This document shows, piece by piece, positions 1 through 64,000 of a stretch of 64,000 nucleotides of DNA. This DNA comes from Natronosalvus caseinilyticus (GTDB taxonomy: Archaea > Halobacteriota > Halobacteria > Halobacteriales > Natrialbaceae). The position numbers and the translations under genes were made by a program. The notes beneath the pieces are model-generated. The model did not search any database, was not told where the DNA came from, and saw nothing but the letters and a program-made list of their open reading frames with translations. The stretch's first letter is position 1; the number at the start of each line of letters is the position of its first letter. The stretch is taken from NCBI RefSeq assembly GCF_017357105.1, contig NZ_CP071596.1, positions 806,001 to 870,000 of the forward strand. Direction: 5' to 3'.

Positions 1-1127
1 AAGACGTGACGGGCGAGTTCGGCCTCGCCAACGTCCAGGTCGAGGGCGTCGATCAGGTGCTCGCGGGCGGCCTCGACGGCTGCGTCGAACTCGTCGGCGA
101 GTTCCCGGGAGAGCAGCGAGTCGACGCCGGCACCGCGCTCGACGAGCGAGAGCAGGTCGGCGCCCTCGATGGTCACGTCTCGTTTCTCGATCGCCTCGCG
201 GAGTCGGTCGTTGGCGACGCTCTCGGCGACGCCCGCGACCGCGTCGAGGTCGTCGACGGCGACCGTCAGCCGGTCGAGTTCCGGGTCGCCCGCTACGGTG
301 CCGTCGTCGTCGAGGCGTTCGAGGCCGTTCTCGAGGGCGTCGAGGTCGACCGTCGCGTCCAGTTGCGAGTTGGCGTCGCCACTACCACCACCGCCGACCG
401 CCCGGTGAACTGCAACCGCCGCACGCAGTCGCTTCCGGTTGCGGGCGAAGAACGCGAGTGGGCGCTCCGGAACCACGTCGGCGGGATCTGCGAGCGCGTC
501 CGGGCGAACCTGCACGTCGCCCTCGACCTCGACGCCGGCGAAGGACTCGTCGATCGCGACCACCGTCGAATAGCCTCTCGCCAGTTCGGCGAGCCCCTGG
601 GCGTCCTCGACGATTTCGACGGAGAGCTCGGGAATCGTCTCGCGGGCTTCGGCGTAGCGCTCGGCGTCGGTCGTCGCCAGACAGCGGTCCCGGACGCGAA
701 CGTCGTCGGGGCGCTCGAGCGGTTCGACGCCCTCGAGGGCCTCGAGTACGTCGGGATGGGGATCGCGTTCGATCGCTCGACGGGAGAACTCCTGCACCTC
801 CTCGATGCGCGAGCGCCTGGGGCTGGGGTACAGGGTCTCGAGGCGGTGAGCCGCGTAGTCGGTCACCGTCCGGTCCTGGCAGAGTGAGAGCGCCTGTCGG
901 TAGATTTCACGCGCTCGATCGGTCGCGAGAAAGCTGCCGGGGTCGTCGTGTTCGCGCCGGATCGCCCCGCGGGCGATGCGAGCGGCCCGGCCGACGGTGA
1001 CGCCGGGTGCGCTGGCGAGTGCGGCCACGTCGCCGTTCTCGAGGGCCCGTTCGGGGTCGTCGAGTTCGTCCAGTGCACGGGCGGTCTTCGCGCCGACGCC
1101 CGGGATCGACTCGAGGTCCATTGCCAT
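1..1127 (-). CDS. MutS-related DNA repair/recombination ATPase, N-terminal part (runs off the window)
   Basis: Reading the minus strand from 1127 gives an uninterrupted acidic frame to the window edge, about 375 residues. It starts MAMDLESIPGVGAKTARALDEL, a helix-hairpin-helix motif (residues 3-25) followed by a second HhH-like segment (ASAPGVTVGRAARIARGAI). This N-terminal arrangement is known from haloarchaeal MutS-type proteins (MutS2/MutS5-like), whose ATPase domain would lie beyond position 1 and cannot be checked here. The middle is helical, as expected for lever/clamp domains. An ATG at 1121 (MDLESIPG) is an equally good start. Family assignment is from recognition of the N-terminal half only. 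Confidence 0.7.
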   Translation of the reverse strand, partial: MAMDLESIPGVGAKTARALDELDDPERALENGDVAALASAPGVTVGRAARIARGAIRREHDDPGSFLATDRAREIYRQALSLCQDRTVTDYAAHRLETLYPSPRRSRIEEVQEFSRRAIERDPHPDVLEALEGVEPLERPDDVRVRDRCLATTDAERYAEARETIPELSVEIVEDAQGLAELARGYSTVVAIDESFAGVEVEGDVQVRPDALADPADVVPERPLAFFARNRKRLRAAVAVHRAVGGGGSGDANSQLDATVDLDALENGLERLDDDGTVAGDPELDRLTVAVDDLDAVAGVAESVANDRLREAIEKRDVTIEGADLLSLVERGAGVDSLLSRELADEFDAAVEAAREHLIDALDLDVGEAELARHV

Positions 1128-1211
1128 CGACCGCCACGTCCCGCCGAGACGAGAAAAAGGTCCCGCCCCGTTCTCGGCTCTCGCGGACGCTCGAATCCGA
1201 TCGGACCGGGG

Positions 1212-1817
1212 CTATTCCCAGGGGTGACGCCCGCTCGTACTCGGCCACAGGGGGTACCAGTACTCCTTGTCGGGTTCGATCTCGAGTTCGCCGTCCAGGA
1301 CGGACTCGAGTTTGAACTCGGTTCCAGAGTCCCGCTCGCGACCGGCTCGCGGCGCGAAGGGGTAGTACGCGCCGCGCCGGAAGGAGTAGATCCAGTAGGC
1401 CGGTCCGCTGTCGTTTCGGTAGGCGAAGACGGCCGCGAGCAGCCGCGAGCCGTACCCTTCCTCGATGAACGTGTCCGCCGCGAAGTGGAGGCTGGTGATC
1501 AGGTCCTCGGGGTCGCTGTCCTCGAGGACGACCCAGTGGTAGCCGTGGCCGTCCTCGGTGACGCGAAAGTCGGTGCCGGTGTCTTCGCTGCCGGCCTCGA
1601 GGATCGCTTCGACGTTCTCGACGGCGTCGCGAAAGCTGCTCGAGTCGACGCCGGCGAAGCAGAGCGCGCCCGCGTCGGCGGAGTCGTAGCCGAGGTCGGC
1701 TTCCATCGTCAGGTAGGCGGTGCTCATTCCGAAGAGGTCCTCGGGCTCGGCGTCTCGGCTGGCGTCCGATTCCGCGCGGATGCCGAGCACGGATCTCAGT
1801 CCGTCGAGCAGTCCCAT
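1212..1817 (-). CDS. pspAB: PspA-associated protein PspAB
   Basis: This 201-residue protein starts MGLLDGLRSVLGIRAESD and ends with an aromatic-rich tail (EYWYPLWPSTSGRHPWE). It contains the conserved stretches EDLFGMSTAYLTMEADLGY and HFAADTFIEEGYGSRLLAAV. I recognise these as the haloarchaeal PspAB family, found with PspA-type membrane stress proteins; its biochemical role is unknown. The protein is soluble with no signal peptide. An upstream in-frame ATG at 1898 would add 27 residues of unusual composition, so I prefer 1817. It stands alone here, with no PspA gene nearby. Confidence 0.75.
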   Translation of the reverse strand: MGLLDGLRSVLGIRAESDASRDAEPEDLFGMSTAYLTMEADLGYDSADAGALCFAGVDSSSFRDAVENVEAILEAGSEDTGTDFRVTEDGHGYHWVVLEDSDPEDLITSLHFAADTFIEEGYGSRLLAAVFAYRNDSGPAYWIYSFRRGAYYPFAPRAGRERDSGTEFKLESVLDGELEIEPDKEYWYPLWPSTSGRHPWE

Positions 1818-1907
1818 ACCCCTCGTTGGACGGCCAGGGTTTGAAAGCTCGCGTTTTCTCGCTCCAAGCGGTAGTTCCTCACTCGAGGAGGGCTTCACTC
1901 GATGCCA

Positions 1908-2483
1908 TCATTCGAGGAACAACCGCACGTCCGCCGCCGGCCGCTCGGGCGTTTCGTCACAGCCGTCGGGGAACGAGGTGTACCACCCGGCATCCCAGCC
2001 GCAGGTCGTCCTGGCGGTGAGATCGGCCGCCGTCGCTCCGTCCGCTTCCGGGGAGGCCTCGAACACGACGGTGTGACTCGAGGTGTGGGCCGTGTCGTCG
2101 CCCTCGACGACGTGTTCGACCGATCGAACGCGAACTGGACGGCCGACGTCGACGGGCTCGTCCGTGAGTCGTTCGATCGCTCGATCGGCCGCCGCAAGCC
2201 AGTCGTCGTCTTCGTCCTCGAGGCGAGCGTGCGGCAACAGGGCGACGGGCTCCTCAAGGTGGGTGGCGATCAGAACCGAGCCGTCGGCGGCCGTGACGCC
2301 GACGACGGCCATCCCGCGGCTGTGGGCGCGGCAGTGGTCCTCGTCGGCGTGGATCTCGGTGTGTTCCGCGTAGCGAACGTCGTCGTGGTCTCGGAACCGA
2401 GCCGGATCGGTGAGCGACTCGAGGTCGGTCAGGGAGTCGGTGCGCGTCGAGGTGGTCGCGGATCGTGGTGATTTCTCCGTCAT
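1908..2483 (-). CDS. Nudix-like haloarchaeal protein of unknown function
   Basis: A 191-residue acidic soluble protein. The middle (residues 57-90, RGMAVVGVTAADGSVLIATH) and the end (ADVRLFLE) resemble haloarchaeal proteins with a Nudix fold, but the catalytic Nudix box (GX5EX7REUXEEXGU) is absent, so hydrolase activity is unlikely. Its ATG overlaps the stop of the upstream RidA gene by 4 nt, showing co-transcription and probable translational coupling. A CGWDAGWY motif near residue 160 is the most distinctive feature. Function not known. Confidence 0.6.
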   Translation of the reverse strand: MTEKSPRSATTSTRTDSLTDLESLTDPARFRDHDDVRYAEHTEIHADEDHCRAHSRGMAVVGVTAADGSVLIATHLEEPVALLPHARLEDEDDDWLAAADRAIERLTDEPVDVGRPVRVRSVEHVVEGDDTAHTSSHTVVFEASPEADGATAADLTARTTCGWDAGWYTSFPDGCDETPERPAADVRLFLE

Positions 2484-2932
2484 TGGTTATTCGTCGCCGG
2501 TAATCGTTCGACTGTCCACTCGCCGTCGGTGGGAATCGTCGCCCGCACTTCGAGTTCTACGAGGGCCCCCTCGACGTTGTGACTGGCAACCCCGACCATG
2601 CAACTAGCCGGGTAGTGCGGATAGTCGATGAAGTCCGATCGGACCTCGTGAATCGTCCCTCTGGTCTCGTCGTCGAGGACATCCTCGCGAACGAACCATC
2701 GAAACTTCACGATGTCGTGCATCGACCCCTCGAGGTCCTCGAGTATCTTTTCAACGAGGCCCAGCATCTGTCGAGTCTGCTCACGAACGTCCCCCTCGGG
2801 ATAGACGAGGCCGTTGATCTCGACGTGCGTGTGCGTGTCATGATGCGTCGCCACTGCGAGCGAAATTTGCGGTTCGTCGATGACGTCCGATTCAATCGTG
2901 CCCTGTCCGGGTGCGATGACGGTTTTCTTCAT
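2480..2932 (-). CDS. RidA/YjgF family protein
   Basis: A 150-residue RidA (Rid superfamily) protein; family members hydrolyse reactive enamine/imine intermediates or act on related small molecules. The start chosen is MKKTVIAPGQGT. Visible are HVEINGLVYPEGDVREQTRQ, a long helix (MLGLVEKILEDLEGSMHDIVKFRWFV) and PASCMVGVA near the C-terminus. The usual active-site arginine of RidA (CxR) appears here as PASCMVGV without the arginine, so this may be a Rid subfamily member without classical imine deaminase activity. It is the middle gene of a three-gene minus-strand operon and is distinct from the RidA at 28318. Confidence 0.75.
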   Translation of the reverse strand: MKKTVIAPGQGTIESDVIDEPQISLAVATHHDTHTHVEINGLVYPEGDVREQTRQMLGLVEKILEDLEGSMHDIVKFRWFVREDVLDDETRGTIHEVRSDFIDYPHYPASCMVGVASHNVEGALVELEVRATIPTDGEWTVERLPATNNQ

Positions 2933-2984
2933 CTGTATCTCGTGTCTGCGTCTCGACTGGATTCGCCGCGTTCCTGGAACGGAC

Positions 2985-3692
2985 TCATTTCGGCAACCAG
3001 ACCAACGGAACGTGATCCCAGGCCCAGCGCTCCTCGGGTTTCTCGGTGAATTCCCAGAACTGCCGCGGCGGAGTGCCGAGGGTGTCTTCGATTGCCGATT
3101 CGGAGAGCGTACTTTCCCCCTCGAGCACCAGCCGGAACCGCCTGGCGAACCCGTGGGGATCGAAGTCCGGGTCGTGTTCGCGCCACGCATCGGGATTCTC
3201 GAGACGGCCGTCGTAGTGGTCTCGTCCGGCCTCGGTGATGTAGCCGAGGACGAGGTAGCCTCCAGGGGTGACCGCGTCGTACAGCGCGCGGAGCGCGCGT
3301 TCGGTGTCGTCGACGTAACACAACGTGGCGTAACAGCAGACGAGGTCGAACTGCCGGTCGGGATCGAACTCGGGGAGCGTGGCCTGCTCGAAGCGCACGT
3401 TGGCGATCCTGTTCGCGTTCGCTCGTTCGCGGTTCTCCGCGAGGATCGAGTCGGCGGCGTCGTAGCCGACGACGCTGGTTTTCGGGTGGCGTTTCGCGAC
3501 GGTAAAAGCGACCTCGCCGGGGCCACAGCCGACGTCCGCGGCCGAATCAGGGACGCCTTTCGCGGCGACGAAGTCCTCGAGGAGGTCGGTCAGGTGGTGG
3601 GTACTGGGGGTCGCGCCGGCGCGGTCGTCCGCGTCGGCGGTCTCCCAGAAGCGGTTCCAGTCGATGGTTTGTTCGAAAGGAGCGTCTGGCAT
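2985..3692 (-). CDS. Class I SAM-dependent methyltransferase
   Basis: A 235-residue protein with a Rossmann-fold methyltransferase core. Motif I is VGCGPGEVAF (around residue 56), the acidic residue after strand 2 lies in VVGYDAADSIL, and motif IV is FDLVCCYATLCYV. The C-terminal part (HDPDFDPHGFARRFRLVLEG and PLVWLPK) is typical of haloarchaeal ubiE/BioC-like enzymes of unknown substrate. It is the first gene of the operon with RidA and the Nudix-like protein, separated from RidA by 52 nt. The AT-rich stretch upstream (3850-3900) is its likely promoter. The substrate cannot be predicted. Confidence 0.8.
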   Translation of the reverse strand: MPDAPFEQTIDWNRFWETADADDRAGATPSTHHLTDLLEDFVAAKGVPDSAADVGCGPGEVAFTVAKRHPKTSVVGYDAADSILAENRERANANRIANVRFEQATLPEFDPDRQFDLVCCYATLCYVDDTERALRALYDAVTPGGYLVLGYITEAGRDHYDGRLENPDAWREHDPDFDPHGFARRFRLVLEGESTLSESAIEDTLGTPPRQFWEFTEKPEERWAWDHVPLVWLPK

Positions 3693-3979
3693 GCGTGAGG
3701 AGTTGCTATTCGTTCGGTCGGGTGTCGGTCGGCGGGAGCGGTCGACTCCTGGAGAGAGCCGTCGCTATGGGATCGAAGGCGAGTCGTCGGTTTACAGTGC
3801 GCCCGAAATCAGGGTTCTCGAGCGCTGTAGATACACGTGTTGGTAGTGATAAAAGAAAGCACCGATTTTAATTCGATCTCTTATTATATGTAATAATTTG
3901 TTGCGGCGGGTTAAATAGTTTTCGGCGTCCGTCGCGGACTCTCGTCGAATCCGGTGCAGGTCGACGATTGAGCGAGGAT
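3693..3979. promoter_or_regulatory. Intergenic region with AT-rich promoter-like stretch
   Basis: No credible gene. A sharply AT-rich block at about 3845-3905 (containing TTATTATATGTAATAATTTG) sits between the methyltransferase start and the end of htpX. It is the only plausible promoter for the minus-strand operon, although this implies a leader of about 150 nt. Confidence 0.4.
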
Positions 3980-4870
3980 CTAGACCGTCTCCATCTCGCG
4001 CTCGAGCTGGCGCAGGCTCTCGACCCGGCGCTCGGTCGATGGATGGGTCGAGAAGAGTCGACCGACGATGCCCGATTTCAGCGGGATGATGAAGAAGGCG
4101 TTCATCTCCGCCTCTTCGCGCATGTCCCTGTCGGGAACCTTGTCGATCTCGCCCGAAATCTTTAGCAACGCGGAGGCGAGCGCGGACGGTTTACCCGTGA
4201 TCGTCGCAGCACCCCGGTCGGCGGCGAACTCGCGGTACCGCGAGAGCGCCCGAATTAGCAGGTAACTCACGATCCAGACGACCAGCGAGACGACGATGGC
4301 GACGATCACGCCACCACCACCGCCGCGGCCGCGACCGTGGCCGCCGCCGAAGAAGGCGCCCCAGCGGACGATCATGAACGCGATCGTCGAGAGGAACGAG
4401 GCGATGGTCATCACCATCATGTCTCGATTCTTGACGTGGGCGAGCTCGTGGGCGAGGACGCCGTCGAGTTCGTCGCGGTCGAGCGTCCGCATCAGTCCTG
4501 TGGTGACGGCGACGGCGGCGTTCTTCTGGTTTCGCCCCGTCGCGAACGCGTTCGGTACTTTCGAATCGATGACGGCGACTTTCGGCTTCGGGAGGTCGGC
4601 CTGCTGGGAGAGGCGCTCTACGGCGCTGTGAAGCTGTGGGTACTCCTCGGCGGAGACTGTCTTCGCGCCCATCGTCTTGAGGGTGAGGGTATCGCTGAAG
4701 TAGTACTGTACCAGCGACATCCCACCGAAGAGCAGGCCGAAGATCAGCAGGTTCGCTCCGCCCGCGATGTACGCCGTCAGCACCCCTGCGAAGACGATGT
4801 ACAGGGCGAACAGCAGGAACATCGTGAGGAACATCCGAAACCGCAATCCCCAGTCCGGTTTCCAGTCCAT
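3980..4870 (-). CDS. htpX: HtpX-like membrane zinc metalloprotease (M48)
   Basis: A 296-residue integral membrane M48 protease for turnover of damaged membrane proteins. Two N-terminal membrane segments (about residues 12-55) precede the catalytic helix, whose HELAH motif lies in GVLAHELAHVKNRD. Two more hydrophobic segments flank a glycine-rich loop (GGGHGRGRGGGGG). The third zinc ligand is the glutamate in YREFAADRGA, as in the family. The C-terminus carries FSTHPSTERRVESL, also typical. The start MDWKPDWGLRFRMF at 4870 is preferred because the longer open frame upstream is basic and unlike the family. Confidence 0.9.
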   Translation of the reverse strand: MDWKPDWGLRFRMFLTMFLLFALYIVFAGVLTAYIAGGANLLIFGLLFGGMSLVQYYFSDTLTLKTMGAKTVSAEEYPQLHSAVERLSQQADLPKPKVAVIDSKVPNAFATGRNQKNAAVAVTTGLMRTLDRDELDGVLAHELAHVKNRDMMVMTIASFLSTIAFMIVRWGAFFGGGHGRGRGGGGGVIVAIVVSLVVWIVSYLLIRALSRYREFAADRGAATITGKPSALASALLKISGEIDKVPDRDMREEAEMNAFFIIPLKSGIVGRLFSTHPSTERRVESLRQLEREMETV

Positions 4871-5510
4871 ACACGAACAACGGACCGGGGGCGGATAAAT
4901 CCGCCGCGAACGCGCCTCGAGCGGGTGCCGGGCCCGGCGCTCCGTGCTCGCTCGTCTCGAGTCGCGCCTCGTGGGCACCTCCATCGAACTCCAGCGACGA
5001 CGCAGATTGCCGACGATATCGCTTCCTCGATACGCTTCGACGTCCAACACTCCCTCTTTCAAATGAGTCGCGAGTGCTCGAGCGGGTACGTCGAAGCACC
5101 GAGCGAGCGTTCCCAAACCCCTCTATTTCCCCTGGAAAGGCGAACACGTGGAGGCGACCACCGGTGTGGGCGCTCGAGCGTACGCCACGCGTCAGACGTC
5201 CGGTCTTCGCGTTCCACCGGAAACGTCAGACGAGCGTGAAATATGGCGTTCTACATGTTTGACGATCGATAGCACCACGATCGAAACCGACACCAGGTGG
5301 GGAGATCCGGCGTATCGCGCGAAACGCGCACTCACCGGAGACGAATTCCGTGTGCCCTGATAACACGATTCGCAAACCCCTGGTTTCGGGTGGAGTTCCC
5401 ACACGCTGTGACCGAACGGCCCGTCGAACCCCTCTATTTCCGGTGGAGGAAACGGACCGGCGTCGGCGACGAACGCGTCGTTTAACTCCCTCAGTCCCCA
5501 ACCACGGGAC
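4871..5510. other. Intergenic region with ORB-like repeats; candidate replication origin or Orc1/Cdc6 binding region
   Basis: No convincing gene in 640 nt. Three copies of a motif reading (on the minus strand) TCCAC-CGGAAA-NN-AGGGGTT occur at 5116-5138, 5374-5397 and 5426-5450. A fourth half-like copy (TTCCACCGGAAACG) lies in the opposite orientation at 5212-5225. Such G-tailed imperfect dyads match what I know of haloarchaeal origin recognition boxes. The segment between the inverted copies (5236-5373) is partly AT-rich (GAAATATGGCGTTCTACATG). No orc1/cdc6 gene is in the window, so origin function is inference. The region also supplies the NMD3 promoter. Confidence 0.5.
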
Positions 5511-6632
5511 ATGACCGATTCGCGTGCGTTCTGTCCCCGCTGTGGCGATCCGGTGCCGGAGCGGAGCGAAGGCGACGCGACGGACCCCCTTCGACCGGGG
5601 ACGGACGTCGACCTCTGTGACAGCTGTTACTTCGACGACTTCGAATTCATCGACGCGCCCGACCGGATCGACGTGCGCGTCTGTGCCCAGTGTGGGGCCG
5701 TTCACCGGGGCCGTCGCTGGGTCGACGTCGGCGCACAGGACTACACCGACGTCGCCATCGAGGAAGTGAGCGAGGCCCTGGCCGTCCACGTCGACGTCGA
5801 GGACGTCGCCTGGCAGGTCGAACCCGAGGAGGTCGGGCCGAACACGATCCGGATGCACTGTTACTTCACGGGGACGGTTCGCGGAACGCCCGTCGAGGAG
5901 CAGGTGATGATTCCCGTAAAGATCGCTCGCCAGACCTGTACCCGGTGTGGCCGCATCGCCGGGGACTACTACGCCAGCATCGTCCAGATCAGGGCCGAGG
6001 GTCGGACGCCCACGACGGAGGAACTCGAGCGGGCGAGAGAAATCGCCGAGACCATCGTCGCGGACATGGAGGCGACCGGGGATCGAAACGCCTTCATCAC
6101 CGAGACCACGGAGACCGACGACGGCCTCAACATGCGGGTTTCGACCAACAAGATCGGCAAGAAGATCGCGAACAAGATGGTCGAGGAGTTCGGCGGCACC
6201 GTCAACGACGCCGAAACCCTGGTGACCGAGGACGAGGACGGCAACGGGGTCTACCGCGTGACGTTCGCGGTCCGGCTCCCGCCGTACGTTCCCGGCGACG
6301 TGATCGACCTCGCGGACGACGACGAGGGGCCCGTCCTGGTCAGCAGCGCCCACGGCAACCTCAAGGGGATCCGATTGCGGACGGGCGAGCGCTACGAAGC
6401 GAGTTACGAGGAGGGGAACTCTCCCGAGGCCCGTAAACTCGGGGAGCGCCAGGACGCCGTCGAGGCGACCGTCGTCACGGTCGAGGACGAGCGCTCGATC
6501 CAGGTGCTCGACCCCGAGACCTACCAGGCGAAGACGATCTCTCGTCCCGAGTACGTCGACGCCGACGCCGACGAGGTGCCGGCACTGAAGAGTCGCGCTG
6601 GATTGCACATTTTGCCAGAGGACGATGAGTGA
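5511..6632 (+). CDS. nmd3: NMD3-family ribosomal large-subunit biogenesis protein
   Basis: A 373-residue archaeal NMD3-like protein; the eukaryotic homologue is the adaptor that matures and exports the 60S subunit. Archaea have no export, so a role in 50S assembly or stability is the likely function. The N-terminus holds paired zinc ribbons: CPRCG (residues 8-12), CDSC (about 36-39), CAQCG (about 58-62) and CTRCG (about 143-147). The NMD3 core follows, with FITETTETDDGLNMR, STNKIGKKIANKMVEEFGG and a C-terminal OB/SH3-like part. Its stop overlaps the start of the next gene, so the two may form an operon. Confidence 0.88.
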   Translation: MTDSRAFCPRCGDPVPERSEGDATDPLRPGTDVDLCDSCYFDDFEFIDAPDRIDVRVCAQCGAVHRGRRWVDVGAQDYTDVAIEEVSEALAVHVDVEDVAWQVEPEEVGPNTIRMHCYFTGTVRGTPVEEQVMIPVKIARQTCTRCGRIAGDYYASIVQIRAEGRTPTTEELERAREIAETIVADMEATGDRNAFITETTETDDGLNMRVSTNKIGKKIANKMVEEFGGTVNDAETLVTEDEDGNGVYRVTFAVRLPPYVPGDVIDLADDDEGPVLVSSAHGNLKGIRLRTGERYEASYEEGNSPEARKLGERQDAVEATVVTVEDERSIQVLDPETYQAKTISRPEYVDADADEVPALKSRAGLHILPEDDE

Positions 6633-7887
6633 GGGCTCCGGGGAGGACGATCGGTCTCGAGGCGAAGGCGGGTCTCGAGGCGAAGGCGGGTCTCGAGACG
6701 ACGCCTCGAGTTCGGATAATGATTCGAACCCGCGTAGCGACGACAATACTACAAATTCTATAGCAATGGCCTCGACCACGCTCGAGTCGCGAGACGACCC
6801 GCTCGCGGTCGTCGTCGAGAAACCGCGCTCGGAGACAGCGATCGAATCCCTGCGGGCCGAGGGCGTCTACGACGACGATCGCCGGGTGCGGGAGTACGGC
6901 TCCGAGACCGTGGCGCTCCCGGTGCTCGAGCCACCCTCGGAAACGGCCGTCCTCGAGGTCGTCCGTCAAATCGACCCCGCCTACCGTACCCGCGACCTGG
7001 CCGACCATCTCCGTGAGCGGGGATGGAGCGACGACGACCTCGAGGCGGCCCCCGGTTCCTGGGCCGTTATCGGCTCGGTGATCCTCGTTCGCGTTCCCGA
7101 CGATTGCCCCGACGAGACCGACCTTGGGGAGGCCCTCCTCGACCTCCACGGCGAGGCCGACAGCGTGCTCGCCGACGAGGGGATCTCGAACGAGAGCGAG
7201 AGCGAGGGCGAAGGCGAAGGCGACGCCGGCACCTACCGCCAACCCCGAACGCGACTGCTCGCGGGCTCGAGCGACACCGAGACGGTCCACGTCGAGGACG
7301 GCACGCGCTACGCCCTCGACCCGACGCGGGTCATGTTCTCGCCGGGCAACCAGGCCGAGCGCCGGCGGATGGCCGATGTCGTCGGTCCCGACGAGCGCGT
7401 GTTCGACATGTTCGCCGGTATCGGCTACTTCACGCTCCCGATGGCGCGAGCGGGGGCGCGAGTGACCGCGACAGAGCTGAATCCGACGGCATTTCGCTAC
7501 CTACTCGAGAACGCGATGGCCAACGACGTCTCGAGTCGGGTCGACGCCTACCACAGCGACTGTCGCGATCTCGCGGGGGACGTCCGTGCGGACCGGGTCG
7601 TCATGGGCTACTACGGCGTCGGCGGCGGCGAAGACGAGGCGGGACACGGGAGTCGCGTCGAGGAGGCTGTCTCGTTCCTGCCGGCGGCCCTCGAGGCCCT
7701 CGAGCCAGGCGGCGTCGTCCACTACCACGAGGCAACGCCCGAGCCGGAGCTGTGGGCACGACCGATCGGCCGGCTCGAGGCGGCCGTCGAAGAGGCAGGG
7801 CGGGACCTCGAGGTGCTCGAGAAGCGACGCGTAAAGTCGCACAGCGCCGGTGTCGAGCACGTAGTCGTGGACGCCCGCGTGGAGTGA
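6625..7887 (+). CDS. taw2: Taw2-type tRNA(Phe) wyosine-pathway aminocarboxypropyltransferase
   Basis: Trm5/Tyw2-family enzyme. Taw2 transfers the aminocarboxypropyl group of SAM to C7 of 4-demethylwyosine at G37 of tRNA(Phe). The SAM site is VFDMFAGIGYFTLPMARAG, with VTATELNP following. The post-strand-4 motif is VMGYYGVGG rather than the NPP/NLP of Trm5 methyltransferases, which is why I call it Taw2. An N-terminal substrate domain lies at about residues 50-190. The first 47 residues are low-complexity and acidic, encoded by an imperfect 18-nt tandem repeat (6656-6705). Homology begins near the ATG at 6766, which follows an AT-rich patch and may be the real start. The start at 6625 overlaps nmd3 by 8 nt. 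Confidence 0.82.
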   Translation: MSEGSGEDDRSRGEGGSRGEGGSRDDASSSDNDSNPRSDDNTTNSIAMASTTLESRDDPLAVVVEKPRSETAIESLRAEGVYDDDRRVREYGSETVALPVLEPPSETAVLEVVRQIDPAYRTRDLADHLRERGWSDDDLEAAPGSWAVIGSVILVRVPDDCPDETDLGEALLDLHGEADSVLADEGISNESESEGEGEGDAGTYRQPRTRLLAGSSDTETVHVEDGTRYALDPTRVMFSPGNQAERRRMADVVGPDERVFDMFAGIGYFTLPMARAGARVTATELNPTAFRYLLENAMANDVSSRVDAYHSDCRDLAGDVRADRVVMGYYGVGGGEDEAGHGSRVEEAVSFLPAALEALEPGGVVHYHEATPEPELWARPIGRLEAAVEEAGRDLEVLEKRRVKSHSAGVEHVVVDARVE

Positions 7888-8007
7888 CCCTGAAGGGCTC
7901 GGTATCCGTTACGTAGCGCGTGCGCCTTCTCGCCTCTATAAACCACCCATCAAACATTGGAAAATAGAAAATACTAAATAAAAATATTGATATGGAATCG
8001 AACATCC
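7888..8007 (+). promoter_or_regulatory. AT-rich promoter of the polymorphic toxin gene
   Basis: About 60 nt directly upstream of the toxin ATG (7945-8000) are strongly AT-rich, with ACTAAATAAAAATATTGATA. This contrasts with the GC-rich neighbours and fits an archaeal BRE/TATA promoter giving a short leader. No clear Shine-Dalgarno sequence is seen. Confidence 0.45.
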
Positions 8008-11000
8008 ATGGTGCACGTTGGATTAAGAGGGTGCAGGGGAGGATTGCTGGCAATCGTCCTTTCGATTATAATTGTAACGGGGGCTATTACGCCAGTCATC
8101 GCGGTCGACTCTTCGCACGAAGCGAATCGATCCGAAATCGGCGTTGACCGACCGGAAGCAATTCTGGAACGGCAAGAAGTCGACAACCTGACGGAGGGAA
8201 GTCCGACGCTTCAGAAGGTTTGGGCGCGGTTTATTCTCACGCAGGGGGTAGAGTCGAGTCTCGATTCCGACGCCGCGGCGCTCGACCACCTCAACGAATC
8301 GATGGAGTACACGTCTGGCCCGGCACAAGTATCCGACCCGGCGGCGTTCAACCACTCCGCTGCGGCCGTCGAATCGTTATCTTTGCAGGACAACTCTGAG
8401 ACCGACGAGCGGCGGATTCTGGCGGCCTATCTGATCGTGTCTGCCGACAACGAAACCGCCGCGAAGCAAATAGAGGACGCAAAGTGGGCGCTCGACCACA
8501 CAGGAGACGAACTCCACACTGGCACTGAACGAAGTGCGACCGCCCACGTACGGAACGCGGAACGCGCGTTCAATCGCGCACAGCGACGAATTGAGGACGC
8601 GGACGGGGACGGCTTCGAGGCGCAGGCGGACGCGATTCGCCAGTACCGGGTCGCGTGGATGCAAGCAACGAAGGCACTCGAGCGAATCGACGCCGAAATC
8701 CCGCCCGAGGTGACGATCGCCACTCGCGGCGACCCGCCGCGAAACGGAAGCGAACCGCTCGAAGGAGAGATACGGGGGACCGTCTTCGACGTTCGTCCGG
8801 AGACGCTCACCAACGCGACGGTCACGATTGGCGACGAAACGAGGACCGTTCCGATCGAGGCTAACGCCGGTCGAATGAACGCTACGTTCGCGACGAACGT
8901 CACGCTCGACGATCGGATCACGTCCGTCGAGGTCGAGGTCGTCGACGACGTCCCGAACCGCGGAAACGGCAGCGCGGTGCGAACCACAAAGCGCGGAAAG
9001 TCGGACCGAAAGAACGGAAAGAATCGCAACGGCAACGGTGCGCCACCCGGCAGTACGCAGTCAGATACCGACGTCGTTCTCTTCGATGGTGACGGCCTTC
9101 CGGATACGTACGAAATCGAGGTTGTCGGGACCGATCCTCAAGATCCCGATAGCGACACGCCGAACGTCGACCGCGATGTCGGCGACAACGGCGTTATCGA
9201 CGGCCTCGAGGATTTCGACGACGACGACGTGAGCAACTATCACGAAGGTCGGTTCGACACGGACCCGTTCGACCCTGACACCGACGATGACAGGCTTCCT
9301 GACTACTTCGAAATCCAGTACTCGGAACTCGACCAGACGAGCGCGGACACCAACGGCGACGGCGTCACGGACGCCGAGTGGGACGCCGACGACGACGGGT
9401 TGACCACCTACGACGAGTACGAGGCGGAGACTGACCCGTTCCGTGCAGATGCCGATCGAGACGAACTGAACGATAGCCGCGAACTGGAGATTGGGACCGA
9501 TCCGGCGGACCCCGACACTGACGACGATGGTCTGGATGACGGTGAAGAAATCGAACTGGGAACGGATCCGCTCGAAGTGGACTCGGACGGCAACGGGGTT
9601 GCGGACGGTGACGAGACGATCGAGACGACCGTCCGCGACGAGGAGACCAACGTTTCCCTGACGATGCGCGGATCGGGCGACGTGGCCTCCCAGATCGAGA
9701 TTACGCCGAAACCGTCGTACTTCGAGGGTGACGACGTCAGTGCCGGACCCACCGTTCGCGTCGTCAATCGGACCGACTTCACGAACGCAACCATCGAAAT
9801 CCCGATCGACGAGTCGGTTCCGGAGTCCGAATACGACGACCTCTCGGTCTTCAAATGGAGCGGGTCGGCGAACGAGACCTGGATTCCGGTCGAGTCGACG
9901 ATCGAGAACGGAACTGCACGTGCGACAGTCGACTCGTTCTCGTACTTCACGGTGCTCGACGCCGACGGGTGGGTGGATGCGACCCTGCTCGACGAGACCA
10001 GCGAGGAAGTCCCGCTCCAGGCCGGTTCGAACTTCTCGTGTAACGCCGCTTGCGAGGTCACGGATAACTCGACGCTCGTGTTGGGAGGCGAGCCGAACGC
10101 TCGAAAGATTACAGTCGAACAGGGAGCCGACAGCTTCGATGTCGTCCCACTGAGCAACGGACAGCGAATCGAGGAGTTCTACGATTACGAAAACGCCCAG
10201 ATCAACTCGCCGTTACCGATCGCCGAGAGCGACAAGAGTCAGCTCTTCTTCTGGTCCGGACCCGAGGGTCTAAGTCTGGTCCTCCTGCACGACAAGCCCA
10301 GCGACGGCTCCGGCGGCGCCGTTACGATGACCTTCGATGAACTCCCGACGGACCAGGGGAGATGGATCGTCAAAGACGACCCCGGTGATTACCGGCACGA
10401 CACGCGCTTCGACTGGGCATGGAATCGGATTAGGACTGATGGCGGCGTGTTCCGTGGAGGGCTCACGAATCAAACGGTGACGATCAACCCGGCGTTCAAC
10501 GACGAAGCGGCAAAATCTCCTCTCGATTACGGTGAACTGACGGACTGGCAGGTCCTGACGGGCCGAGCGACCGACCCGCGATCACACTCGCTGGAGATGG
10601 ACGAACCGGTACGAGTCCGTATACCTGAGGCACCCGCGACGAATGAATCAGGAGAAGCCGTCGGCGACTTCGGTAACGCGTCCGTAACCTACGATCTGAG
10701 CGACGGGACCGACGAGATTGCAGTCGCGTATCAAACCGAACAGACGAACGTCGACCCTAATGCGACGTTCGTCGCCACCGGTGCGAACGGAACGACAGTC
10801 ACCGAATCCCTGTCGATCGGGACGGTAGGGACCGTCAAGGAAGTGATCGATGTTTCCGCCCTCAGTGACGACGAAGCGACGCTGTCTCTCAGCGCAGACG
10901 GCGTCAACCTCAGAGCGCAATTGCTTACCACCAGTGCGGTCGACACCGACGGTGACGGAATCCCGGACGCGACCGAGCGGAAGGGATTCCTGACCCCGCG

Positions 11001-13731
11001 GGGGACGATTACGACCGATCCGTTCAACAGTGACACGGACGGTGACGGACTCAGTGACCGGGAAGAGATCGGCGAACCGACGAGTCTGAGCGACGTCGCC
11101 GAACGTCTCGAACCGGACAGCGGTGCGTCGGAGCGCCAGCAACGGCGGGCTCGAGCTCTCCTCGAAACGGTGGAGGCCGCAGGCTACGACACGAACTCGA
11201 CGAGAGGCGTCTACCTCAACCCCGCGAGCGATCCGACGAACATCGACTCAGATGGAGACGGTCTCGACGACCGGACCGAACGGGAGGGTGACCTCACGGT
11301 CGTTCGCACGACCAGCGTTAGCGAGACCGAGCGTGCGCTCGGAGGATCGGACCCCGAGACGCTAGCGAACGCCTACGAGACGTACGAGTCGACCAGCAAC
11401 CCGTGGAGCGTCGATACGGACGGCGACGGTCTCGGCGACGCTCGCGAGCAGGAACTCGCGACGGACCCGACCGGAAGCGACACCGATCGAGACGGTGTTT
11501 CCGATCGGGAGGAAGCCGAAGGTATCGGCGATCCGACGCTGTACGACGCCCAACCGCCGGAAATCGAGGTCGAACGCTCGGGATACCACATTCCGGCGAA
11601 GAGTCTCGATACCACGTACTGGGTACAGCTTCGTATTCACGACCCAGCGGGCGTCGATCGGGCCGCGTTGATCAAGGACGGAAACGAGGAGACGAGCGAA
11701 TCATACGGCGGCGGAGATACCGTCTACGACACGCTCGAGTTCACCGAGGAGTTCGCCGAATCGGAGACCGACGTCGATACCAGCAGCGTCAAGTCGACGT
11801 TCGTCACCTTCGGTTCGAAGGCCACGGAGACGATCGGCAGTGTCAGCGAATCTGTCGGCGACGTAACGGCCGGATCGACGGTCTACGTAGAGAGCAGCGA
11901 CGTGAACGACAACGGGGCTCGAGTCGTCGGCGTCCAGCGGGCGAACTTCTACAGCGAGGTCGCCGGTGACCTGTACACCGGAACGGTCGTCGATCAGGCG
12001 GTCGCCAGTGAGTTCGGCACGGTTTCGGGGCTCTCGTCGAGCCTCGGCGTCGCGTTCCAGGACGTCTCGCAGTTCATCGACGACCCGTACGAGGTGGTCG
12101 AAGGGACGAAGGCGCTGCTCGCGCTGTTGAGAGACGAACGACTCGGAGCAGCCGAGACGATCGTCCACGCCTACGCCCAGAACGTCGAGCAGACGCAAGC
12201 GCGGAACAACCCGTATGGTTCGCTCAACGAGAAGGAGCACCCGGCGTTGTACGACACGTTCGAGCGCAACTGGTACGAGGGGTATGCCGTCGGTTTCCTG
12301 GTGAAGACCGCACTCGGCGGCTCCGGCGCAAACGCTGCTAAGGGCACGATCAAGAGCACGAAGACCGCTCAGCAGGTCGGTTCGAAGCTCGTCGATACGA
12401 AAGCAGCGCGGGCGCTCTCGCGAGCCAGCGACGCGAAAGACGCTACGAAAGCCCGCGCGACTGCGCGGATCTTGCTCGCGGTCGACGGCGACGCCGCGGA
12501 AGCGATGCTGAGTCAGGCCGACACTGCTGGCGGGGCGTACAAGCTCTGGCGCCACCAGCGGACGATGGATGCGGACGTAGATGCGCTGTCCGACGTGCGG
12601 AAAGTGCGGCTCGGTCGGACGCTGCTTCGCGCGGATAGAGATGGGCAGTCGGCGATTCGGAAGATAGACCAGGATGCGCTGGACGACCTCGCGAGTCTGG
12701 ACGTCGACCCGGCCGTGCGAGCCGGACTCGCACCCAAATACGCCGAACTCGATGCGACGCGGCGCGCGCAACTGACGGAATCGATCTCGGGCAATTCGGC
12801 GGCTGCCGAGCGCGCCGCGCGACTCGAAACCGACGGCGTCCGCGACGCACTGGAGTTCTACTGCAGGAGTAGCTTCGCTCTACGAGTCCATGGCGCAGCG
12901 CCGTCTGGTAACGATCGATTCTATGCGGGGGGCACGGTTCGCGCTCGGAGCTGTACGATTCAGACAGATTTCGATTCGCCGATGTGGCGAGTTGAATCGT
13001 CGATCCGTGATTCTCTGGCGGATCGGTTATCTTCGGAGGAGTTCGCCCGACTCGTAAGCAGTGCCGTCGATTCGAAGGCGCTGAGGGCCACTGACGATCT
13101 GGATTCCATTTCGACGGTGAAGCGCGTCGACGGCGAACTCGTGATCGAGGGAGCAAAACACGACATCGACGTCGAACTGACGTACCCTGACGACGGGGGT
13201 GCCTTCTACACGAGCAACAGCGACTATTCGCTCGACAAAATCCGAGATATGAGGAATTCGCAAATCGGCGCCGACGTCGTCGAAGAGGAGATCGCACCGA
13301 AACTCGTCGAACGACGAGAGGGGTGGGAAGTCGTGTACGGAAAGCAGAAGGGTGGAACTGATAAGGGCATAGACCTCATCGCGAAAGACGCCGATGGCAA
13401 CTACGTGATTACCGAGGTCAAATTCACCGGCGAGGAAAAACGGATCAAAAAGAGCCGGTTTAACTCGGAGCGGACGATAGACGACGGAACGAAAGTCGAT
13501 CAGATGGAGGACGAGTGGATCGCGGATTCGTTCGCCAAAGATATCGACGAAGCCGATATGGATCTCGACGGAGAGTACAGTTCGGTGGAACGGGCGATCG
13601 AAACGGAAGATTACAAGAAAGAGGCGATCGTCGTACAGGACGCCTCAGTGTCCAGGACGATCGACAAGGATCTTCGGGAATTGGGTATGGACGACGTGCG
13701 TATCGTCCGAACTGGAGGTGTGACGGAATGA
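8008..13731 (+). CDS. Giant secreted polymorphic-toxin-like protein: signal peptide, calcium-type repeats, C-terminal PD-(D/E)XK nuclease
   Basis: A 1907-residue protein. A Sec-type signal peptide (hydrophobic [20 protein letters not shown], about residues 14-33) is followed by an ectodomain rich in N-x-S/T sites. TSP3-like Asp repeats ([12 protein letters not shown] type) lie at about residues 359-536 and 980-1180. A helical, partly hydrophobic region with [17 protein letters not shown] (about 1400-1550) may be a translocation or pre-toxin segment. The last ~160 residues form a restriction-endonuclease-like domain: a helix with [10 protein letters not shown], then GTDKGID (D1789) and ITEVKF (E1803, K1805). 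This matches polymorphic toxins, where a variable nuclease tip follows a conserved delivery trunk. The ATG at 8008 is preferred over a TTG at 7987. A partner gene overlaps its stop. No C-terminal sorting signal is seen. Confidence 0.78.
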
Positions 13732-14915
13732 CATTCACCGACGACGAAATCCGTGCCTGCTTCGAAGACGAGGTTGACGAGACTAAAAAACGAATCCGGT
13801 GGTGGGAAAACGGCGAGGTCCCGACCGACGGGACGACCACGTATCTCTACGCCGTCGCTAGGCAGTTCGAGTACCTCGGAAAACTCGCGGCGCTACTCGG
13901 AGCGGTTCACCAGTCCCGAACGTGTTTCGGAGAGGTCGCCAAGTGCTATCTCGCGCACATCGAAGCGTGTCGCTTGCGACGCGATATGACCGAGCAGGCG
14001 AAGTGGAACCACGAACCACAGATGTTCGCGCGGGCGGTCAACGCTGCAGTCCTGAGTCGCGACGAGGAATTACTCGCGAACGTCGCAGCCGCCACGCTCG
14101 CGATGGACGAAAGTTATCTCGATGCCTTCACCGAATCGTCTCTCAGCGCGCCGGCGCGATACTACAATGCAAAGGTTAAGGCCGCAATCGCAATCGACGA
14201 TAAGTCGGTACGGGCGTTGCTCACCAACCTCGAGGAGAGCCTCGAACGATTCGAGGAGAAGAGCCCGTATTGGGAGGCGATCCCGGTGTATTATCGCGCA
14301 CTCGTAGATGGCTCGGAATCGGCGGCTCAAACGAGCCTTTCGGAACTGTACGATTATTACGCTGCGGAGGAACCCGATCCGGACGACCCTCGCTGGTTCG
14401 TCCTTCATCACGTGTGTGCACACATCGTGCTTGCGCGTCGACGCGGCCTGAGGGTCTCCCGGAAGTCCGGTCGGCTCCCGGAGGCGCTCTTGCGAGAAGA
14501 CATGCCAGCGGACGATACCGAACTCGACGTTGACGTGGACCTGGACGCGTTCCAAGTCACGAGCGACGTCGGGTTCTTCGAACTCGAACGCGACGAGGAC
14601 GATCGACCCGTAATTGCAGGACGGATCTATCACCCCGGCGGTGAGCCGGTGAGTGCCGACGACGTTCCCGAGCGCGAAGCGGGCCGGGTACTCTCCGACG
14701 AGTGGGTTGCAGCGGCCCTCGAGGAGGCAACCTGGCGCGACGCCTACGACGACGAACTGGTAGCCGACGCGACAGCCGCGTTCGAGGACGGAACGGTGGG
14801 CCGGAAACTGGTCGTGGTCCAGGATCGGACCGACGAACACACGTTCGACGAGTCGCTGGCAGAACTGCCGGTCGACGACGTTACGCTGCTGAAAGGCGCC
14901 GGACGGCGCCGTTAA
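13728..14915 (+). CDS. Putative immunity protein for the upstream nuclease toxin
   Basis: A 395-residue soluble acidic protein with no signal peptide. Its ATG overlaps the toxin stop in an ATGA, so translation is coupled. Residues 1-250 look almost wholly helical ([20 protein letters not shown], then paired helices around [16 protein letters not shown] and [20 protein letters not shown]), loosely like the helical Imm49 type. The last 130 residues are mixed alpha/beta and may be a second domain. I cannot assign a family firmly. The immunity role is inferred from position, coupling, cytosolic location and strong acidity (suited to binding a basic nuclease). A longer open frame from 13515 lies inside the toxin gene and is not the real start. 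Confidence 0.6.
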
Positions 14916-15169
14916 TCGCCGTTTTCTTTCCTGGGGCAGGCACGTGTACTGTTCGCATAAAGCACGAAAGCGATGAGTGCATCCTTGGCGACCTAGTGAA
15001 GGCAGCCCTCGGGCCGCCGCTTTTGAATACGTGCTCGGAGAGCAAAATTAATCTATAGGCGACACCTTCGGCTCGAGTCGAACAGACTTTTCGGCGAATA
15101 CTGGCTCCACCGGCGAGACGATGTGCTCGGTCGTGAACTTGATACGACTTGGGTTCGAACCATCCCGAT

Positions 15170-15256
15170 ATGAACCTGAACCAGATCATCGCGGCGCTGT
15201 TCGCCCTGTTGATGATCTCGTCGATGGTCGCCTGGGGCGCGACGTTTATCTTCTAA
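15170..15256 (+). CDS. 28-residue single-span membrane peptide
   Basis: ATG at 15170 to TAA at 15254-15256 encodes a 28-residue peptide starting MNLNQIIAALFALLMISSMV and ending AWGATFIF. It is a nearly perfect membrane helix with a short polar N-terminus. It lies in the gap between the immunity gene and the convergent helicase gene, ending one base before the helicase stop. The upstream 250 nt (14916-15169) show no other gene. I believe similar peptides occur in haloarchaea, but this is from memory. Possible roles include a small membrane regulator; none can be shown. Confidence 0.6.
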   Translation: MNLNQIIAALFALLMISSMVAWGATFIF

Positions 15257-15257
15257 C

Positions 15258-17180
15258 TTAGCCGTCGGTATCCCAGACGTCCGCGAGCGGGCTTCGCTTC
15301 GAGGAGCGTCGGCCGCGTCGTGATCGCGACCGCGACTGTGATCGGCCTCGAGCATCGCTCTCGTTCGCGCTCCCGCCTGAGCCCGTCCCTTCTTTCGGCC
15401 CGGAACTCGACGTACTGTGCGAGGACGTTCTCGAGTACCCGCCGCTGCCGCCCCCGTCCCCGTCCGTCGCCTCGAGCGCTGCCCGCGGCTCGAACTCGGG
15501 CAATGCGGGCTCCGAGAGGCGATCGACCTGCTCCGCGAACCAGTCGGGCATGTCCGTCCGGGCGCGTTCGAATAAATCGAGCAGGCTCGAGTCCGCGACG
15601 TAGGTCGCCCCGTGGTCGTCGGGGGCGCGGATCACGCGTCCGCAAGCCTGGATCACGGTCCGGAGCGCCGCCCGGTAGTACCACGCCCACTGCCCCTCCT
15701 CGAGTCGGTGAGCCACCCGCGAGTCGCTCGTGTTCAGGAACGGCGCCTTGCAGAGCACCTGCCAGCGACAGAGGTCGCCTTTGAGGTCGAGGGCTTCCTC
15801 CATCTTCACCGAGAGGAAGACGTCCGGGTCCGAGGACGCTTTCCAGGCCTCGAGGTCGGCGTCCCGGTCGTCCCGGCTGTGCGCTCGAACGCGGTCGCCA
15901 ACGCCGAAATCGGTGAGGAGTGACTCGAGTTGCTCCTGGATCGCGTAGGAGTGGGCGTGGATCAGCCCCTTCTCGTCGGGGTGGGCCTGCATGATGCGGA
16001 CGATAGTCCGGGCGATCTTCGGCAGGGTCTCCTCGCGATGCTCGTAGGTCATCTTGCCCTGGGTGACGTCGTAGAGCGGCCGGTTCTCGACGGGGAAGGT
16101 GTGGCCGACGTCGACGAGGGCGACCCGCGAGGGCTCGAGGCCGACGTGGCGACAGAAGGCGTCCTTGTTGAGGATCGTGGCCGAGAGGAGCGCGAATTTG
16201 TTGCCCCGGTCCCAGACGGTGTACCGGAGGTAGCGCTCGGGGTCCATCGGTTTGATGGTGAGGGGCCCGCCCTGTGGATTCTCGGTTTCGTCCTCGTCGC
16301 TCGAGCCCGACCCTCCGTCGCGACTCGAGTCCGCCGCCTCGGCCTGGTCGACCAGCCACGTCGTCGGACTCTGCGGGTCGCGGTAGTCCTCGACGAAGAA
16401 GTCGAGTTCGCCGATGAGTTCCTGGAGGCGGTCCCGCTCACGCACCTCGCCAGGGGACAGCGATTCCTGGCCGAGCAACTCGTCCTTGCGACTGGTACAC
16501 CGCCGACCGAGTGCCTCCGCGTAGCGAGCGGCTGCTTCGACGGAGTCGACCTGGGGGACCCGAAGGTCGTCCCAGAACGGGACCGTCCGGGGGCCAAGCT
16601 GGATCGTCGCGTACATCTCGGCCCACTCGGAGAGGCCGTGGGCCTCGTCGATCACGACCACGTCGCGTTTGCGGAACACCTCGCTGCCCGCGGTCTGCAT
16701 GAAGTACGCGAGCGTCATCGCCGCGATGGATCGATTGGAGGCGATGGCCCGGTCGGAGAAGTACGGACAGCGGTGTTGCACCGAGCAATCGTACCCCCGC
16801 TCGCGGACGCAGGGGGCCTGGTTGACCGGCGTGTCGAGTTCGCCGGGGAGGATGCAGGTGTAGTTCGACTTCCCGCGGATGACGTTCAGGTCCTGGAGCA
16901 GGTCGTCGCCAGCCACGTCGTCGAGCTGGGAGACCTGCGGAGTCGTGTAGTAGGCGCCGGTCGCCTCCACCGGGTCAGCCTCGTCGACCGTACGGGCACA
17001 GCCGGCGACCGCGCGAGCCAGCAGGGACTTGCCGCTGCCCGTCGGTGCACGGACGAGAACGACGTCGTTGCCCGCCTCGAAGGCGTCGCGGATGTCGCGG
17101 AGGGCCTGTTCCTGGTTGCCCCGGTAGCTCGGCGCGGGGAACGCCTCGAAGATCCGGTCGGGATTCACCACTCGAGTCAC
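15258..17180 (-). CDS. XPD/DinG-like Fe-S superfamily 2 DNA helicase
   Basis: A 640-residue Rad3/XPD-type helicase. Walker A is APTGSGKS (residues 45-52) and the DEAH box is at 178-181 (VVVIDEAHG). Four cysteines at about 109, 124, 132 and 138 (in CILPGELDTPVNQAPC and the following CSVQHRC) have the spacing expected for the 4Fe-4S cluster of this family. The C-terminal helicase domain carries FALLSATIL, LIHAHSYAIQEQLE and QACGRVIRAPDDHG. The last ~80 residues are low-complexity Ser/Gly/Arg-rich and basic, possibly a DNA-binding tail. The likely role is nucleic-acid unwinding in repair. The gene converges on the small ORF at 15170. Confidence 0.85.
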   Translation of the reverse strand: MTRVVNPDRIFEAFPAPSYRGNQEQALRDIRDAFEAGNDVVLVRAPTGSGKSLLARAVAGCARTVDEADPVEATGAYYTTPQVSQLDDVAGDDLLQDLNVIRGKSNYTCILPGELDTPVNQAPCVRERGYDCSVQHRCPYFSDRAIASNRSIAAMTLAYFMQTAGSEVFRKRDVVVIDEAHGLSEWAEMYATIQLGPRTVPFWDDLRVPQVDSVEAAARYAEALGRRCTSRKDELLGQESLSPGEVRERDRLQELIGELDFFVEDYRDPQSPTTWLVDQAEAADSSRDGGSGSSDEDETENPQGGPLTIKPMDPERYLRYTVWDRGNKFALLSATILNKDAFCRHVGLEPSRVALVDVGHTFPVENRPLYDVTQGKMTYEHREETLPKIARTIVRIMQAHPDEKGLIHAHSYAIQEQLESLLTDFGVGDRVRAHSRDDRDADLEAWKASSDPDVFLSVKMEEALDLKGDLCRWQVLCKAPFLNTSDSRVAHRLEEGQWAWYYRAALRTVIQACGRVIRAPDDHGATYVADSSLLDLFERARTDMPDWFAEQVDRLSEPALPEFEPRAALEATDGDGGGSGGYSRTSSHSTSSSGPKEGTGSGGSANESDARGRSQSRSRSRRGRRSSKRSPLADVWDTDG

Positions 17181-17328
17181 CGGCGGGCGTGGTCCTAAAG
17201 GCTGCGGAGTCTCGCGCGTCTCGAATCCCTCCCGGTCGAATCCGAGGCAGGCTTCCGGAGAGAACGCCCGGCTTACGCGAGGGTAGGCGACAGTTTACAA
17301 TCCGGACCGCCGTCGTCGAACGGCGTAC

Positions 17329-17416
17329 GGAAGGGTCGCTCAGCGGAAGAGCACCGCGGCGTCTCTGACCCGCGGCGGCCGTTCGGCCTCGTGGCGTTCG
17401 AATCCCACCCCTTCCG
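17329..17416 (+). tRNA. tRNA-like structure, non-canonical or degenerate
   Basis: The 88-nt segment folds by eye into a cloverleaf. A perfect 7-bp acceptor stem pairs GGAAGGG (17329-17335) with CCCTTCC (17409-17415), followed by discriminator G. The D stem is GCTC/GAGC with loop AGCGGAA. A CCGCG/CGCGG stem follows, then a long variable arm (GGCCGTTCGGCC). The T arm has a TTCGAAT loop and GTGG/CCAC pairing, with one bulged C. The anticodon loop would be 12 nt instead of 7, so no anticodon can be assigned. It may be a tRNA pseudogene or a mis-evolved tRNA. No CCA is encoded. Confidence 0.4.
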
Positions 17417-17496
17417 CTCCTGCCTTTACTATACTTTCTATAGCCAAATCGCGAGCCCGGCGCCACGCTCATTGTCGACGCACCTAAATAGAAACT
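17417..17496 (+). promoter_or_regulatory. Promoter region of the flavin oxidoreductase pseudogene
   Basis: AT-rich boxes (TTTACTATACTTTCTATAGCC at 17425-17445, and CCTAAATAGAAACT just before the ATG) look like an archaeal TATA element and a short leader. The remainder of the 17181-17328 gap upstream holds nothing else I can identify. Confidence 0.4.
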
Positions 17497-18891
17497 ATGG
17501 CACGTCTCGAGGACCCGATCGAGATCGGCGGCGTCGAAATCTCAAACCGCCTCTACCGCGCGCCGGTCCTCGAGTGCGCGGGGAACGGACCTGATGCCGT
17601 CGAGACGCTGATCAACGACCTCGAGCCGGCCGCCGAATCCGGTGTCGGGTTGCTCTGCCAGGGGGCGACCATCGTCCGCGGCGAGGGCGGCTGTGCGGCC
17701 CCAGGGATGACTCGCGTTCACGACCCCAGTTTCGTGTCCCGCCTCTCGCGGCTCACCGACCGGATCCACGACCACGGGTGCCGGATCTTCGTGCAACTCG
17801 AGCACGGGGGCCTCCGGAGCATGGAGACCTGGCACGCCGGCTATCGGCGCGAGCACCCGGACCTCGAGCAACTCGCCGTTTCGCCCCTTCCGACACCGCT
17901 TCGCGCGCTCGACCGGGCGGGCTTTCTGGCCTACGACCCGCACGTCCTGACGACCGAGGAGGTGTACGAACTGGCCGCGGATTTCGGCCGCTCGGCGGCG
18001 TACTGCGTCGACGCGGGCTACGACGGCATCCACCTTTCGGGGGCGAACATGGGCATCGTCCAGCAGTTCCTCTCGCCGTTTTACAACCGCCGGGACGACG
18101 AATTTGGGGGCACGCCCGAGAACCGATTCGCCTTCCTGGAGGCCGTCCACGACGAGATTCGCGACCGGGCGGGAGACGTCCCGCTGATCACCAAGGCACC
18201 CGCCGAGACGCCGGCCCCGCCCTGGCCGGTCGTTCGCCGGAAGCTCTCCCTCGAGGACGGGGTCGAGATCGCCCGACGGCTCGAGCGGATCGGGTACGAC
18301 GGCGTGGTCCCGGTCCAGACCTCGGTTGCCTGGGACATGAGCATCGTCCGCGGACGGTATCCGAAACGGGCCTGGGAGAACGAGGCCCTTCGCGAGGGGT
18401 ACGACGAGGCCTTCGGCGGGTCGTAGCGGCGGCGACTCGTCGCGCTGGGCAATCGACTCGAGTCGCTGGTCTACGACTTCGAACCGGCCTGGAACGAGGA
18501 CTTCTGTCGTCGCGTCCGCGAGTGGGTGTCGATTCCGGTGCTCGCCGAAGGCGGGATTCGAGAGCGCGGACAGATGGATCGGTTGCTGGGCGCGGCTAGC
18601 GAGTCCGACGATGGGGCGGCCAGGAACGCGGAACCCGCCTGCGACATGGTCGGCATGGCCCGTCCCTTCTACGCCGAACCGCGTCTCGGGGCGCGGTTGC
18701 TCGAGTCTCAATCCTCGCCCTCGGGAGCGACCGACCGCGAACTCGCCCCGGAGACGCGCGTCCTCTGTGAGAACTGCAACAACTGTACGGTTCCACAGGT
18801 GACGGGTGCGCCGGGAATCTGTCGCACGCCGTCAGTGCTCGAAAAGCGGGGCGAACTCGAGCGCGAGGGTGCCTACGACGGTCGGAAGTGA
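17497..18891 (+). pseudogene. NADH:flavin oxidoreductase (old yellow enzyme/2,4-dienoyl-CoA reductase type) with in-frame TAG
   Basis: One frame runs from ATG 17497 to TGA 18889-18891 but is interrupted by a TAG at 18424-18426. The part before it (309 residues) contains the TIM-barrel core (ARLEDPIEIGGVEISNRLYR, FVQLEHGG, DGIHLSGANMG). The part after it, in the same frame, holds the rest of the barrel (VSIPVLAEGGIRERGQMDRL, CDMVGMARPFY) and the 4Fe-4S cysteines (LCENCNNCTVPQ, GICR). Since both halves are well preserved and no base is missing, the mutation is recent, the codon is read through, or there is a sequencing error. If functional, the ~464-residue enzyme would reduce an activated C=C bond with FMN. 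The N-terminal half alone lacks part of the barrel and the cluster. Confidence 0.85.
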
Positions 18892-18970
18892 CCTGCCACC
18901 CTCCGCATCGACCCCGGCCCCCGGCTGCCAGCCGAACGCCTATGCTCCACCGCCCGAAACGTCGGGTCAC

Positions 18971-19618
18971 ATGCGCGCAGTGCTCTTCGACATGGACGGC
19001 GTCCTCGTCGACTCCGAGGACTACTGGGTCACCCTCGAGCGTGAGGAACTCCTCCCGCAGGTCGTCCCCGACCAGGACGTCGCCGTCGCCGAGATCACCG
19101 GAATGAACTACCGCGAGATCTACGACTACCTCGACGCGGAGTACGAGACCGCGGTCTCCCGCGAGGAGTTTCTGGACCTGTTCGAAAACGCCGCCGAGAC
19201 CCTCTACCGCGACCGCGTCGCCCTCCTCGAGGGCACTCACGACCTGTTCGACGAACTTGAGGAGCGGAACGTCCCGCGAGCGATCGTCTCCTCGTCGCCC
19301 CACGACTGGATCGACGTCGTCCTCGAGCGCTTCGACCTCGAGGATCGGTTCGACGCGGTCGTCAGCGCCGAGGAGATCGACGGGCCGGGCAAGCCGGAAC
19401 CGGACGTCTTCGAGTACGCCGCGGCCGAACTCGGCGTCGAACCCGGGGAGTGCGTCGTCCTCGAGGACTCCGAGCACGGGATCCGCGCGGCGGCCCGTGC
19501 GGGGACGACCTGCATCGCCTACGAGATCGACGCTCACGACGACGTCGATTACTCGCCTGCCGACGCGGTCGTCGAAACGCCGCGAGAGATACGTGAGGCA
19601 GTCCTCGAGAGAGTCTAG
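18971..19618 (+). CDS. HAD-superfamily hydrolase (phosphoglycolate phosphatase/beta-phosphoglucomutase-like)
   Basis: A 215-residue HAD subfamily IA phosphatase or mutase. Motif I is FDMDGVLVDSEDYW (nucleophile Asp8, general acid Asp10). A helical cap follows (residues 20-95), then motif II ASSSPHDW-like (AIVSSSPHDW), motif III Lys in DGPGKPEPDVFEY, and motif IV VVLEDSEHGIRAAARAG. DMDGVLVDSE resembles beta-phosphoglucomutase and sugar-phosphatase members, but the substrate is open. The start at 18971 begins directly with the first core strand (MRAVLFDMDG); upstream in-frame codons do not match the family. Confidence 0.85.
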   Translation: MRAVLFDMDGVLVDSEDYWVTLEREELLPQVVPDQDVAVAEITGMNYREIYDYLDAEYETAVSREEFLDLFENAAETLYRDRVALLEGTHDLFDELEERNVPRAIVSSSPHDWIDVVLERFDLEDRFDAVVSAEEIDGPGKPEPDVFEYAAAELGVEPGECVVLEDSEHGIRAAARAGTTCIAYEIDAHDDVDYSPADAVVETPREIREAVLERV

Positions 19619-19711
19619 AGTACCCCTCGCTAACTAGCCTGCTGTGGTCGCTGGTACCGACACTCACTCCGGCCAGTACGTTCAAACGTCGTGAGCGTCA
19701 CTAACGGATAT

Positions 19712-20767
19712 ATGAACAGACGTCGCTATCTCGAGACGGTTGCCGCCGGCCTCGCCGTAGGCGGATTGGCTGGCTGTCTTGACGACCTCCAGGCGACCTC
19801 CAGGAGCGACGCCGATCGGACGGCCGGGAACGGCGACGGCGACGACTCCACGACCGATGGCACCGACACCAACGACGACGCCACGACCGATGGCAGCGCC
19901 GGACGCGACGAAGCCGACCGCGAGATTCGAATGGCCGCCGGACGACTGAATCGCGCCGGCGCCTCGCTTCGAGAGTCCCGTGACTCCCTCGAGGACCCCG
20001 AATCGGCCGACTACGACCCCGAGGAACCCCAGACGTTTCTCGACGAATCCCTCGAGTCGCTCGAGGCGGCCGAGGATGCCGAGCCGACCGAGGAACAACG
20101 CGCCAACATCGAGGAACTGACCGCCTACGCGGCCGTCCTCGGCCCCGCCATCGAGGTGACGGCCGTCGTCACCGACGACGGCCTCGAGGAGGAGGTCGAC
20201 CGGGTCAACGACGCCATCGTCGACGAGGACCTCGTGACGGCCCGGTCGGTCGCCGAGTCGCTGGTCGACACCTTCGCCCCCGCACAGGAGACCCTCCAGC
20301 CTGCGCTCGAGGGCGTCGAATCCCTCGATGCCGACCGACTCGCCGACCTCGCGATTACGGACCTCGCGGCCGTCGAGGACGGCATCCGGACGCTCGCGTC
20401 CGTGGTCGATTCCCTGGTCGTCCTCTCGGCGTCGCTCGTGTCCCTCGTCGCTGGCCACGAAGCGCTCGAGGAAGGGGGTAATCTGGCCGACGAAGAAGCG
20501 TTCGACGAAGCGTGTACGGCGTTCGACGATGCGGCGACGATTTACGCGGATACCGCAGCGTCGCTCGAGGACGGCCACGAGGACGCTCCCGAGGGGCTGG
20601 TCGCGTACTTCGAGACGGCGCTGTGCCAGGTCGACCACCTCGAGCAGGCGGCGGTCGCGTTCAACGAGGCGGCGAAAGCGGCCGACGACGGGGACCGAAG
20701 CACGGCCGAAGAACGGGAGGCCGACGCGGAGGAGCAACTCGGGTTGGCGGAAGCGTGTGGGGCGTAA
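19712..20767 (+). CDS. Tat-exported lipoprotein, helical, unknown function
   Basis: A 351-residue protein starting MNRRRYLETVAAGLAVGGLAGC. It has an arginine-rich Tat-like n-region, a short hydrophobic segment and a haloarchaeal lipobox (LAGC), so it should be lipid-anchored outside the membrane. A Thr/Asp-rich linker of about 50 residues follows, with a twice-repeated TTDGTDTNDDATTDGS motif. The rest is a long acidic helical bundle with regularly spaced leucines, possibly a sensor or ligand-binding domain. Found alone, with a TATA-like ACGGATATATGA just at the ATG. Function unknown. Confidence 0.75.
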   Translation: MNRRRYLETVAAGLAVGGLAGCLDDLQATSRSDADRTAGNGDGDDSTTDGTDTNDDATTDGSAGRDEADREIRMAAGRLNRAGASLRESRDSLEDPESADYDPEEPQTFLDESLESLEAAEDAEPTEEQRANIEELTAYAAVLGPAIEVTAVVTDDGLEEEVDRVNDAIVDEDLVTARSVAESLVDTFAPAQETLQPALEGVESLDADRLADLAITDLAAVEDGIRTLASVVDSLVVLSASLVSLVAGHEALEEGGNLADEEAFDEACTAFDDAATIYADTAASLEDGHEDAPEGLVAYFETALCQVDHLEQAAVAFNEAAKAADDGDRSTAEEREADAEEQLGLAEACGA

Positions 20768-20880
20768 GTAGGGCGACGTCGGAACGACCTCCGACGAGTT
20801 GTGAACGTCGGGATCGACTACGAGGAGTCGCGAACACCGGAACACCGGAACGAACGCCGATTTTCGAGTATCGGAACCGA

Positions 20881-21297
20881 CTACGACGAGTCGACCGGCC
20901 GCCCGTCCTCGGTCCGCGGGGCAACGTGATCGACATAGGCCTCGAGCGACGGTTCCTCGACGCGGACGCGAACGGCGATTTCGCCGAGTTCGTCGGGTTC
21001 GCCGACCGAGAAGTTCACGCGGCCCTCGAACGCCGCCTGCTTCTTCAGCGCAAAGTGAAACGTGTCGCCCTCGCGGCTCGAGAAGAACTCGCCACGGGCC
21101 GTGTCCAGAATCTCCTGGCGGTGGAGCTGTTCGGAGAAGTGCTCCATGGAGTGGACCGTCGCTGACACCTCGCCGAACCGTTCGTCGGGTTCGGCGTTCG
21201 GGAACAGGTTCCTGATGGCGTCTTCGACCCGGCTCGTGACCTCTGTGTCGTTGACGGGGGCGGTGATCTCGACGTCGACGCGGTAGAGCGTGCTCAT
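20881..21297 (-). CDS. UPF0201 family RNA-binding-like protein
   Basis: A 138-residue protein of the archaeal UPF0201 (DUF54) family, whose fold resembles RNA-binding domains. It starts MSTLYRVDVEITAPVNDTEV and includes SMEHFSEQLHRQEILDTARG and TFHFALKKQAAFEGRVNF, both conserved. It lies 1 nt downstream of the UPF0200 gene, the usual archaeal pairing, so the two are co-transcribed. Function is not established; the pairing suggests a nucleotide- or RNA-linked role. Confidence 0.85.
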   Translation of the reverse strand: MSTLYRVDVEITAPVNDTEVTSRVEDAIRNLFPNAEPDERFGEVSATVHSMEHFSEQLHRQEILDTARGEFFSSREGDTFHFALKKQAAFEGRVNFSVGEPDELGEIAVRVRVEEPSLEAYVDHVAPRTEDGRPVDSS

Positions 21298-21298
21298 A

Positions 21299-21967
21299 TC
21301 AGGATTCGGACTCGAGGGTCGGTTCGGTATCTTCGACGTTTTCGGCGTCCTCGGCGTTTTCGACGTCTTCGATAGCGTCGCCCACCTCGAGTTCCTCGAT
21401 GGCCTCGTCGCTGCTCCCTTCGGCCGCCGCATCGAGCACCTCGCTAATCTGCGACCGAAACGCCTCGAGGCTCTCCGTGTTCTCGACGACGACGTCCGCA
21501 CGCGCCATCGCGTCGTCCATGCCGAAACCGCGTTCGCGCTCGTCCCGGGCCTCGAGCCCCTCGCCGCCGTCGTCCTCGTCGGCGTCTCGCCCGCGGTCGA
21601 CGACGCGTTCGCGACGGATTTCGAAGGGGGCCTCGATGCTCACGAGCGTGAAGGCCTCGCCGAAGCGCTCCTCGAAGACGTCGACCTCCGTCCCGGATCG
21701 AATGCCGTCGACGAGGACGCCTTCGTGGTCCTCGAGGCGGTCTTCGAGCATCGGGAGGGAGCGTTCGGCGATGGCGGCGGGGCCGTTCTCCTCTCGTAGT
21801 GCTTGGGCGACCGTCCCGTGGCCCTTGCTGGGGTCGAGTCCCCTGTCGGCGGTTTCCTGTCGAACCACGTCGCCCATCGTGACGACCGGGATTCCTCGCT
21901 CGCGGGCGACCGTCGCGGCCTCGCCCTTGCCGCTTCCCGGGAGTCCGACGGTTCCGATAACGTACAT
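21299..21967 (-). CDS. UPF0200 family P-loop nucleotide kinase-like protein
   Basis: A 222-residue P-loop protein like archaeal UPF0200 (MJ1399-type), distantly related to adenylate and dephospho-CoA kinases. The Walker A motif is GLPGSGKGE (residues 8-16), followed by VVTMGDVVRQE and VDGIRSGTEVDVFEERFG. The last ~45 residues are an acidic tail with repeated DVENAEDAENVEDTE units that look like internal slippage and are not part of the kinase fold. It is coupled to UPF0201 downstream. The substrate is unknown. Confidence 0.85.
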   Translation of the reverse strand: MYVIGTVGLPGSGKGEAATVARERGIPVVTMGDVVRQETADRGLDPSKGHGTVAQALREENGPAAIAERSLPMLEDRLEDHEGVLVDGIRSGTEVDVFEERFGEAFTLVSIEAPFEIRRERVVDRGRDADEDDGGEGLEARDERERGFGMDDAMARADVVVENTESLEAFRSQISEVLDAAAEGSSDEAIEELEVGDAIEDVENAEDAENVEDTEPTLESES

Positions 21968-22096
21968 CGGGTGCGAGTACAGGCGACGTGTGCATAAGGG
22001 CTGTGTCTCGCGAGCGGCGACGAACACTTCGACCAATCGTGTTGACATTCCTATACTATCGGTGGGTATTTATCCCTGCATTTAGTAGCGGGCCGT

Positions 22097-23020
22097 ATGA
22101 ACGCAATCGAGGTCACGAACGTCACGAAGCGATTCGGTGACGTTACCGCCCTGAACGACCTCTCGCTGACCGTCGAAGACGGCGAAATCTTCGGCTTCCT
22201 GGGGCCGAACGGAGCCGGCAAGTCGACGACGATCAACCTCCTCCTCGACTTCATCCGGCCGACCGACGGCACCGTCTCCGTGCTCGGCATGGACGCCCAG
22301 AAAGACAGCAAGGCGATCAGACAGCGCCTCGGCGTCCTCCCCGAGGGGTTCACGACCTACGACCGCCTCACCGGCCGTCAGCACCTCGAGTTCGCCATCG
22401 AGTCCAAGGACGCGACCGAGGAACCGGACCTGTTGTTCGAGCGCGTCGGCCTCACTCCGGAGGAAGGCGACCGCAAGGCCGGCGGTTACTCGAAGGGGAT
22501 GTCCCAGCGACTCCTGTTCGCGATGGCCCTCGTCGGCGACCCGGACATGCTGATCCTCGACGAGCCCTCCACCGGGCTGGACCCCAACGGCGCCCGCGAG
22601 ATGCGCCAGCTCATCCGCGAGGAGAACGACCGCGGGACGACCATCTTCTTCTCGAGTCACATCTTAGAGCAGGTCGAAGCGGTCTGTGACCGCGTCGGAA
22701 TCATCCGGAACGGCGAGATGGTCGCCGTCGACAGCGTCGAGGGACTTCGCGACTCCGTCTCGACGGCCAGCCAGCTGCGTATCGAGGCCGACCGGATCAC
22801 CGAACCCGCCATCGAGGCCGTCCGGGCCCTCGAAGGGGTCGAACGCGCCGAGGTTCTCGAATCCGGTTCGGACGGAGCGGTCGTCGCCGTCGAGACGACG
22901 GGCTCGAAGACGGCGGTGCTCGGCGCACTCGAGGACGCTGGGATCGTCGTCGAGGACTTCTCGACGGAGGAGGCGTCGCTCGAGGACGTCTTCCAGCGGT
23001 ACACGGAGGTGACGGCATGA
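22097..23020 (+). CDS. ABC transporter ATP-binding protein
   Basis: A 307-residue ABC ATPase of the CcmA/NatA (ABC-2 exporter) type. Walker A is GPNGAGKST (residues 36-44), the signature is GYSKGMSQR, Walker B is MLILDEPSTGLDP and the switch histidine is in SSHILEQ. A C-terminal ~80-residue domain is typical of exporters. It pairs with the permease at 23067. Normally such genes overlap by 4 nt. Here a 50-bp duplication separates them. The substrate is unknown. Confidence 0.9.
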   Translation: MNAIEVTNVTKRFGDVTALNDLSLTVEDGEIFGFLGPNGAGKSTTINLLLDFIRPTDGTVSVLGMDAQKDSKAIRQRLGVLPEGFTTYDRLTGRQHLEFAIESKDATEEPDLLFERVGLTPEEGDRKAGGYSKGMSQRLLFAMALVGDPDMLILDEPSTGLDPNGAREMRQLIREENDRGTTIFFSSHILEQVEAVCDRVGIIRNGEMVAVDSVEGLRDSVSTASQLRIEADRITEPAIEAVRALEGVERAEVLESGSDGAVVAVETTGSKTAVLGALEDAGIVVEDFSTEEASLEDVFQRYTEVTA

Positions 23021-23085
23021 GCGTCACGGCCGTCGTCAGAACGGTCGTCAGAACGGAGGTGACGGCATGAGCGTTACGGCCATCG
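23003..23085 (+). repeat. Tandem duplication with 50-nt period across the ABC ATPase/permease junction
   Basis: The stretch ACGGAGGTGACGGCATGAGC at 23003 recurs at 23053 with similar sequence on both sides (two or three mismatches over about 33 nt). The first copy contains the ATPase stop with an overlapping ATG that now leads to a 17-codon dead-end frame. The second copy contains the real permease start with its GGAGGTGA ribosome-binding site. Confidence 0.85.
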
Positions 23086-23933
23086 TCCGGAAGGACTTCC
23101 GGGACGGCATCCGCTCGCGCCTGCTGTGGGCGCTGATGGCGCTGTTCTTGCTCTCGATGGGCGGATTCACTTACGTCGCCACCCGCGGGTTCCAGGGACA
23201 GTCGGGTGACTCGGGCGTCGCACTGTTCGGGTTGCTCGGGCTCTCCGTGGTCCTCGCAATCGTCTTCCTCGTACCGCTGACCGGCCTCGTGGTGAGCATC
23301 AAATCCATCGTTCGCGAACGGGAACTCGGGAGCATCCGCATCCTTCTCTCGTTGCCTCACACCCGTCAGGAAGTCATTATCGGCAAGTTCATCGGTCGCG
23401 CTGGCCTGCTGACCGCTGCGATCCTCGCCGGGTTCGTCCCAGCGGCGATCATCATGTTCGCCCAGACCGGCGAGTTGCCGTTCTTCGAGTACGTCGCACT
23501 GGTGTTCGTGACGATCTGCTTCGGCGTCGTCTTCGTTGCCATCGGCCTCAGCGTGTCGGCGTTTACCAGCACCGAGACCCGCGCCACCATCGGCGGCGTC
23601 GGCGCCTTCTTCCTGCTGTACTTCTGGCAGGGCCTGTTCGGGTACGTCAACGGGCGCCTCGAGTTGTTCTCGGGCGACCTGTTGCTCTTCATCCAGCGCT
23701 TCGACCTGTTCGTCGTCTTCCTGGATTCGCTGATGGCGCTGCTCTCGCTCCAGCACGACATCCCGAACACGTCGTTCGTCGGCGGTCAGCTCATCGTCGA
23801 GAATCCGGAAGCGGTCGATGCGGTCTCCCAGCCGTTCTACCTCCAGCACTGGTTCGCGTTCGTGATCCTCGCGCTCTGGATCGCGGTTCCGCTCGCGATC
23901 GGGTACGCCCGGTTCGAAAAGATCGACCTGTAG
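23067..23933 (+). CDS. ABC-2 type transporter permease
   Basis: A 288-residue integral membrane protein with about six hydrophobic segments (for example LLWALMALFLLSMGGFTYVA, VVLAIVFLVPLTGLVVSI and the C-terminal HWFAFVILALWIAVPLAIGY). An amphipathic N-terminus (VTAIVRKDFRDGIRS) and SIVRERELGSIRILLSLP after the second span are typical of ABC-2/NosY-like permeases. It acts with the ATPase just upstream. A GGAGGTGA Shine-Dalgarno lies 6 nt before the start, duplicated from the ATPase end. Confidence 0.88.
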   Translation: MSVTAIVRKDFRDGIRSRLLWALMALFLLSMGGFTYVATRGFQGQSGDSGVALFGLLGLSVVLAIVFLVPLTGLVVSIKSIVRERELGSIRILLSLPHTRQEVIIGKFIGRAGLLTAAILAGFVPAAIIMFAQTGELPFFEYVALVFVTICFGVVFVAIGLSVSAFTSTETRATIGGVGAFFLLYFWQGLFGYVNGRLELFSGDLLLFIQRFDLFVVFLDSLMALLSLQHDIPNTSFVGGQLIVENPEAVDAVSQPFYLQHWFAFVILALWIAVPLAIGYARFEKIDL

Positions 23934-24000
23934 CGCCGTTCCTGACACCCATCGACCGTCTTTCACCCTCTCGAACCCTCGTCGCGAGTCTCCGGCCGAA

Positions 24001-26608
<2,608 letters not shown>

Positions 26609-26919
26609 ACTCGAAGTAACAGACGATTCGTCAAGTATCGCCCGGTCTCGGCACGGCTATGACTATCGAGGGTCGACCCTTTCAGCGCGACCATCCACCG
26701 GTTGGGCGTTTCGGCCGGCTCGACGGGAGTGTATAGCTGCCAGCCGGATGGAGAGTGATATCGAACTCGAGCACTCGACGCCGAAGCCATCGTCGACGCG
26801 CTGGCGGACGCCGGCGACGGCGCGACGAACGCGGAGCTCGTAGCCTATTCAATATCTGTGTACGACTTGCATAGATATTGTGGACAAATTATTAGTAGCT
26901 GTTTCACAACGAGTCACGT
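26609..26919. promoter_or_regulatory. Promoter region upstream of the aminotransferase, with an inverted repeat
   Basis: No gene seen. The last 70 nt before the aminotransferase ATG are AT-rich. An 8-bp inverted repeat, CAATATCT (26850-26857) and AGATATTG (26873-26880), is separated by 15 nt; a TATA-like ACAAATTATTAGTAG follows at about 26883. The repeat sits where an archaeal activator would bind, just upstream of BRE/TATA. Confidence 0.5.
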
Positions 26920-28302
26920 ATGACGGCAGGACCGCCGATCGCCGACCTTCACTTCGACGACGCACCGGACGTTGATTCCGTTCCTGGGCCGAAAACCCGG
27001 TCCCTGCTCGAGAAACAGCGGGAAATAGACAGTAGCGCGGTCGCGTATCCCAACGACATTCCGATCGCGTTCGAGGAGGGCAAGGGGGCGACGGTCCGCG
27101 ACGCCGACGGCAACACGTACATCGATCTCTTCGCGGGGATCGGCGTGCTCAACGTCGGCCACGCCAATCCCTACGTGCTCGAGGCCGTGCACGAGCAGGC
27201 CGACAAATTCGTCCACACGGTCGACTTCCCGACCGAGGCCCGACTCGAGTTGATCGAGAAGCTCGACGAAATCGCCCCGGACGGCCTGCAGGGCCAGAAC
27301 AAGGTCGTCTTCGGCGGTCCGACGGGGAGCGACGCCATCGAGGCGTCGATCAAACTCGCGAAGTACAACACCGGCGGCGACGGCCTCATCGCTTTCCGTG
27401 GGGCGTACCACGGCGCGACGACTGGCGCGATGAGCGTCACCTCGAACAAGAAGTTCAAGGGCCACTACACGCCCCTGCTCGCGGACGTCGTCCACGCGCC
27501 GTATCCCCACCCCTTCCGCCAGGACAAGACGCCCGACGAGGCGGTCGACCACGCGCTTGAGGAGGTCCAGGCGATCGTCGAGGACCCCTACGGGGGACTG
27601 GCCAACCCGGCCGGGATCATCGTCGAGCCGATCCAGGGCGAGGGCGGCATCGTCACGCCGCCGGCGGGGTTCCTGCAGGGGGTACGCGACATTGCCGACG
27701 ACAACGACGTCGTGCTGGTCTTCGACGAGATCCAGAGCGGGCTCGGCCGCACAGGTCAGTGGTGGGCCTGCGACTGGGAGGGCGTCACCCCGGACGCGAT
27801 GACTTCCGCCAAAGCCCTCGGCGGGGCGGGATTCCCGCTGTCGGCGACCATCTACCACGAGGACCTCGACACCTGGGGATCGGGCGACCACGCTGGCACC
27901 TACCGCGGCCACGTCGTGGGAATGCGCGCCGGAACCCGCGCCATTGAGTACATCCAGGAACACGATCTCCTGACCCACGCTCGAGACCTCGGCGAGTACA
28001 TCCAGGGTCGACTCCTGGAGGCGGCCGCAGAAACGGATCGACTGGCCGACGTCCGCGGGAAGGGACTGTTCATCGGTGCCGAATTCGTCGACGCGGACGG
28101 CGCGCCGGACGGCGATCTCGTCGATGCGATCCAGACCTACTGTTTCGAACGCGGCGTCCTCGTCTGGACGGCCGGTCGCCACGGCAACGTCCTGCGGTTC
28201 CTCCCGCCGCTCGTCCTCACCCACGACCTGGCCGAGACGGCGCTCGACGTCGTCGTGGACGCGACCGAACACGTGACTGAGGAGGCGAAACGGACGGCCT
28301 GA
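26920..28302 (+). CDS. Class III aminotransferase, probably diaminobutyrate-type (DoeD-like)
   Basis: A 460-residue PLP enzyme. The PLP lysine is K298 in [14 protein letters not shown], the cofactor aspartate is in [13 protein letters not shown], and the phosphate-binding loop is [16 protein letters not shown]. That loop and the downstream [18 protein letters not shown] resemble L-2,4-diaminobutyrate:2-oxoglutarate 4-aminotransferases. In ectoine catabolism such an enzyme (DoeD) converts diaminobutyrate to aspartate semialdehyde. It starts a plus-strand run with RidA and an M20 amidohydrolase. The specific substrate is inferred from context; class III enzymes are promiscuous. Confidence 0.8.
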
Positions 28303-28317
28303 GCCGACGTTCGAACC

Positions 28318-28707
28318 ATGTCCGACACCACCCCACTCGAGACCGATGGCGCACCGAGCAGCAACAATCCCTACTCGCAGGGCGTTCTGGCCGGCGACAC
28401 CCTGTACGTCTCCGGCTACAGCCCGGTCGACCCGGATACCGGCGAGGTCGTAGACGGCGACATCGAAGCGCAGACAGAGCGCGTGCTCGAGAACGTCGCT
28501 GCCGTGGTCGAGGCGGCCGGCGGCGACGGCCTTGACGACGTCGTGAAGGTGACGGTTTACCTGACCGACCTCGAGGACTACGACCGGGTCAACGAGGCCT
28601 ACGGCGCACGGTTCGGCGAAGAACCCCCGGCACGCGTCTGTGTCGAGGTCTCGAGACTGCCAGACGACGTTCGAATCGAGATGGACGCGGTCGCGTTCCT
28701 CGGCTGA
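28318..28707 (+). CDS. ridA: RidA family enamine/imine deaminase
   Basis: A 129-residue RidA protein with the classical features: NNPYSQGVLAGDTLYVSG at the N-terminus, VVKVTVYLTDLEDYDRVNEAYG and the active-site arginine in PARVCVEVSRLPDDVRIEMD. It removes reactive 2-aminoacrylate-type intermediates formed by PLP dehydratases. The 15-nt gap after the aminotransferase shows an operon. In this island the threonine-dehydratase-like enzyme at 34846 would generate such intermediates, so the two fit together. Confidence 0.9.
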   Translation: MSDTTPLETDGAPSSNNPYSQGVLAGDTLYVSGYSPVDPDTGEVVDGDIEAQTERVLENVAAVVEAAGGDGLDDVVKVTVYLTDLEDYDRVNEAYGARFGEEPPARVCVEVSRLPDDVRIEMDAVAFLG

Positions 28708-28825
28708 GGTAGAAGGGCCGTCCCCTTTTCCCCGGCCCGGCGTCAGTCGGCTACACCGATGACGCGTAACTAGTATACGATTATCGATCACGATTAAGTA
28801 GTTCCCGCGCTTACATCCGGCACGA

Positions 28826-30106
28826 ATGTCCTACGACGTGCGACACAGGCTGGCCGACCTTCGGCAGGCGTTTCACCGCCATCCGGAACCCGGCTGGCGC
28901 GAGTTCCGAACGACCGCGCGCGTCGTCGACGAACTCGAGCGGCTCGACGTCGACGACCTCGCCGTCGGTCGCGAGGCGCTCTCGACTGCCGACCGGATGG
29001 CCGTGCCAGACGAGGCGGACCTGGAGCCCTGGCTCGAGCGCGCTCGCGAGGCCGGCGTTCGCGAGGACCTCCTCGAGCGCACCGCGGGCGGGCACACCGG
29101 CGTCGTCGCGACCCTCGAGCGGGGCGAGGGGCCGACCGTCGGTTTGCGCGTCGATCTCGACGCCATCTCGATGGCGGAGTCGTCGGCCGAGGATCATCGC
29201 CCCGCCACGGACGGGTTCCGCTCGGAACACGAGGGGTACATGCACGCCTGCGGGCACGACGCCCACATCGCAATCGCGCTGGGGACCGTCGAAGCGGTGA
29301 AAGACAGCGACTTCTCGGGGACGCTGAAGGTGTTCTTCCAGCCCGCCGAGGAGATCTCGGGCGGCGGCAAGGCGATGGCCGAGGGCGGCTACCTCGACGA
29401 CGTCGACTATCTACTGGCGATCCACGTCGGCCTCGACCACCCGACGGGGGAGGTCGTTGCGGGCATCGAGAAACCCCTGGCGATGGCCCACCTGACCGCG
29501 ACGTTCGAGGGCGCCAGCGCCCACGCCGGGAAGGCGCCCAACGAGGGGGGCAACGCGATGCAGGCGGCGGCGACGGCGATTCAGAACGCGTACGCGATTC
29601 CCCGCCACAGCGACGGCATGACCCGCGTCAACGTCGGCCGCATCGAGGGCGGCACCGCGAGCAACGTCATCGCCGAAGAGATCACGATCGAGGCTGAGGT
29701 CCGCGGCGAGACGACGGGCCTGATGGAGTACATGCGGACGGAACTCGAGCGCGTCTGCTACGCCGCTGCGGAGATGCACGACTGCGACGTCACGCTGCGG
29801 GTCATCAGCGAGTCGCCGTGTGCGGACAGCCATCCGGCGTTGCGGGATCTCGTCGGGCGCATTGCTCGCGAGGTCGACGGCGTCGAACGCGTCGTTCCCA
29901 CGACCGAGTTCGGCGTCAGCGAGGACGTCACGTACCTGATGGAGCGCGTCCAGGAAAACGGCGGGCTGGCGTCGTACCTCGTCGTCGGCACCGACCACCC
30001 CACCAGTCACCACACGCCGACGTTCGACGTCGACGACGCCTCCCTCGAGATCGGCGTCTCGGTGCTAGCCGAGACGGCTGTCGAACTGTCAAAGCGGCGG
30101 GTCTGA
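28826..30106 (+). CDS. M20 family amidohydrolase (first copy), candidate N-acetyl-diaminobutyrate deacetylase
   Basis: A 426-residue M20D amidohydrolase (AbgA/HipO type) that cleaves amide bonds of N-acylated amino acids with two metals. Metal ligands lie in HACGHDAH (residues 140-147) and in FFQPAEEISGGG. The dimerisation domain starts near MAHLTATFEGASAHAGKAP. The C-terminus has DHPTSHHTPTFDVD with the last ligand histidine. About 60% of residues match the second copy at 36069, with near-identical DNA in patches. In the ectoine pathway, N-acetyl-diaminobutyrate must be deacetylated; this is a good candidate, since no DoeB homologue is here. Confidence 0.8.
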   Translation: MSYDVRHRLADLRQAFHRHPEPGWREFRTTARVVDELERLDVDDLAVGREALSTADRMAVPDEADLEPWLERAREAGVREDLLERTAGGHTGVVATLERGEGPTVGLRVDLDAISMAESSAEDHRPATDGFRSEHEGYMHACGHDAHIAIALGTVEAVKDSDFSGTLKVFFQPAEEISGGGKAMAEGGYLDDVDYLLAIHVGLDHPTGEVVAGIEKPLAMAHLTATFEGASAHAGKAPNEGGNAMQAAATAIQNAYAIPRHSDGMTRVNVGRIEGGTASNVIAEEITIEAEVRGETTGLMEYMRTELERVCYAAAEMHDCDVTLRVISESPCADSHPALRDLVGRIAREVDGVERVVPTTEFGVSEDVTYLMERVQENGGLASYLVVGTDHPTSHHTPTFDVDDASLEIGVSVLAETAVELSKRRV

Positions 30107-30193
30107 CGGTAGCTCTCGTCGTCGGAGCTGTTCGACTCCCGTCACGTTCTCGGGAACGGAAACGTTAATTCGCGGCCAGCCTGTGTGTCACGT

Positions 30194-30841
30194 ATGAGCC
30201 AGGACGACGTGCCGGAGTCCCTCCGACCGGCGGCAGACGCGGATCGCCCACGCGGGATTCTCACGCCTTCCGACCGCGACTTCCTGCTCGGCCGGAAGAC
30301 CGACTACACCGACCACTCGAGGAAACAGAAGCGAAACCGGATCCGCCGTCGGGTTCGGAACGCGATTCTCGACTTCAGCATCCTCTTCGACTATCTGGAA
30401 GAACGCGACCTCGAGACGGTGTTCGATCCCGACGACGAGGACCGGGACGCCTACACCCAGGGGATCACCGACGTGCTCGCCTTTTTGCACCTGGGAACGA
30501 TGGGCTATCACACGCCGTTCAAGGACATGCTCTCGGAGGGTGTCGGCAAGGCCGAACAGCGACTGGCCGGGTCGAACTACCGGATGGTCAACGTCGAGTT
30601 CAACGTCGAACCGGTCGGCCAGATCGACGTCGACGCGGTGATCGAGAAACTCGAGAACGAGGAGTTCGCTCAGCTCACCGACGAGGAACTTCGTGCGTTC
30701 GTCCGGCTGTTGACGATGTCCGAGGGATTCTCGCCGGAGACGGCCCGCGAGGAGATCAAGGATCGCGTCGACGAGTTCGCCGAGCGAGTGGCCGAGAGTG
30801 CCGAGGCTCGAGAGCGGACGCTCGAGGAACTGACGAATTGA
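30194..30841 (+). CDS. Conserved haloarchaeal protein of unknown function
   Basis: A 215-residue, very hydrophilic helical protein. The segment RGILTPSDRDFLLGRKTDYT and the following RNRIRRRVRNAILDFSILFDYL form a recurring haloarchaeal signature whose function I do not know. The C-terminal half (about 120-215) is acidic and helical, possibly a coiled coil. ATG 30194 follows a GTG at 30185. It has its own gap of 87 nt after the amidohydrolase, so a link to the catabolic genes is not shown. It may be a DNA-binding or regulatory protein given the basic N-terminal patch. Confidence 0.6.
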   Translation: MSQDDVPESLRPAADADRPRGILTPSDRDFLLGRKTDYTDHSRKQKRNRIRRRVRNAILDFSILFDYLEERDLETVFDPDDEDRDAYTQGITDVLAFLHLGTMGYHTPFKDMLSEGVGKAEQRLAGSNYRMVNVEFNVEPVGQIDVDAVIEKLENEEFAQLTDEELRAFVRLLTMSEGFSPETAREEIKDRVDEFAERVAESAEARERTLEELTN

Positions 30842-31231
30842 CGAACTGGCGACCGCTGACGAACCGACGAACTGACGGCCGCTAACAGCCGCTGACGACC
30901 ACCCGCCAGCCCGAATTCTGTTCAGCCCACGCTCGACCGACGATCCGTCGCGTATTCAGATTACAGGTTCCCAGAACGCCGCTTTCCGTGAATGTGGGCA
31001 ATTTCTCGACCGATCGGTGTTTTCAGAACGCCTGTGGCGAAAATAGTCTCGAACCAGGGGCCGCTCGAGCCAACGTCAAATAAACGCAATCTGTAGATAG
31101 GCTGTGAGAGTGAGAAACACTTATTGTATACGGCGTAAATGGTAGCGGTATGCCAACACGAAGCATGGCAAATTGTGGGTGGAGGCTCAACCGACCAGTG
31201 AGCTGTCGCTCGGTTTGGGGGGTGAGTGGGG
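30842..31231 (+). promoter_or_regulatory. Leader region of the BCCT transporter with a 29-codon upstream ORF
   Basis: The first 60 nt (30833-30895) carry imperfect direct repeats of GACGAACTGRCGRCCGCT. A TATA-like CTTATTGTATACGG lies at about 31121. An ATG at 31150 opens a 29-codon frame (starting MPTRSMANCGWRLN) whose TGA (31237-31239) overlaps the transporter ATG (31232) by 8 nt. Such an arrangement could couple or attenuate translation. Nothing else is seen. Confidence 0.4.
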
Positions 31232-32944
31232 ATGAGTGACGCCGAGCGGGGAGCGATCGCGCAGTTCCGGGAGGAGATCGATCCCATCGTCTTCGCGTTC
31301 GGGGCGTTGCTAACCGTCGGCGTAATCGCGGCGTTCTTCATCAGCCCCAAAACCGTCGAGGAAGGGATCGGGTCGCTAAACGATTCGATGCTCGGTGCGT
31401 TCAACTGGGCACTGCTGGTGATCGTGTTCCTGATCGTCGTCTTCCTCCTGTTCCTGATCGTCGGCCCGTGGGGGAGGATCAAACTCGGTGACGAGGATCC
31501 CGAGTACAGCTTCCTGTCGTTCTTCGCGATGTTGTACTCGGCCGGCTTCGCTGCGGGTGTCGTGTTCTGGGGGCCAACCGAGGGACTGTTCTACTACGAT
31601 AGTCCCTCGCCGCTTTTCAACGTCGAGGGTGGGACGGCCGAAGCGATTCCCATCGCGATCCAGCAGACACTGTTCCACTGGGCGTTGCCCCAGCTGGCCG
31701 TGTTTACGATCATGGGAATCGCGATCGGGTACTTCGCGTACAACTACGATTCGGTCCCGCTGCGCGTGTCCTCGGCGCTGACGCCGATTCTCGGGAAGGA
31801 GAACCTCGACGGACCGGCGGCCAAGGTCATCGACATCCTCGCCGTCTTCGCGACGATTGGCGGCGTGGCGACCTCGCTAGGGTTCATCGGCAGCCAGTTC
31901 GTCACTGGCCTCGACTACCAGTGGGGGATCAGCATGGGGAACATCGGAATTCTCGCCGTCGTGACGATGATGACGCTGTTGTTTACGATCTCGATGGTTC
32001 TCGGCGTCGACAAGGGGATCCGACGCCTCTCGAACTTCAACATGGTCCTGTTCGTCGTGCTCATGCTCGCGACGTTCATCGTCGGACCGACGCTGTTCCT
32101 GGTATTGCTCGGTTCTCAGGCCCTCGGCGGCATGATTACCGACTTCGTCTCGATGAGTCTCTTCACCGGCGCCGGTCCGATGGGCAACGGTGATCCGGCG
32201 GCCACCGAGTGGATGAACACCTGGACCGTCTTCTACTGGGCGTGGGCGCTGTCGTGGTCCCCGTTCGCGGGACTGTTCATCGCCCGCATCTCCAAGGGAC
32301 GGACCGTCCGCGAGGTCGCCTTCACCGGCATCGTCGCGACGTCGGCGGCGACCATCCCGTGGTTCACGTTCGTCGGCGGGACGGCGGTCTGGGCACAGCA
32401 CAACGGCGTCGCCGACTTCGGCGCGGTGATCTCCGGCGATGCCGGTGCGGAGATTTCCGGCTTCATTCTCTTCGAGGCGTTGCAACTCACGATCGATCTG
32501 ACCGCCGTCGGACTCGGCAGGTACGCGATCCCGGTCGGCGGGGTTCTGATCTACCTGTTCCTGATCCTCGTGACGACGTTCTTCGTCACGTCCGCGGACT
32601 CCTCGACGCTGGCTGTCTCGATGATGACGACGGGCGGGAAGGCCAGGCCGTCGACCATCAACCGGGTCTTCTGGGGCGTCGTCCTCGGAATGACCGCCGC
32701 AATCTTGATGATCCTCGGCGGCTCCGGCAGCGCGAACACGCTCCAGCAGGCGGCGATCATCACCGGCACTCCCTTCGCGTTCGTCTGTTTCGCCGCGATG
32801 CTCTCGCTGATCAAGGACTTCGGCTCGAACTACGGCCGCGTGTTACTGCAGGACGAGACCGTCCTCATCGGCTCGAGCAAGCCTTCGGAAACCGATTCAC
32901 CGCCGACCGGCCCCGGTGGACCCGTCGAATCCGACGACGACTGA
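31232..32944 (+). CDS. BCCT family transporter, probable ectoine/betaine importer
   Basis: A 570-residue membrane protein with about 12 spans, of the betaine-choline-carnitine transporter family, which takes up compatible solutes with Na+ or H+. The family's aromatic signature is visible in WTVFYWAWALSWSPFAGLFI, followed by ARISKGRTVREV. The N-terminus starts MSDAERGAIAQFREEIDPIV and the C-terminal tail is acidic. I chose ATG 31232 over the upstream GTG 31226 because it follows GGTGAG. Its position next to ectoine-hydrolase-type genes suggests that ectoine or hydroxyectoine is a substrate; sequence alone does not prove it. Confidence 0.9.
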   Translation: MSDAERGAIAQFREEIDPIVFAFGALLTVGVIAAFFISPKTVEEGIGSLNDSMLGAFNWALLVIVFLIVVFLLFLIVGPWGRIKLGDEDPEYSFLSFFAMLYSAGFAAGVVFWGPTEGLFYYDSPSPLFNVEGGTAEAIPIAIQQTLFHWALPQLAVFTIMGIAIGYFAYNYDSVPLRVSSALTPILGKENLDGPAAKVIDILAVFATIGGVATSLGFIGSQFVTGLDYQWGISMGNIGILAVVTMMTLLFTISMVLGVDKGIRRLSNFNMVLFVVLMLATFIVGPTLFLVLLGSQALGGMITDFVSMSLFTGAGPMGNGDPAATEWMNTWTVFYWAWALSWSPFAGLFIARISKGRTVREVAFTGIVATSAATIPWFTFVGGTAVWAQHNGVADFGAVISGDAGAEISGFILFEALQLTIDLTAVGLGRYAIPVGGVLIYLFLILVTTFFVTSADSSTLAVSMMTTGGKARPSTINRVFWGVVLGMTAAILMILGGSGSANTLQQAAIITGTPFAFVCFAAMLSLIKDFGSNYGRVLLQDETVLIGSSKPSETDSPPTGPGGPVESDDD

Positions 32945-33068
32945 GCCACCAGCCCCTCCTCACCCCGCTGGCTGCCATCTCGTTCGGCTCCCGTGTCGAT
33001 GTTCTCCCACACTAGATCGACGGTCGCAGCCATCGATCCGTTCCCTGCTATCCTATAACAAGTTTTAA

Positions 33069-33081
33069 TGTACGAGGTACA
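33069..33081. promoter_or_regulatory. Palindromic operator-like site before aminotransferase 2
   Basis: TGTAC-GAG-GTACA is a perfect inverted repeat 13 nt before the ATG at 33094. It follows a TATA-like AGTTTTAATG, so a bound protein would cover the start region. It resembles TGTAT-AATAG-ATACA in front of the ectoine hydrolase. Confidence 0.45.
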
Positions 33082-33093
33082 CATAATCTGTGT

Positions 33094-34455
33094 ATGGATA
33101 GGGACACCGCGGAACCCGACGCGGACGCGCTTCCGGGCCCGAACGCTCAGCGGTGGGTCGACTTCCATCAGGCGCACTCCGCGCCCAGCGAGTACTCCCA
33201 CGACTTCGTCTGGGACATCACGCGCGAGGCCGACGGCCCGTTCGTCACGGACGTCGACGGGAACGTTCTGCTCGATTTCACCTGCCACATCGGTGCTGCG
33301 CCCCTCGGCTACAATAACGAGAAGATTCTCGACAAACTCGAGGCGTTCGACCTCGTCGAGCCGATGAAGATCGCCGGCCAGGACCTGTACTTCGGCGCCG
33401 GACCGACTCCCGAGGAGTCGGCGGTACCGGGCTCGAGTCACCTCATGGAGAAGCTGGTCGAGGTCTCGAGCCAGTACGGGATGGACACCGTCTTCCTCTC
33501 GAACTCCGGCGCGGAGGCGATGGAGAACGCGATGAAGATCACGAACGATCACCGCGCCCCGGCGAAGTACGGCGTCGCATTCGCCGGCAGCTTTCACGGT
33601 CGGACCCTGGGGACTCTCTCGATCACGAAGTCCAAAGAGGTCTACACGCGCCACTACCCCCAGATCAGCGGGATCGAGACGGTGCCGTTCTGTGCCGACC
33701 GCGGCTGTGACACCGACAGCTGTGACTGCGGCTTCTTCGCCGGCGGCGACTCCCAGCTCCGCAGTATGCTCGCGCCCGAGGGCGGCCACGTTGATCCCGA
33801 CGAAATCGCCTTCCTCGCGCTCGAGCCCATTCAGGGCGTCGGCGGCTACCGCTTCCCCAGCGAGGCGTTCATGCAGGAGGTGGCGGACGTCACCGACGAG
33901 TACGACATCCCGCTGGTCGTCGACGAGATCCAGGCCGGCGTCGGTCGCACCGGCGAGATCTGGGCTTCTGATCACTACCCGATCGAACCTGACGTCATCG
34001 CGAGCGCGAAGGCCCTGCGCGTCGGCGCGACGATCTCGCGCTCGGCGGTCTTCCCCGACGAGAAGAACCGGCTCGGCTCGACCTTCGGCGGCGGCGACCT
34101 GCTCGGTTCGATGATGGGCGCGCTTACCCTCGAGGCCATCGAGGAATACGATCTGCTCGACAACGCCACCGAGCGAGGCGAGCAGGCGAAAGAGATTCTG
34201 CGCGACGACGCCCCGGAGTACGTCGAGGACGTCCGCGGCAAGGGGCTGATGCTGGCCGTCGAGTTCGATACCCCCGAGCGCCGGAGCGCCGTAGTCGAGG
34301 CCGCCCTCGAGCGCGGCCTCCTGACCCTCGGCTGTGGTAAGAAGACGATCCGGCTGCTCCCGCCGCTCGACTCGAGCGAGCGCGAGATCGACCTGGGTAT
34401 CGGTATCTTCCTCGAGGCGATCGAGGCGGTCGGCCCGAGTGCGAAAGTGGCGTGA
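33094..34455 (+). CDS. Class III aminotransferase (4-aminobutyrate type)
   Basis: A 453-residue PLP aminotransferase. The PLP lysine is K306 (ASAKALRVGATIS), the cofactor aspartate is in VVDEIQAGVGRTGEIW, and the loop SNSGAEAMENAMKITN binds phosphate. The family is close to archaeal GABA/omega-amino acid aminotransferases. A cysteine-rich insertion (CADRGCDTDSCDCG, about residues 203-216) is unusual and may bind metal or stabilise a loop. It has a separate promoter with the palindrome at 33069. It could act on diaminobutyrate or on another omega-amine of the pathway, with the 26920 enzyme as the other partner. Confidence 0.82.
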   Translation: MDRDTAEPDADALPGPNAQRWVDFHQAHSAPSEYSHDFVWDITREADGPFVTDVDGNVLLDFTCHIGAAPLGYNNEKILDKLEAFDLVEPMKIAGQDLYFGAGPTPEESAVPGSSHLMEKLVEVSSQYGMDTVFLSNSGAEAMENAMKITNDHRAPAKYGVAFAGSFHGRTLGTLSITKSKEVYTRHYPQISGIETVPFCADRGCDTDSCDCGFFAGGDSQLRSMLAPEGGHVDPDEIAFLALEPIQGVGGYRFPSEAFMQEVADVTDEYDIPLVVDEIQAGVGRTGEIWASDHYPIEPDVIASAKALRVGATISRSAVFPDEKNRLGSTFGGGDLLGSMMGALTLEAIEEYDLLDNATERGEQAKEILRDDAPEYVEDVRGKGLMLAVEFDTPERRSAVVEAALERGLLTLGCGKKTIRLLPPLDSSEREIDLGIGIFLEAIEAVGPSAKVA

Positions 34456-34845
34456 TCGGTTTCCGTTTTCGATTCTGATTCTAATTCTAACGCTACGACT
34501 CGAGACTCAGCATTCGGACCGCGCATGTACTGGTCGGGCCGTCCGCATGCGATGGCACGCGATGGGACGCGGTGAGCGACTGTAAGAAGCGCACGAATTG
34601 GCCGGGGAGGACGTGGAATCTCTCGTTGCCAGTGTAAGGACGCACTGTTTCGTTGCGACGGCTGTACCGTGCCGTCACCACTCCTCGATCGTGGACACCA
34701 GGATTTCCACGCCCTCCCCAGCCGATTCGCTCACTCGCTTCGCTCGCTCACTCATCCCTCGCGGCATTCGAACCGCGACAAAGTCGCGGTTCAGCGCGCC
34801 AGCAGTGGGATCGAGGGAGCTATTCGAAGGTGCTATTCGAGCGAG
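34456..34845. other. Convergent intergenic region with a perfect hairpin
   Basis: No gene. GAACCGCGAC-AAA-GTCGCGGTTC forms a perfect 10-bp stem at 34770-34792. Before it is a low-complexity TCGCTCACTCGCTTCGCTCG stretch (34730-34755). After it, GCTATTCGA is repeated twice (34817 and 34831). It may act as a bidirectional terminator, or be a dispersed haloarchaeal repeat or IS remnant. Confidence 0.5.
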
Positions 34846-36072
34846 TTACTCGACGACAGAAACTCCACCGAGCGAATCTAGCGCCTCGAGCACGCCTTCG
34901 AGGTGCTCCCGTCCGCTGCCCTCGAGGCCAACAGTCACCGGAACCCGATTCGGTTCGTCGACGGCGCCTCGTCGCGCGCGCTCGAGGACGTCCAGTTCGG
35001 CGCCCTCGGCTTCGACGGTCTCCGCGACGTCTCCGACGACCGAGGGCCACCCCTCGATGGCCAGCCTCGCCTCGACGTAGCGCCCGAGTTCGTGGAGGCC
35101 GGTTCGCGTCAGTTCGGCGTGTTCGGTGAGGCCGACGTTGCCCCCGGAGATGATCACGCTGACGTGTGCTCCCTCGAGGTCCAGTTCGACCGAATCCGAG
35201 AGCGCGGCCGCCAGCGGCGTCGCACCCGCGCTCTCGACAACGGTCTTCGCCCGTTCGGCCAGCAACGTCACCGCGGCGGCGATCTCCCGGTCGGTGACGC
35301 TGACCACGTCGTCGACGACCTCCCGGGCGATGGCGAAGGTAGTCTCCAGCATCCGGGTATCGGCGATGCCCTCCGCGACAGTGTCGACAGTCTCAAGTTC
35401 CCGAATTTCGCCCGCCTCGAGCGAGGGCTTCGCGTGAGCGGCCCCCTCCGGCTGGACTCCGATCACGCGGATCTCGGGATCGTGGGCCCTCAGCACCGTC
35501 CCGATACCTGAAATCAGACCGCCGCCACCGATGGCGACGAGGACGGTGTCGATCTCGGGGTACTGCTCGAGCAATTCGAGGCCGATCGTTCCCTGGCCGG
35601 CGACGATCTCCTCGTCGTCGAAGGGGTGGACGAACGTCTCGCCGGTCTCGTCGGCCCGCTCGAGGGCGTGCTGGTAGGATCGCTCGTAGATGTCGCCCTC
35701 GACGACCACCTCGGCGCCGTAGCCGCGCGTGGCCTCGATCTTCGCGGCGGGAGTTACCTCGGGGACGACGATGGTCGTCTCGATGTCGAGCAACTGGCCG
35801 GCCAGCGCGACGCCCTGGGCGTGATTCCCCGCACTCGAGGAGACGACTCCCGCTTCACGCTCCAGATCCGAGAGCTGGGCCATCCGGTTGTACGCCCCCC
35901 GAATCTTGAACGAGCCCGTTCGCTGGGCGTTCTCGAGTTTGAGCCCGACCGACGCCGCGCCGCTCATCTCGGCGAAGGTGCGAGACGTGTCGAGCGGGGT
36001 GCGGTGGACGACGTCGTCGATTCGCTCCTGGGCCGTTTCGACGTCCTCGAGGGTAACGCGACTCTCGCTCAT
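34846..36072 (-). CDS. ilvA: Threonine ammonia-lyase-like PLP enzyme with C-terminal ACT domain
   Basis: A 408-residue fold-type II PLP enzyme. The PLP lysine is K56 in GSFKIRGAYNRM; SSAGNHAQGVALAG and VAIGGGGLISGIGTV bind substrate and phosphate. Residues about 325-408 form an ACT-like regulatory domain. Usual activity: threonine to 2-oxobutyrate via enamine, which RidA helps resolve. In ectoine/hydroxyectoine clusters a related enzyme (EutB) is thought to act on hydroxyectoine, so this one may be EutB-like; the ACT domain argues for ordinary threonine dehydratase. Its start overlaps the end of the upstream M20 gene by 4 nt, a tight operon. Confidence 0.82.
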   Translation of the reverse strand: MSESRVTLEDVETAQERIDDVVHRTPLDTSRTFAEMSGAASVGLKLENAQRTGSFKIRGAYNRMAQLSDLEREAGVVSSSAGNHAQGVALAGQLLDIETTIVVPEVTPAAKIEATRGYGAEVVVEGDIYERSYQHALERADETGETFVHPFDDEEIVAGQGTIGLELLEQYPEIDTVLVAIGGGGLISGIGTVLRAHDPEIRVIGVQPEGAAHAKPSLEAGEIRELETVDTVAEGIADTRMLETTFAIAREVVDDVVSVTDREIAAAVTLLAERAKTVVESAGATPLAAALSDSVELDLEGAHVSVIISGGNVGLTEHAELTRTGLHELGRYVEARLAIEGWPSVVGDVAETVEAEGAELDVLERARRGAVDEPNRVPVTVGLEGSGREHLEGVLEALDSLGGVSVVE

Positions 36073-37376
36073 GCCTCGCTCTCGTCGCGACGAGCCACCG
36101 GGTGTCGTCGCTCGAGTTCACGAATCGTCTCGACGAGTACGTCGACGCCGTGTTCGAGGCTTCGCTCGTCGACGTCGAACGTCGGCGTGTGGTGACTGGT
36201 GGGGTGGTCGGTACCGACGATGAGGTACGACGCCAGCCCGCCGTTTTCCTGGACGCGCTCCATCAGGAACGTCGCGTCCTCGCTCGCGCCGAAGTCGGCC
36301 GCGGGGAGCACGTGCTCGACGCCCGCCACGTCGACCGCGACCTCGCTCACGAGACCCTGCAGTTCGGGGTCGCTGTCGGCCCGCGGCGATTCGCTGACGA
36401 TGTCGACGTCCGCTCGACAGCCGTGGAGCGTCGCCGCCGATTTGATCGTCCGCTCGAGTCGCTCCTTTACGTACTCCTTCAGCGCCGTGGTCTCGCCGCG
36501 GGCTTCGGCGACGAGGTGGGCCCGTTCGGCGATGACGTTGCTCGCGGTTCCCGCCTCCGCACGACCGACGTTCACGCGGGTCATCCCGTCGCTGTGGCGG
36601 GGGATGCCGTAGGCGTTCTCGATCGCCGTGGCCATGGCGTGTAAGGCGTTGTCCCCCTCGTTGGGCGCCTTTCCCGCGTGGGCGGAGGTTCCCTCGATCG
36701 TCGCGTCGACGTGGCACATGGCCAGGGGTTTCTCGATACCCGCGACGACCTCCCCCGTCGGGTGGTCGAGGCCGACGTGGATCGCCAGCAGGTAGTCGAG
36801 CCCTGCCGCGAACTCGCTCTTCGCCATCGGACACCCGCCGCCGCCGGTCTCCTCGGCTGGTTGGAAGAAGACGACCAGTCGCCCGGCGAAGTCGCTCTCC
36901 ACGATCGCCTCGAGCGTGGCCAGCCCCCAGGTCATGTGGGCGTCGTGGCCGCAGGCGTGCATCGTGCCGTCGAGTTCGGATCGAAAACCCTCGGCGGCCG
37001 GTTCGTGATCCGCGTCGGTCGATTCCTCGATGAACAGGCCGTCGATATCGACCCGCAGCCCGATGGCCGGTCCGTCGCCTCGATCGAGGACCGCCACGGC
37101 ACCGGTGGTTCCCTCGGCCATCCGTTCGAGGAGGTCCTCGCGAACGCCGGCCTCGCGAGCGCGCTCGAGCCAGGGCTCCAGGTCCGCCTCGTCGGGCACG
37201 GCCATCCGGTCGGCGGGATCGTACGCGTCCGCCCCGACGGCGAGGTCGTCGACGTCGAGCCGCTCGAGTTCCTCGACGAGACGTGCGGTCGTCTGAAACT
37301 CACACCAGGCCGGTTCCGGTCGCCGGTGAAAACTGCGGCGGAGGGGGACGAGTCGGTCCCGTATCGGCTCGCTCAT
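36069..37376 (-). CDS. M20 family amidohydrolase (second copy)
   Basis: A 435-residue paralogue of the enzyme at 28826, with the same metal-binding HACGHDAH, FFQPAEETGGGG and DHPTSHHTPTFDVDE. DNA is nearly identical over patches (for example, coding for MAVPDEADLEPWLERAREAG and YLLAIHVGLDHPTGEVVAGI), but diverged between them (TMHACGHDAHMTWGL against YMHACGHDAHIAIAL). This suggests a duplication with gene conversion and different substrates. It is the first gene of a two-gene operon with the threonine-dehydratase-like enzyme. The two may process acetylated diaminobutyrate and its hydroxylated relative, but this is inference. Confidence 0.8.
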   Translation of the reverse strand: MSEPIRDRLVPLRRSFHRRPEPAWCEFQTTARLVEELERLDVDDLAVGADAYDPADRMAVPDEADLEPWLERAREAGVREDLLERMAEGTTGAVAVLDRGDGPAIGLRVDIDGLFIEESTDADHEPAAEGFRSELDGTMHACGHDAHMTWGLATLEAIVESDFAGRLVVFFQPAEETGGGGCPMAKSEFAAGLDYLLAIHVGLDHPTGEVVAGIEKPLAMCHVDATIEGTSAHAGKAPNEGDNALHAMATAIENAYGIPRHSDGMTRVNVGRAEAGTASNVIAERAHLVAEARGETTALKEYVKERLERTIKSAATLHGCRADVDIVSESPRADSDPELQGLVSEVAVDVAGVEHVLPAADFGASEDATFLMERVQENGGLASYLIVGTDHPTSHHTPTFDVDERSLEHGVDVLVETIRELERRHPVARRDESEA

Positions 37377-37522
37377 GCGAGACGATGACGCGCCCCACGC
37401 ACTTAATTATACACAATCAGTGTTAACGTCGGGTACACAAAAAGGATAAGGGAACGTGTGACAACCGTAGCGTACGAACGTTTCAGGGACGGTGGGCCGT
37501 CGCTGTGACGGAGATGATCCAC
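37377..37522. promoter_or_regulatory. Divergent promoter region between amidohydrolase 2 and the hydroxyacid dehydrogenase
   Basis: AT-rich centre (TTAATTATACACAATCAGTG at 37404-37423) with the small inverted repeat ACAC-AATCA-GTGT (37411-37423). A GGTACACAAAAAGG follows. It probably serves both genes. Confidence 0.45.
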
Positions 37523-38494
37523 ATGAGCACGAATCCAGACGTCGTCGTTCTCCGGGAGGGGACGGAAGGCCTGTCGATGGAATCGTACGCTGAAGCGCTT
37601 CGCGAGCGTCTCCCCGAACACACCGTCGCACTCGCTCGCACGCCAGCGGCCGAGCGCGAACTCGTTACGCAGGCGCGAGTGGTGACCGGCATCACGGTCG
37701 AGGAGGCCATGCTCGAGTACGCTGACCGCCTCGAGTTGTTCGCGTGTACGTTCGCCGGGACCGACCACGTGCCGATGGAGGCGCTGGCCGACCGCGGCGT
37801 CGCCGTGACCAACGCGGGCGGCATCCACGCGCCCGGCATCGCCGAGCAGTCGATCGCCAACATGCTCGTCTTCGCGCGAAACCTCCACGAGGGGTGGCGC
37901 CGCAAGCGAAACGGCGAGTGGCGTCACTTCCAGTCCCACGAGTTCACCGACAGCACCGTGACAGTCGTCGGCCTCGGGTCGATCGGCCAGCAGATCGTCA
38001 CACGGCTCGAGGGCTTCGACGTCGAGACGATCGGCATCCGGTACACGCCGGAGAAGGGCGGCCCGACCGACGAGGTCCTCGGCTTCGAGGCGGACGACGT
38101 CCACGAAGCGTTCTCGCGCAGCGACTACGTCGTCCTCGCGTGCCCGCTCACCGACGCAACCCGCGGCCTCGTCGGCGAGGCGGAACTGGCGACGCTCCCG
38201 CCGAACGCCGTCGTCGTCAATGCCGCTCGAGGAGGGCTCATCGACACCGAGGCGCTCGTTTCGGCACTGCAGTTCAACGGGATTCGCGGGGCCGCTCTCG
38301 ACGTCACCGATCCCGAGCCACTGCCCGGCGACCACCCGCTGTGGGACCTCGAGAACTGTCTCATCACGCCCCACACGGGCGGCCACACGCCGAAACACTG
38401 GGACCGGCTGGCCGACATCGTCGCGCACAACGTCCGTGCCCTCGAGTCGGGCGACGCCCTCGAAAACGCCGTCCTCGAGCCGACGTCGGGGTGA
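37523..38494 (+). CDS. D-2-hydroxyacid dehydrogenase (NAD-dependent)
   Basis: A 323-residue D-isomer-specific 2-hydroxyacid dehydrogenase. The NAD-binding motif is VVGLGSIGQQIV; the catalytic arginine is in NAARGGLID, the glutamate in VTDPEPLPGDHPLW and the histidine in ITPHTGGHTP. Three starts lie close together (GTG 37505, ATG 37514, ATG 37523); I chose MSTNPDVVVL as the family-like one. It is 7 nt before the large FAD/Fe-S gene, so the two share a transcript and may both act on 2-oxo/2-hydroxy acids from hydroxyectoine or threonine breakdown. Substrate is not known. Confidence 0.85.
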   Translation: MSTNPDVVVLREGTEGLSMESYAEALRERLPEHTVALARTPAAERELVTQARVVTGITVEEAMLEYADRLELFACTFAGTDHVPMEALADRGVAVTNAGGIHAPGIAEQSIANMLVFARNLHEGWRRKRNGEWRHFQSHEFTDSTVTVVGLGSIGQQIVTRLEGFDVETIGIRYTPEKGGPTDEVLGFEADDVHEAFSRSDYVVLACPLTDATRGLVGEAELATLPPNAVVVNAARGGLIDTEALVSALQFNGIRGAALDVTDPEPLPGDHPLWDLENCLITPHTGGHTPKHWDRLADIVAHNVRALESGDALENAVLEPTSG

Positions 38495-38501
38495 CCGAGT
38501 G

Positions 38502-41500
38502 ATGGCCACCGACGACCCGGCGTCCACGACCGATCGGGCCGACCGGACAGGGGCACCGGACTCGATGGGAGTACCGGATTCGAACCAGTCCGACTCGGCG
38601 GCGGACCGGGATGCCGATTCGGCGGCAGGCCGAGGAGCCGATTCGTCAGCGGACCGGGAGGCCGATCCCGCGGCGGATTCACGAGCGAACTACGACTACG
38701 TCGGCGGGACCGTCGACCGACCGGCTCTCGTCTCGGACCTGGACGCGCGAATCGACGGCGAGGTGCGATTCGACGAGTACACCCGCCAGCTGTACGCGAC
38801 CGACGCGAGCGCGTACGAGCGGACGCCCGTCGGCGTCGTGCTGCCGCGGTCGACGGCGGACGTCTCGAGCGTCGTGAGCTACTGTGCCGACAACGGCATC
38901 CCCGTCTTGCCCCGCGGCGCCGGCACGAGCCTCGCCGGCCAGGCGGTCAACGAGGCCGTCGTTCTCGACTTCACGGCGCACATGGACGCAGTCGGCACTA
39001 TCGATCCCGACGAACGACGGGCGACCGTGCAGGCGGGAACTGTTCTCGCCGACCTGAACGCGGCTCTCGAGACCCACGACCTAAAGTTCGCACCCGACCC
39101 CGCCGCCGGCAACCGCAGCACGGTTGGCGGCGCCATCGGGAACAACTCGACGGGCGCCCACTCGCTGCAGTACGGCAAGACCGACGCCTACGTCGAGGAG
39201 ATGGAGGTCGTCCTCGCCGACGGCTCCGTCGAGCGCTTCGGCGAGGTGACGGTCGCCGACCTCCGAAACGCTGCGGTCCCGGACGGCGACCTGCTCGAGC
39301 GCATCTACGAGGCATTGCGCCGCGTGATCGACGAGGAAGCGGGCGCGATTGGCGAGACTTTCCCGCAACTGAAGCGCAACGTCTCGGGGTACAATCTGGA
39401 CCGGCTGGTCGCGGAGGCATTCGGACGGCCCGACGCGTTCGACGAGCGGGGCGACGGCTCGCTCGCGCTCGACGGCGAACCCGACCCCGACGCGACGGTC
39501 AACCTCGCCCGGGTACTCGCCGGCAGCGAAGGGACCCTCGGCGTTGTGACGGAAGCGACGGTCTCGCTCGAGCCCGTGCCCGAAACCACGTCCGTGGCGC
39601 TGTTGACCTACCACGACCTGCTCGAGGCGATGGCCGACGTCGATACGATCGTCCGCACCCACGACCCGGCGGCGATCGAGGCGATCGACGACGTGCTGAT
39701 CGACCTCGCCGAGCGAACCGAGGAGTTCGCGGCCGTCGCCGAACGACTCCCCGCGGGCACCGAGACCGCCTTGCTCGTCGAGTTCTACGCCGAAGACGAC
39801 GATCACGGCCGCGAACAGGTCGCGGAGCTACTGGCCGACCGGCTGCCGGACACCGACGTCCCGGATCCGGGGGCCGACGAAGCGGATTCGAAAGACGAGG
39901 ACACCGCGGCCGACCCGGAACGCGATCCCGTCCGGGCCTTCGACGCCATCGAAGCTCACGACCCACAGGGTATCGCCGAACTCTGGAAGCTCCGCAAGAG
40001 CGCGGCCCCGATCCTTCTCTCGCGAACGTCCGACGCGAAGCACATCTCGTTCATCGAGGATACGGCCGTCCCGACCGAGCACCTGGCGGACTACGTCGCG
40101 GACTTCCAGGACGTCCTCGAGGAGTACGACACGTTCGCCAGTTTCTATGCCCATGCGGGGCCGGGCTGTATGCACATGCGCCCGCTCGTCGACACCAAGA
40201 GCCCGGCTGGACTCGAGGCGTTCGAGTCACTCGCCGACGACGTCACCGACCTCGTCGTCGAGTACGGCGGCTCGGTGTCGGGCGAGCACGGCGATGGTCG
40301 CGCCCGCACGCAGTGGAATCACAAGCTCTACGGCGACGACGTGTGGGACCTCTTTCGTGACCTGAAGACGGCCTTCGACCCCAACTGGCTGCTCAACCCC
40401 GGGACCGTCTGTGGCGACCACGACATGACCGAGCACCTCCGGTTCGACCCCGACTACGCGTTCGACCCGGGGCTCGAGCCGGCTCTGAACTGGGACGTCG
40501 AGAACGGGTTCAAGGGGATGGTCGACCTCTGTCACGGCTGTGCCGGCTGTCGGAGCGGTCAGGAGACGACCGGCGGCGTGATGTGTCCGACCTATCGCGC
40601 GGCCGAGGAAGAGAGCCTCAGCACCCGCGGCCGTGCGAACGCGCTCCGGGGGGCGATGAGTGGCGAACTCGACACCGACGCGACCGACGAGGAGTTCCTG
40701 GCCGAGATCGTGGACCTCTGTATCGGCTGCAAGGGCTGTAAGCGCGACTGCCCGAGCGAGGTGGACGTGGCGAAGCTCAAAGCCGAGGTGGAACACGCCG
40801 CCCACCAGCGAAACGGAGCGTCCCTCCGGGATCGTCTCTTCGCGAACGTCGACCGGCTCAACGCCATCGGCTCCGCGCTCGCGCCGCTGTCGAACTGGGC
40901 CGCGTCGCTACCGGGATCGGGGACGGTCGCCGAGAAAACAGTCGGAATCGCCCGCGAGCGCGACCTTCCGACGTTCGCGAGCCGGAGCTTCGAGGACTGG
41001 TTCGACGCGCGCGGCTCCCGGGTCCCGCTCCAGGCGGCGGACCGGAAGGTGCTCCTCTTCCCGGATACGTACACGAACTACAACCATCCGAGGGCCGGCA
41101 AGGCGGCGGTGCAGGTCCTCGAGACGGCCGGCGTTCACGTTCGACTTCCCGATGGCGTGACCTCGACCGGACGTCCGGCCCACTCGAAGGGCTTCCTCGA
41201 CCTCTCCCGCGAACGCGCCCGGACTAACGTCGACGCGCTGACGCCGTTCCTCGAGGACGGGTGGGAGGTCGTCCTGGTCGAGCCCTCCGACGCGGTCATG
41301 CTCCAGTCGGATTACCTGGACCTGCTGTCGGGACCCGACGTGGAACGCCTCGCAAGGAACACCTACGGCGTCTGTGAGTACCTCGATCGGTTCGACCTGG
41401 CTGACGAGCTACCGACCACCGGCTCGGGCCGTCTCGAGGAGCGCCTGACCTACCACGGCCACTGTCACCAGAAGGCGACGAAGAAGGACGGTCACGCCGC

Positions 41501-41768
41501 AGCCGTCCTCGAGACCGTCGGCTACGCGGTCGACGCGCTCGATTCGGGCTGTTGTGGTATGGCCGGTTCCTTCGGCTACGAAGCCGAACACTACTCGCTC
41601 AGCCGGGCCATCGGCGAGATTCTGCTCAACCAGGTCGACTCGAGCGACGGGGATCGGGTCGTGGCGCCGGGTGCGTCCTGTCGGACGCAGCTCTCCGCCC
41701 ACGACGGCTGCGACGAGCCGCCCCACCCGATCGAAATGGTGGCGGCGGCGCTTGCGGAGCGGTCGTGA
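38502..41768 (+). CDS. FAD-linked oxidase/Fe-S fusion (D-lactate or D-2-hydroxyacid dehydrogenase, GlcD-GlcF type)
   Basis: A 1088-residue fusion of a GlcD-like flavoprotein and a GlcF-like Fe-S protein, which oxidises D-2-hydroxy acids and passes electrons to the membrane chain. The FAD (PCMH) domain has PRGAGTSLAGQ and the C-terminal flavin domain has GSVSGEHGDGRAR. Two 4Fe-4S motifs follow: CHGCAGCRSG with a later Cys-Pro (VMCPTYR), and CIGCKGCKRDCPSEV. Near the end are CCG-type motifs (CHQKATKK; SGCCGMAGSFGYE). The first ~60 residues are a low-complexity Asp/Ala-rich tail made of degenerate ADxxADxAA repeats. Operon with the dehydrogenase upstream, 7 nt apart. Confidence 0.9.
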   Translation: MATDDPASTTDRADRTGAPDSMGVPDSNQSDSAADRDADSAAGRGADSSADREADPAADSRANYDYVGGTVDRPALVSDLDARIDGEVRFDEYTRQLYATDASAYERTPVGVVLPRSTADVSSVVSYCADNGIPVLPRGAGTSLAGQAVNEAVVLDFTAHMDAVGTIDPDERRATVQAGTVLADLNAALETHDLKFAPDPAAGNRSTVGGAIGNNSTGAHSLQYGKTDAYVEEMEVVLADGSVERFGEVTVADLRNAAVPDGDLLERIYEALRRVIDEEAGAIGETFPQLKRNVSGYNLDRLVAEAFGRPDAFDERGDGSLALDGEPDPDATVNLARVLAGSEGTLGVVTEATVSLEPVPETTSVALLTYHDLLEAMADVDTIVRTHDPAAIEAIDDVLIDLAERTEEFAAVAERLPAGTETALLVEFYAEDDDHGREQVAELLADRLPDTDVPDPGADEADSKDEDTAADPERDPVRAFDAIEAHDPQGIAELWKLRKSAAPILLSRTSDAKHISFIEDTAVPTEHLADYVADFQDVLEEYDTFASFYAHAGPGCMHMRPLVDTKSPAGLEAFESLADDVTDLVVEYGGSVSGEHGDGRARTQWNHKLYGDDVWDLFRDLKTAFDPNWLLNPGTVCGDHDMTEHLRFDPDYAFDPGLEPALNWDVENGFKGMVDLCHGCAGCRSGQETTGGVMCPTYRAAEEESLSTRGRANALRGAMSGELDTDATDEEFLAEIVDLCIGCKGCKRDCPSEVDVAKLKAEVEHAAHQRNGASLRDRLFANVDRLNAIGSALAPLSNWAASLPGSGTVAEKTVGIARERDLPTFASRSFEDWFDARGSRVPLQAADRKVLLFPDTYTNYNHPRAGKAAVQVLETAGVHVRLPDGVTSTGRPAHSKGFLDLSRERARTNVDALTPFLEDGWEVVLVEPSDAVMLQSDYLDLLSGPDVERLARNTYGVCEYLDRFDLADELPTTGSGRLEERLTYHGHCHQKATKKDGHAAAVLETVGYAVDALDSGCCGMAGSFGYEAEHYSLSRAIGEILLNQVDSSDGDRVVAPGASCRTQLSAHDGCDEPPHPIEMVAAALAERS

Positions 41769-42055
41769 GGTCAGTCGTCGGTCTTCGATTTTTGGCCACG
41801 AGCGGATGAGACCCTCGCTCGAGCGGTCACTGGTGGCCGACATCGTCAAACTCCACAATCGGGACGGTCGCACCACCGTTCTCGAGAACGTCGGTCGAGT
41901 CCGTGACGGCTACACCCCGAGTTCCGCACGTCGTTCTAGGAAAAGCCAGTCGCCGATGAACGGAAAAATACGTGGGATAGGAAGCATACAAGCATACACC
42001 CCGTATTGATAATACGTCAGATACGCTTTTACCGATATGGCTCGTTTGTTCGTAT

Positions 42056-42406
42056 ATGTCGATCGATATCGACGAGTTCGAGGACCGCTCGTCCGCGGAA
42101 CTCGAGGAGCCGAGTAACGCCGAACGAGTGCTCCGGTTCCTCTTTGAAAACAGCGACAAGGCGTGGAAGGCGTCGACGATCGCTGAACGAGCGGACGTCA
42201 ACGAAAACTCGATCTCGGCGGTCCTCAACCGACTGAAGGAACGGGACCTCGTCCGGCACAAGGGGTCGTACTGGGCCATTACGGACGACACGGAACGGCT
42301 TCGTCGTGCCCACCAGTTCCATCGGACAGTTCAGCGGTTCGACGAACTCTACGGCGAAGAGGATCGCGACGAGTGGATCGAAGCGAGTGACCGAGCGAGC
42401 GAATGA
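42056..42406 (+). CDS. Winged-helix protein, antitoxin of a PemK-like pair
   Basis: A 116-residue winged helix-turn-helix protein (residues 20-70: NAERVLRFLFENSDKAWKAS, then the recognition part ENSISAVLNRLKERDLVRHK). Its stop overlaps the ATG of the interrupted toxin gene (ATGA), the standard order in a toxin-antitoxin operon, so I infer it is the DNA-binding antitoxin and autoregulator. It looks intact even though the toxin gene is split. The 287 nt upstream hold only a likely decayed ORF remnant (41805-42009) and the promoter, with CCGTATTGATAATACG near 42001. Confidence 0.72.
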   Translation: MSIDIDEFEDRSSAELEEPSNAERVLRFLFENSDKAWKASTIAERADVNENSISAVLNRLKERDLVRHKGSYWAITDDTERLRRAHQFHRTVQRFDELYGEEDRDEWIEASDRASE

Positions 42407-42608
42407 CGTACGATCGAGGAACGATCGTCATCGCGGAGGATCCGTTCAAGGGCGAGGACGCCAGCCGACCGTGGCTGCTCATTGGCACGGACGAGACGCC
42501 GTTTTACAGGCGGTATAGGAGAATGCCCCGGGGCTTGACCCCGGGGTTGAATCCGATAGGCAGAGATACAAACCATTAAGTAAACACATCGCTAATCAAG
42601 AGACAGCG

Positions 42609-44070
42609 ATGGAATACGGTCACCGCTACCCTGCATACCCGACACAAGAGGTAGCTGGTGAACTGGAACGTCACATCGATGTTCATCGCCAAGCGTACAA
42701 CTACACCCTATACGAGTACACTCACGTTGACGCCGACAACATCGGCTCCGCGTACAAACACCACTACCGACTTCCCGGCTGGAAAGACGAGTTCCCCGTC
42801 TTCTCAGAGGTCAACTCGAAGGCTCTGCAACGAACCGTCACACGGTTCTACGACAACCTCTCGAACCTCTCTAAGAAGAAACAAAACGGGAACAAAGTGG
42901 GGATGCTCAAGTGGAAGTCACCACGGGCGTTCCAGAGTATGACGTATTCGCAGTCCGGCTTCGAACTCAAAAACACGAGTGGCCGACACGCGACACTCTG
43001 GCTCTCCAAAATCGGTGACATCAAACTCCGCTACCACCGTGAAATCCCAGATAAAGCGTCCATCAAAGAAGTCACGGTCAAAAAAGAGACGACCGGTGAC
43101 TGGTTCGTCTCGTTCGGCCTCGAAACCGACGACGCTGACTTGCCCGAGAAACCCGCGCTAGACAAGTTGGATTCAAGCAACAGCGTGGGTATCGACCTCG
43201 GTATCCTGAACTACATGCTCTGTAGGATCACTAGACTGCGGCGACTTTGGAGCAATTGGGGCTGGTTAATCGCGATAGGATCTGACCGAATATTTTCCGG
43301 ATAATGATAACTGGATGGACATATTCTTGCAGAATCAAGAGACTGCGGTGAATTCCAGATACTAGCCAAGTGGGTGACTGTTATCCGATGATATTAGGCT
43401 GATCTCAGCGTCGTCTAGCGATCCTACAGAGCAGAACTACATCCATACGTCTGACGGCAAGACAGTGGATTGGCTCGACCTCGAAGACGAGTACGAGCGG
43501 CTCCGACGCGAACAGCGCAAACTCTCGCGGAAAGAGCAGGGCTCAAACAACTACGAGAAACAACGCAAGCAGGTCGCCAAGGTCAAGCGACACATTCGTC
43601 GGAAGGTGCTGGACTACCAGCACAAACTCACGACGTGGCTCGTCCTCAAGTACGACGCTGTATTCGTCGAGGACTTGAACGTGAAGGGGATGCTTGAGCA
43701 GTCGCATAACGCCCGCAACAAGCAGGACGCGGCGTGGCGACAACTCATCACCCTCCTCGAATACAAGGCCGACCTGTACGGTTGTCACGTCGTTCAGGTC
43801 GAAGCGCGAGGCACCACTAAAGAATGTGCATCGTGTGGTGTGGAGACGGCGAAGCCCATCTGGGTACGGGAACACTCCTGTCCGTCGTGCGGATTCGAGA
43901 CGGACAGGGACGCGAACGCGGCGATGAACGTCCTTCAACGCGGCTTTTCTGAATTAGGGCTGGGATGGCCCGAAAATACGCCCGTGGAGACTGTGCTCCC
44001 TACGGACACACCTGACTTTCAGCGTGTGTCTGCAAAGCACGTCGTGGAAACGGGAAGCCTCGGGGCTTGA
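42609..44070 (+). pseudogene. tnpB: TnpB (RNA-guided nuclease family), disrupted by a MITE
   Basis: The first part (42609-43215) encodes the N-terminal domains through the RuvC-I aspartate region (GIDLGILNY). After the insertion, the frame resumes at 43442 with TSDGKTVDWLDLEDEYE and runs to 44070. The RuvC glutamate is in FVEDLNVKG, the zinc ribbon has CASCGVE and CPSCGFE, and the last aspartate is in DRDANAAMNVL. Removing 226 bp (MITE plus one target repeat) restores a single frame with all catalytic residues. The gene as it stands makes only the N-terminal part. Confidence 0.88.
43216..43433. mobile_element. 218-bp MITE inserted in tnpB
   Basis: Terminal inverted repeats TGCTCTGTAGGATC (43216-43229) and GATCCTACAGAGCA (43420-43433) are perfect over 14 bp and continue imperfectly for about 7 more. 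An 8-bp target duplication GAACTACA flanks it (43208-43215 and 43434-43441). No coding capacity. A non-autonomous element that needs a transposase with matching ends; the family is not certain (8-bp duplications occur, for example, in IS1595 and some IS5 members). Confidence 0.92.
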
Positions 44071-44323
44071 CCCCGAGGCGATTCACGGCGACCAGTGTAT
44101 CGCAGTCACGCTCTCGACGAAAACGTGGTACGACGAGCGCGTCCAGATTGCCGACGGCGATATCATCGATGGTGGCCTCCCGAAAGATAGTTCGATCCTC
44201 CCGTGGGCGGTCGCATCGATCGACGTGACTCGAATCGACCGTGAGCTCGGGACGCTCGACGAGAAACTCGTCGACGAGGTCGTCAGACAGCTCGGTTCGT
44301 ACATCGGTCTCGAGCAGTGCTGA

Positions 44324-44615
44324 CCACCGACTCCGATCGAATTTCCCGTCGCCGTGGGAGGGGGGGGGGGGGAGGTGGTGTCTGCCGAGCAACGTGGTGT
44401 CCAAATACGGAGACGAGGCGAACGTCAGTGACGTCGATCCGTTCCGGACCGTCGAGAGACTGATCAGCCGATAGCCACGGGAGACTCACGGCCAGAGTCC
44501 GTGAGGCGCCTTCTCCGTCGCGATCCCTATCGGCCGTTCCTCGTCCGGTACGAGTCCTCACCGTCGTCTCGAGAGCGACGTTCGCGGCTCGAATGTGCAA
44601 CGGGTCGGAGTTCCG
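44324..44615. other. Intergenic region with a G13 tract and a hairpin
   Basis: No gene recognised. A run of 13 G (44360-44372) is exceptional for the window. A perfect 7-bp hairpin, CTCACGG-CCAGAGT-CCGTGAG, lies at 44485-44505 between the convergent toxin remnant and the ectoine hydrolase, and could end transcription. Confidence 0.4.
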
Positions 44616-45794
44616 TCAGGCGGTAAACAACCGCCGCGGGAACTCAGCCAGCGTCTCCGCGCCAGTTCCCGTCACGTGGAACGTCTCGCTGATCTCCATC
44701 CCAATTTCCTCCGTCCAGATGCCGGGGATCATGTGGAACGTCATGTCCTCCTCGAGGACGGTCTCGTCGCCCGGGCGAATGCTCGCGGTGTGCTCGCCCC
44801 AGTCCGGCGGGTAGCCGAGTCCCATCGAGTACCCGATTCGGTCCTCCTTCTCGAGGCCGTACTGGGCGATCGTGTCGCGCCAGGCCTTCTCGACGGCCTC
44901 GCAGGTGACTCCCGGCTCGACGGCGTCGAGGGCCGCCTCGATCCCCTCGACCACGATGTCCGCCGTTCGCTCGAGTTCTTCGGGCGGGTCGCCGACGAAC
45001 GTCGTCCGGGCCAGCGGCGAGTGATACCGGTGACGACACCCCGATAGCTCGATGATGACGGGATCGCCGTCCTCGAACGGGCGGTCGGTCCACGTGAGGT
45101 GGGGCGTGTCGGTGTGATCGCCCGAGGGCATCAGCGGGACGATCGCCGGGTAGTCGCCGCCATACGTGCCGGTGCCGGTGATCAGCGCATCGTAGATCGC
45201 GGCCGCGGCCTCGTACTCGGGGACGCCTTCCGCGATCGCGTCGAGGCCTGCCTGCATCGCGTTCTCCGAGATGCGAGCGGCCTGGCGCATGTACTCGAGT
45301 TCCTGTTCGGACTTTTTGATCCGAACCCAGCCGACCAGCAGCGTCGCGTCCTCGAACGTCGCCTCCGGGAGGTTCCCCTGTAACCGGGTGTACGACTTCG
45401 CGGTGAAGTAGGATGCGTCCATCTCGAGGCCGATTCGGCCGTCAGCGACCTCGAGGTCCTCGAGGACGCCCGCGACGTAGTCCATCGGGTGGAGGTCGTA
45501 CGGCGAGTGGACGTGGTCGTCGCTGTACGCCCGGATGCTCTCCTCGGAGAGGGCGGTCGTCGCCCGGGCGCCGTTGGCGTCCATCTCGCGGCCGACCCAG
45601 ACCGGTTCGTCGCGGTCAGCCGTGAGGACGACGGCCTGGTGGACGTAAAACGACCAGCCGTCGTAGCCGGTGAGGTAGTTCATGTTGGCCGGATCGGTGA
45701 CGACGATGGCGTCGAGTTCCTCCTCGCGCAACCGTGCTTTCGCTCGCTCGACCCGACGTTCGTACTCGCGTTCGTCGAAGACATCTCGAGACAT
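44616..45794 (-). CDS. doeA: Ectoine hydrolase (EutD/DoeA)
   Basis: A 392-residue M24-family protein very similar to the bacterial ectoine hydrolases as I remember them. Diagnostic segments are NMNYLTGYDGWSFYVHQ (residues ~38-54), GGDYPAIVPLMPSGDHT, APHLTW-like PHLTWTDRPFEDGD, GYSMGLGYPPDWGEHTAS and MTFHMIPGIWTEEIGMEI. The family opens the ectoine ring to N-acetyl-diaminobutyrate isomers; it has the pita-bread fold of Xaa-Pro peptidases but works without the metal site. It anchors the reading of the 27-46 kb island. It is on the minus strand, with its own promoter and palindrome upstream, about 6.8 kb from the rest of the genes with a mobile element in between. Confidence 0.88.
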   Translation of the reverse strand: MSRDVFDEREYERRVERAKARLREEELDAIVVTDPANMNYLTGYDGWSFYVHQAVVLTADRDEPVWVGREMDANGARATTALSEESIRAYSDDHVHSPYDLHPMDYVAGVLEDLEVADGRIGLEMDASYFTAKSYTRLQGNLPEATFEDATLLVGWVRIKKSEQELEYMRQAARISENAMQAGLDAIAEGVPEYEAAAAIYDALITGTGTYGGDYPAIVPLMPSGDHTDTPHLTWTDRPFEDGDPVIIELSGCRHRYHSPLARTTFVGDPPEELERTADIVVEGIEAALDAVEPGVTCEAVEKAWRDTIAQYGLEKEDRIGYSMGLGYPPDWGEHTASIRPGDETVLEEDMTFHMIPGIWTEEIGMEISETFHVTGTGAETLAEFPRRLFTA

Positions 45795-45844
45795 GGTAGC
45801 AGGCCCTACGGTGGTGGTCCACCAGGAATACTAAAAGTTTTTCG

Positions 45845-45859
45845 TGTATAATAGATACA
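45845..45859. promoter_or_regulatory. Palindromic operator-like site upstream of ectoine hydrolase
   Basis: TGTAT-AATAG-ATACA is a perfect inverted repeat, about 50 nt before the doeA start (45794). A T-rich stretch (CTTTTAGTATTC on the minus strand) between it and the start could be the TATA box. It shares its shape with the site at 33069. Confidence 0.45.
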
Positions 45860-45956
45860 GATACTGTTTACCTCTGCGCCCGGTCGTCTCTGCTGTCGAG
45901 TCAGGTCAATCGCTCATACCTACCCTTTACCCGTTTCGCGCCCTACGTCAACCTAG

Positions 45957-46823
45957 ATGACAGCCGCGTTCGAACTGGTCGACCTCGAGGAAGCGGACAC
46001 CCCCGGTGACGAGTGGGAGGAAATCGACGTCACCGACACGGAAGCCGACCGCATCGCCCGCAAGCGCGACCGCGAGTTCGAACAGTTCGAGGAACGCATC
46101 AAAGACGCCGACCAGTTCAAGGTCGAACAGTCGGTGTTCGACGACGCCACCTTCGCCGCGCTGTACAAACTCGTTCAGGACGGCCACGTCGAGGCCTTCG
46201 GCGGCCCCATCTCGACCGGCAAGGAGGCCAACGTCTACCACGCCCTCGGTGACGACCGGGAGGTCGCCGTGAAGATCTATCGGATCAACGCCTCGAACTT
46301 CCGCCAGATGCGCGACTACCTCGAGGGCGACCCCCGATTCGAGGGACTGGGCGGCAAGAAGAAAGATGTCGTCCTCGCCTGGGTCCGCAAAGAACTGGCC
46401 AACCTCGAGCGCGCCCGCGCCGCCGGCGTTCGCGTCCCGGAGCCAATCGCGGCCGAACGAAACGTCCTCGTGATGGAGTATCTCGGGAACGACGCGGACG
46501 GTCGGGCAAAGCGCCTCGGCGAAGTCCACGTCGAGAATCCGCGGACAGCCTACGAGGTGATCCGGGAGTACATGCGTCGACTCTACTCGGCCGGCCTGAT
46601 CCACGGCGACCTGAGCGAGTACAACGTCATCGTCCACGAGAATCAGCTCATCGTCATCGACCTCGGGCAAGCCGTCACCGTCCACCACCCCAACAGTCGC
46701 GGCTTCCTCGAGCGAGACTGCCACAACGTCGCCTCCTTCTTCCGGCGACAGGGCCTCGAGGTGACCGACGACGAGGTTCTCGAGTTCGTCACCCAGCCCG
46801 AACCGGATCCGTCTCGAGCCTGA
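45957..46823 (+). CDS. rio1: RIO1 serine/threonine protein kinase
   Basis: A 288-residue RIO1-type atypical kinase/ATPase, which acts in late small ribosomal subunit assembly. The RIO1-specific ATP loop STGKEANVYHA is at about residues 82-92. The invariant lysine is in VAVKIYRI, the catalytic loop is HGDLSEYNVIV and the metal-binding aspartate is in IDLGQAV. The first 60 residues are acidic and helical. It is monocistronic and divergent from doeA; the palindrome lies between them. Confidence 0.93.
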   Translation: MTAAFELVDLEEADTPGDEWEEIDVTDTEADRIARKRDREFEQFEERIKDADQFKVEQSVFDDATFAALYKLVQDGHVEAFGGPISTGKEANVYHALGDDREVAVKIYRINASNFRQMRDYLEGDPRFEGLGGKKKDVVLAWVRKELANLERARAAGVRVPEPIAAERNVLVMEYLGNDADGRAKRLGEVHVENPRTAYEVIREYMRRLYSAGLIHGDLSEYNVIVHENQLIVIDLGQAVTVHHPNSRGFLERDCHNVASFFRRQGLEVTDDEVLEFVTQPEPDPSRA

Positions 46824-47416
46824 CACGGTGGAAATTAGGTGTTATATTCAAACGTATTTCAATATTTATAGATAAAAATGAAGGTAGAATTCTAATAGTA
46901 TAGTTTAAATACTATCAATGTCCCAACGAATGTATGGTGGAACAAGGTGCACATCAGGACCGGTGTCCCGAGTGCGAGGGGACCATCCAATCGACGGGGA
47001 CGGAACAGATCTGTAGCCAGTGTGGACTCGTCTGTCGAGAACACGCGATCGATCCTGGCCCGGAGTGGCGATCCTACGGCGACCAGGACCAGTCTCGGCG
47101 CCGAACCGGCGCGCCGCTCACGCGGTCGCGACACGACCGCGGTCTCTCGACCGAAATCGGCTACGGTTCGGGCACGCGTCTCACCGGCCGAAAACGTCGT
47201 CAGTTCGCCAGACTCAGGCGCGAACACAACCGCGCTCGCATCGCGACCAAAGCGGATCGAAACCGCGTCTACGGATTTACCTGAATTGAGGCGCTAAGTC
47301 CCTCAACAAACGAGCGGAGCGAGCGAGTAGGGAGGGATATAGCGCCGCACGGTTCTCAAACATGTTCGATGCTTGGCCCACCGCCATCTTTATGTTGAAA
47401 CATAGTGTAAACGCAG

Positions 47417-47563
47417 ATGATGGATAGACACGAAATCGAAGGCCACGAAGTCATCGACGGGACGGCCAAAGCCACCGGGAACGGTGCTCACGTCCTCGTC
47501 CCGAAGAACTGGCGTGGTGCGGACGTGAAAGTCGTCCGAATCACCGAACCCACCGACGAGTAG
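47417..47563 (+). CDS. DUF2080 family transposase-associated protein
   Basis: A 48-residue protein starting MMDRHEIEGHEVIDGTAKAT and including GNGAHVLVPKNWRGADVKVV. This AbrB-like or swapped-hairpin pattern is known as the DUF2080 small protein found just before tnpB in haloarchaeal IS elements. It ends 9 nt before the tnpB start, so the two are co-transcribed. A role as a DNA-binding regulator of the element is likely, not proven. Confidence 0.8.
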   Translation: MMDRHEIEGHEVIDGTAKATGNGAHVLVPKNWRGADVKVVRITEPTDE

Positions 47564-47572
47564 CACCACTTG

Positions 47573-48796
47573 ATGAACTACAACTACAGGTATCGACTCC
47601 GACCGTCCGACGCCCTCAAAGAACAGTTAGCGTGGACTGTCGATACCTGTATGCAGGTCTACAACCACTTCCTCCACCGACTCAATCGCACCGATGACAC
47701 GTCTGCGTACTCCGAGCAGAAACTCCTGCCGAGCCTCAAGAAGTGGTGGAACGACCTGAAAGACGTTCACTCGAAAGTCCTACAGAAAGTCGTTCAGCGG
47801 TTGTACGACAACCTCTCGACGCTCAAAGGCCGCAAAGAGAACGGCTACCACGTCGGCCAACTCAAGTGGAAGGCACCAGACGAGTACCGCAGTTTCACCT
47901 ACAGTCAATCCGGCTTCAAGCTCAAGAACACGAGCGGCCGGACAAAACTGTGGCTCTCGAAACTCGGAGAAATCTCTATCATCTTCCACCGCAACTTGCC
48001 CGGTAACGCCGAAATCAAGACCGTGACGGTCAAGCAGGAACCCACCGGCGAGTGGTACGCAATCCTCGGCGTCGAAACGCCCGACGACCCGCCGGAGAAT
48101 TCGGAGAATCCTGAGAAGTGCGTCGGCGTCGACGTGGGGATTCTCAAGTATGCCCACGACACCGATGGAACCGCCGTCGAATCGGTCGACCTGTCCGACG
48201 AACGCGAGCGGTTGGAACGCGCACAGCGCGACCTCTCGCGGAAGGAACACGGATCTGCGAATTGGGAGGAACAGCGCCGCGTCGTGGCCGAGCGTCACGC
48301 CGAGTTGAAGAACAAGCGCCGTGACTTTCTCCACAAGTTGTCGAACTACTACGCCCGCGAGTACGACCTCGTGGCGGTTGAGGACTTGGACTTGAAGGGC
48401 TTGGTCGAACTACCGAGCAACTCGCGCAACCGAGCAGGAGCGGCGTGGGGGACGTTCCTCCGGATGCTCAAATATAAGTGCGAGCGCGAAGGGACGTACT
48501 TCGTCGCCGTGAATCCGCGCGGAACGACGAAAGAGTGTGCGTCTTGCGGCGTTTCGACGGACAAGCCGTTGTGGGTCCGCGAACACTCCTGTCCGGCGTG
48601 TGGGTTCGAGGCGGATAGAGATGCGAACGCGGCGTGGAACATTCTTTCTCGCGGTATCAAAAGGCGGTTAGGAGCGGGACGCTCCGAATCAACGCCTGTG
48701 GAGACTGCACTCCCTGTGGATACTTCGGTATCTGCAAAGCGTGTCGTTGAAACAGGAAGCCCCACCCTTAAGCGCGAGCCGTCAATCGAGCGGTAG
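47573..48796 (+). CDS. tnpB: TnpB RNA-guided nuclease (IS1341-type transposase), intact
   Basis: A 407-residue intact TnpB. The RuvC active site is complete: D187 (CVGVDVGIL), E270 (LVAVEDLDLKG) and D350 (ADRDANAAWN). The zinc ribbon cysteines are C322, C325, C340 and C343. The N-terminus (NYRYRLRPSDALKEQLAWTV) and the YDNLSTLKGRKENG region match the haloarchaeal group. TnpB proteins are known to cut DNA with a guide from the element's right end, so this protein could be active. About half of the residues match the broken copy at 42609. The start is ATG 47573 rather than TTG 47570. Confidence 0.93.
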   Translation: MNYNYRYRLRPSDALKEQLAWTVDTCMQVYNHFLHRLNRTDDTSAYSEQKLLPSLKKWWNDLKDVHSKVLQKVVQRLYDNLSTLKGRKENGYHVGQLKWKAPDEYRSFTYSQSGFKLKNTSGRTKLWLSKLGEISIIFHRNLPGNAEIKTVTVKQEPTGEWYAILGVETPDDPPENSENPEKCVGVDVGILKYAHDTDGTAVESVDLSDERERLERAQRDLSRKEHGSANWEEQRRVVAERHAELKNKRRDFLHKLSNYYAREYDLVAVEDLDLKGLVELPSNSRNRAGAAWGTFLRMLKYKCEREGTYFVAVNPRGTTKECASCGVSTDKPLWVREHSCPACGFEADRDANAAWNILSRGIKRRLGAGRSESTPVETALPVDTSVSAKRVVETGSPTLKREPSIER

Positions 48797-49404
48797 GGTG
48801 GGGTAGTTCACCGAGATCCGTCGCATTTGAAGTCGCCTCTCGCTACCCGTATCCGTCCGCGAACAGGCGTGTACCCTCTTCAAATCGGCCCAGTCGGAGA
48901 ACCTGTTCCAGGGTCGGTCGCTCGAGGGCTTCGCCGCGGCCTCGGTCTACGCGACGTGTCGAACGCGGTCGATCGCCCGAACCGTCGACGAAATCGTCGC
49001 CGTCTCCCGTGCCAGCGAAAACGAACTCAAGGCCGCCTACGACGCCCTCAACCGCGAACTCGGCCTGCCGACCGGTCCGATCGACCCGTCCCAGTATCTG
49101 CCGCGGTTCGCGTCGAAACTCGATCTCGACGCCGACGTCGAGCGGTACGCCCAGGAACGCGTCGACGCCCTCCTCGAACGGGGTCTGATCGGTGGCCGAA
49201 ATCCAGGCGGCGTCGCCGCTGTCTGTCTGTATCACGCCTCGCTCGTGCTCGACTGCGAGGCCATCACCCAGCGGGCCGCCGCCGACGTCGCCGACGTCTC
49301 GCCGGTCACGATCCGATCGGCGGTCGAACTGGTCGATCAGGTGGAGTGAGAACTCGAGGCGATCCACTTTTTTGGCGACGCCCGAACGCGAGTGCAAGCG
49401 ACGC

Positions 49405-52400
49405 CTACGTCGTCCGCAAATTGTTCGTACTCGGCTCGTAGACCTCGCCTTTCTGCTTGAGCTTCTCGATTTCGTGTTCGGCTTTCGACTGATCCATGCC
49501 AATCTCGTTCGCTCGCTCGAGGACGACGTCGATCGGCGCGCCCTCGTCGTACTCCTCCTCGACGTCGCTGATCAGTTGCTTGATGTTCTTGATCCGGTCG
49601 CGCTGGGACTTCGAGGTCCCCGCCTCGACGATGTCCGCGTCGAACTCGCCGGTCTCGGGATCGACCCCGATGTCCTGCAGACACGAGCGAACGATCTCGA
49701 TCACGCGCGTGGCGTCTTCCTCCTCGACCGTGTCGGAGAGGCGGATCCGCGCGCTGGCTTCCGACAGTCGGACCAGCCCCTCGAGCTTTCGGGCCGTCAC
49801 CGGCACCGCGGCGTCCTCGTCGGTCCCCTTCGAGCGGAGGTCGACGTAGAAGTCCCTGATGGCTTCTCGGGCCTCCTGAGTCATCCGCGGGTGGCAGTTC
49901 TGCTTGGCGTACGCAATGTACTTGCGCAACAGGTCGGCGTCGATCACCGGGTCGACCTCCTCGGTCATCGACTCGATCTCCTCGGTGGAGACGTCGAGCT
50001 GGGGCATCTCCCGTTGCTGGGTCGTCAACTCGCCGGCGTAGTTCGTCGTCAGAATGTGTTCTGCCAGATTGCGGTCTTTCTCCTCGTCGGGCTGGTCCGT
50101 GACGGTGAAGATCAGGTCGAACCGCGAGATGAGCGCCGGCTCGAGGTCGATCTGCTCACTGATAGGTTCGTAGTGGTCGAAGCGGCCGTACTTGGGGTTG
50201 GCCGCCCCGAGCAGCGAACAGCGGGACTTGAGGGTGGCGTTGATGCCCGCCTTCGAGACCGAGATCCGCTGTTGCTCGAGGGCTTCGTGCATGGCGCTGC
50301 GATCTTCCGGTCGCATTTTATCTAGCTCGTCGACCGCCGCGATTCCCTGGTCGGCGAGGACGAGGGCGCCGGCCTCGAGGGTCCACTGCTGGCCGTCGCC
50401 GAAGTCGTCTCTCACAGCTGCAGCGGTGAGGCCGGCCGAGGACGACCCCTTGCCAGAGGTGTAGACAGAACGGGGTGCGATGTTCTGGATGTACCCCAAC
50501 ATTTGAGAGTTGTGGGAGATGACCCCGTTTGAAATGTAGTTGTGCGTGCCTTCGATTTCGAGATCATAGACCCAGTCCTCGTCGGGTTCAACCGCTTCGA
50601 TAATCTCTATACGGTCCCAGCAAACGTCCCCTTCGATGAAGTGTTGAAGCCGTTGTACGGCAGTTTCGAGTGACCCTCCATCTGCGGATAGTGGGCTATC
50701 TACCTTCGATTTCTCAGACGAAAGTGACCGTTCGAACCTGGATACCACTTTTTTTAGACTCTCTCTACTAGGGTTACGAGAACCCCGTTCGTAATGCTGA
50801 TACGTACTCCGAGGAATTCCGCATTCAGCCTGTGTGAGGCCTAGCGACTCTCTGATACGCCGTAATTCTGTTCCAATTTTGGGAACTATGTCGGTATTCG
50901 TGTTCCCGGCCGTTCCAGTGTAACCGTCCGCAGCACTTTGCTTCCGATCCGTGACAAACCCGACTTTGGATACGTACGCTCCGAACTCTTTGCCGCTAAT
51001 TCGGAGTCGATGACTTCCATTGTGTCGCTCGTGCAGTTGAGAGCGAATTCCGAGGGATAGCAGAATCGATCTGACGCCTTCGAGCAATTCTTCGCTCATC
51101 GACGCTACTGTGAGTTCGCGCTGAGTTTTGGAGACGTGCCCTTCTCCCTCAATCAGTCCTTTAACGAATTCGGCTTGGATTCTTGTCGAGGTGCGTAAAA
51201 GTTGCGCCGGAACCCGTTGTTCGTGTGATGACTGCAGTAACCGTGAATCGAGTGACTGGAGGAAACTTACGAACTCGCCAGATGAACACAGTATCTCGCG
51301 AGCCTCTTTACCAGGATGCGCCTCCCGAACCGTTATATTCAAATTGAGATCCGAAAGAGCGCGCGTAGCATCTTTCAGGACTTCCCGATCATTGTTTGTA
51401 ATCGAGACGAAACCTGTGTTATCAGGGCGTTTCTCGACGTACCCCTCTGCTACAATATACCCGATTAACCGGGCGAGAGAAGGGGTCCACTCGGTTGGTA
51501 CGTCGAGGCGAACGGCATTTCTCGACTGGGACCGTCGGACATCTCCCTCGAGCGAGTCGTTTCCTTCCGTTGGGAGACGACGAGGAACGCTAATAAACGA
51601 ACCTTCCTGTAGCTCACTCGCTCGTACTGGTGTGAAGTGACCGTCTTGCTGAACAAACAACGGATGCGACGGTGTTACTTCGATTTCGCGTCCGCTCGAG
51701 GTCCGAATTCGATACAACTGGTCGGGTGCTTCACGCTTCCAGACTTTGGTAGCTCGTTGATTCGATATGGTGCCGTCCTGTTGAAGGGAGGGGACCTCGA
51801 GGTCGACTTCGTCCCACCACCCGTCGTCGACGGGTTTCGGATTCTCGAGGTTCGACTCGACGAGTTCCCGAATAGGTACGCTGCGCCTGTCGCCGAGCGT
51901 CACTCGAGTATCACCTGAAACACACTTCCCTGTACCAGGATCTCCGATAAGTAGCATGTGCAGGTCCCCGCGAATCCTCGAGCCGTCGGGTAACTGCTTC
52001 GTCACGCCCGAGAACAGTTGGAGCATCATCGCGAGCTTCTCCTCTTCGTAGCCGTAGATGGCCGGCGCGATGGAGCCGACCATGTCCTCGTAGACGTCCT
52101 CGCGCTGGGAAATCTCGTAGATCTGTTTCTTGTCCTCGTCGGTGATGTCCATGTCCTCGAACTGCTCCTCGTCGACCTGGACGGACATTCCCTCCATGTA
52201 GAAGTCGAAGATGGGCGACTTCTCCTGCTGGTTGCCCTGTTGCTCGAGGCGCAGGACGCCCACTGCGGAGACGTGATCGCCGGGGGTGACCTCGCCGGTG
52301 ATGTCGTCCTCGATGTTGACGTCGATGGCCTGGGGCGTCTCGCCGCCGCGCAGCCCCTCGGGGCTCTCCTGGATGCGCAGCTTCTGGGAGTCGACGAACT

Positions 52401-52923
52401 CGGACTGATCGAAGTTCACGCGGAAGGGTCCCTGTCGCTCACAGCCCTGGCACTCGTGGGGTTCCTGGAAGTCGCCCGTCGACTGGGGAATCCGCGAGAG
52501 GGTGCCACAGAGCTGGCACTCGAATGCGGCCTCCTCGATCTTCGGGCGGACGTCGGTGGCCTTCCGGACGATGCCGCGCACCTGGACGAGGGTGTTCATG
52601 TGGCGGGCACGAATCTCGCGGATCTCGGGGGACTCGGTGTCCGGGAGGGTGTGGATGCGGACGTGGGCCTGCCCGAGGCTGACGTCGATCGGCAGGTCGT
52701 AGAGTCGGAGGGCTTCCTCGGCGTAGCGCTGGAGCTGTTCTGGCTGGTTCAGGAAGTCGTCGGCAAGGTCCGGGTCGAATCGGTAGAGGTCCTGCCAGTC
52801 GACCGACAGCGAGCGCTGTTCGTTGGGATAGCGCTGGGCGAGCTGCTTGATCTCGTTGTCGTAGTAGTTACGGAAGAACTGCTCGAACGCGTCGACGAGT
52901 TCAGAGTTGCCCGCTTGCGCCAT
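49405..52923 (-). CDS. mcm: Replicative helicase MCM, with intein
   Basis: A 1172-residue precursor; removing the 472-residue intein leaves a 700-residue MCM, the usual haloarchaeal length. The N-terminal domain has a zinc motif (CQLCG with CQGCERQG). The AAA+ core is split inside Walker A, giving GDPGTGK before and SQMLGYIQNIAPRS after. Walker B is in ALVLADQGIAAVDELDKM, the arginine finger in ALISRFDLIF, and the C-terminal winged helix is present. It is the motor of the replicative helicase and essential, so the intein must splice. It stands alone on the minus strand. Confidence 0.95.
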   Translation of the reverse strand: MAQAGNSELVDAFEQFFRNYYDNEIKQLAQRYPNEQRSLSVDWQDLYRFDPDLADDFLNQPEQLQRYAEEALRLYDLPIDVSLGQAHVRIHTLPDTESPEIREIRARHMNTLVQVRGIVRKATDVRPKIEEAAFECQLCGTLSRIPQSTGDFQEPHECQGCERQGPFRVNFDQSEFVDSQKLRIQESPEGLRGGETPQAIDVNIEDDITGEVTPGDHVSAVGVLRLEQQGNQQEKSPIFDFYMEGMSVQVDEEQFEDMDITDEDKKQIYEISQREDVYEDMVGSIAPAIYGYEEEKLAMMLQLFSGVTKQLPDGSRIRGDLHMLLIGDPGTGKCVSGDTRVTLGDRRSVPIRELVESNLENPKPVDDGWWDEVDLEVPSLQQDGTISNQRATKVWKREAPDQLYRIRTSSGREIEVTPSHPLFVQQDGHFTPVRASELQEGSFISVPRRLPTEGNDSLEGDVRRSQSRNAVRLDVPTEWTPSLARLIGYIVAEGYVEKRPDNTGFVSITNNDREVLKDATRALSDLNLNITVREAHPGKEAREILCSSGEFVSFLQSLDSRLLQSSHEQRVPAQLLRTSTRIQAEFVKGLIEGEGHVSKTQRELTVASMSEELLEGVRSILLSLGIRSQLHERHNGSHRLRISGKEFGAYVSKVGFVTDRKQSAADGYTGTAGNTNTDIVPKIGTELRRIRESLGLTQAECGIPRSTYQHYERGSRNPSRESLKKVVSRFERSLSSEKSKVDSPLSADGGSLETAVQRLQHFIEGDVCWDRIEIIEAVEPDEDWVYDLEIEGTHNYISNGVISHNSQMLGYIQNIAPRSVYTSGKGSSSAGLTAAAVRDDFGDGQQWTLEAGALVLADQGIAAVDELDKMRPEDRSAMHEALEQQRISVSKAGINATLKSRCSLLGAANPKYGRFDHYEPISEQIDLEPALISRFDLIFTVTDQPDEEKDRNLAEHILTTNYAGELTTQQREMPQLDVSTEEIESMTEEVDPVIDADLLRKYIAYAKQNCHPRMTQEAREAIRDFYVDLRSKGTDEDAAVPVTARKLEGLVRLSEASARIRLSDTVEEEDATRVIEIVRSCLQDIGVDPETGEFDADIVEAGTSKSQRDRIKNIKQLISDVEEEYDEGAPIDVVLERANEIGMDQSKAEHEIEKLKQKGEVYEPSTNNLRTT
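50509..51924 (-). other. Intein in MCM Walker A, with LAGLIDADG endonuclease and an XRE-like HTH
   Basis: 472 residues, from Cys334 of the precursor (CVSGDTRVTLGDRRSVPI) to the terminal His-Asn (ISNGVISHN), with Ser as the +1 residue. The splicing blocks A and B are complete (TPSHPLFVQ-like block B). Two dodecapeptides, LARLIGYIVAEG and FVKGLIEGEGH, mark a LAGLIDADG homing endonuclease. Between the endonuclease and the C-terminal block lies ELRRIRESLGLTQAECGIPR and STYQHYERGSRNPS, which look like a Cro/C1 (XRE) helix-turn-helix, unusual for an intein. The DNA is more AT-rich than the exteins, indicating transfer. Confidence 0.9.
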
Positions 52924-53103
52924 TGGAATCGTCTAGGGTCGGCATGAGGTATAAATGGTCGTATAGCTGTCTGAAAGTGGTCAGCCTGACTCTCTCGTTC
53001 CTCGAGCAATTCGACCACTCGAGACGTTCGAGACTCGTTGTTCGGAAATGGTATAGATGGTATAGCCAGGCACACTATCGTTCGTACGAGGTGACGGCTG
53101 CTG

Positions 53104-53481
53104 TCACTGCTGTCTCGCCGGCGGATCCCGGCTCGCGACCTTGCCGAACAGGACTCGGTTGTCCGCGACCGTGCGGTACCCCCACTCCCGCAGCCGACCG
53201 TGTCCGGGGAGTCGCCTGAACGCTCGAGCTACGAACCGATCGGGCGTCTCGAGGCGAGCCACGGCCTCCTCGAGGGCTTCGCCGCAGGAGTAGACCCGGT
53301 CCTGGGTGAGGAGGTGGGCGCAGGTTTCGAAGTCATCGGGCAGTCGGGCGAGTTGATCCGGCGAGAGTTCCTCGAAGCCGACGAGTTCGAACGCGCCGCG
53401 GGCGCCGGCGTACTCGGCACACCAGGTGCAGAAGCCACAGTCGTCGTCGTAGACGAGTCGCGGTGGCGGCGTCTCCGTCAT
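53104..53481 (-). CDS. DCC-family (DUF393) thiol-disulfide oxidoreductase-like protein
   Basis: A 125-residue small protein. The defining motif, YDDDCGFCTWC, is at residues 11-21, giving a CxxC redox pair after the DxxC-type beginning. FEELSPDQLARLPDDFETCA and VYSCGEALEEAVA are typical further motifs. It probably works in the cytosol as a thiol-disulfide enzyme; the partner is unknown. The start MTETPPPRLVYD matches the family better than the longer frame to 53589. The 180-nt gap on its right has no other gene. Confidence 0.88.
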   Translation of the reverse strand: MTETPPPRLVYDDDCGFCTWCAEYAGARGAFELVGFEELSPDQLARLPDDFETCAHLLTQDRVYSCGEALEEAVARLETPDRFVARAFRRLPGHGRLREWGYRTVADNRVLFGKVASRDPPARQQ

Positions 53482-53648
53482 GTCTCCATCGACGGTTGGG
53501 CGACCGAAAGGTCTGTCCCTCGAGGGGTCGCTGGCCGTCCTCGAGTGCCAGAGTGATGACGGCCAGAGATATCTGTGAATAGATATCACCGCCTACTGAT
53601 CACTGCAGGCCGAACGAATTTCAGGGATTCGCATCGTATAGCGGACGT

Positions 53649-54287
53649 ATGAACGCGCTGTCGTCGCGGCTGAGGCGGTGGTTCGTCAACGGGGTCGTGA
53701 TCACGATCCCGATCATCGTCACGCTCATCGTCCTCCTCGTCGTCCTCGAGTTCGTCCTCGGGATCCTCACGCCAGTGATCACCGGCGTCGGCTATCTCTG
53801 GGACAACGAGCCGTCGACGGCAGTCATACAGGTGCTGACCATTCTCGCGTTGCTCGCATTCTTCCTCCTCGTTGGACTCGCCGCGGAGTACACCCCCGGT
53901 ACGTACCTCTCTCACTGGTTCCACCGCACGTTCGAGACGATTCCCGGCATTGGAACGATCTACACGAGCGTTCGCCAGGCGAGCAACGTCCTGATCGACG
54001 ACGAGGTCGACCAGTTCGAGGACGTGAAACTCGTCGAATTCCCGCATCGGGGCGCACACGTCCTCGGCTTTCTGACCGCCGACACCCCGACGGAAATCGA
54101 GGAGAGCGCGGATGCGGGGGACATGCAGACGGTCATGATCCCGCTCGGTCCGAATCCGATGACGAACGGGTTCATCGTCCACGTTCCCGACGACGCCGTC
54201 TCCGACGTCGACGTCAGCGTTGAGGAGGCCGTGCGGATGACTGCGACGCTCGGCGTCGCGTCTAACGGCGTGGACGAGGATCGCTGA
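53649..54287 (+). CDS. DUF502 family membrane protein
   Basis: A 212-residue protein with two membrane spans (VVITIPIIVTLIVLLVVLEF and TILALLAFFLLVGLAAEY), an amphipathic turn with ETIPGIGTIYTSVRQASNVL and a soluble C-terminal domain (VEFPHRGAHVLGFLTAD, VMIPLGPNPMTNGFIVHVP). All are marks of DUF502. The function is unknown; it may be a transport- or envelope-linked protein. It stands alone between DUF393 and ftsY, reading toward ftsY (convergent). Confidence 0.88.
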   Translation: MNALSSRLRRWFVNGVVITIPIIVTLIVLLVVLEFVLGILTPVITGVGYLWDNEPSTAVIQVLTILALLAFFLLVGLAAEYTPGTYLSHWFHRTFETIPGIGTIYTSVRQASNVLIDDEVDQFEDVKLVEFPHRGAHVLGFLTADTPTEIEESADAGDMQTVMIPLGPNPMTNGFIVHVPDDAVSDVDVSVEEAVRMTATLGVASNGVDEDR

Positions 54288-54346
54288 TTTGCTCGAGACT
54301 CTCGGAAACCGTCGTCCGCCGCTGTAAAAAGTGAGAACGTCTGCAA

Positions 54347-55765
54347 CTACTCCTCGAGCAACCGTTCGACCATCTCGTCGGGGTCGAAGCGCTCGAGGTC
54401 CTCGTAGCCCTGGCCGACGCCCAGGAAGAGGATCGGCTTGCCGGTGACGTGGGCCACCGAGATGGCCGCTCCGCCGTTCGAGTCGGCGTCGGCTTTCGTG
54501 AGGATGGTGCCGTCGATTTCGGCGGCCGCGTTGAACTCCCGGGCGCGGTTGACGGCGTCCTGGCCGGCGACGGCCTCGTCGACGAACAGGATCATGTCGG
54601 GGTCGACGACCCGACCGATCTTCTCGAGCTGGTCCATCAGCCCCTCGTTGGTGTGGAGACGCCCGGCGGTGTCCCCGAGGACGACGTCGATGTCGTTGGC
54701 CTCGGCGTACTCGACGGCGTCGTAGAGCACGGCCGCGGGGTCGCCGCCCTGGTCGTGGGCGATGAGTTTGGTGTCCCGGGCTCTGGCGTGCTCGGCGATC
54801 TGTTCGTTCGCGCCGGCGCGGTAGGTGTCGCCGTTGGCTATCACCGTCGAGTAGCCCCGTTCCGCGAAGTAGCGGTCCAGCTTCGCGATGGAGGTCGTCT
54901 TGCCGACGCCGTTGACGCCCGTGAAGACGATGACGACCGGCTTGTCCTCGATGGCGATTCGCTCGTCGAAGTCGAACTGGCCGACGCTGATCACGTCGTA
55001 GATGGCGTCTTTGAGGGCCTCCTCGACGACCGCGCCCGTCGAGGTGGTGAACGTGCGCGTCTCGCCGACGAGCTCCTCGCGGATGTTGTCGACGATTTCG
55101 TCGACGACGCCCATCTCGACGTCGCTCGAGAGCAGAGCCAGTTCGAGTTCCTGGAGGGGCCCTTCGAGGTCCTCTTCCTCGATGACGAACTTTCCGCGGA
55201 CGAGGGATTTGGCCTTGCGGCCGAAGCCGATGCCGCCGGTTTCGTTTGCGTCGGTGTCAGCTTCGGCTTTAGCTTCGGATTCGGTTCCGGCTTCGTCCTC
55301 TTCGAACTCGAGGCCTCCCTCGTCTTCGTCTTCATCTCCGTCTCCCTCTTCGCTCACCAAACCCCCTCCGACGACCTCCTCGTCGGTCGTGGCATCCTCC
55401 TCGAGCGCTCCGTCTTCGACGGGTGCGGCGTCGGTCTCTGCAACGGTGGCGTCGTCTCGAGGGTCGGCGCCAACGTCGGTCGTCTCCGCGACCTCGGGTT
55501 CGGATTCGGTACCTGCACCAGCAGCCGTTTCGTCCTCGAAGTCGGACTCGACACCCGGGCGCGGGTCGGACGCGGTCGCTGGCGCCGTCGCTGCTGGTTC
55601 GTCCTCTACGTCCGATTCTACGGGTTCCGACTCAGGCGCGTCGACCGGCTCCTCGAGGTCGCCGCTCTCGAGGTCGTCCTCGTCGACGTCTTCGACGTTC
55701 GCCTCCGCGGCTTCTTCGGCGTCCTTGCGGAAACTGCCGAGTTTCTCCTTCAGGTTGTCGAACAT
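54347..55765 (-). CDS. ftsY: Signal recognition particle receptor FtsY
   Basis: A 472-residue SRP receptor, which docks ribosome-SRP complexes at the membrane through GTP hydrolysis. A long acidic A domain (about residues 15-165, Glu/Asp-rich) is typical of haloarchaea. The NG domain begins with the N four-helix bundle. GTP-binding motifs are GVNGVGKTTSIAKLD, DTAGRLHTNEGLMDQL and TKADADSNGGAA, with the C-terminal GVGQGYEDLERFDPDEM. It is 14 nt from the prefoldin alpha gene on the same strand, the conserved archaeal order (pfdA-ftsY). Confidence 0.95.
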   Translation of the reverse strand: MFDNLKEKLGSFRKDAEEAAEANVEDVDEDDLESGDLEEPVDAPESEPVESDVEDEPAATAPATASDPRPGVESDFEDETAAGAGTESEPEVAETTDVGADPRDDATVAETDAAPVEDGALEEDATTDEEVVGGGLVSEEGDGDEDEDEGGLEFEEDEAGTESEAKAEADTDANETGGIGFGRKAKSLVRGKFVIEEEDLEGPLQELELALLSSDVEMGVVDEIVDNIREELVGETRTFTTSTGAVVEEALKDAIYDVISVGQFDFDERIAIEDKPVVIVFTGVNGVGKTTSIAKLDRYFAERGYSTVIANGDTYRAGANEQIAEHARARDTKLIAHDQGGDPAAVLYDAVEYAEANDIDVVLGDTAGRLHTNEGLMDQLEKIGRVVDPDMILFVDEAVAGQDAVNRAREFNAAAEIDGTILTKADADSNGGAAISVAHVTGKPILFLGVGQGYEDLERFDPDEMVERLLEE

Positions 55766-55779
55766 GGGCGTCGCCTACG

Positions 55780-56256
55780 TTACTCGTCGAGACCCTGATC
55801 CGATCCCGGACCCTGGCCCTGACCCTGCATCTGCTGCATCTGTTGTTGCATCGCCTGCTGCTGGAGCTGCTGGGCCTGCTGTTCGAGCTGGCCGCTCTCG
55901 CTCTCGAGTTCCGTAATCTCCTCTTCGAGGTCGTCGATCCGGTCGCCGAGGCGGTCCTTCTTGTGCTCGAGCGTCTCGGCAGCGCCATCCTGATCCCGTT
56001 CGATGGCGTAGTCGGCACCGAGTTCGACGATGATCTCGTCGATGTCGTCGATCGTCGCCCGGACGTAGGCGCCGCCGCCCAGGGGAACCTGGACCGTCGA
56101 GCCGGTCTCGAGCTGTTCGATGGCGTCGGTCGCCTCGTCGACGGCGTCTTGCTCGTCGCGGACGCTCTCGACCTCGCTCCGGAGGACCTGGATCTGTTCT
56201 TCGATCTCCTGGAGCTGCTGGGAGAGTTCCTGGAGCTGCTGCTGACTGGCGCCCAT
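55780..56256 (-). CDS. pfdA: Prefoldin alpha subunit
   Basis: A 158-residue prefoldin alpha subunit. N- and C-terminal coiled-coil helices (QQQLQELSQQLQEIEEQIQV; LEHKKDRLGDRIDDLEEEIT) flank the beta hairpin region (TVQVPLGGGAYVRATIDDID, IIVELGADYAIERD). The C-terminal tail is unusually Gln/Met/Gly-rich (MQQQMQQMQGQGQGPGSDQG), longer than in most archaea. The hexamer with beta subunits presents unfolded proteins to the thermosome. It is co-transcribed with ftsY. The rpl18a (LX) gene that often lies upstream is not seen here. Confidence 0.93.
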   Translation of the reverse strand: MGASQQQLQELSQQLQEIEEQIQVLRSEVESVRDEQDAVDEATDAIEQLETGSTVQVPLGGGAYVRATIDDIDEIIVELGADYAIERDQDGAAETLEHKKDRLGDRIDDLEEEITELESESGQLEQQAQQLQQQAMQQQMQQMQGQGQGPGSDQGLDE

Positions 56257-56476
56257 CAGTGAGCCACCTCGGTTACGGCGGTGGTTCGCGCGTGTGTCGC
56301 CTCGCGGCTATCGATTGTTCGCATGACTACTGGTCCGTCAGGCAGTCGGAAGAATGTTCCCTTCCCTGCTGGCTCGATAGGGATCAGTGAAACCGGACTT
56401 CGAGACGGCAGGCGCGCTCGAGACCATCCTCACCGTAGGCTCAAGCGTTTTTGCCCCGGCGACCGTTCGGTCGAGT

Positions 56477-56800
56477 ATGACTGAACTCGAGCCGGGAACC
56501 CTGCTCCCCTCGTCTCGAATGCGATCGCAGGCTTCCGACGGCGAAATCACCCAGATTCACCGCGGACGAGCCTACGCCGAAGTGGGCGATACGTTCGTCG
56601 TCGACGACGCGACGTTCGAGGTCGTCGACGTCACGGAACGAACCCTCGGGGATCTGACCGACGCTGACGCCAGAAAGGAGGGCCTCGAGGGCCTCGAGGA
56701 CCTCGAGGCGTACCGCGACCTGCTCGAGCGTGCTCACGAGACCTTCGAGTGGGACGACGAGAGCGAGGTCGTTCGCCATCGGTTCGAGCGTCGAGAGTAG
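56477..56800 (+). CDS. ASCH domain protein
   Basis: A 107-residue single-domain ASCH protein, a PUA-related beta fold expected to bind RNA. The start MTELEPGTLLPSSRMRSQAS, the central GEITQIHRGRAYAEVGDTFV and FEVVDVTERTLGDLTDADARK are characteristic. The C-terminus is acidic and helical (EWDDESEVVRHRFERRE). It is a lone plus-strand gene between pfdA and tif6. The divergent 220-nt gap to pfdA is probably shared promoter space; a 22-codon frame abutting pfdA there (MRTIDSREATHA) is likely fortuitous. Confidence 0.82.
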   Translation: MTELEPGTLLPSSRMRSQASDGEITQIHRGRAYAEVGDTFVVDDATFEVVDVTERTLGDLTDADARKEGLEGLEDLEAYRDLLERAHETFEWDDESEVVRHRFERRE

Positions 56801-56902
56801 GTAAAAACAGTGAAGCGTGGCCGCCGCTCGAGGCCGTCTCACGACCGTCCGCAAAAACTGCTGGATCGCCCATCACGGGCAAGAAACGCGACTCGTCTGC
56901 CG

Positions 56903-57568
56903 TCAGTCGATGTACCCGAGCGCGTCCTCGATACGGCCCAGCTCCGGCCCCGTCGTATCTCTCCCGACGACGTACCCCTGGGCGTTGGCGAGCAGGCCCG
57001 AGCCGACCAGCGGCGCGCCGTAGTTGATCGTCCCCACGTCCGCACGGACGTCGAGGGCGTCCTCGAGGGCGTCTAATTCGCCATCAGTCGCCTTGGGATG
57101 ACAGAGGACGCCGTCGTTCGTCGCCACGGCCGCGGTCCCGACCGTTCGGACGCCGGCGAGGTCGCCGCGCTCGACGGGCACCTCGAGGGCGTCGCCGACG
57201 ACCTGGACGGCCTCCCGGGGGAGGTCGGGGTGGACGTACGCGCCGTAGTCGTTCGCGAGGACGACGTTGCCGGCGGCGTTGATCTGGCCGGGCAACTCGG
57301 TGACGGGCACGTCGAGGGTCTCCTCGAGGCGTTCGCGTTCGTACTCGAGGACGCGCGAACTGACGAGCAGGCCGTTCTCGTTACCCATCGCTAGCGCACC
57401 GACGGTCGAGGAGCCGCCGACCGTCGTCTGGACAGCCTCGACAGCGAGTTCCTCGGCGAGTGCTGCGACGAGGTCGTCGTCGGCGTCGGGGCGGACGAAC
57501 AGGTGCGAGTCGGTCGCACGGGCGAAGACGCCGATGTACGACGACCCGCCGAACGCGGCGCGAAGCAA
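56903..57568 (-). CDS. tif6: Translation initiation factor aIF6
   Basis: A 221-residue aIF6, which binds the large ribosomal subunit and stops premature joining with the small one. The repeated beta-alpha-beta units of the pentein fold are seen: [74 protein letters not shown] and [21 protein letters not shown]. It starts immediately after the L31e stop (1 nt) and ends the operon rpl39e-rpl31e-tif6. Confidence 0.96.
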
Positions 57569-57569
57569 G

Positions 57570-57848
57570 TTACTCGGCGACCTCGGCCTCGACGATCGCC
57601 TCGCCGGCGTCCTCGAACCGGGCGGCGCGGACGCGGAGCTTCCGCGGCGGGTTCGCCCGACCGTTGGCCCAGACCTCCTCGTTGATCGAGGGGTCGAGGC
57701 GGATGGCGTCCTCGTCGACGGCGAAGTGCTTCGCCAGGTGTTCGCGGACGACCGACATCGCGTAGTTAGCGGCCTCGTGGTTGGGGCCTTTCTTCACGTC
57801 ACGCAGCGGGATGGTGACGACGCGTTCGTCGAAATCACTTGCACTCAT
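57570..57848 (-). CDS. rpl31e: 50S ribosomal protein L31e
   Basis: A 92-residue L31e. Recognised by [40 protein letters not shown] and the basic [20 protein letters not shown]. It lies at the polypeptide exit tunnel in the 50S subunit. It is 2 nt from rpl39e and 1 nt from tif6, one operon. Confidence 0.97.
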
Positions 57849-57850
57849 GG

Positions 57851-58003
57851 TTACTCGTCAGTGTCGTTTCGACGCCAGTTGCGTCGCTTGGGGTTTCGCT
57901 GCACGTCCATGTCGGTCTTGAGCATGACCCACGCGGGGACGCGGCTGTTCTGGTTCTCGAGTTTGGCAAGCCGCTTCTTCTTGCCCTTCGATTTTTTGCC
58001 CAT
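57851..58003 (-). CDS. rpl39e: 50S ribosomal protein L39e
   Basis: A 50-residue, very basic L39e ([20 protein letters not shown], then [20 protein letters not shown], ending NWRRNDTDE), which lines the exit tunnel of the 50S subunit. It is the first gene of the rpl39e-rpl31e-tif6 operon. It is short and easily missed. Its promoter must lie in 58004-58084. Confidence 0.96.
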
Positions 58004-58084
58004 AGTGGACGCAGGTAACCGACGCTGGCTTAAAATCTTGTCCATCTGGCCGTCGGTGGGCCGAGTGAGCACTCCGTCGTCCCG

Positions 58085-59170
58085 CTATGCGAACTGATAC
58101 CAGTCGATGCTCGTCGCGCGGTGGCGCCGGTCGTAGGCGTCGAGCCCCTCGCCCATCACCCAGCGAACCCGCAGGTCGTCGTACGCCGTCGAGTGGGTGT
58201 AATCGAGGAAGGTGACGGGAATCACCGTCTCGCCGTCGACGTCGACGACGCTCGCGAGAATCGTGTATACGTGCTTGTGTCGCGTGTCCCTGACGTAGCC
58301 GCCGACGACTGGAACCGTCTGCTCGAGCGGGTGGACGGCCTGGAGGGCGTCGACCGAGCGGCGGGTAAGCTCGAAACAGAAGAGCCCGGTGTTCTCCCCG
58401 TCGACGATGGCCTCGTAGTCGGTTCCGGACTCGAAGTGCTGGCGGAGATCGTAGGCGCCGAAGATGACGTTGTCCTCGACCGACCCCGCGACGTAGCGCG
58501 GAATGTCGTAGCTCGAGTACTCGCGAAAGCCGTCGACGAGGCCCTCCGCGACAGCTTCGGGATCCGCTGGGTCTGCGCCGCTGAAGGCTTCGATGCGGTC
58601 CGGGTCGGCCGTCCGGTACCCACGCAGGGCGGCGACGGTATAGGGGCTGGCCTCGTGGTCGCGGACGAAGTCGAAGAACGCGGGATAGCTGTCGTAGACG
58701 AACCTGACGTCGCCGGACTCGAGCGCTCCGAGGTCGACGACGAGTTGCTCGAGAGGGCCGTCCTCGAGGTCGTACTCGCGGTCGACGGCGGCCGCGTCGG
58801 CCGGATCGTCGGCGGGGGAGACGGTGGTGAGGACGTCGCTGCCCTCGTCTTCGTCCTCTTTGCTACCGCCACCGCCACCGTTGCCGTCGCCGCCGTCGCT
58901 ACCGCTGTCGTCGTCCCTGCCATTACCACCGACGAGCGAAAACCGACCGTCGCGGTGTTCGATCCGGTAGCCGTCGACGGTCGCGACGTCGGTCCCCGAC
59001 GGACGGAGTTCCGCAGACACGAGAGGGTCGAGGTCCTGCCGAACGAGGTTCGTCCCCGTGATGCGGTCGTATCCCAGGAGGACGTTGTCGACCGCTCGGC
59101 CGCCGCCAAGGACGGCGCCGCCGCCGGCGAGGCCGGCCAGCAGCTGTCGGCGGGTCAGGTCGTGCTCCAT
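58085..59170 (-). CDS. Tat-exported protein of unknown function
   Basis: A 361-residue protein starting MEHDLTRRQLLAGLAGGGAV, a clear twin-arginine signal. A Gly/Asp/Ser-rich linker (about 80-110, with GGDGNGGGGGSKEDEDEG) separates the anchor from the main domain (about 120-361). That domain shows RFVYDSYPAFFDFVRDHEAS and GLFCFELTRRSVDALQAVHP, and ends HRATSIDWYQFA. It has no known catalytic motif. The conserved single-Cys and folding with many Tyr/Asp suggest a globular secreted domain. A neighbour on the same strand (59267) is also Tat-exported; they could work together. Confidence 0.7.
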   Translation of the reverse strand: MEHDLTRRQLLAGLAGGGAVLGGGRAVDNVLLGYDRITGTNLVRQDLDPLVSAELRPSGTDVATVDGYRIEHRDGRFSLVGGNGRDDDSGSDGGDGNGGGGGSKEDEDEGSDVLTTVSPADDPADAAAVDREYDLEDGPLEQLVVDLGALESGDVRFVYDSYPAFFDFVRDHEASPYTVAALRGYRTADPDRIEAFSGADPADPEAVAEGLVDGFREYSSYDIPRYVAGSVEDNVIFGAYDLRQHFESGTDYEAIVDGENTGLFCFELTRRSVDALQAVHPLEQTVPVVGGYVRDTRHKHVYTILASVVDVDGETVIPVTFLDYTHSTAYDDLRVRWVMGEGLDAYDRRHRATSIDWYQFA

Positions 59171-59266
59171 TCGAACGTTCGTAGGACCCGTCCGCTCAAA
59201 GGTGTTGCGTCGGTAGACGGTCGCGTGTGACGGTACGTCGAGGCGCACCCGAGCAGCGTGCCCGAG

Positions 59267-60292
59267 TCACCCGTCCTCGAGCAGGTAGTGCTCGACGTAG
59301 GTCGTGACGGCCTCGAGGGTCGCCTCGCTGACGGTCGTCGTGTACCGCCAGTTCTCGACCCCGTCGTAGCCGTCGTGGCGGTAGAACGCGTCGTGATCGT
59401 AACAGGCCGTGCCGTGGAATCGCGTCCCGCCGCCGACTCCCTCCGGGCCGGCGTAGGCAGTCGCCATCGGCGACACCTCGAGGGTGTCGTCGTCGACGCG
59501 GACGGCGGTCCCGAGGTCGTGTTCACACCGGCTGTCGATCACCGTCTCGACGACATCGCCGGTGAGAAAGGTATGAAAGGCTTCGTGGATGGCGATGTTC
59601 TTCGTCACGTCGCGGGAGTCCCACGTCTCCGTGGCGCCGAGGTTGGCGATGACCTGTGCATCCTCGTCCTCGACCGCATCGACGTGGCGATTCGGCCGCC
59701 GGGTGCCGCCGTACCCGATTGCGTAGTGAACCGGCCCCCACCAGCACAGGAGGTGGCTACACCGTCCCGTGACGGCTCCTCGTTCCTCGAGCACCTCGGC
59801 GAAGGCGTCGAGAACGCCCTGCTGGCTCGGCGCGACGGCGTCCCGCGGGGAAGAGCCGGACGCGAGCGAGAGGTCGACCTGGCCGCCGCGTTCGACGATC
59901 ACGTCGACGTCCTCGAGCCGTCCCTGCTCTGTGGCGTATGACGTCACCTGGTCGAACGCGTCCCTGATGGCCTCGAGGGCGTCCTCGTACGGCGGTGGCC
60001 AGCCGCTCGAGACGCCCTGCCAGCCGTAGCGGGCCCACCCGGTTGTCGGGAGGGCGCCGGGGTAGACGCGGAGGTGGACCGGCCCTTCGGAGACCGACGT
60101 GGTCGTCGTCTCGGTGGTCGAGGAGAGGACGGCCGCGCCGCCGAGGGCTGCCAGCACCTCTCGTCGGGTCGTGACGCCGTCGACGAACGCGCCGTCCGCC
60201 GTGTCGGCCGTTGCGTCGTCCGCTGTATCGGTTGTCGCCTCGACTGTCGTTCCGTCGCCTCCAGAACCGCGGGATCCGTCGGTCTCGGTCAT
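59267..60292 (-). CDS. Secreted zinc-metallopeptidase-like protein (HExxH), Tat signal
   Basis: A 341-residue protein. After a low-complexity Thr/Asp-rich start comes TTRREVLAALGGAAVLSS (about residues 41-58), a Tat signal displaced from the N-terminus. The mature domain has IAIHEAFHTFLTGDV, an HExxH zinc motif (HEAFH), with a downstream candidate ligand in CEHDLGTAV or CYDHDAFYRHDGY. Two or more cysteine pairs could form disulfides outside the cell. I infer an extracellular peptidase; the substrate is unknown and the exact family is not recognised. It reads toward the Tat gene at 58085. Confidence 0.7.
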   Translation of the reverse strand: MTETDGSRGSGGDGTTVEATTDTADDATADTADGAFVDGVTTRREVLAALGGAAVLSSTTETTTTSVSEGPVHLRVYPGALPTTGWARYGWQGVSSGWPPPYEDALEAIRDAFDQVTSYATEQGRLEDVDVIVERGGQVDLSLASGSSPRDAVAPSQQGVLDAFAEVLEERGAVTGRCSHLLCWWGPVHYAIGYGGTRRPNRHVDAVEDEDAQVIANLGATETWDSRDVTKNIAIHEAFHTFLTGDVVETVIDSRCEHDLGTAVRVDDDTLEVSPMATAYAGPEGVGGGTRFHGTACYDHDAFYRHDGYDGVENWRYTTTVSEATLEAVTTYVEHYLLEDG

Positions 60293-60730
60293 GGCATCGG
60301 CCGATCGGCGCCCGTTTCAATCACCGCGGTGGCGATCGCGCTCACGGCCGCGTTTGCGTTCACGACAGTCAGGCTTCGACCGACGTCGACCGTCCTCGAT
60401 CCCTCGATCATACCTGTTCTGTTACAACAGAGTCTGGTATTACTCTTCTCGCTGTATTTCGTCGATAACGTGAGTTACAGACTATCTACTGGTTGTTTGG
60501 TGACTCTACTCGAATCGGGAAATCCGCGTACGTATCACGAAACAGTCTATTTTCAATGACGGTCTTTCGAGCGATACTGACGCGGGCTTCGGACTGTCAC
60601 GAACGACGGAGAGTGAGCGGAGAGAACAGGTGGTTCGCCGACGGGAGACCGGACGTCGAAATTGACTCGAGCGAACGTCGTGGCGAACTGCGGTGAATCG
60701 GTTGCTCGGGCAAAAGCCGCGACGAACCGA
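60293..60730. other. Intergenic region without a convincing gene
   Basis: About 440 nt. A frame over 60300-60559 encodes hydrophobic stretches (VAIALTAAFAFTTVRL, VLLQQSLVLLFSLYFV), but it has no good start, so I leave it as possible remnant of a membrane protein gene. No tRNA or repeat was seen. Confidence 0.35.
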
Positions 60731-61288
60731 CTACTCGAGCGGGAAACGCTCGCGCGTCTCGTAGACGGGACCGTCGTCGGTGAGTCGACTCTCGGTGAGC
60801 CGGATCTCCTCGACGGTGGTCGTGCCGACGGTCGGCGAGCGCTCGCGAACGACCGACTGGACGCGCTCTTTCCCGCCGGCGTGGTCCATTCGCGCGATGG
60901 TAGCGTGAGGCGTGAACTCGTGGTTGTCGGCCTCGAAGCCCATCGCCGTCGTCCGATTCTCGACGGCCGCCTGGAGGCGCGTCAGTTCTTCGTGTCCGTC
61001 CTCGACGCCGAGCCAGACCACGCGGATGTACTCGAGACTCGGGAAGACACCTAGACCGGCAAAGCGAGCCTCGAACGGGTCGATCTCGGCATCGTCGACG
61101 GCGGCCTCGAGTTCTCGCTCGAGGTCGGGCACCCGGTCGGGATCGACGTCGCCGAGGAAGACGAGCGTGACGTGCGCCTGTGTCGGGTCGGTGAGCCGTA
61201 TTCCGGCGGCGCTCGAGAGCGGTTCCTGGACTGCGGCGACGGCGTCGGCGAGCGATTCCGGGAGGTCGACGCTGACGAACAGTCGCAT
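60731..61288 (-). CDS. thpR: RNA 2',3'-cyclic phosphodiesterase (ThpR/2H family)
   Basis: A 185-residue protein of the 2H phosphodiesterase family, which opens 2',3'-cyclic phosphates on RNA (older name: 2'-5' RNA ligase). The two HxT motifs are HVTL (in PTQAHVTLVFLGDVD) and HATI (in EFTPHATIARMDHAG), spaced as in the family. MRLFVSVDLPESLADAVAAV is the typical start. It stands alone on the minus strand, 110 nt from the isochorismatase-type gene. Confidence 0.93.
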   Translation of the reverse strand: MRLFVSVDLPESLADAVAAVQEPLSSAAGIRLTDPTQAHVTLVFLGDVDPDRVPDLERELEAAVDDAEIDPFEARFAGLGVFPSLEYIRVVWLGVEDGHEELTRLQAAVENRTTAMGFEADNHEFTPHATIARMDHAGGKERVQSVVRERSPTVGTTTVEEIRLTESRLTDDGPVYETRERFPLE

Positions 61289-61400
61289 ACCGGCGCTATG
61301 GGGCCTGAGGGCTTGAATGCTGGTGGCGGTCGCGGTGATCCTAAACTATATATTATATACTTTTACACTATGAATAGTATACTTTGACCCCGACGACCGA

Positions 61401-61979
61401 TCATACTCGAGCCGCGTCCACTACCGCCGCCGTCTCCGCGACCGTCGCGAACTCTCGATTGAGGTGGGCGAGCGCGAGTCGGTGGCTCGTCTCGGCGTCG
61501 TAGGTCGTCCCGTCGTAGCCCTTGCGGTCGAACGTCGCCGTGGCGTCCGCGACGACGACCGGATCGAAACCGCGGTTCTCGGCCATTCGGGTCGTCGTCG
61601 ACACGCAGTGGTCGGTGGTGAAGCCACAGAGGACGACCGTCTCTACGTCCCGTGTACGCAGGCGTTTCTCGAGGTCCGTGTCGACGAACGCGCCGTTGAC
61701 TCGCTTCTCGAGGACGGGTTCGCCGTCGCGGGGTTCACCGACGGCCTTGAACGCGTTTCCCGGCCGATCCGGTCGCAACGGCGAGTCCACCTCGCTCGAG
61801 CAGTGTTTCGCGTGGACGACCGGCCGACCGGTTTCGCGCCAGGCCGCCAGCAAGTCGGCGATTCGCGCCTCGGCGTCGGGATTGTTGCGCTCGCCCCAGG
61901 CGGGGTCGTCGAAGCCTCGCTGGACGTCGATCAAGAGCAACGTCGCGTTCGCGGGGAGCGCGGTCTCGAGTCCGTTCAT
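61401..61979 (-). CDS. Isochorismatase-family cysteine hydrolase
   Basis: A 192-residue hydrolase of the nicotinamidase/isochorismatase fold. The catalytic Asp is in [17 protein letters not shown], the Lys in [10 protein letters not shown] and the Cys in [19 protein letters not shown] (Cys in DHC). Substrates in the family are small amides such as nicotinamide, ureidoacrylate or N-carbamoyl compounds; none can be picked from the sequence. The start at 61979 ([20 protein letters not shown]) is family-like. Lone gene, with an AT-rich upstream region at 61345-61385 beyond its stop belonging to the thpR promoter. Confidence 0.85.
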
Positions 61980-62204
61980 GCCGGTGGGTGGGGCTCGAGC
62001 GCGTTGAACGCTTCGACCGGCCGCTCGTGGCGATCTCTTGTGGTCGTTCGTTCGCTCGAGTGCTTTCCCTGTCACCAGGCCTCGATCACGACACGCGGTC
62101 TCGCTCGCAGAAGAGAGTCTCACCAGCATCTCACCTTCGGAAGGGTATGCCACGCCCTCTCACTCCCAGAAGAGGGAAATACCGGGCAACCCAACGTCCC
62201 TACG

Positions 62205-63299
62205 ATGCTGCTGGTCCTCTGCGTCGACCTCGACGACGACCTCGGTCGGAAGACCGGATTCTCGACGCCCGTCATCGGCCGCGAAGACGTCGAGGAGGCG
62301 GCCGTCGCCCTCGCGACCGCGGACCCGGAGGACTCCGACGTCAACGTCGTCTTCCAGGGGCTCCACATCTACGACGACCTCGACTCCCGCGACGAGAGCG
62401 TCGAGGTCGCCGTCGTCACCGGCCTCGAGGGATCCGACGTCAAAGCCAACCGCAAGGTCGGCGACGAAGTCGACACCGTGCTGGCCAGTCTGACGACGGG
62501 CGAGGACGTCACCGCGTTGCTCGTCACCGACGGCGCCCAGGACGAGTCGGTCGTCCCGATCATCCGCTCGCGGGTGCCCATCGACGGCGTCCGCCGGGTG
62601 GTCGTCCGCCAGGCCCAGAATCTCGAGTCGATGTACTACACGATGAAGCAGGTGCTGGCCGACCCCGAGACCCGCGGGACGGTCCTGATCCCGATCGGGA
62701 TCTTGCTCCTGGTGTACCCCCTGGCGCTCCTCGGCAGCCTGTTCAACCTGCCGGGGCTGATGCTGGGGGTAACCTCGGCGCTGCTCGGCCTGTATCTGAT
62801 CTCGCGCGGCCTCGGCCTCGGCGAGCACCTCGACGAGACCGTCGAGCGACTCCGCCTCTCGCTGTACGCCGGGCGGATGACCCTCATCGCGTACGTCGTC
62901 GCCGCCACGCTGATGGTGCTCGGGGGTGTCAGCGGCCTCGACACGATCGAGACCGTCCAGGACGAGACCGGCGGGAGCGTTCCGGTCGCGCTCGCGGCGT
63001 TCGTCTACGGCTCGATCCAGTGGATCGCCGCCGCCGGCATCACGACCAGTCTGGGCCAGATCACCGACGAGTACATCGCTGGTAGCCTCGAGTTGCGCTA
63101 CCTGAACGCCCCGTTCTACGTGATCGCGATGGCGATCGTCCTCCACGCGGTGAGCGCCTTCTTCCTCGACCGGGCCGGCATCCCGTATCTCGCGACGGCG
63201 TTGACGGGCGGGACGCTCCTGGGGATCGTGAGCACGCTCACGTTCGCCGTCGCGGAGTCGCGCCTGTCGGACGGCGCCCGTCGCGTCGAGGGTGCTTGA
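62205..63299 (+). CDS. DUF373 family membrane protein
   Basis: A 364-residue archaeal DUF373 protein. The cytoplasmic N-terminal domain (residues 1-150) starts LLVLCVDLDDDLGRKTGFST and shows VTDGAQDESVVPIIRSRVPI. About six membrane spans follow (for instance TVLIPIGILLLVYPLALLGS, LIAYVVAATLMVLGGVSGLD). Function is unknown. It begins at 62205; longer frames upstream are shadow coding of the divergent isochorismatase gene. The 225 nt before it include no gene. Confidence 0.9.
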   Translation: MLLVLCVDLDDDLGRKTGFSTPVIGREDVEEAAVALATADPEDSDVNVVFQGLHIYDDLDSRDESVEVAVVTGLEGSDVKANRKVGDEVDTVLASLTTGEDVTALLVTDGAQDESVVPIIRSRVPIDGVRRVVVRQAQNLESMYYTMKQVLADPETRGTVLIPIGILLLVYPLALLGSLFNLPGLMLGVTSALLGLYLISRGLGLGEHLDETVERLRLSLYAGRMTLIAYVVAATLMVLGGVSGLDTIETVQDETGGSVPVALAAFVYGSIQWIAAAGITTSLGQITDEYIAGSLELRYLNAPFYVIAMAIVLHAVSAFFLDRAGIPYLATALTGGTLLGIVSTLTFAVAESRLSDGARRVEGA

Positions 63300-63447
63300 G
63301 ACGAGGGCGATTACTGGTGGTGCTTGAACGAAGACGGCCGTTTCCGGCGGTCAGACGCCCGCACGATTCCGTCGACGGAAACGCATCGACGGGCCGTATT
63401 GGTGGGTAACAGAGTATTTATACATCCAGTGAGTGGCAAACGGGTAT

Positions 63448-64000
63448 ATGGGTGAACGTCCGGAAAACGACGGGACTGCGTCTTCTCCACCCGGCGCAGA
63501 CGCCTCCTTCTCGGAACTCTATCGAACGCTCGTCGACGCCGTCCCCGGTGGGGTCTGTCAACTCGATGCGGACGGTCGCCTCGTCGCCGTCGACGACGCC
63601 CTCGTCGAACTGACGGGATACGATCGCGAGGAACTGGTGGGTGCACGCCCCTCCGCGTTCCTCGCGGACGACGACGCGGAACGATTGAAGGCCGAATTTC
63701 GATCGCGGTCGACGACCGACGCTTCGACGCTCGAGTTCGAACTCGCGATCCAGACCGCCTCCGGCGACTCGATTCCCTGTGAACTCCGACTCAACGTCGT
63801 GTCGGCGGGCGGCCCGTCTCGAGGGGCGGTCTGCGTCGTTCGCGACCAGTCCGACCGGAAGCGACGAGAAGCCGAATTGGAGAGCGTCCAGGACGCGTTC
63901 GAGTCGATGGCTTCGGTCCTCGACGAGGCCGACGTCGGCGTCTTCCTCCTCGATTCGGACTTCGAGATCGTGTGGGCCGACCGGACGATCGAGCGGTTCT
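63448..64000 (+). CDS. PAS-domain sensor protein, probable histidine kinase (N-terminal part)
   Basis: About 184 residues before the window ends. A PAS domain spans about residues 25-130 (TLVDAVPGGVCQLDADGRLV, VELTGYDREELVG, a C-terminal PAC stretch DRKRREAELESV). A second PAS begins near residue 155 (LDEADVGVFLLDSDFEIVWA). Haloarchaeal genes of this kind usually continue to a HisKA/HATPase histidine kinase; the output domain lies outside the window. It has a TATA-like TATTTATACATCC at about 63415 upstream. Confidence 0.8.
   Translation, partial: MGERPENDGTASSPPGADASFSELYRTLVDAVPGGVCQLDADGRLVAVDDALVELTGYDREELVGARPSAFLADDDAERLKAEFRSRSTTDASTLEFELAIQTASGDSIPCELRLNVVSAGGPSRGAVCVVRDQSDRKRREAELESVQDAFESMASVLDEADVGVFLLDSDFEIVWADRTIERF

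Follow-up and report, generated by a model that had tools for sequence, protein, structure and literature searches.

The spacer between htpX and nmd3 carries three full ORB boxes that, by sequence comparison, form a diverged, degenerate version of a composite element which recurs in relatives and combines an Orc1-type box with a phased GTCTGAC motif. We give a probability of roughly 45% to the reading that the cluster is a regulatory satellite of oriC1, that is, a site that would bind Orc1 without being an origin, similar to datA or oriC2D. This reading is supported by the type of the boxes, their conservation, the fixed spacing, a count of roughly one strong match in each genome, and the usual nearness to oriC1, as well as by the independence from particular neighboring genes and the missing AT-rich element.

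The source genome comprises 4.24 Mb in two contigs (C1 and C2), and the window, i.e., the whole 64-kb stretch of DNA analyzed, corresponds to C1:806001-870000. The cluster is bordered, as the first-pass annotation had proposed, by htpX (3980-4870 of the window, minus strand, start codon taken at 4870), an ORF for a membrane metalloprotease, on the left and by nmd3 (5511-6632, plus strand), an ORF for an NMD3-family protein with orthologues in 47 haloarchaeal loci, on the right. The three good and one partial ORB-like repeats reported earlier are all present: box A (TCCAGGGGAAATAGAGGGG, 5118-5136) and box C (TCCACCGGAAATAGAGGGG, 5429-5447) match the pattern exactly, box B (TCCACCCGAAACCAGGGGT, 5376-5394) matches it with one mismatch, and a half ORB without the G-string (TTCCACCGGAAAC) lies at about 5213-5225. 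The three full boxes are all on the minus strand, and the half ORB, on the plus strand, is the sole box of opposite orientation, so the description of repeats in both orientations holds through the half box only. The 21-mer quoted for the minus strand at 5428-5448 exists as well, but one base away, at 5427-5447. The proposed match to the haloarchaeal Orc1 box type was borne out, the core TCCAnnnGAAAC..GGGG being common to the oriC1 and orc1-promoter boxes of relatives; the cluster has ORB boxes with a G-string, a feature of haloarchaeal orc1/cdc6-type origins.

Two copies of GTCAGAC on the plus strand (GTCTGAC on the minus strand) accompany the boxes. One, at 5191-5197, stands at +73 from the start of box A, near the conserved +74 offset of GTCTGAC in relatives but inverted; the other, at 5225-5231, follows directly after the half ORB, at +107 from box A. 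In the sister genome G305 (L227), the half ORB and GTCAGAC (5190-5231 in the window) make up a 34-bp unit present as tandem repeats. Boxes A, B, and C are all retained in two sister species (G305 and G278), in which parts of the spacer drift. An Rfam search of the region returned no RNA family. Closer to nmd3, the plus-strand sequence TTTAAC (5481-5486, -30 to -25 from the ATG) is a likely TATA box for nmd3, whose transcript would then be leaderless; a stretch of the TTAAC type is conserved when relatives are aligned.

We then scanned the whole genome (~4.2 Mb) with the exact ORB pattern TCCANNNGAAAYNNRGGGG, using the reversed pattern as a control. The exact pattern gave 8 matches and the control none. 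All eight fall within C1:755-992 kb, and two of them belong to the htpX-nmd3 cluster; boxes of this type are exceptional in the genome. When 2 mismatches were allowed, the window contained 3 matches against 3.9 expected, that is, no more than chance.

Conservation was determined at 47 nmd3 loci of named haloarchaea. Boxes were found upstream of nmd3, on the minus strand relative to it, in 42 of these, the exceptions being two Haloarchaeobius, one Halarchaeum, Natrinema versiforme, and Natrinema ejinorense; htpX was upstream of nmd3 in 45. The spacing between boxes ranged from about 100 to 250 bp, reaching 770 bp in one locus (L085). A fixed position of the boxes relative to htpX or nmd3 was not kept across species, in which insertions and relocation separate them: in Natrialba and Natronococcus inserted DNA puts 1.5 to 3 kb between the boxes and nmd3, in Natrinema gari an insertion of several kilobases parts the boxes from htpX, and two Natrinema species, N. 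versiforme and N. ejinorense, retain the element at a site apart from htpX and nmd3, which in N. ejinorense is next to orc1.

When relatives are aligned, GTCTGAC repeats come after box A and a TCAGANNNTGAGAA-like semi-palindrome after box B; in the window, the semi-palindrome after box B is degenerate and lies on the plus strand. Of 69 boxes, 30 have GTCTGAC at an offset of exactly +38, where about 0.007 would be expected from a background of ~1e-4 per position; because the species are related, the figure is not an independent-trial probability. Further peaks of GTCTGAC were seen at +63 and +74. A search of 391 genomes of the class for the box plus 19 bases plus GTCTGAC, with up to 2 mismatches, matched 112 genomes, mostly once per genome, and the reversed control gave almost nothing. 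There was usually one match in members of the window's family (f1); matches were also found in genera g32, g45, and g62 of a second family (f4), in their case with a pattern derived from f1, and some of the two-mismatch matches outside these two families look like chance. In f4 the element adjoins genes other than htpX and nmd3, and in g32 and g62 it lies between convergent genes. In a sequence-profile search, most f1 genomes had a single strong match over the full length; weaker, partial matches also appeared, as they should, given that every ORB scores to some extent. The window's own copy scored only 11.8 bits and has no GTCTGAC at +38, a motif absent at that offset also in the close sister species. 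A limited literature search found no earlier description of the GTCTGAC composite.

The source genome has several orc1/cdc6 genes. The earlier statement that no orc1 lies in the window is literally true, although a paralogue at C1:803294-804379 sits just outside, 1.6 kb beyond the left edge and 6.7 kb from box A. We rejected this gene as an explanation of the cluster: no ORB-like repeats were found beside it, and among the 47 loci a close homologue (69% identity) occurs near nmd3 only in Halarchaeum, where the boxes are absent, so the presence of the gene does not follow that of the boxes. In all, orc hits were near nmd3 in 3 of the 47 loci, that of Halarchaeum being one; in relatives with the boxes, as in the window, these do not adjoin an orc gene. 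The protein IFENKEVLRPSYTPHELPHR... encoded at C1:990059-991642 (L057) is what we take to be Orc1-A, the conserved initiator of oriC1, and its boxes also point there. Since several other orc genes examined carry adjoining repeats that differ in sequence from the boxes of the cluster, the latter belong, by their sequence, to the Orc1-A/oriC1 type, and we infer that they would be specific for Orc1-A. Contig C2 (230 kb; L063, L064, and L065) holds several orc1/cdc6 genes with different repeat families of their own, and one orc1/cdc6 match on it has an in-frame TAG.

The oriC1 core of the source genome was recognized at C1:755210-755541 (L050), outside the window and ~56 kb from the cluster, by features common to relatives, namely, inverted ORBs ~313 to 337 bp apart, GGGGTGGGGG strings, and a CTAGTAA-rich stretch; here, too, inverted ORBs with long G-strings surround an AT-rich, CTAGTAA-rich stretch. 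In most of the 28 genomes examined, orc1-A is preceded by a box at about -32 and by boxes carrying GGGGTGGGGG strings. The inverted pair of oriC1 is 236 kb from orc1-A in the source genome, and in four congeners the corresponding distance is ~195 kb (G305), ~206 kb (G278), ~147 kb (G074), and ~1.35 Mb (G073). Core and gene are likewise separated in N. ejinorense. This distance of 0.15 to 1.35 Mb in the window's genus goes against the usual rule that an origin and its initiator gene lie together; since oriC1 is apart from orc1 here, the initiator must act in trans, and C1:755210-755541 is a better case of an origin without a neighboring orc1 than is the htpX-nmd3 cluster. Two Orc1-type boxes in inverted orientation, with a spacing of 57 bp, were also observed at C1:948233-948308 (L054), within a predicted coding region resembling that of the PolD small subunit (a candidate identity), and the same 57-bp spacing recurs near orc1 in many relatives.

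The distance of the composite element from the origin was taken from matches sharing one contig. It was usually 50 to 290 kb from orc1 or the oriC1 core, but only ~4 kb in two g45 genomes and 1.2 kb in G033, and 574 kb from orc1 in the outlier G071. In G073 orc1 is ~1.49 Mb from the element, but the oriC1 core is at a distance of 141 kb. The nearness is partly inherited synteny, the species not being independent.

The designation of the cluster as a candidate replication origin found little support: its boxes are real, but they are not accompanied by an inverted pair of full ORBs, an AT-rich stretch, or an adjacent cognate orc1/cdc6 gene. All the full boxes are direct (minus here, and minus near nmd3 in relatives), their G-strings are short, no CTAGTAA repeats were found at the cluster, and the nearest orc gene, 6.7 kb off, has no ORB repeats of its own; at oriC1, in contrast, the boxes are inverted and the G-strings long. 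The richest 60 bp of the cluster has 53% AT, and 40 to 60% in ten relatives, compared with 63 to 72% in the CTAGTAA-rich stretch of ten oriC1 cores. It is nevertheless conceivable, if rather unlikely, that the region is a second origin, minor or dormant, on which Orc1-A acts in trans. Boxes of the Orc1-A type do flank an intergenic, conserved spacer on both sides, and the separation of oriC1 from orc1 in the window's genus implies action in trans; moreover, the existence of origins away from orc genes is a possibility left by Wu et al. 2012 (PMC3528665), and the orc-free ORB region oriC10 (pFJ6) replicates autonomously in Natrinema J7 (PMC5350488). Besides the AT content, the direct boxes, and the lack of a long G-string and of CTAGTAA repeats, the variable spacing of the boxes speaks against a second origin, as does the GC skew, which in 20-kb samples along the chromosome showed no usable extremum at the cluster, nor, it should be said, at oriC1. 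Natrinema sp. J7 has two predicted origins, oriC3 and oriC10, that resemble the cluster in being ORB regions without an adjacent cdc6 (about 1.2 kb, 52.7 to 56.4% GC; PMC5350488). The pFJ6 forward primer matched 0 of four genomes, and the published J7 primers gave no match to the nmd3 locus of Natrinema gari.

That Orc1 controls htpX and/or nmd3 through the cluster as an operator seems unlikely. The boxes do lie in a divergent promoter region, with ~34 bp between the end of box C and the likely TATA box of nmd3 downstream of it, and the box at about -32 in the orc1 promoter is consistent with autoregulation; however, insertions part the boxes from nmd3 or htpX in Natrialba, Natronococcus, and N. 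gari, and the element is found away from htpX and nmd3 in two Natrinema species, and in f4 also between genes that converge. Independence from neighbors, together with the roughly single strong match in each genome, for the most part near oriC1, and two kinds of motif at a rigid spacing, would also suit a chromosome-organizing or segregation site near the origin that binds several proteins, Orc1-A among them. We regard such a site as quite improbable, with no link to any known segregation gene seen and no GTCTGAC-binding factor to point to. Very improbable, in our estimate, is a decaying relic, in which the boxes are left with no present function in the window's species: the composite is indeed degenerate there and in the close sister species, with no GTCTGAC at +38, but all three boxes have been retained in two sister species even though the spacer has drifted in parts. 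The satellite reading has counts against it as well. Against the 11 ORBs of oriC2D, two or three boxes would be a small number for titration, the composite is degenerate in the very species of the window (11.8 bits, with GTCTGAC at +38 missing), and the evidence of nearness to oriC1 is lessened by inherited synteny and by outliers such as G071. The f4 instances, moreover, were found with a pattern derived from f1.

If the cluster is a satellite of oriC1, Orc1-A would bind its boxes, and a second protein would presumably bind GTCTGAC, which in relatives is rigidly coupled (38 bp) to one box. The bound complex might titrate the initiator or alter its activity and could in this way tune the firing of oriC1, as datA and DARS do for DnaA in E. 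coli and oriC2D does for Cdc6E. The likeness to datA/DARS, which lies in initiator boxes off the origin combined with a site for a second protein, is an analogy only, DnaA being unrelated to Orc1; datA is a locus of DnaA initiator boxes away from the origin (as cited in PMC3936714). In Haloarcula hispanica, the separate ORB-rich region oriC2D restrains oriC2, likely by titration of Cdc6E (PMC3936714). The cluster, if it is not itself an origin, as seems probable, resembles oriC2D as a group of ORBs proposed to act on an initiator, but the 11 ORBs of oriC2D come immediately after the cdc6E gene that belongs to it (PMC3936714), while the cluster has 2 or 3 boxes, does not lie beside an orc gene, and in relatives includes a second motif. 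With the orc1/cdc6-A-linked oriC1 of haloarchaea it shares the core box and, presumably, Orc1-A as the reader; oriC1 differs in its inverted boxes, GGGGTGGGGG strings, and AT-rich CTAGTAA stretch, whereas the cluster has direct boxes and short strings, with phased GTCTGAC added in relatives.

A more general proposal, which we advance tentatively and hold to be possible but doubtful, is that the conserved haloarchaeal cis element (an Orc1-A box plus rigidly phased GTCTGAC, with roughly one strong match in a genome, mostly not far from oriC1) would be the archaeal counterpart of datA/DARS and regulate the initiator from afar, with the cluster of the window as a diverged copy. What limits origin firing in archaea is poorly known, and an element of initiator boxes that is conserved, yet not evidently an origin and not linked to any one gene, offers a defined deletion target for the study of archaeal initiator control.

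Elsewhere in the window, positions 7987-13731 encode a predicted protein of 1,914 amino acids in whose translation acidic DxDxD repeats can be recognized by eye; its C-terminal part, judged in the same way, may be nuclease-like.

What the first reader, a model, noticed from the sequence alone, without database searches (positions are those of the whole stretch)
46934..49349. A general transcription factor gene (TFB) disrupted by an active-looking tnpB element
Zinc-ribbon and first-cyclin coding parts are separated by 1.5 kb of IS, and the joint shows further frame damage. Haloarchaea use several TFBs for gene batteries, so loss may alter the stress transcriptome. The N-terminal half still has a promoter and would give a truncated protein with a complete zinc ribbon and B-finger, which could compete with intact TFBs.
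Basis: partly seen in the sequence, partly recalled or inferred. Interest (0 to 1): 0.55.

Follow-up and report, generated by a model that had tools for sequence, protein, structure and literature searches.

The report
Conserved archaeal TFB gene, repeatedly broken
A gene for a general transcription factor in a salt-loving archaeon is split by a small mobile element, and several related species have broken the same widely conserved gene in other ways, so the gene seems to be becoming dispensable rather than being a one-off casualty.

Summary
Confirmed: a TFB gene (46934-47280 plus 48812-49349) is split by a precise 1531-bp IS200/IS605-type element with no TnpA (47281-48811: DUF2080 protein, TnpB with RuvC D/E/D, structured reRNA end), inserted 3' of TTAC. 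The frame is kept across the joint; the extra damage is one in-frame TGA (48828-48830). The 3' part has no usable start codon. The 5' part is a 116-aa ORF (zinc ribbon, B-reader) behind a conserved TATA box. Nine other intact TFBs remain in the genome.
This TFB is an order-wide class, linked to mcm in Natrialbaceae (matches in 237 of 255 good Halobacteriales genomes). Sister species without the IS carry the same gene with different lesions: an 11-bp deletion, an internal deletion, a frameshift. Five further Natrialbaceae have their own lesions (two frameshifts, a 2.8-kb integrase-bearing insert, two lost N-termini). In all, 9 of 122 evaluable genomes are broken, 4 of 8 in this genus. Low dN/dS indicates that constraint lasted until recently.
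Best reading: recent, recurrent pseudogenisation of a dispensable TFB, probably the TfbA class (inferred, not tested by sequence). The TnpB guide matches no other TFB. The dominant-negative fragment idea is untested.

The parts
46904..46911 (+). TATA box (TTTAAATA) of the TFB gene, about 26 nt before the ATG, so probably a leaderless mRNA
   Evidence: sequence; near-identical in G002 and G004 and similar in G007
46934..47280 (+). 5' part of the split TFB gene: zinc ribbon and B-reader/linker; the ORF runs on 4 nt into the IS and stops at 47284 (116 aa)
   Evidence: empty site in G002
47277..47280 (+). TTAC left flank (insertion target / TAM-type tetranucleotide)
   Evidence: 12 of 12 aligned copies
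47281..48811 (+). IS200/IS605 (IS1341-type) element without tnpA, 1531 bp
   Evidence: ends fixed by comparison of copies and by the empty site in G002
47417..47563 (+). DUF2080-family transposase-associated small protein
   Evidence: NF033496, 60.9 bits
47570..48796 (+). tnpB, 408 aa; RuvC residues D188, E271, D351 present
   Evidence: alignment to 8bf8; positions
48681..48811 (+). reRNA/omega-RNA scaffold at the right end, overlapping the tnpB 3' end
   Evidence: MFE -55.4 kcal/mol, z -4.34; 9 of 40 consensus pairs with a change on both sides in 12 copies
48812..48831 (+). inferred reRNA guide, taken from the TFB gene itself
   Evidence: position rule (inference); no other site in the genome at up to 3 mismatches
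48812..49349 (+). 3' part of the split TFB gene: both TFIIB/cyclin repeats, no usable start codon
48828..48830 (+). in-frame TGA (CGG in sister G002)
45957..46823 (+). rio1 kinase gene, upstream neighbour
   Evidence: NF041310 equivalog
49405..52923 (-). mcm gene with an intein, convergent neighbour; conserved neighbour of this TFB class in Natrialbaceae

Best explanation
The feature is a pseudogene of a conserved haloarchaeal TFB, the class that lies convergent to mcm in Natrialbaceae and is probably TfbA-like. In this genome it is split at codon 116 by a TnpB element of the IS200/IS605 superfamily, inserted 3' of TTAC by a Y1 transposase acting in trans, and it also carries one in-frame stop. 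The insertion is one of several independent, recent lesions of the same gene in sister species and in other Natrialbaceae, so the gene is under weak selection in these lineages while 9 other TFBs carry on. Once inserted, the TnpB reRNA guide equals the adjoining TFB sequence, so TnpB would be expected to cut the empty allele and hold the insertion in a polyploid cell. Shown: anatomy, insertion site, sister lesions, conservation and copy counts. Inferred: trans mobilisation, guide use, dispensability, class name.
For: Domains and element. Empty site and different lesions in G002, G004 and G007. Intact in G001, G003, G005 and G006. Nine other intact TFB ORFs. Class conserved: all 125 Natrialbaceae genomes have some TFB at E<=1e-60, and in 113 of 125 the class match is near full length without internal stop (my reading of its rows); 237 of 255 good Halobacteriales genomes match at E<=1e-80. 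mcm adjacent in 8 of 8 sampled intact loci. Five further broken loci: G063, G120, G075, G076, G091. dN/dS G000-G002 0.186 over 257 codons, against 0.009-0.195 for the nine intact paralogue pairs.
Against: No second strain of the window's species was available, so IS and TGA could be strain-specific and their order is unknown. The one-frameshift cases (G007, G120) could be sequencing errors. The G002 lesion changes only the C-terminus, so its protein may keep some function. No expression data.
Confidence: 0.85

Rival explanations
1. One reading: an active IS knocked out a needed TFB, and the surviving 116-aa zinc-ribbon/B-reader fragment competes with intact TFBs for RNA polymerase.
For: Promoter and 116-aa ORF intact. 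G063, G075 and G120 also keep the zinc-ribbon part of a broken gene.
Against: Sisters lost the gene without the IS. No sign of special conservation of the N-terminal part: most residue differences to G002 in the 5' part fall in its first ~55 residues (translations). The zinc ribbon is about 14% of the gene, so its survival in most lesions is expected. G076 and G091 lost the zinc ribbon and kept the core.
Confidence: 0.08
2. The TnpB guide taken from the TFB gene targets the other TFB genes, as a gene-battery regulator or cutter.
For: The guide covers coding sequence of a TFB, and TnpB keeps its catalytic residues.
Against: The best match of the 31-base end-plus-flank query in each of the nine other TFB loci is 17-19 of 31, about what chance gives over loci of 3 kb. 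A 20-base TAM+guide pattern finds only itself in the genome at up to 3 mismatches.
Confidence: 0.02
3. Loss of this TFB is adaptive, not only tolerated: four closely related species lost it in parallel because their regulatory network or habitat disfavours it.
For: 4 of 8 broken in the genus against 5 of 114 evaluable genomes elsewhere (Fisher p 0.0009), with different lesions each time.
Against: Relaxed selection in one ancestor predicts the same clustering. The test treats related genomes as independent, and the eight-genome sample is small.
Confidence: 0.15

Closest known systems
Haloarchaeal TFB families (TfbA, TfbB/D/F, TfbC/G, TfbE); TfbA of Halobacterium sp. NRC-1 in particular (PMC2121645, PMC4230888)
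   Same: One member per genome and very wide but not universal presence (tfbA 74 of 80 isolates in print; this class 237 of 255 good genomes). Deletion of tfbA is viable in NRC-1.
   Different: No NRC-1 TfbA sequence was at hand, so the class name is inferred by distribution and elimination. Here the gene is broken.
IS1341-type / IS200-IS605 TnpB elements of haloarchaea with sotRNA/omega-RNA (PMC12558985 passages; RF02656 and RF02657 named there)
   Same: TnpB with D/E/D, structured RNA over the tnpB 3' end, TTAC left flank in the copies compared here, no tnpA.
   Different: No Rfam family reached its gathering score (only RAGATH-18 at 24.6 bits, cut-off 44.9). Carries a DUF2080 accessory gene; the 88% copy on contig C2 carries another small ORF there.
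ISDra2 TnpB (8bf8, 8exa)
   Same: Alignable over residues 5-362 (E 7.2e-33), catalytic residues aligned.
   Different: TTAC flank instead of the TTGAT TAM of ISDra2 (latter recalled); no TnpA partner in the element.

Membership tests
TFB (archaeal TFIIB) | N-terminal zinc ribbon with four Cys | tested here: met
   PF08271 above cut-off in the 5' part; CPEC..CSQC in sequence
TFB (archaeal TFIIB) | Two cyclin/TFIIB repeats | tested here: met
   Two stretches of PF00382 in the 3' part
TFB (archaeal TFIIB) | Intact reading frame giving a full-length protein | tested here: not met
   1531-bp insert plus in-frame TGA: a pseudogene of a TFB, not a working member
TfbA class | One copy per genome, near order-wide | tested here: met
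   compared with PMC2121645 section 8 and PMC4230888 section 14
TfbA class | Clusters with NRC-1 TfbA in a tree | not tested
   no NRC-1 chromosomal TFB sequence was available
IS200/IS605 TnpB element | Insertion 3' of a fixed short motif, no target duplication | tested here: met
   TTAC in 12 of 12 copies; empty site in G002
IS200/IS605 TnpB element | TnpB with RuvC D/E/D and zinc-finger domain | tested here: met
IS200/IS605 TnpB element | Y1 transposase TnpA in the element | tested here: not met
   none between 47281 and 48811; four Y1 genes elsewhere in the genome. TnpA-less IS1341-type elements are a recognised subgroup
IS200/IS605 TnpB element | reRNA at the right end used as guide RNA | tested here: inconclusive
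   strong fold and some covariation; no expression or cleavage data

The most novel reading that the evidence does not exclude
A TFB class kept across the order Halobacteriales is being eliminated in parallel, by different lesions including two unrelated mobile elements, in a cluster of Natronosalvus species and in scattered Natrialbaceae, because losing it is favoured there. Each lineage would then be a natural knockout in which an archaeal basal-factor regulon has been rewired onto the remaining TFBs.
Probability: 0.15. Interest if true: 0.55.

Novelty: new member of a known kind. Interest (0 to 1): 0.38.

Why it matters
Haloarchaea are the textbook case for gain and specialisation of general transcription factors. 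The losing side is less documented: my search for TFB, pseudogene and insertion sequence in haloarchaea listed 9 papers, none with such a title; none of these was opened. A class whose deletion in Halobacterium changes 18% of genes (if it is TfbA; PMC2121645 passages) yet is broken in nine sequenced relatives offers natural knockouts, with intact sister species as controls, to ask how a regulon is redistributed among TFBs.

Tried and rejected
Guide targeting of paralogous TFBs was tested and rejected. A first idea that this TFB is a genus-specific duplicate, because no rio1 locus outside the genus has a TFB beside it (78 of 80 loci without), was wrong: the class is order-wide and its conserved neighbour is mcm, not rio1. 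Stops flagged in G025, G027 and G029 are the natural terminators. The TGA lies 17-19 nt from the TTAC, about where TnpB enzymes cut (recalled); whether it is a repair scar cannot be told, and I give it little weight. Rfam gave no family above threshold. The sigma-70 promoter scan does not apply to archaea. The paper search for HVO_0226 was uninformative. A plasmid search with the class protein found only TFBs under 60% identity in 232 records, so the class appears to be chromosomal. The rio1 tree puts G000, G002 and G004 together (100/99) but does not place G007.

Full report
The observation. The window is G000:C1:806001-870000, in a 4.24-Mb, 99.96% complete genome. Genus: the same-genus genome G003 has a contig of the exact length of one of Natronosalvus hydrolyticus (37,996) and G004 has a contig of the exact length of a N. 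rutilus plasmid (339,965), so the window is from Natronosalvus (inferred). Between rio1 (45957-46823) and mcm (49405-52923, reverse) lies a TFB gene in two pieces. The 5' piece (46934-47280) has the TFIIB zinc ribbon; the 3' piece (48812-49349) has both TFIIB repeats. The insert carries a DUF2080-family small gene and a full tnpB.

The element. Copies in other haloarchaea fix the ends. All 12 copies aligned to the window's left end, the window included, have TTAC on the left, and all 12 end in TTCAC (16 loci were examined, and the row count leaves out L023, L024, L025 and L029, whose left ends did not align from the first base, aligned on the other strand, or were absent). The window copy is thus 47281-48811, 1531 bp. 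G002, a sister species, has the empty site with nothing lost or duplicated. TnpB aligns to ISDra2 TnpB (8bf8, E 7.2e-33) with the RuvC acids at D188, E271 and D351 (that these are the catalytic positions is recalled from ISDra2). The right end folds far better than shuffles (z -4.34, 0 of 200 as good), and 9 of 40 consensus pairs show a change on both sides in 12 copies. It has no tnpA; four Y1 transposase genes lie elsewhere in the genome, so movement in trans is possible but not shown. An 88% copy sits on contig C2 with a different small ORF before tnpB.

What is broken. The flanks join in frame, so the element did not shift the frame. The extra damage is one TGA at 48828-48830, where G002 reads CGG. 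Which came first cannot be told. The 3' piece is preceded in frame by a stop at 48804 and has no ATG, GTG or TTG until codon 144 of about 178, so it cannot give a useful protein. The 5' piece gives a 116-aa ORF behind TTTAAATA at 46904-46911, a box shared with G002 and G004 and similar in G007. A truncated product is possible but unproven.

Other TFBs. The genome has 21 matches to the TFIIB repeat: 18 in nine intact two-repeat TFB ORFs, the two repeats of the broken gene, and one in a single-repeat ORF of about 137 aa.

Sisters. Of the eight genomes of the genus searched, G000, G002, G004 and G007 have the gene broken in different ways: the IS and TGA; an 11-bp deletion that shifts the last part of repeat 2; an internal deletion between short direct repeats; and a frameshift after the zinc ribbon. 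G003, G005 and G006 are intact. G001 has an intact copy about 38 kb from rio1, which groups with G003's gene (100/100). The rio1 tree groups G000, G002 and G004 (100/99) and leaves G007 unplaced. dN/dS between G000 and G002 is 0.186 over 257 codons (13 nonsynonymous, 23 synonymous changes), inside the range of the nine intact paralogue pairs (0.009-0.195) and far from 1, so constraint lasted until recently.

The class is old. With the intact G003 protein as query, 113 of 125 Natrialbaceae genomes show a near full-length match without internal stop (my reading of its rows, which would miss small C-terminal frameshifts such as that in G002; the stops flagged in G025, G027 and G029 are terminators). 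The other 12 are the four broken sisters; G063 (frameshift and truncation), G120 (frameshift) and G075 (a ~2.8-kb insert with a phage-type integrase splits the gene after the zinc ribbon); G076 and G091 (N-terminal part lost); and three incomplete genomes that cannot be judged: G042 (the contig ends inside mcm), G123 and G124 (no mcm match). So 9 of 122 evaluable genomes are broken: 4 of 8 in the genus and 5 of 114 elsewhere (Fisher p 0.0009, which ignores relatedness). Only the 9 broken loci, the intact ones of the genus and eight further intact loci were read as DNA; the rest rest on the search rows. In the order, 260 of 293 genomes, and 237 of 255 good ones, match at E<=1e-80 (truncated copies can pass). 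The gene lies beside mcm in 8 of 8 intact Natrialbaceae loci sampled. None of 232 plasmid records has a copy at 60% identity or more.

Which TFB. PMC2121645 (passages and section 8) describes a family with one member per haloarchaeon that includes TfbA; PMC4230888 (passages and section 14) gives tfbA in 74 of 80 isolates. One copy per genome and about 93% presence fit TfbA. This is elimination, not a sequence test. In NRC-1 the tfbA knockout is viable, affects 18% of genes and is impaired at high temperature (PMC2121645 passages).

Mechanism and verdict. The most likely account is decay of a dispensable TFB, here by an IS200/IS605-type element. After insertion the reRNA guide equals the TFB flank. 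It has no other site in the genome at up to 3 mismatches and no match in the other TFBs, so it could only act on empty alleles of the same gene, the usual retention role of TnpB (established for other TnpBs, recalled; inferred here). The element and the kind of event are ordinary; the repeated loss of an order-wide TFB class is the part worth keeping.

Noticed in passing
window 43465-44070: C-terminal half of another tnpB (OrfB and TNB domains, 201-aa ORF), about 68% identical in places to the TFB-borne element: a second, decayed TnpB element 3.5 kb upstream.
   Followed up: partly
window 49405-52923 (-): mcm carries a large intein with LAGLIDADG homing-endonuclease and HTH domains, at about residues 342-805 of 1172. 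The mcm ORFs of relatives vary widely in length (703 to 2341 aa), so intein content differs.
   Followed up: partly
L029 (G000:C1:1459414-1459529): A right-end-only copy of the element (79% to the last 114 bases) ending in TTCAC and followed by its own flank: a possible orphan reRNA or MITE.
   Followed up: no
L025 (G000:C1:1389929-1390559): A tnpB of the same superfamily lies within 1 kb of another TFB gene (C1:1391450-1391986), on the same strand.
   Followed up: no
L188:3113-3233; L176:1246-1377: In G076 and G091, which lost the zinc ribbon of this TFB, the new 5' end holds an inverted copy (41 and 30 nt, 85-87%) of a segment of the same gene: a fold-back rearrangement seen in two genera.
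   Followed up: partly
L189:594-3403: In G075 a ~2.8-kb insert with a phage-type integrase splits the same TFB gene: a second, unrelated mobile element in this gene.
   Followed up: partly
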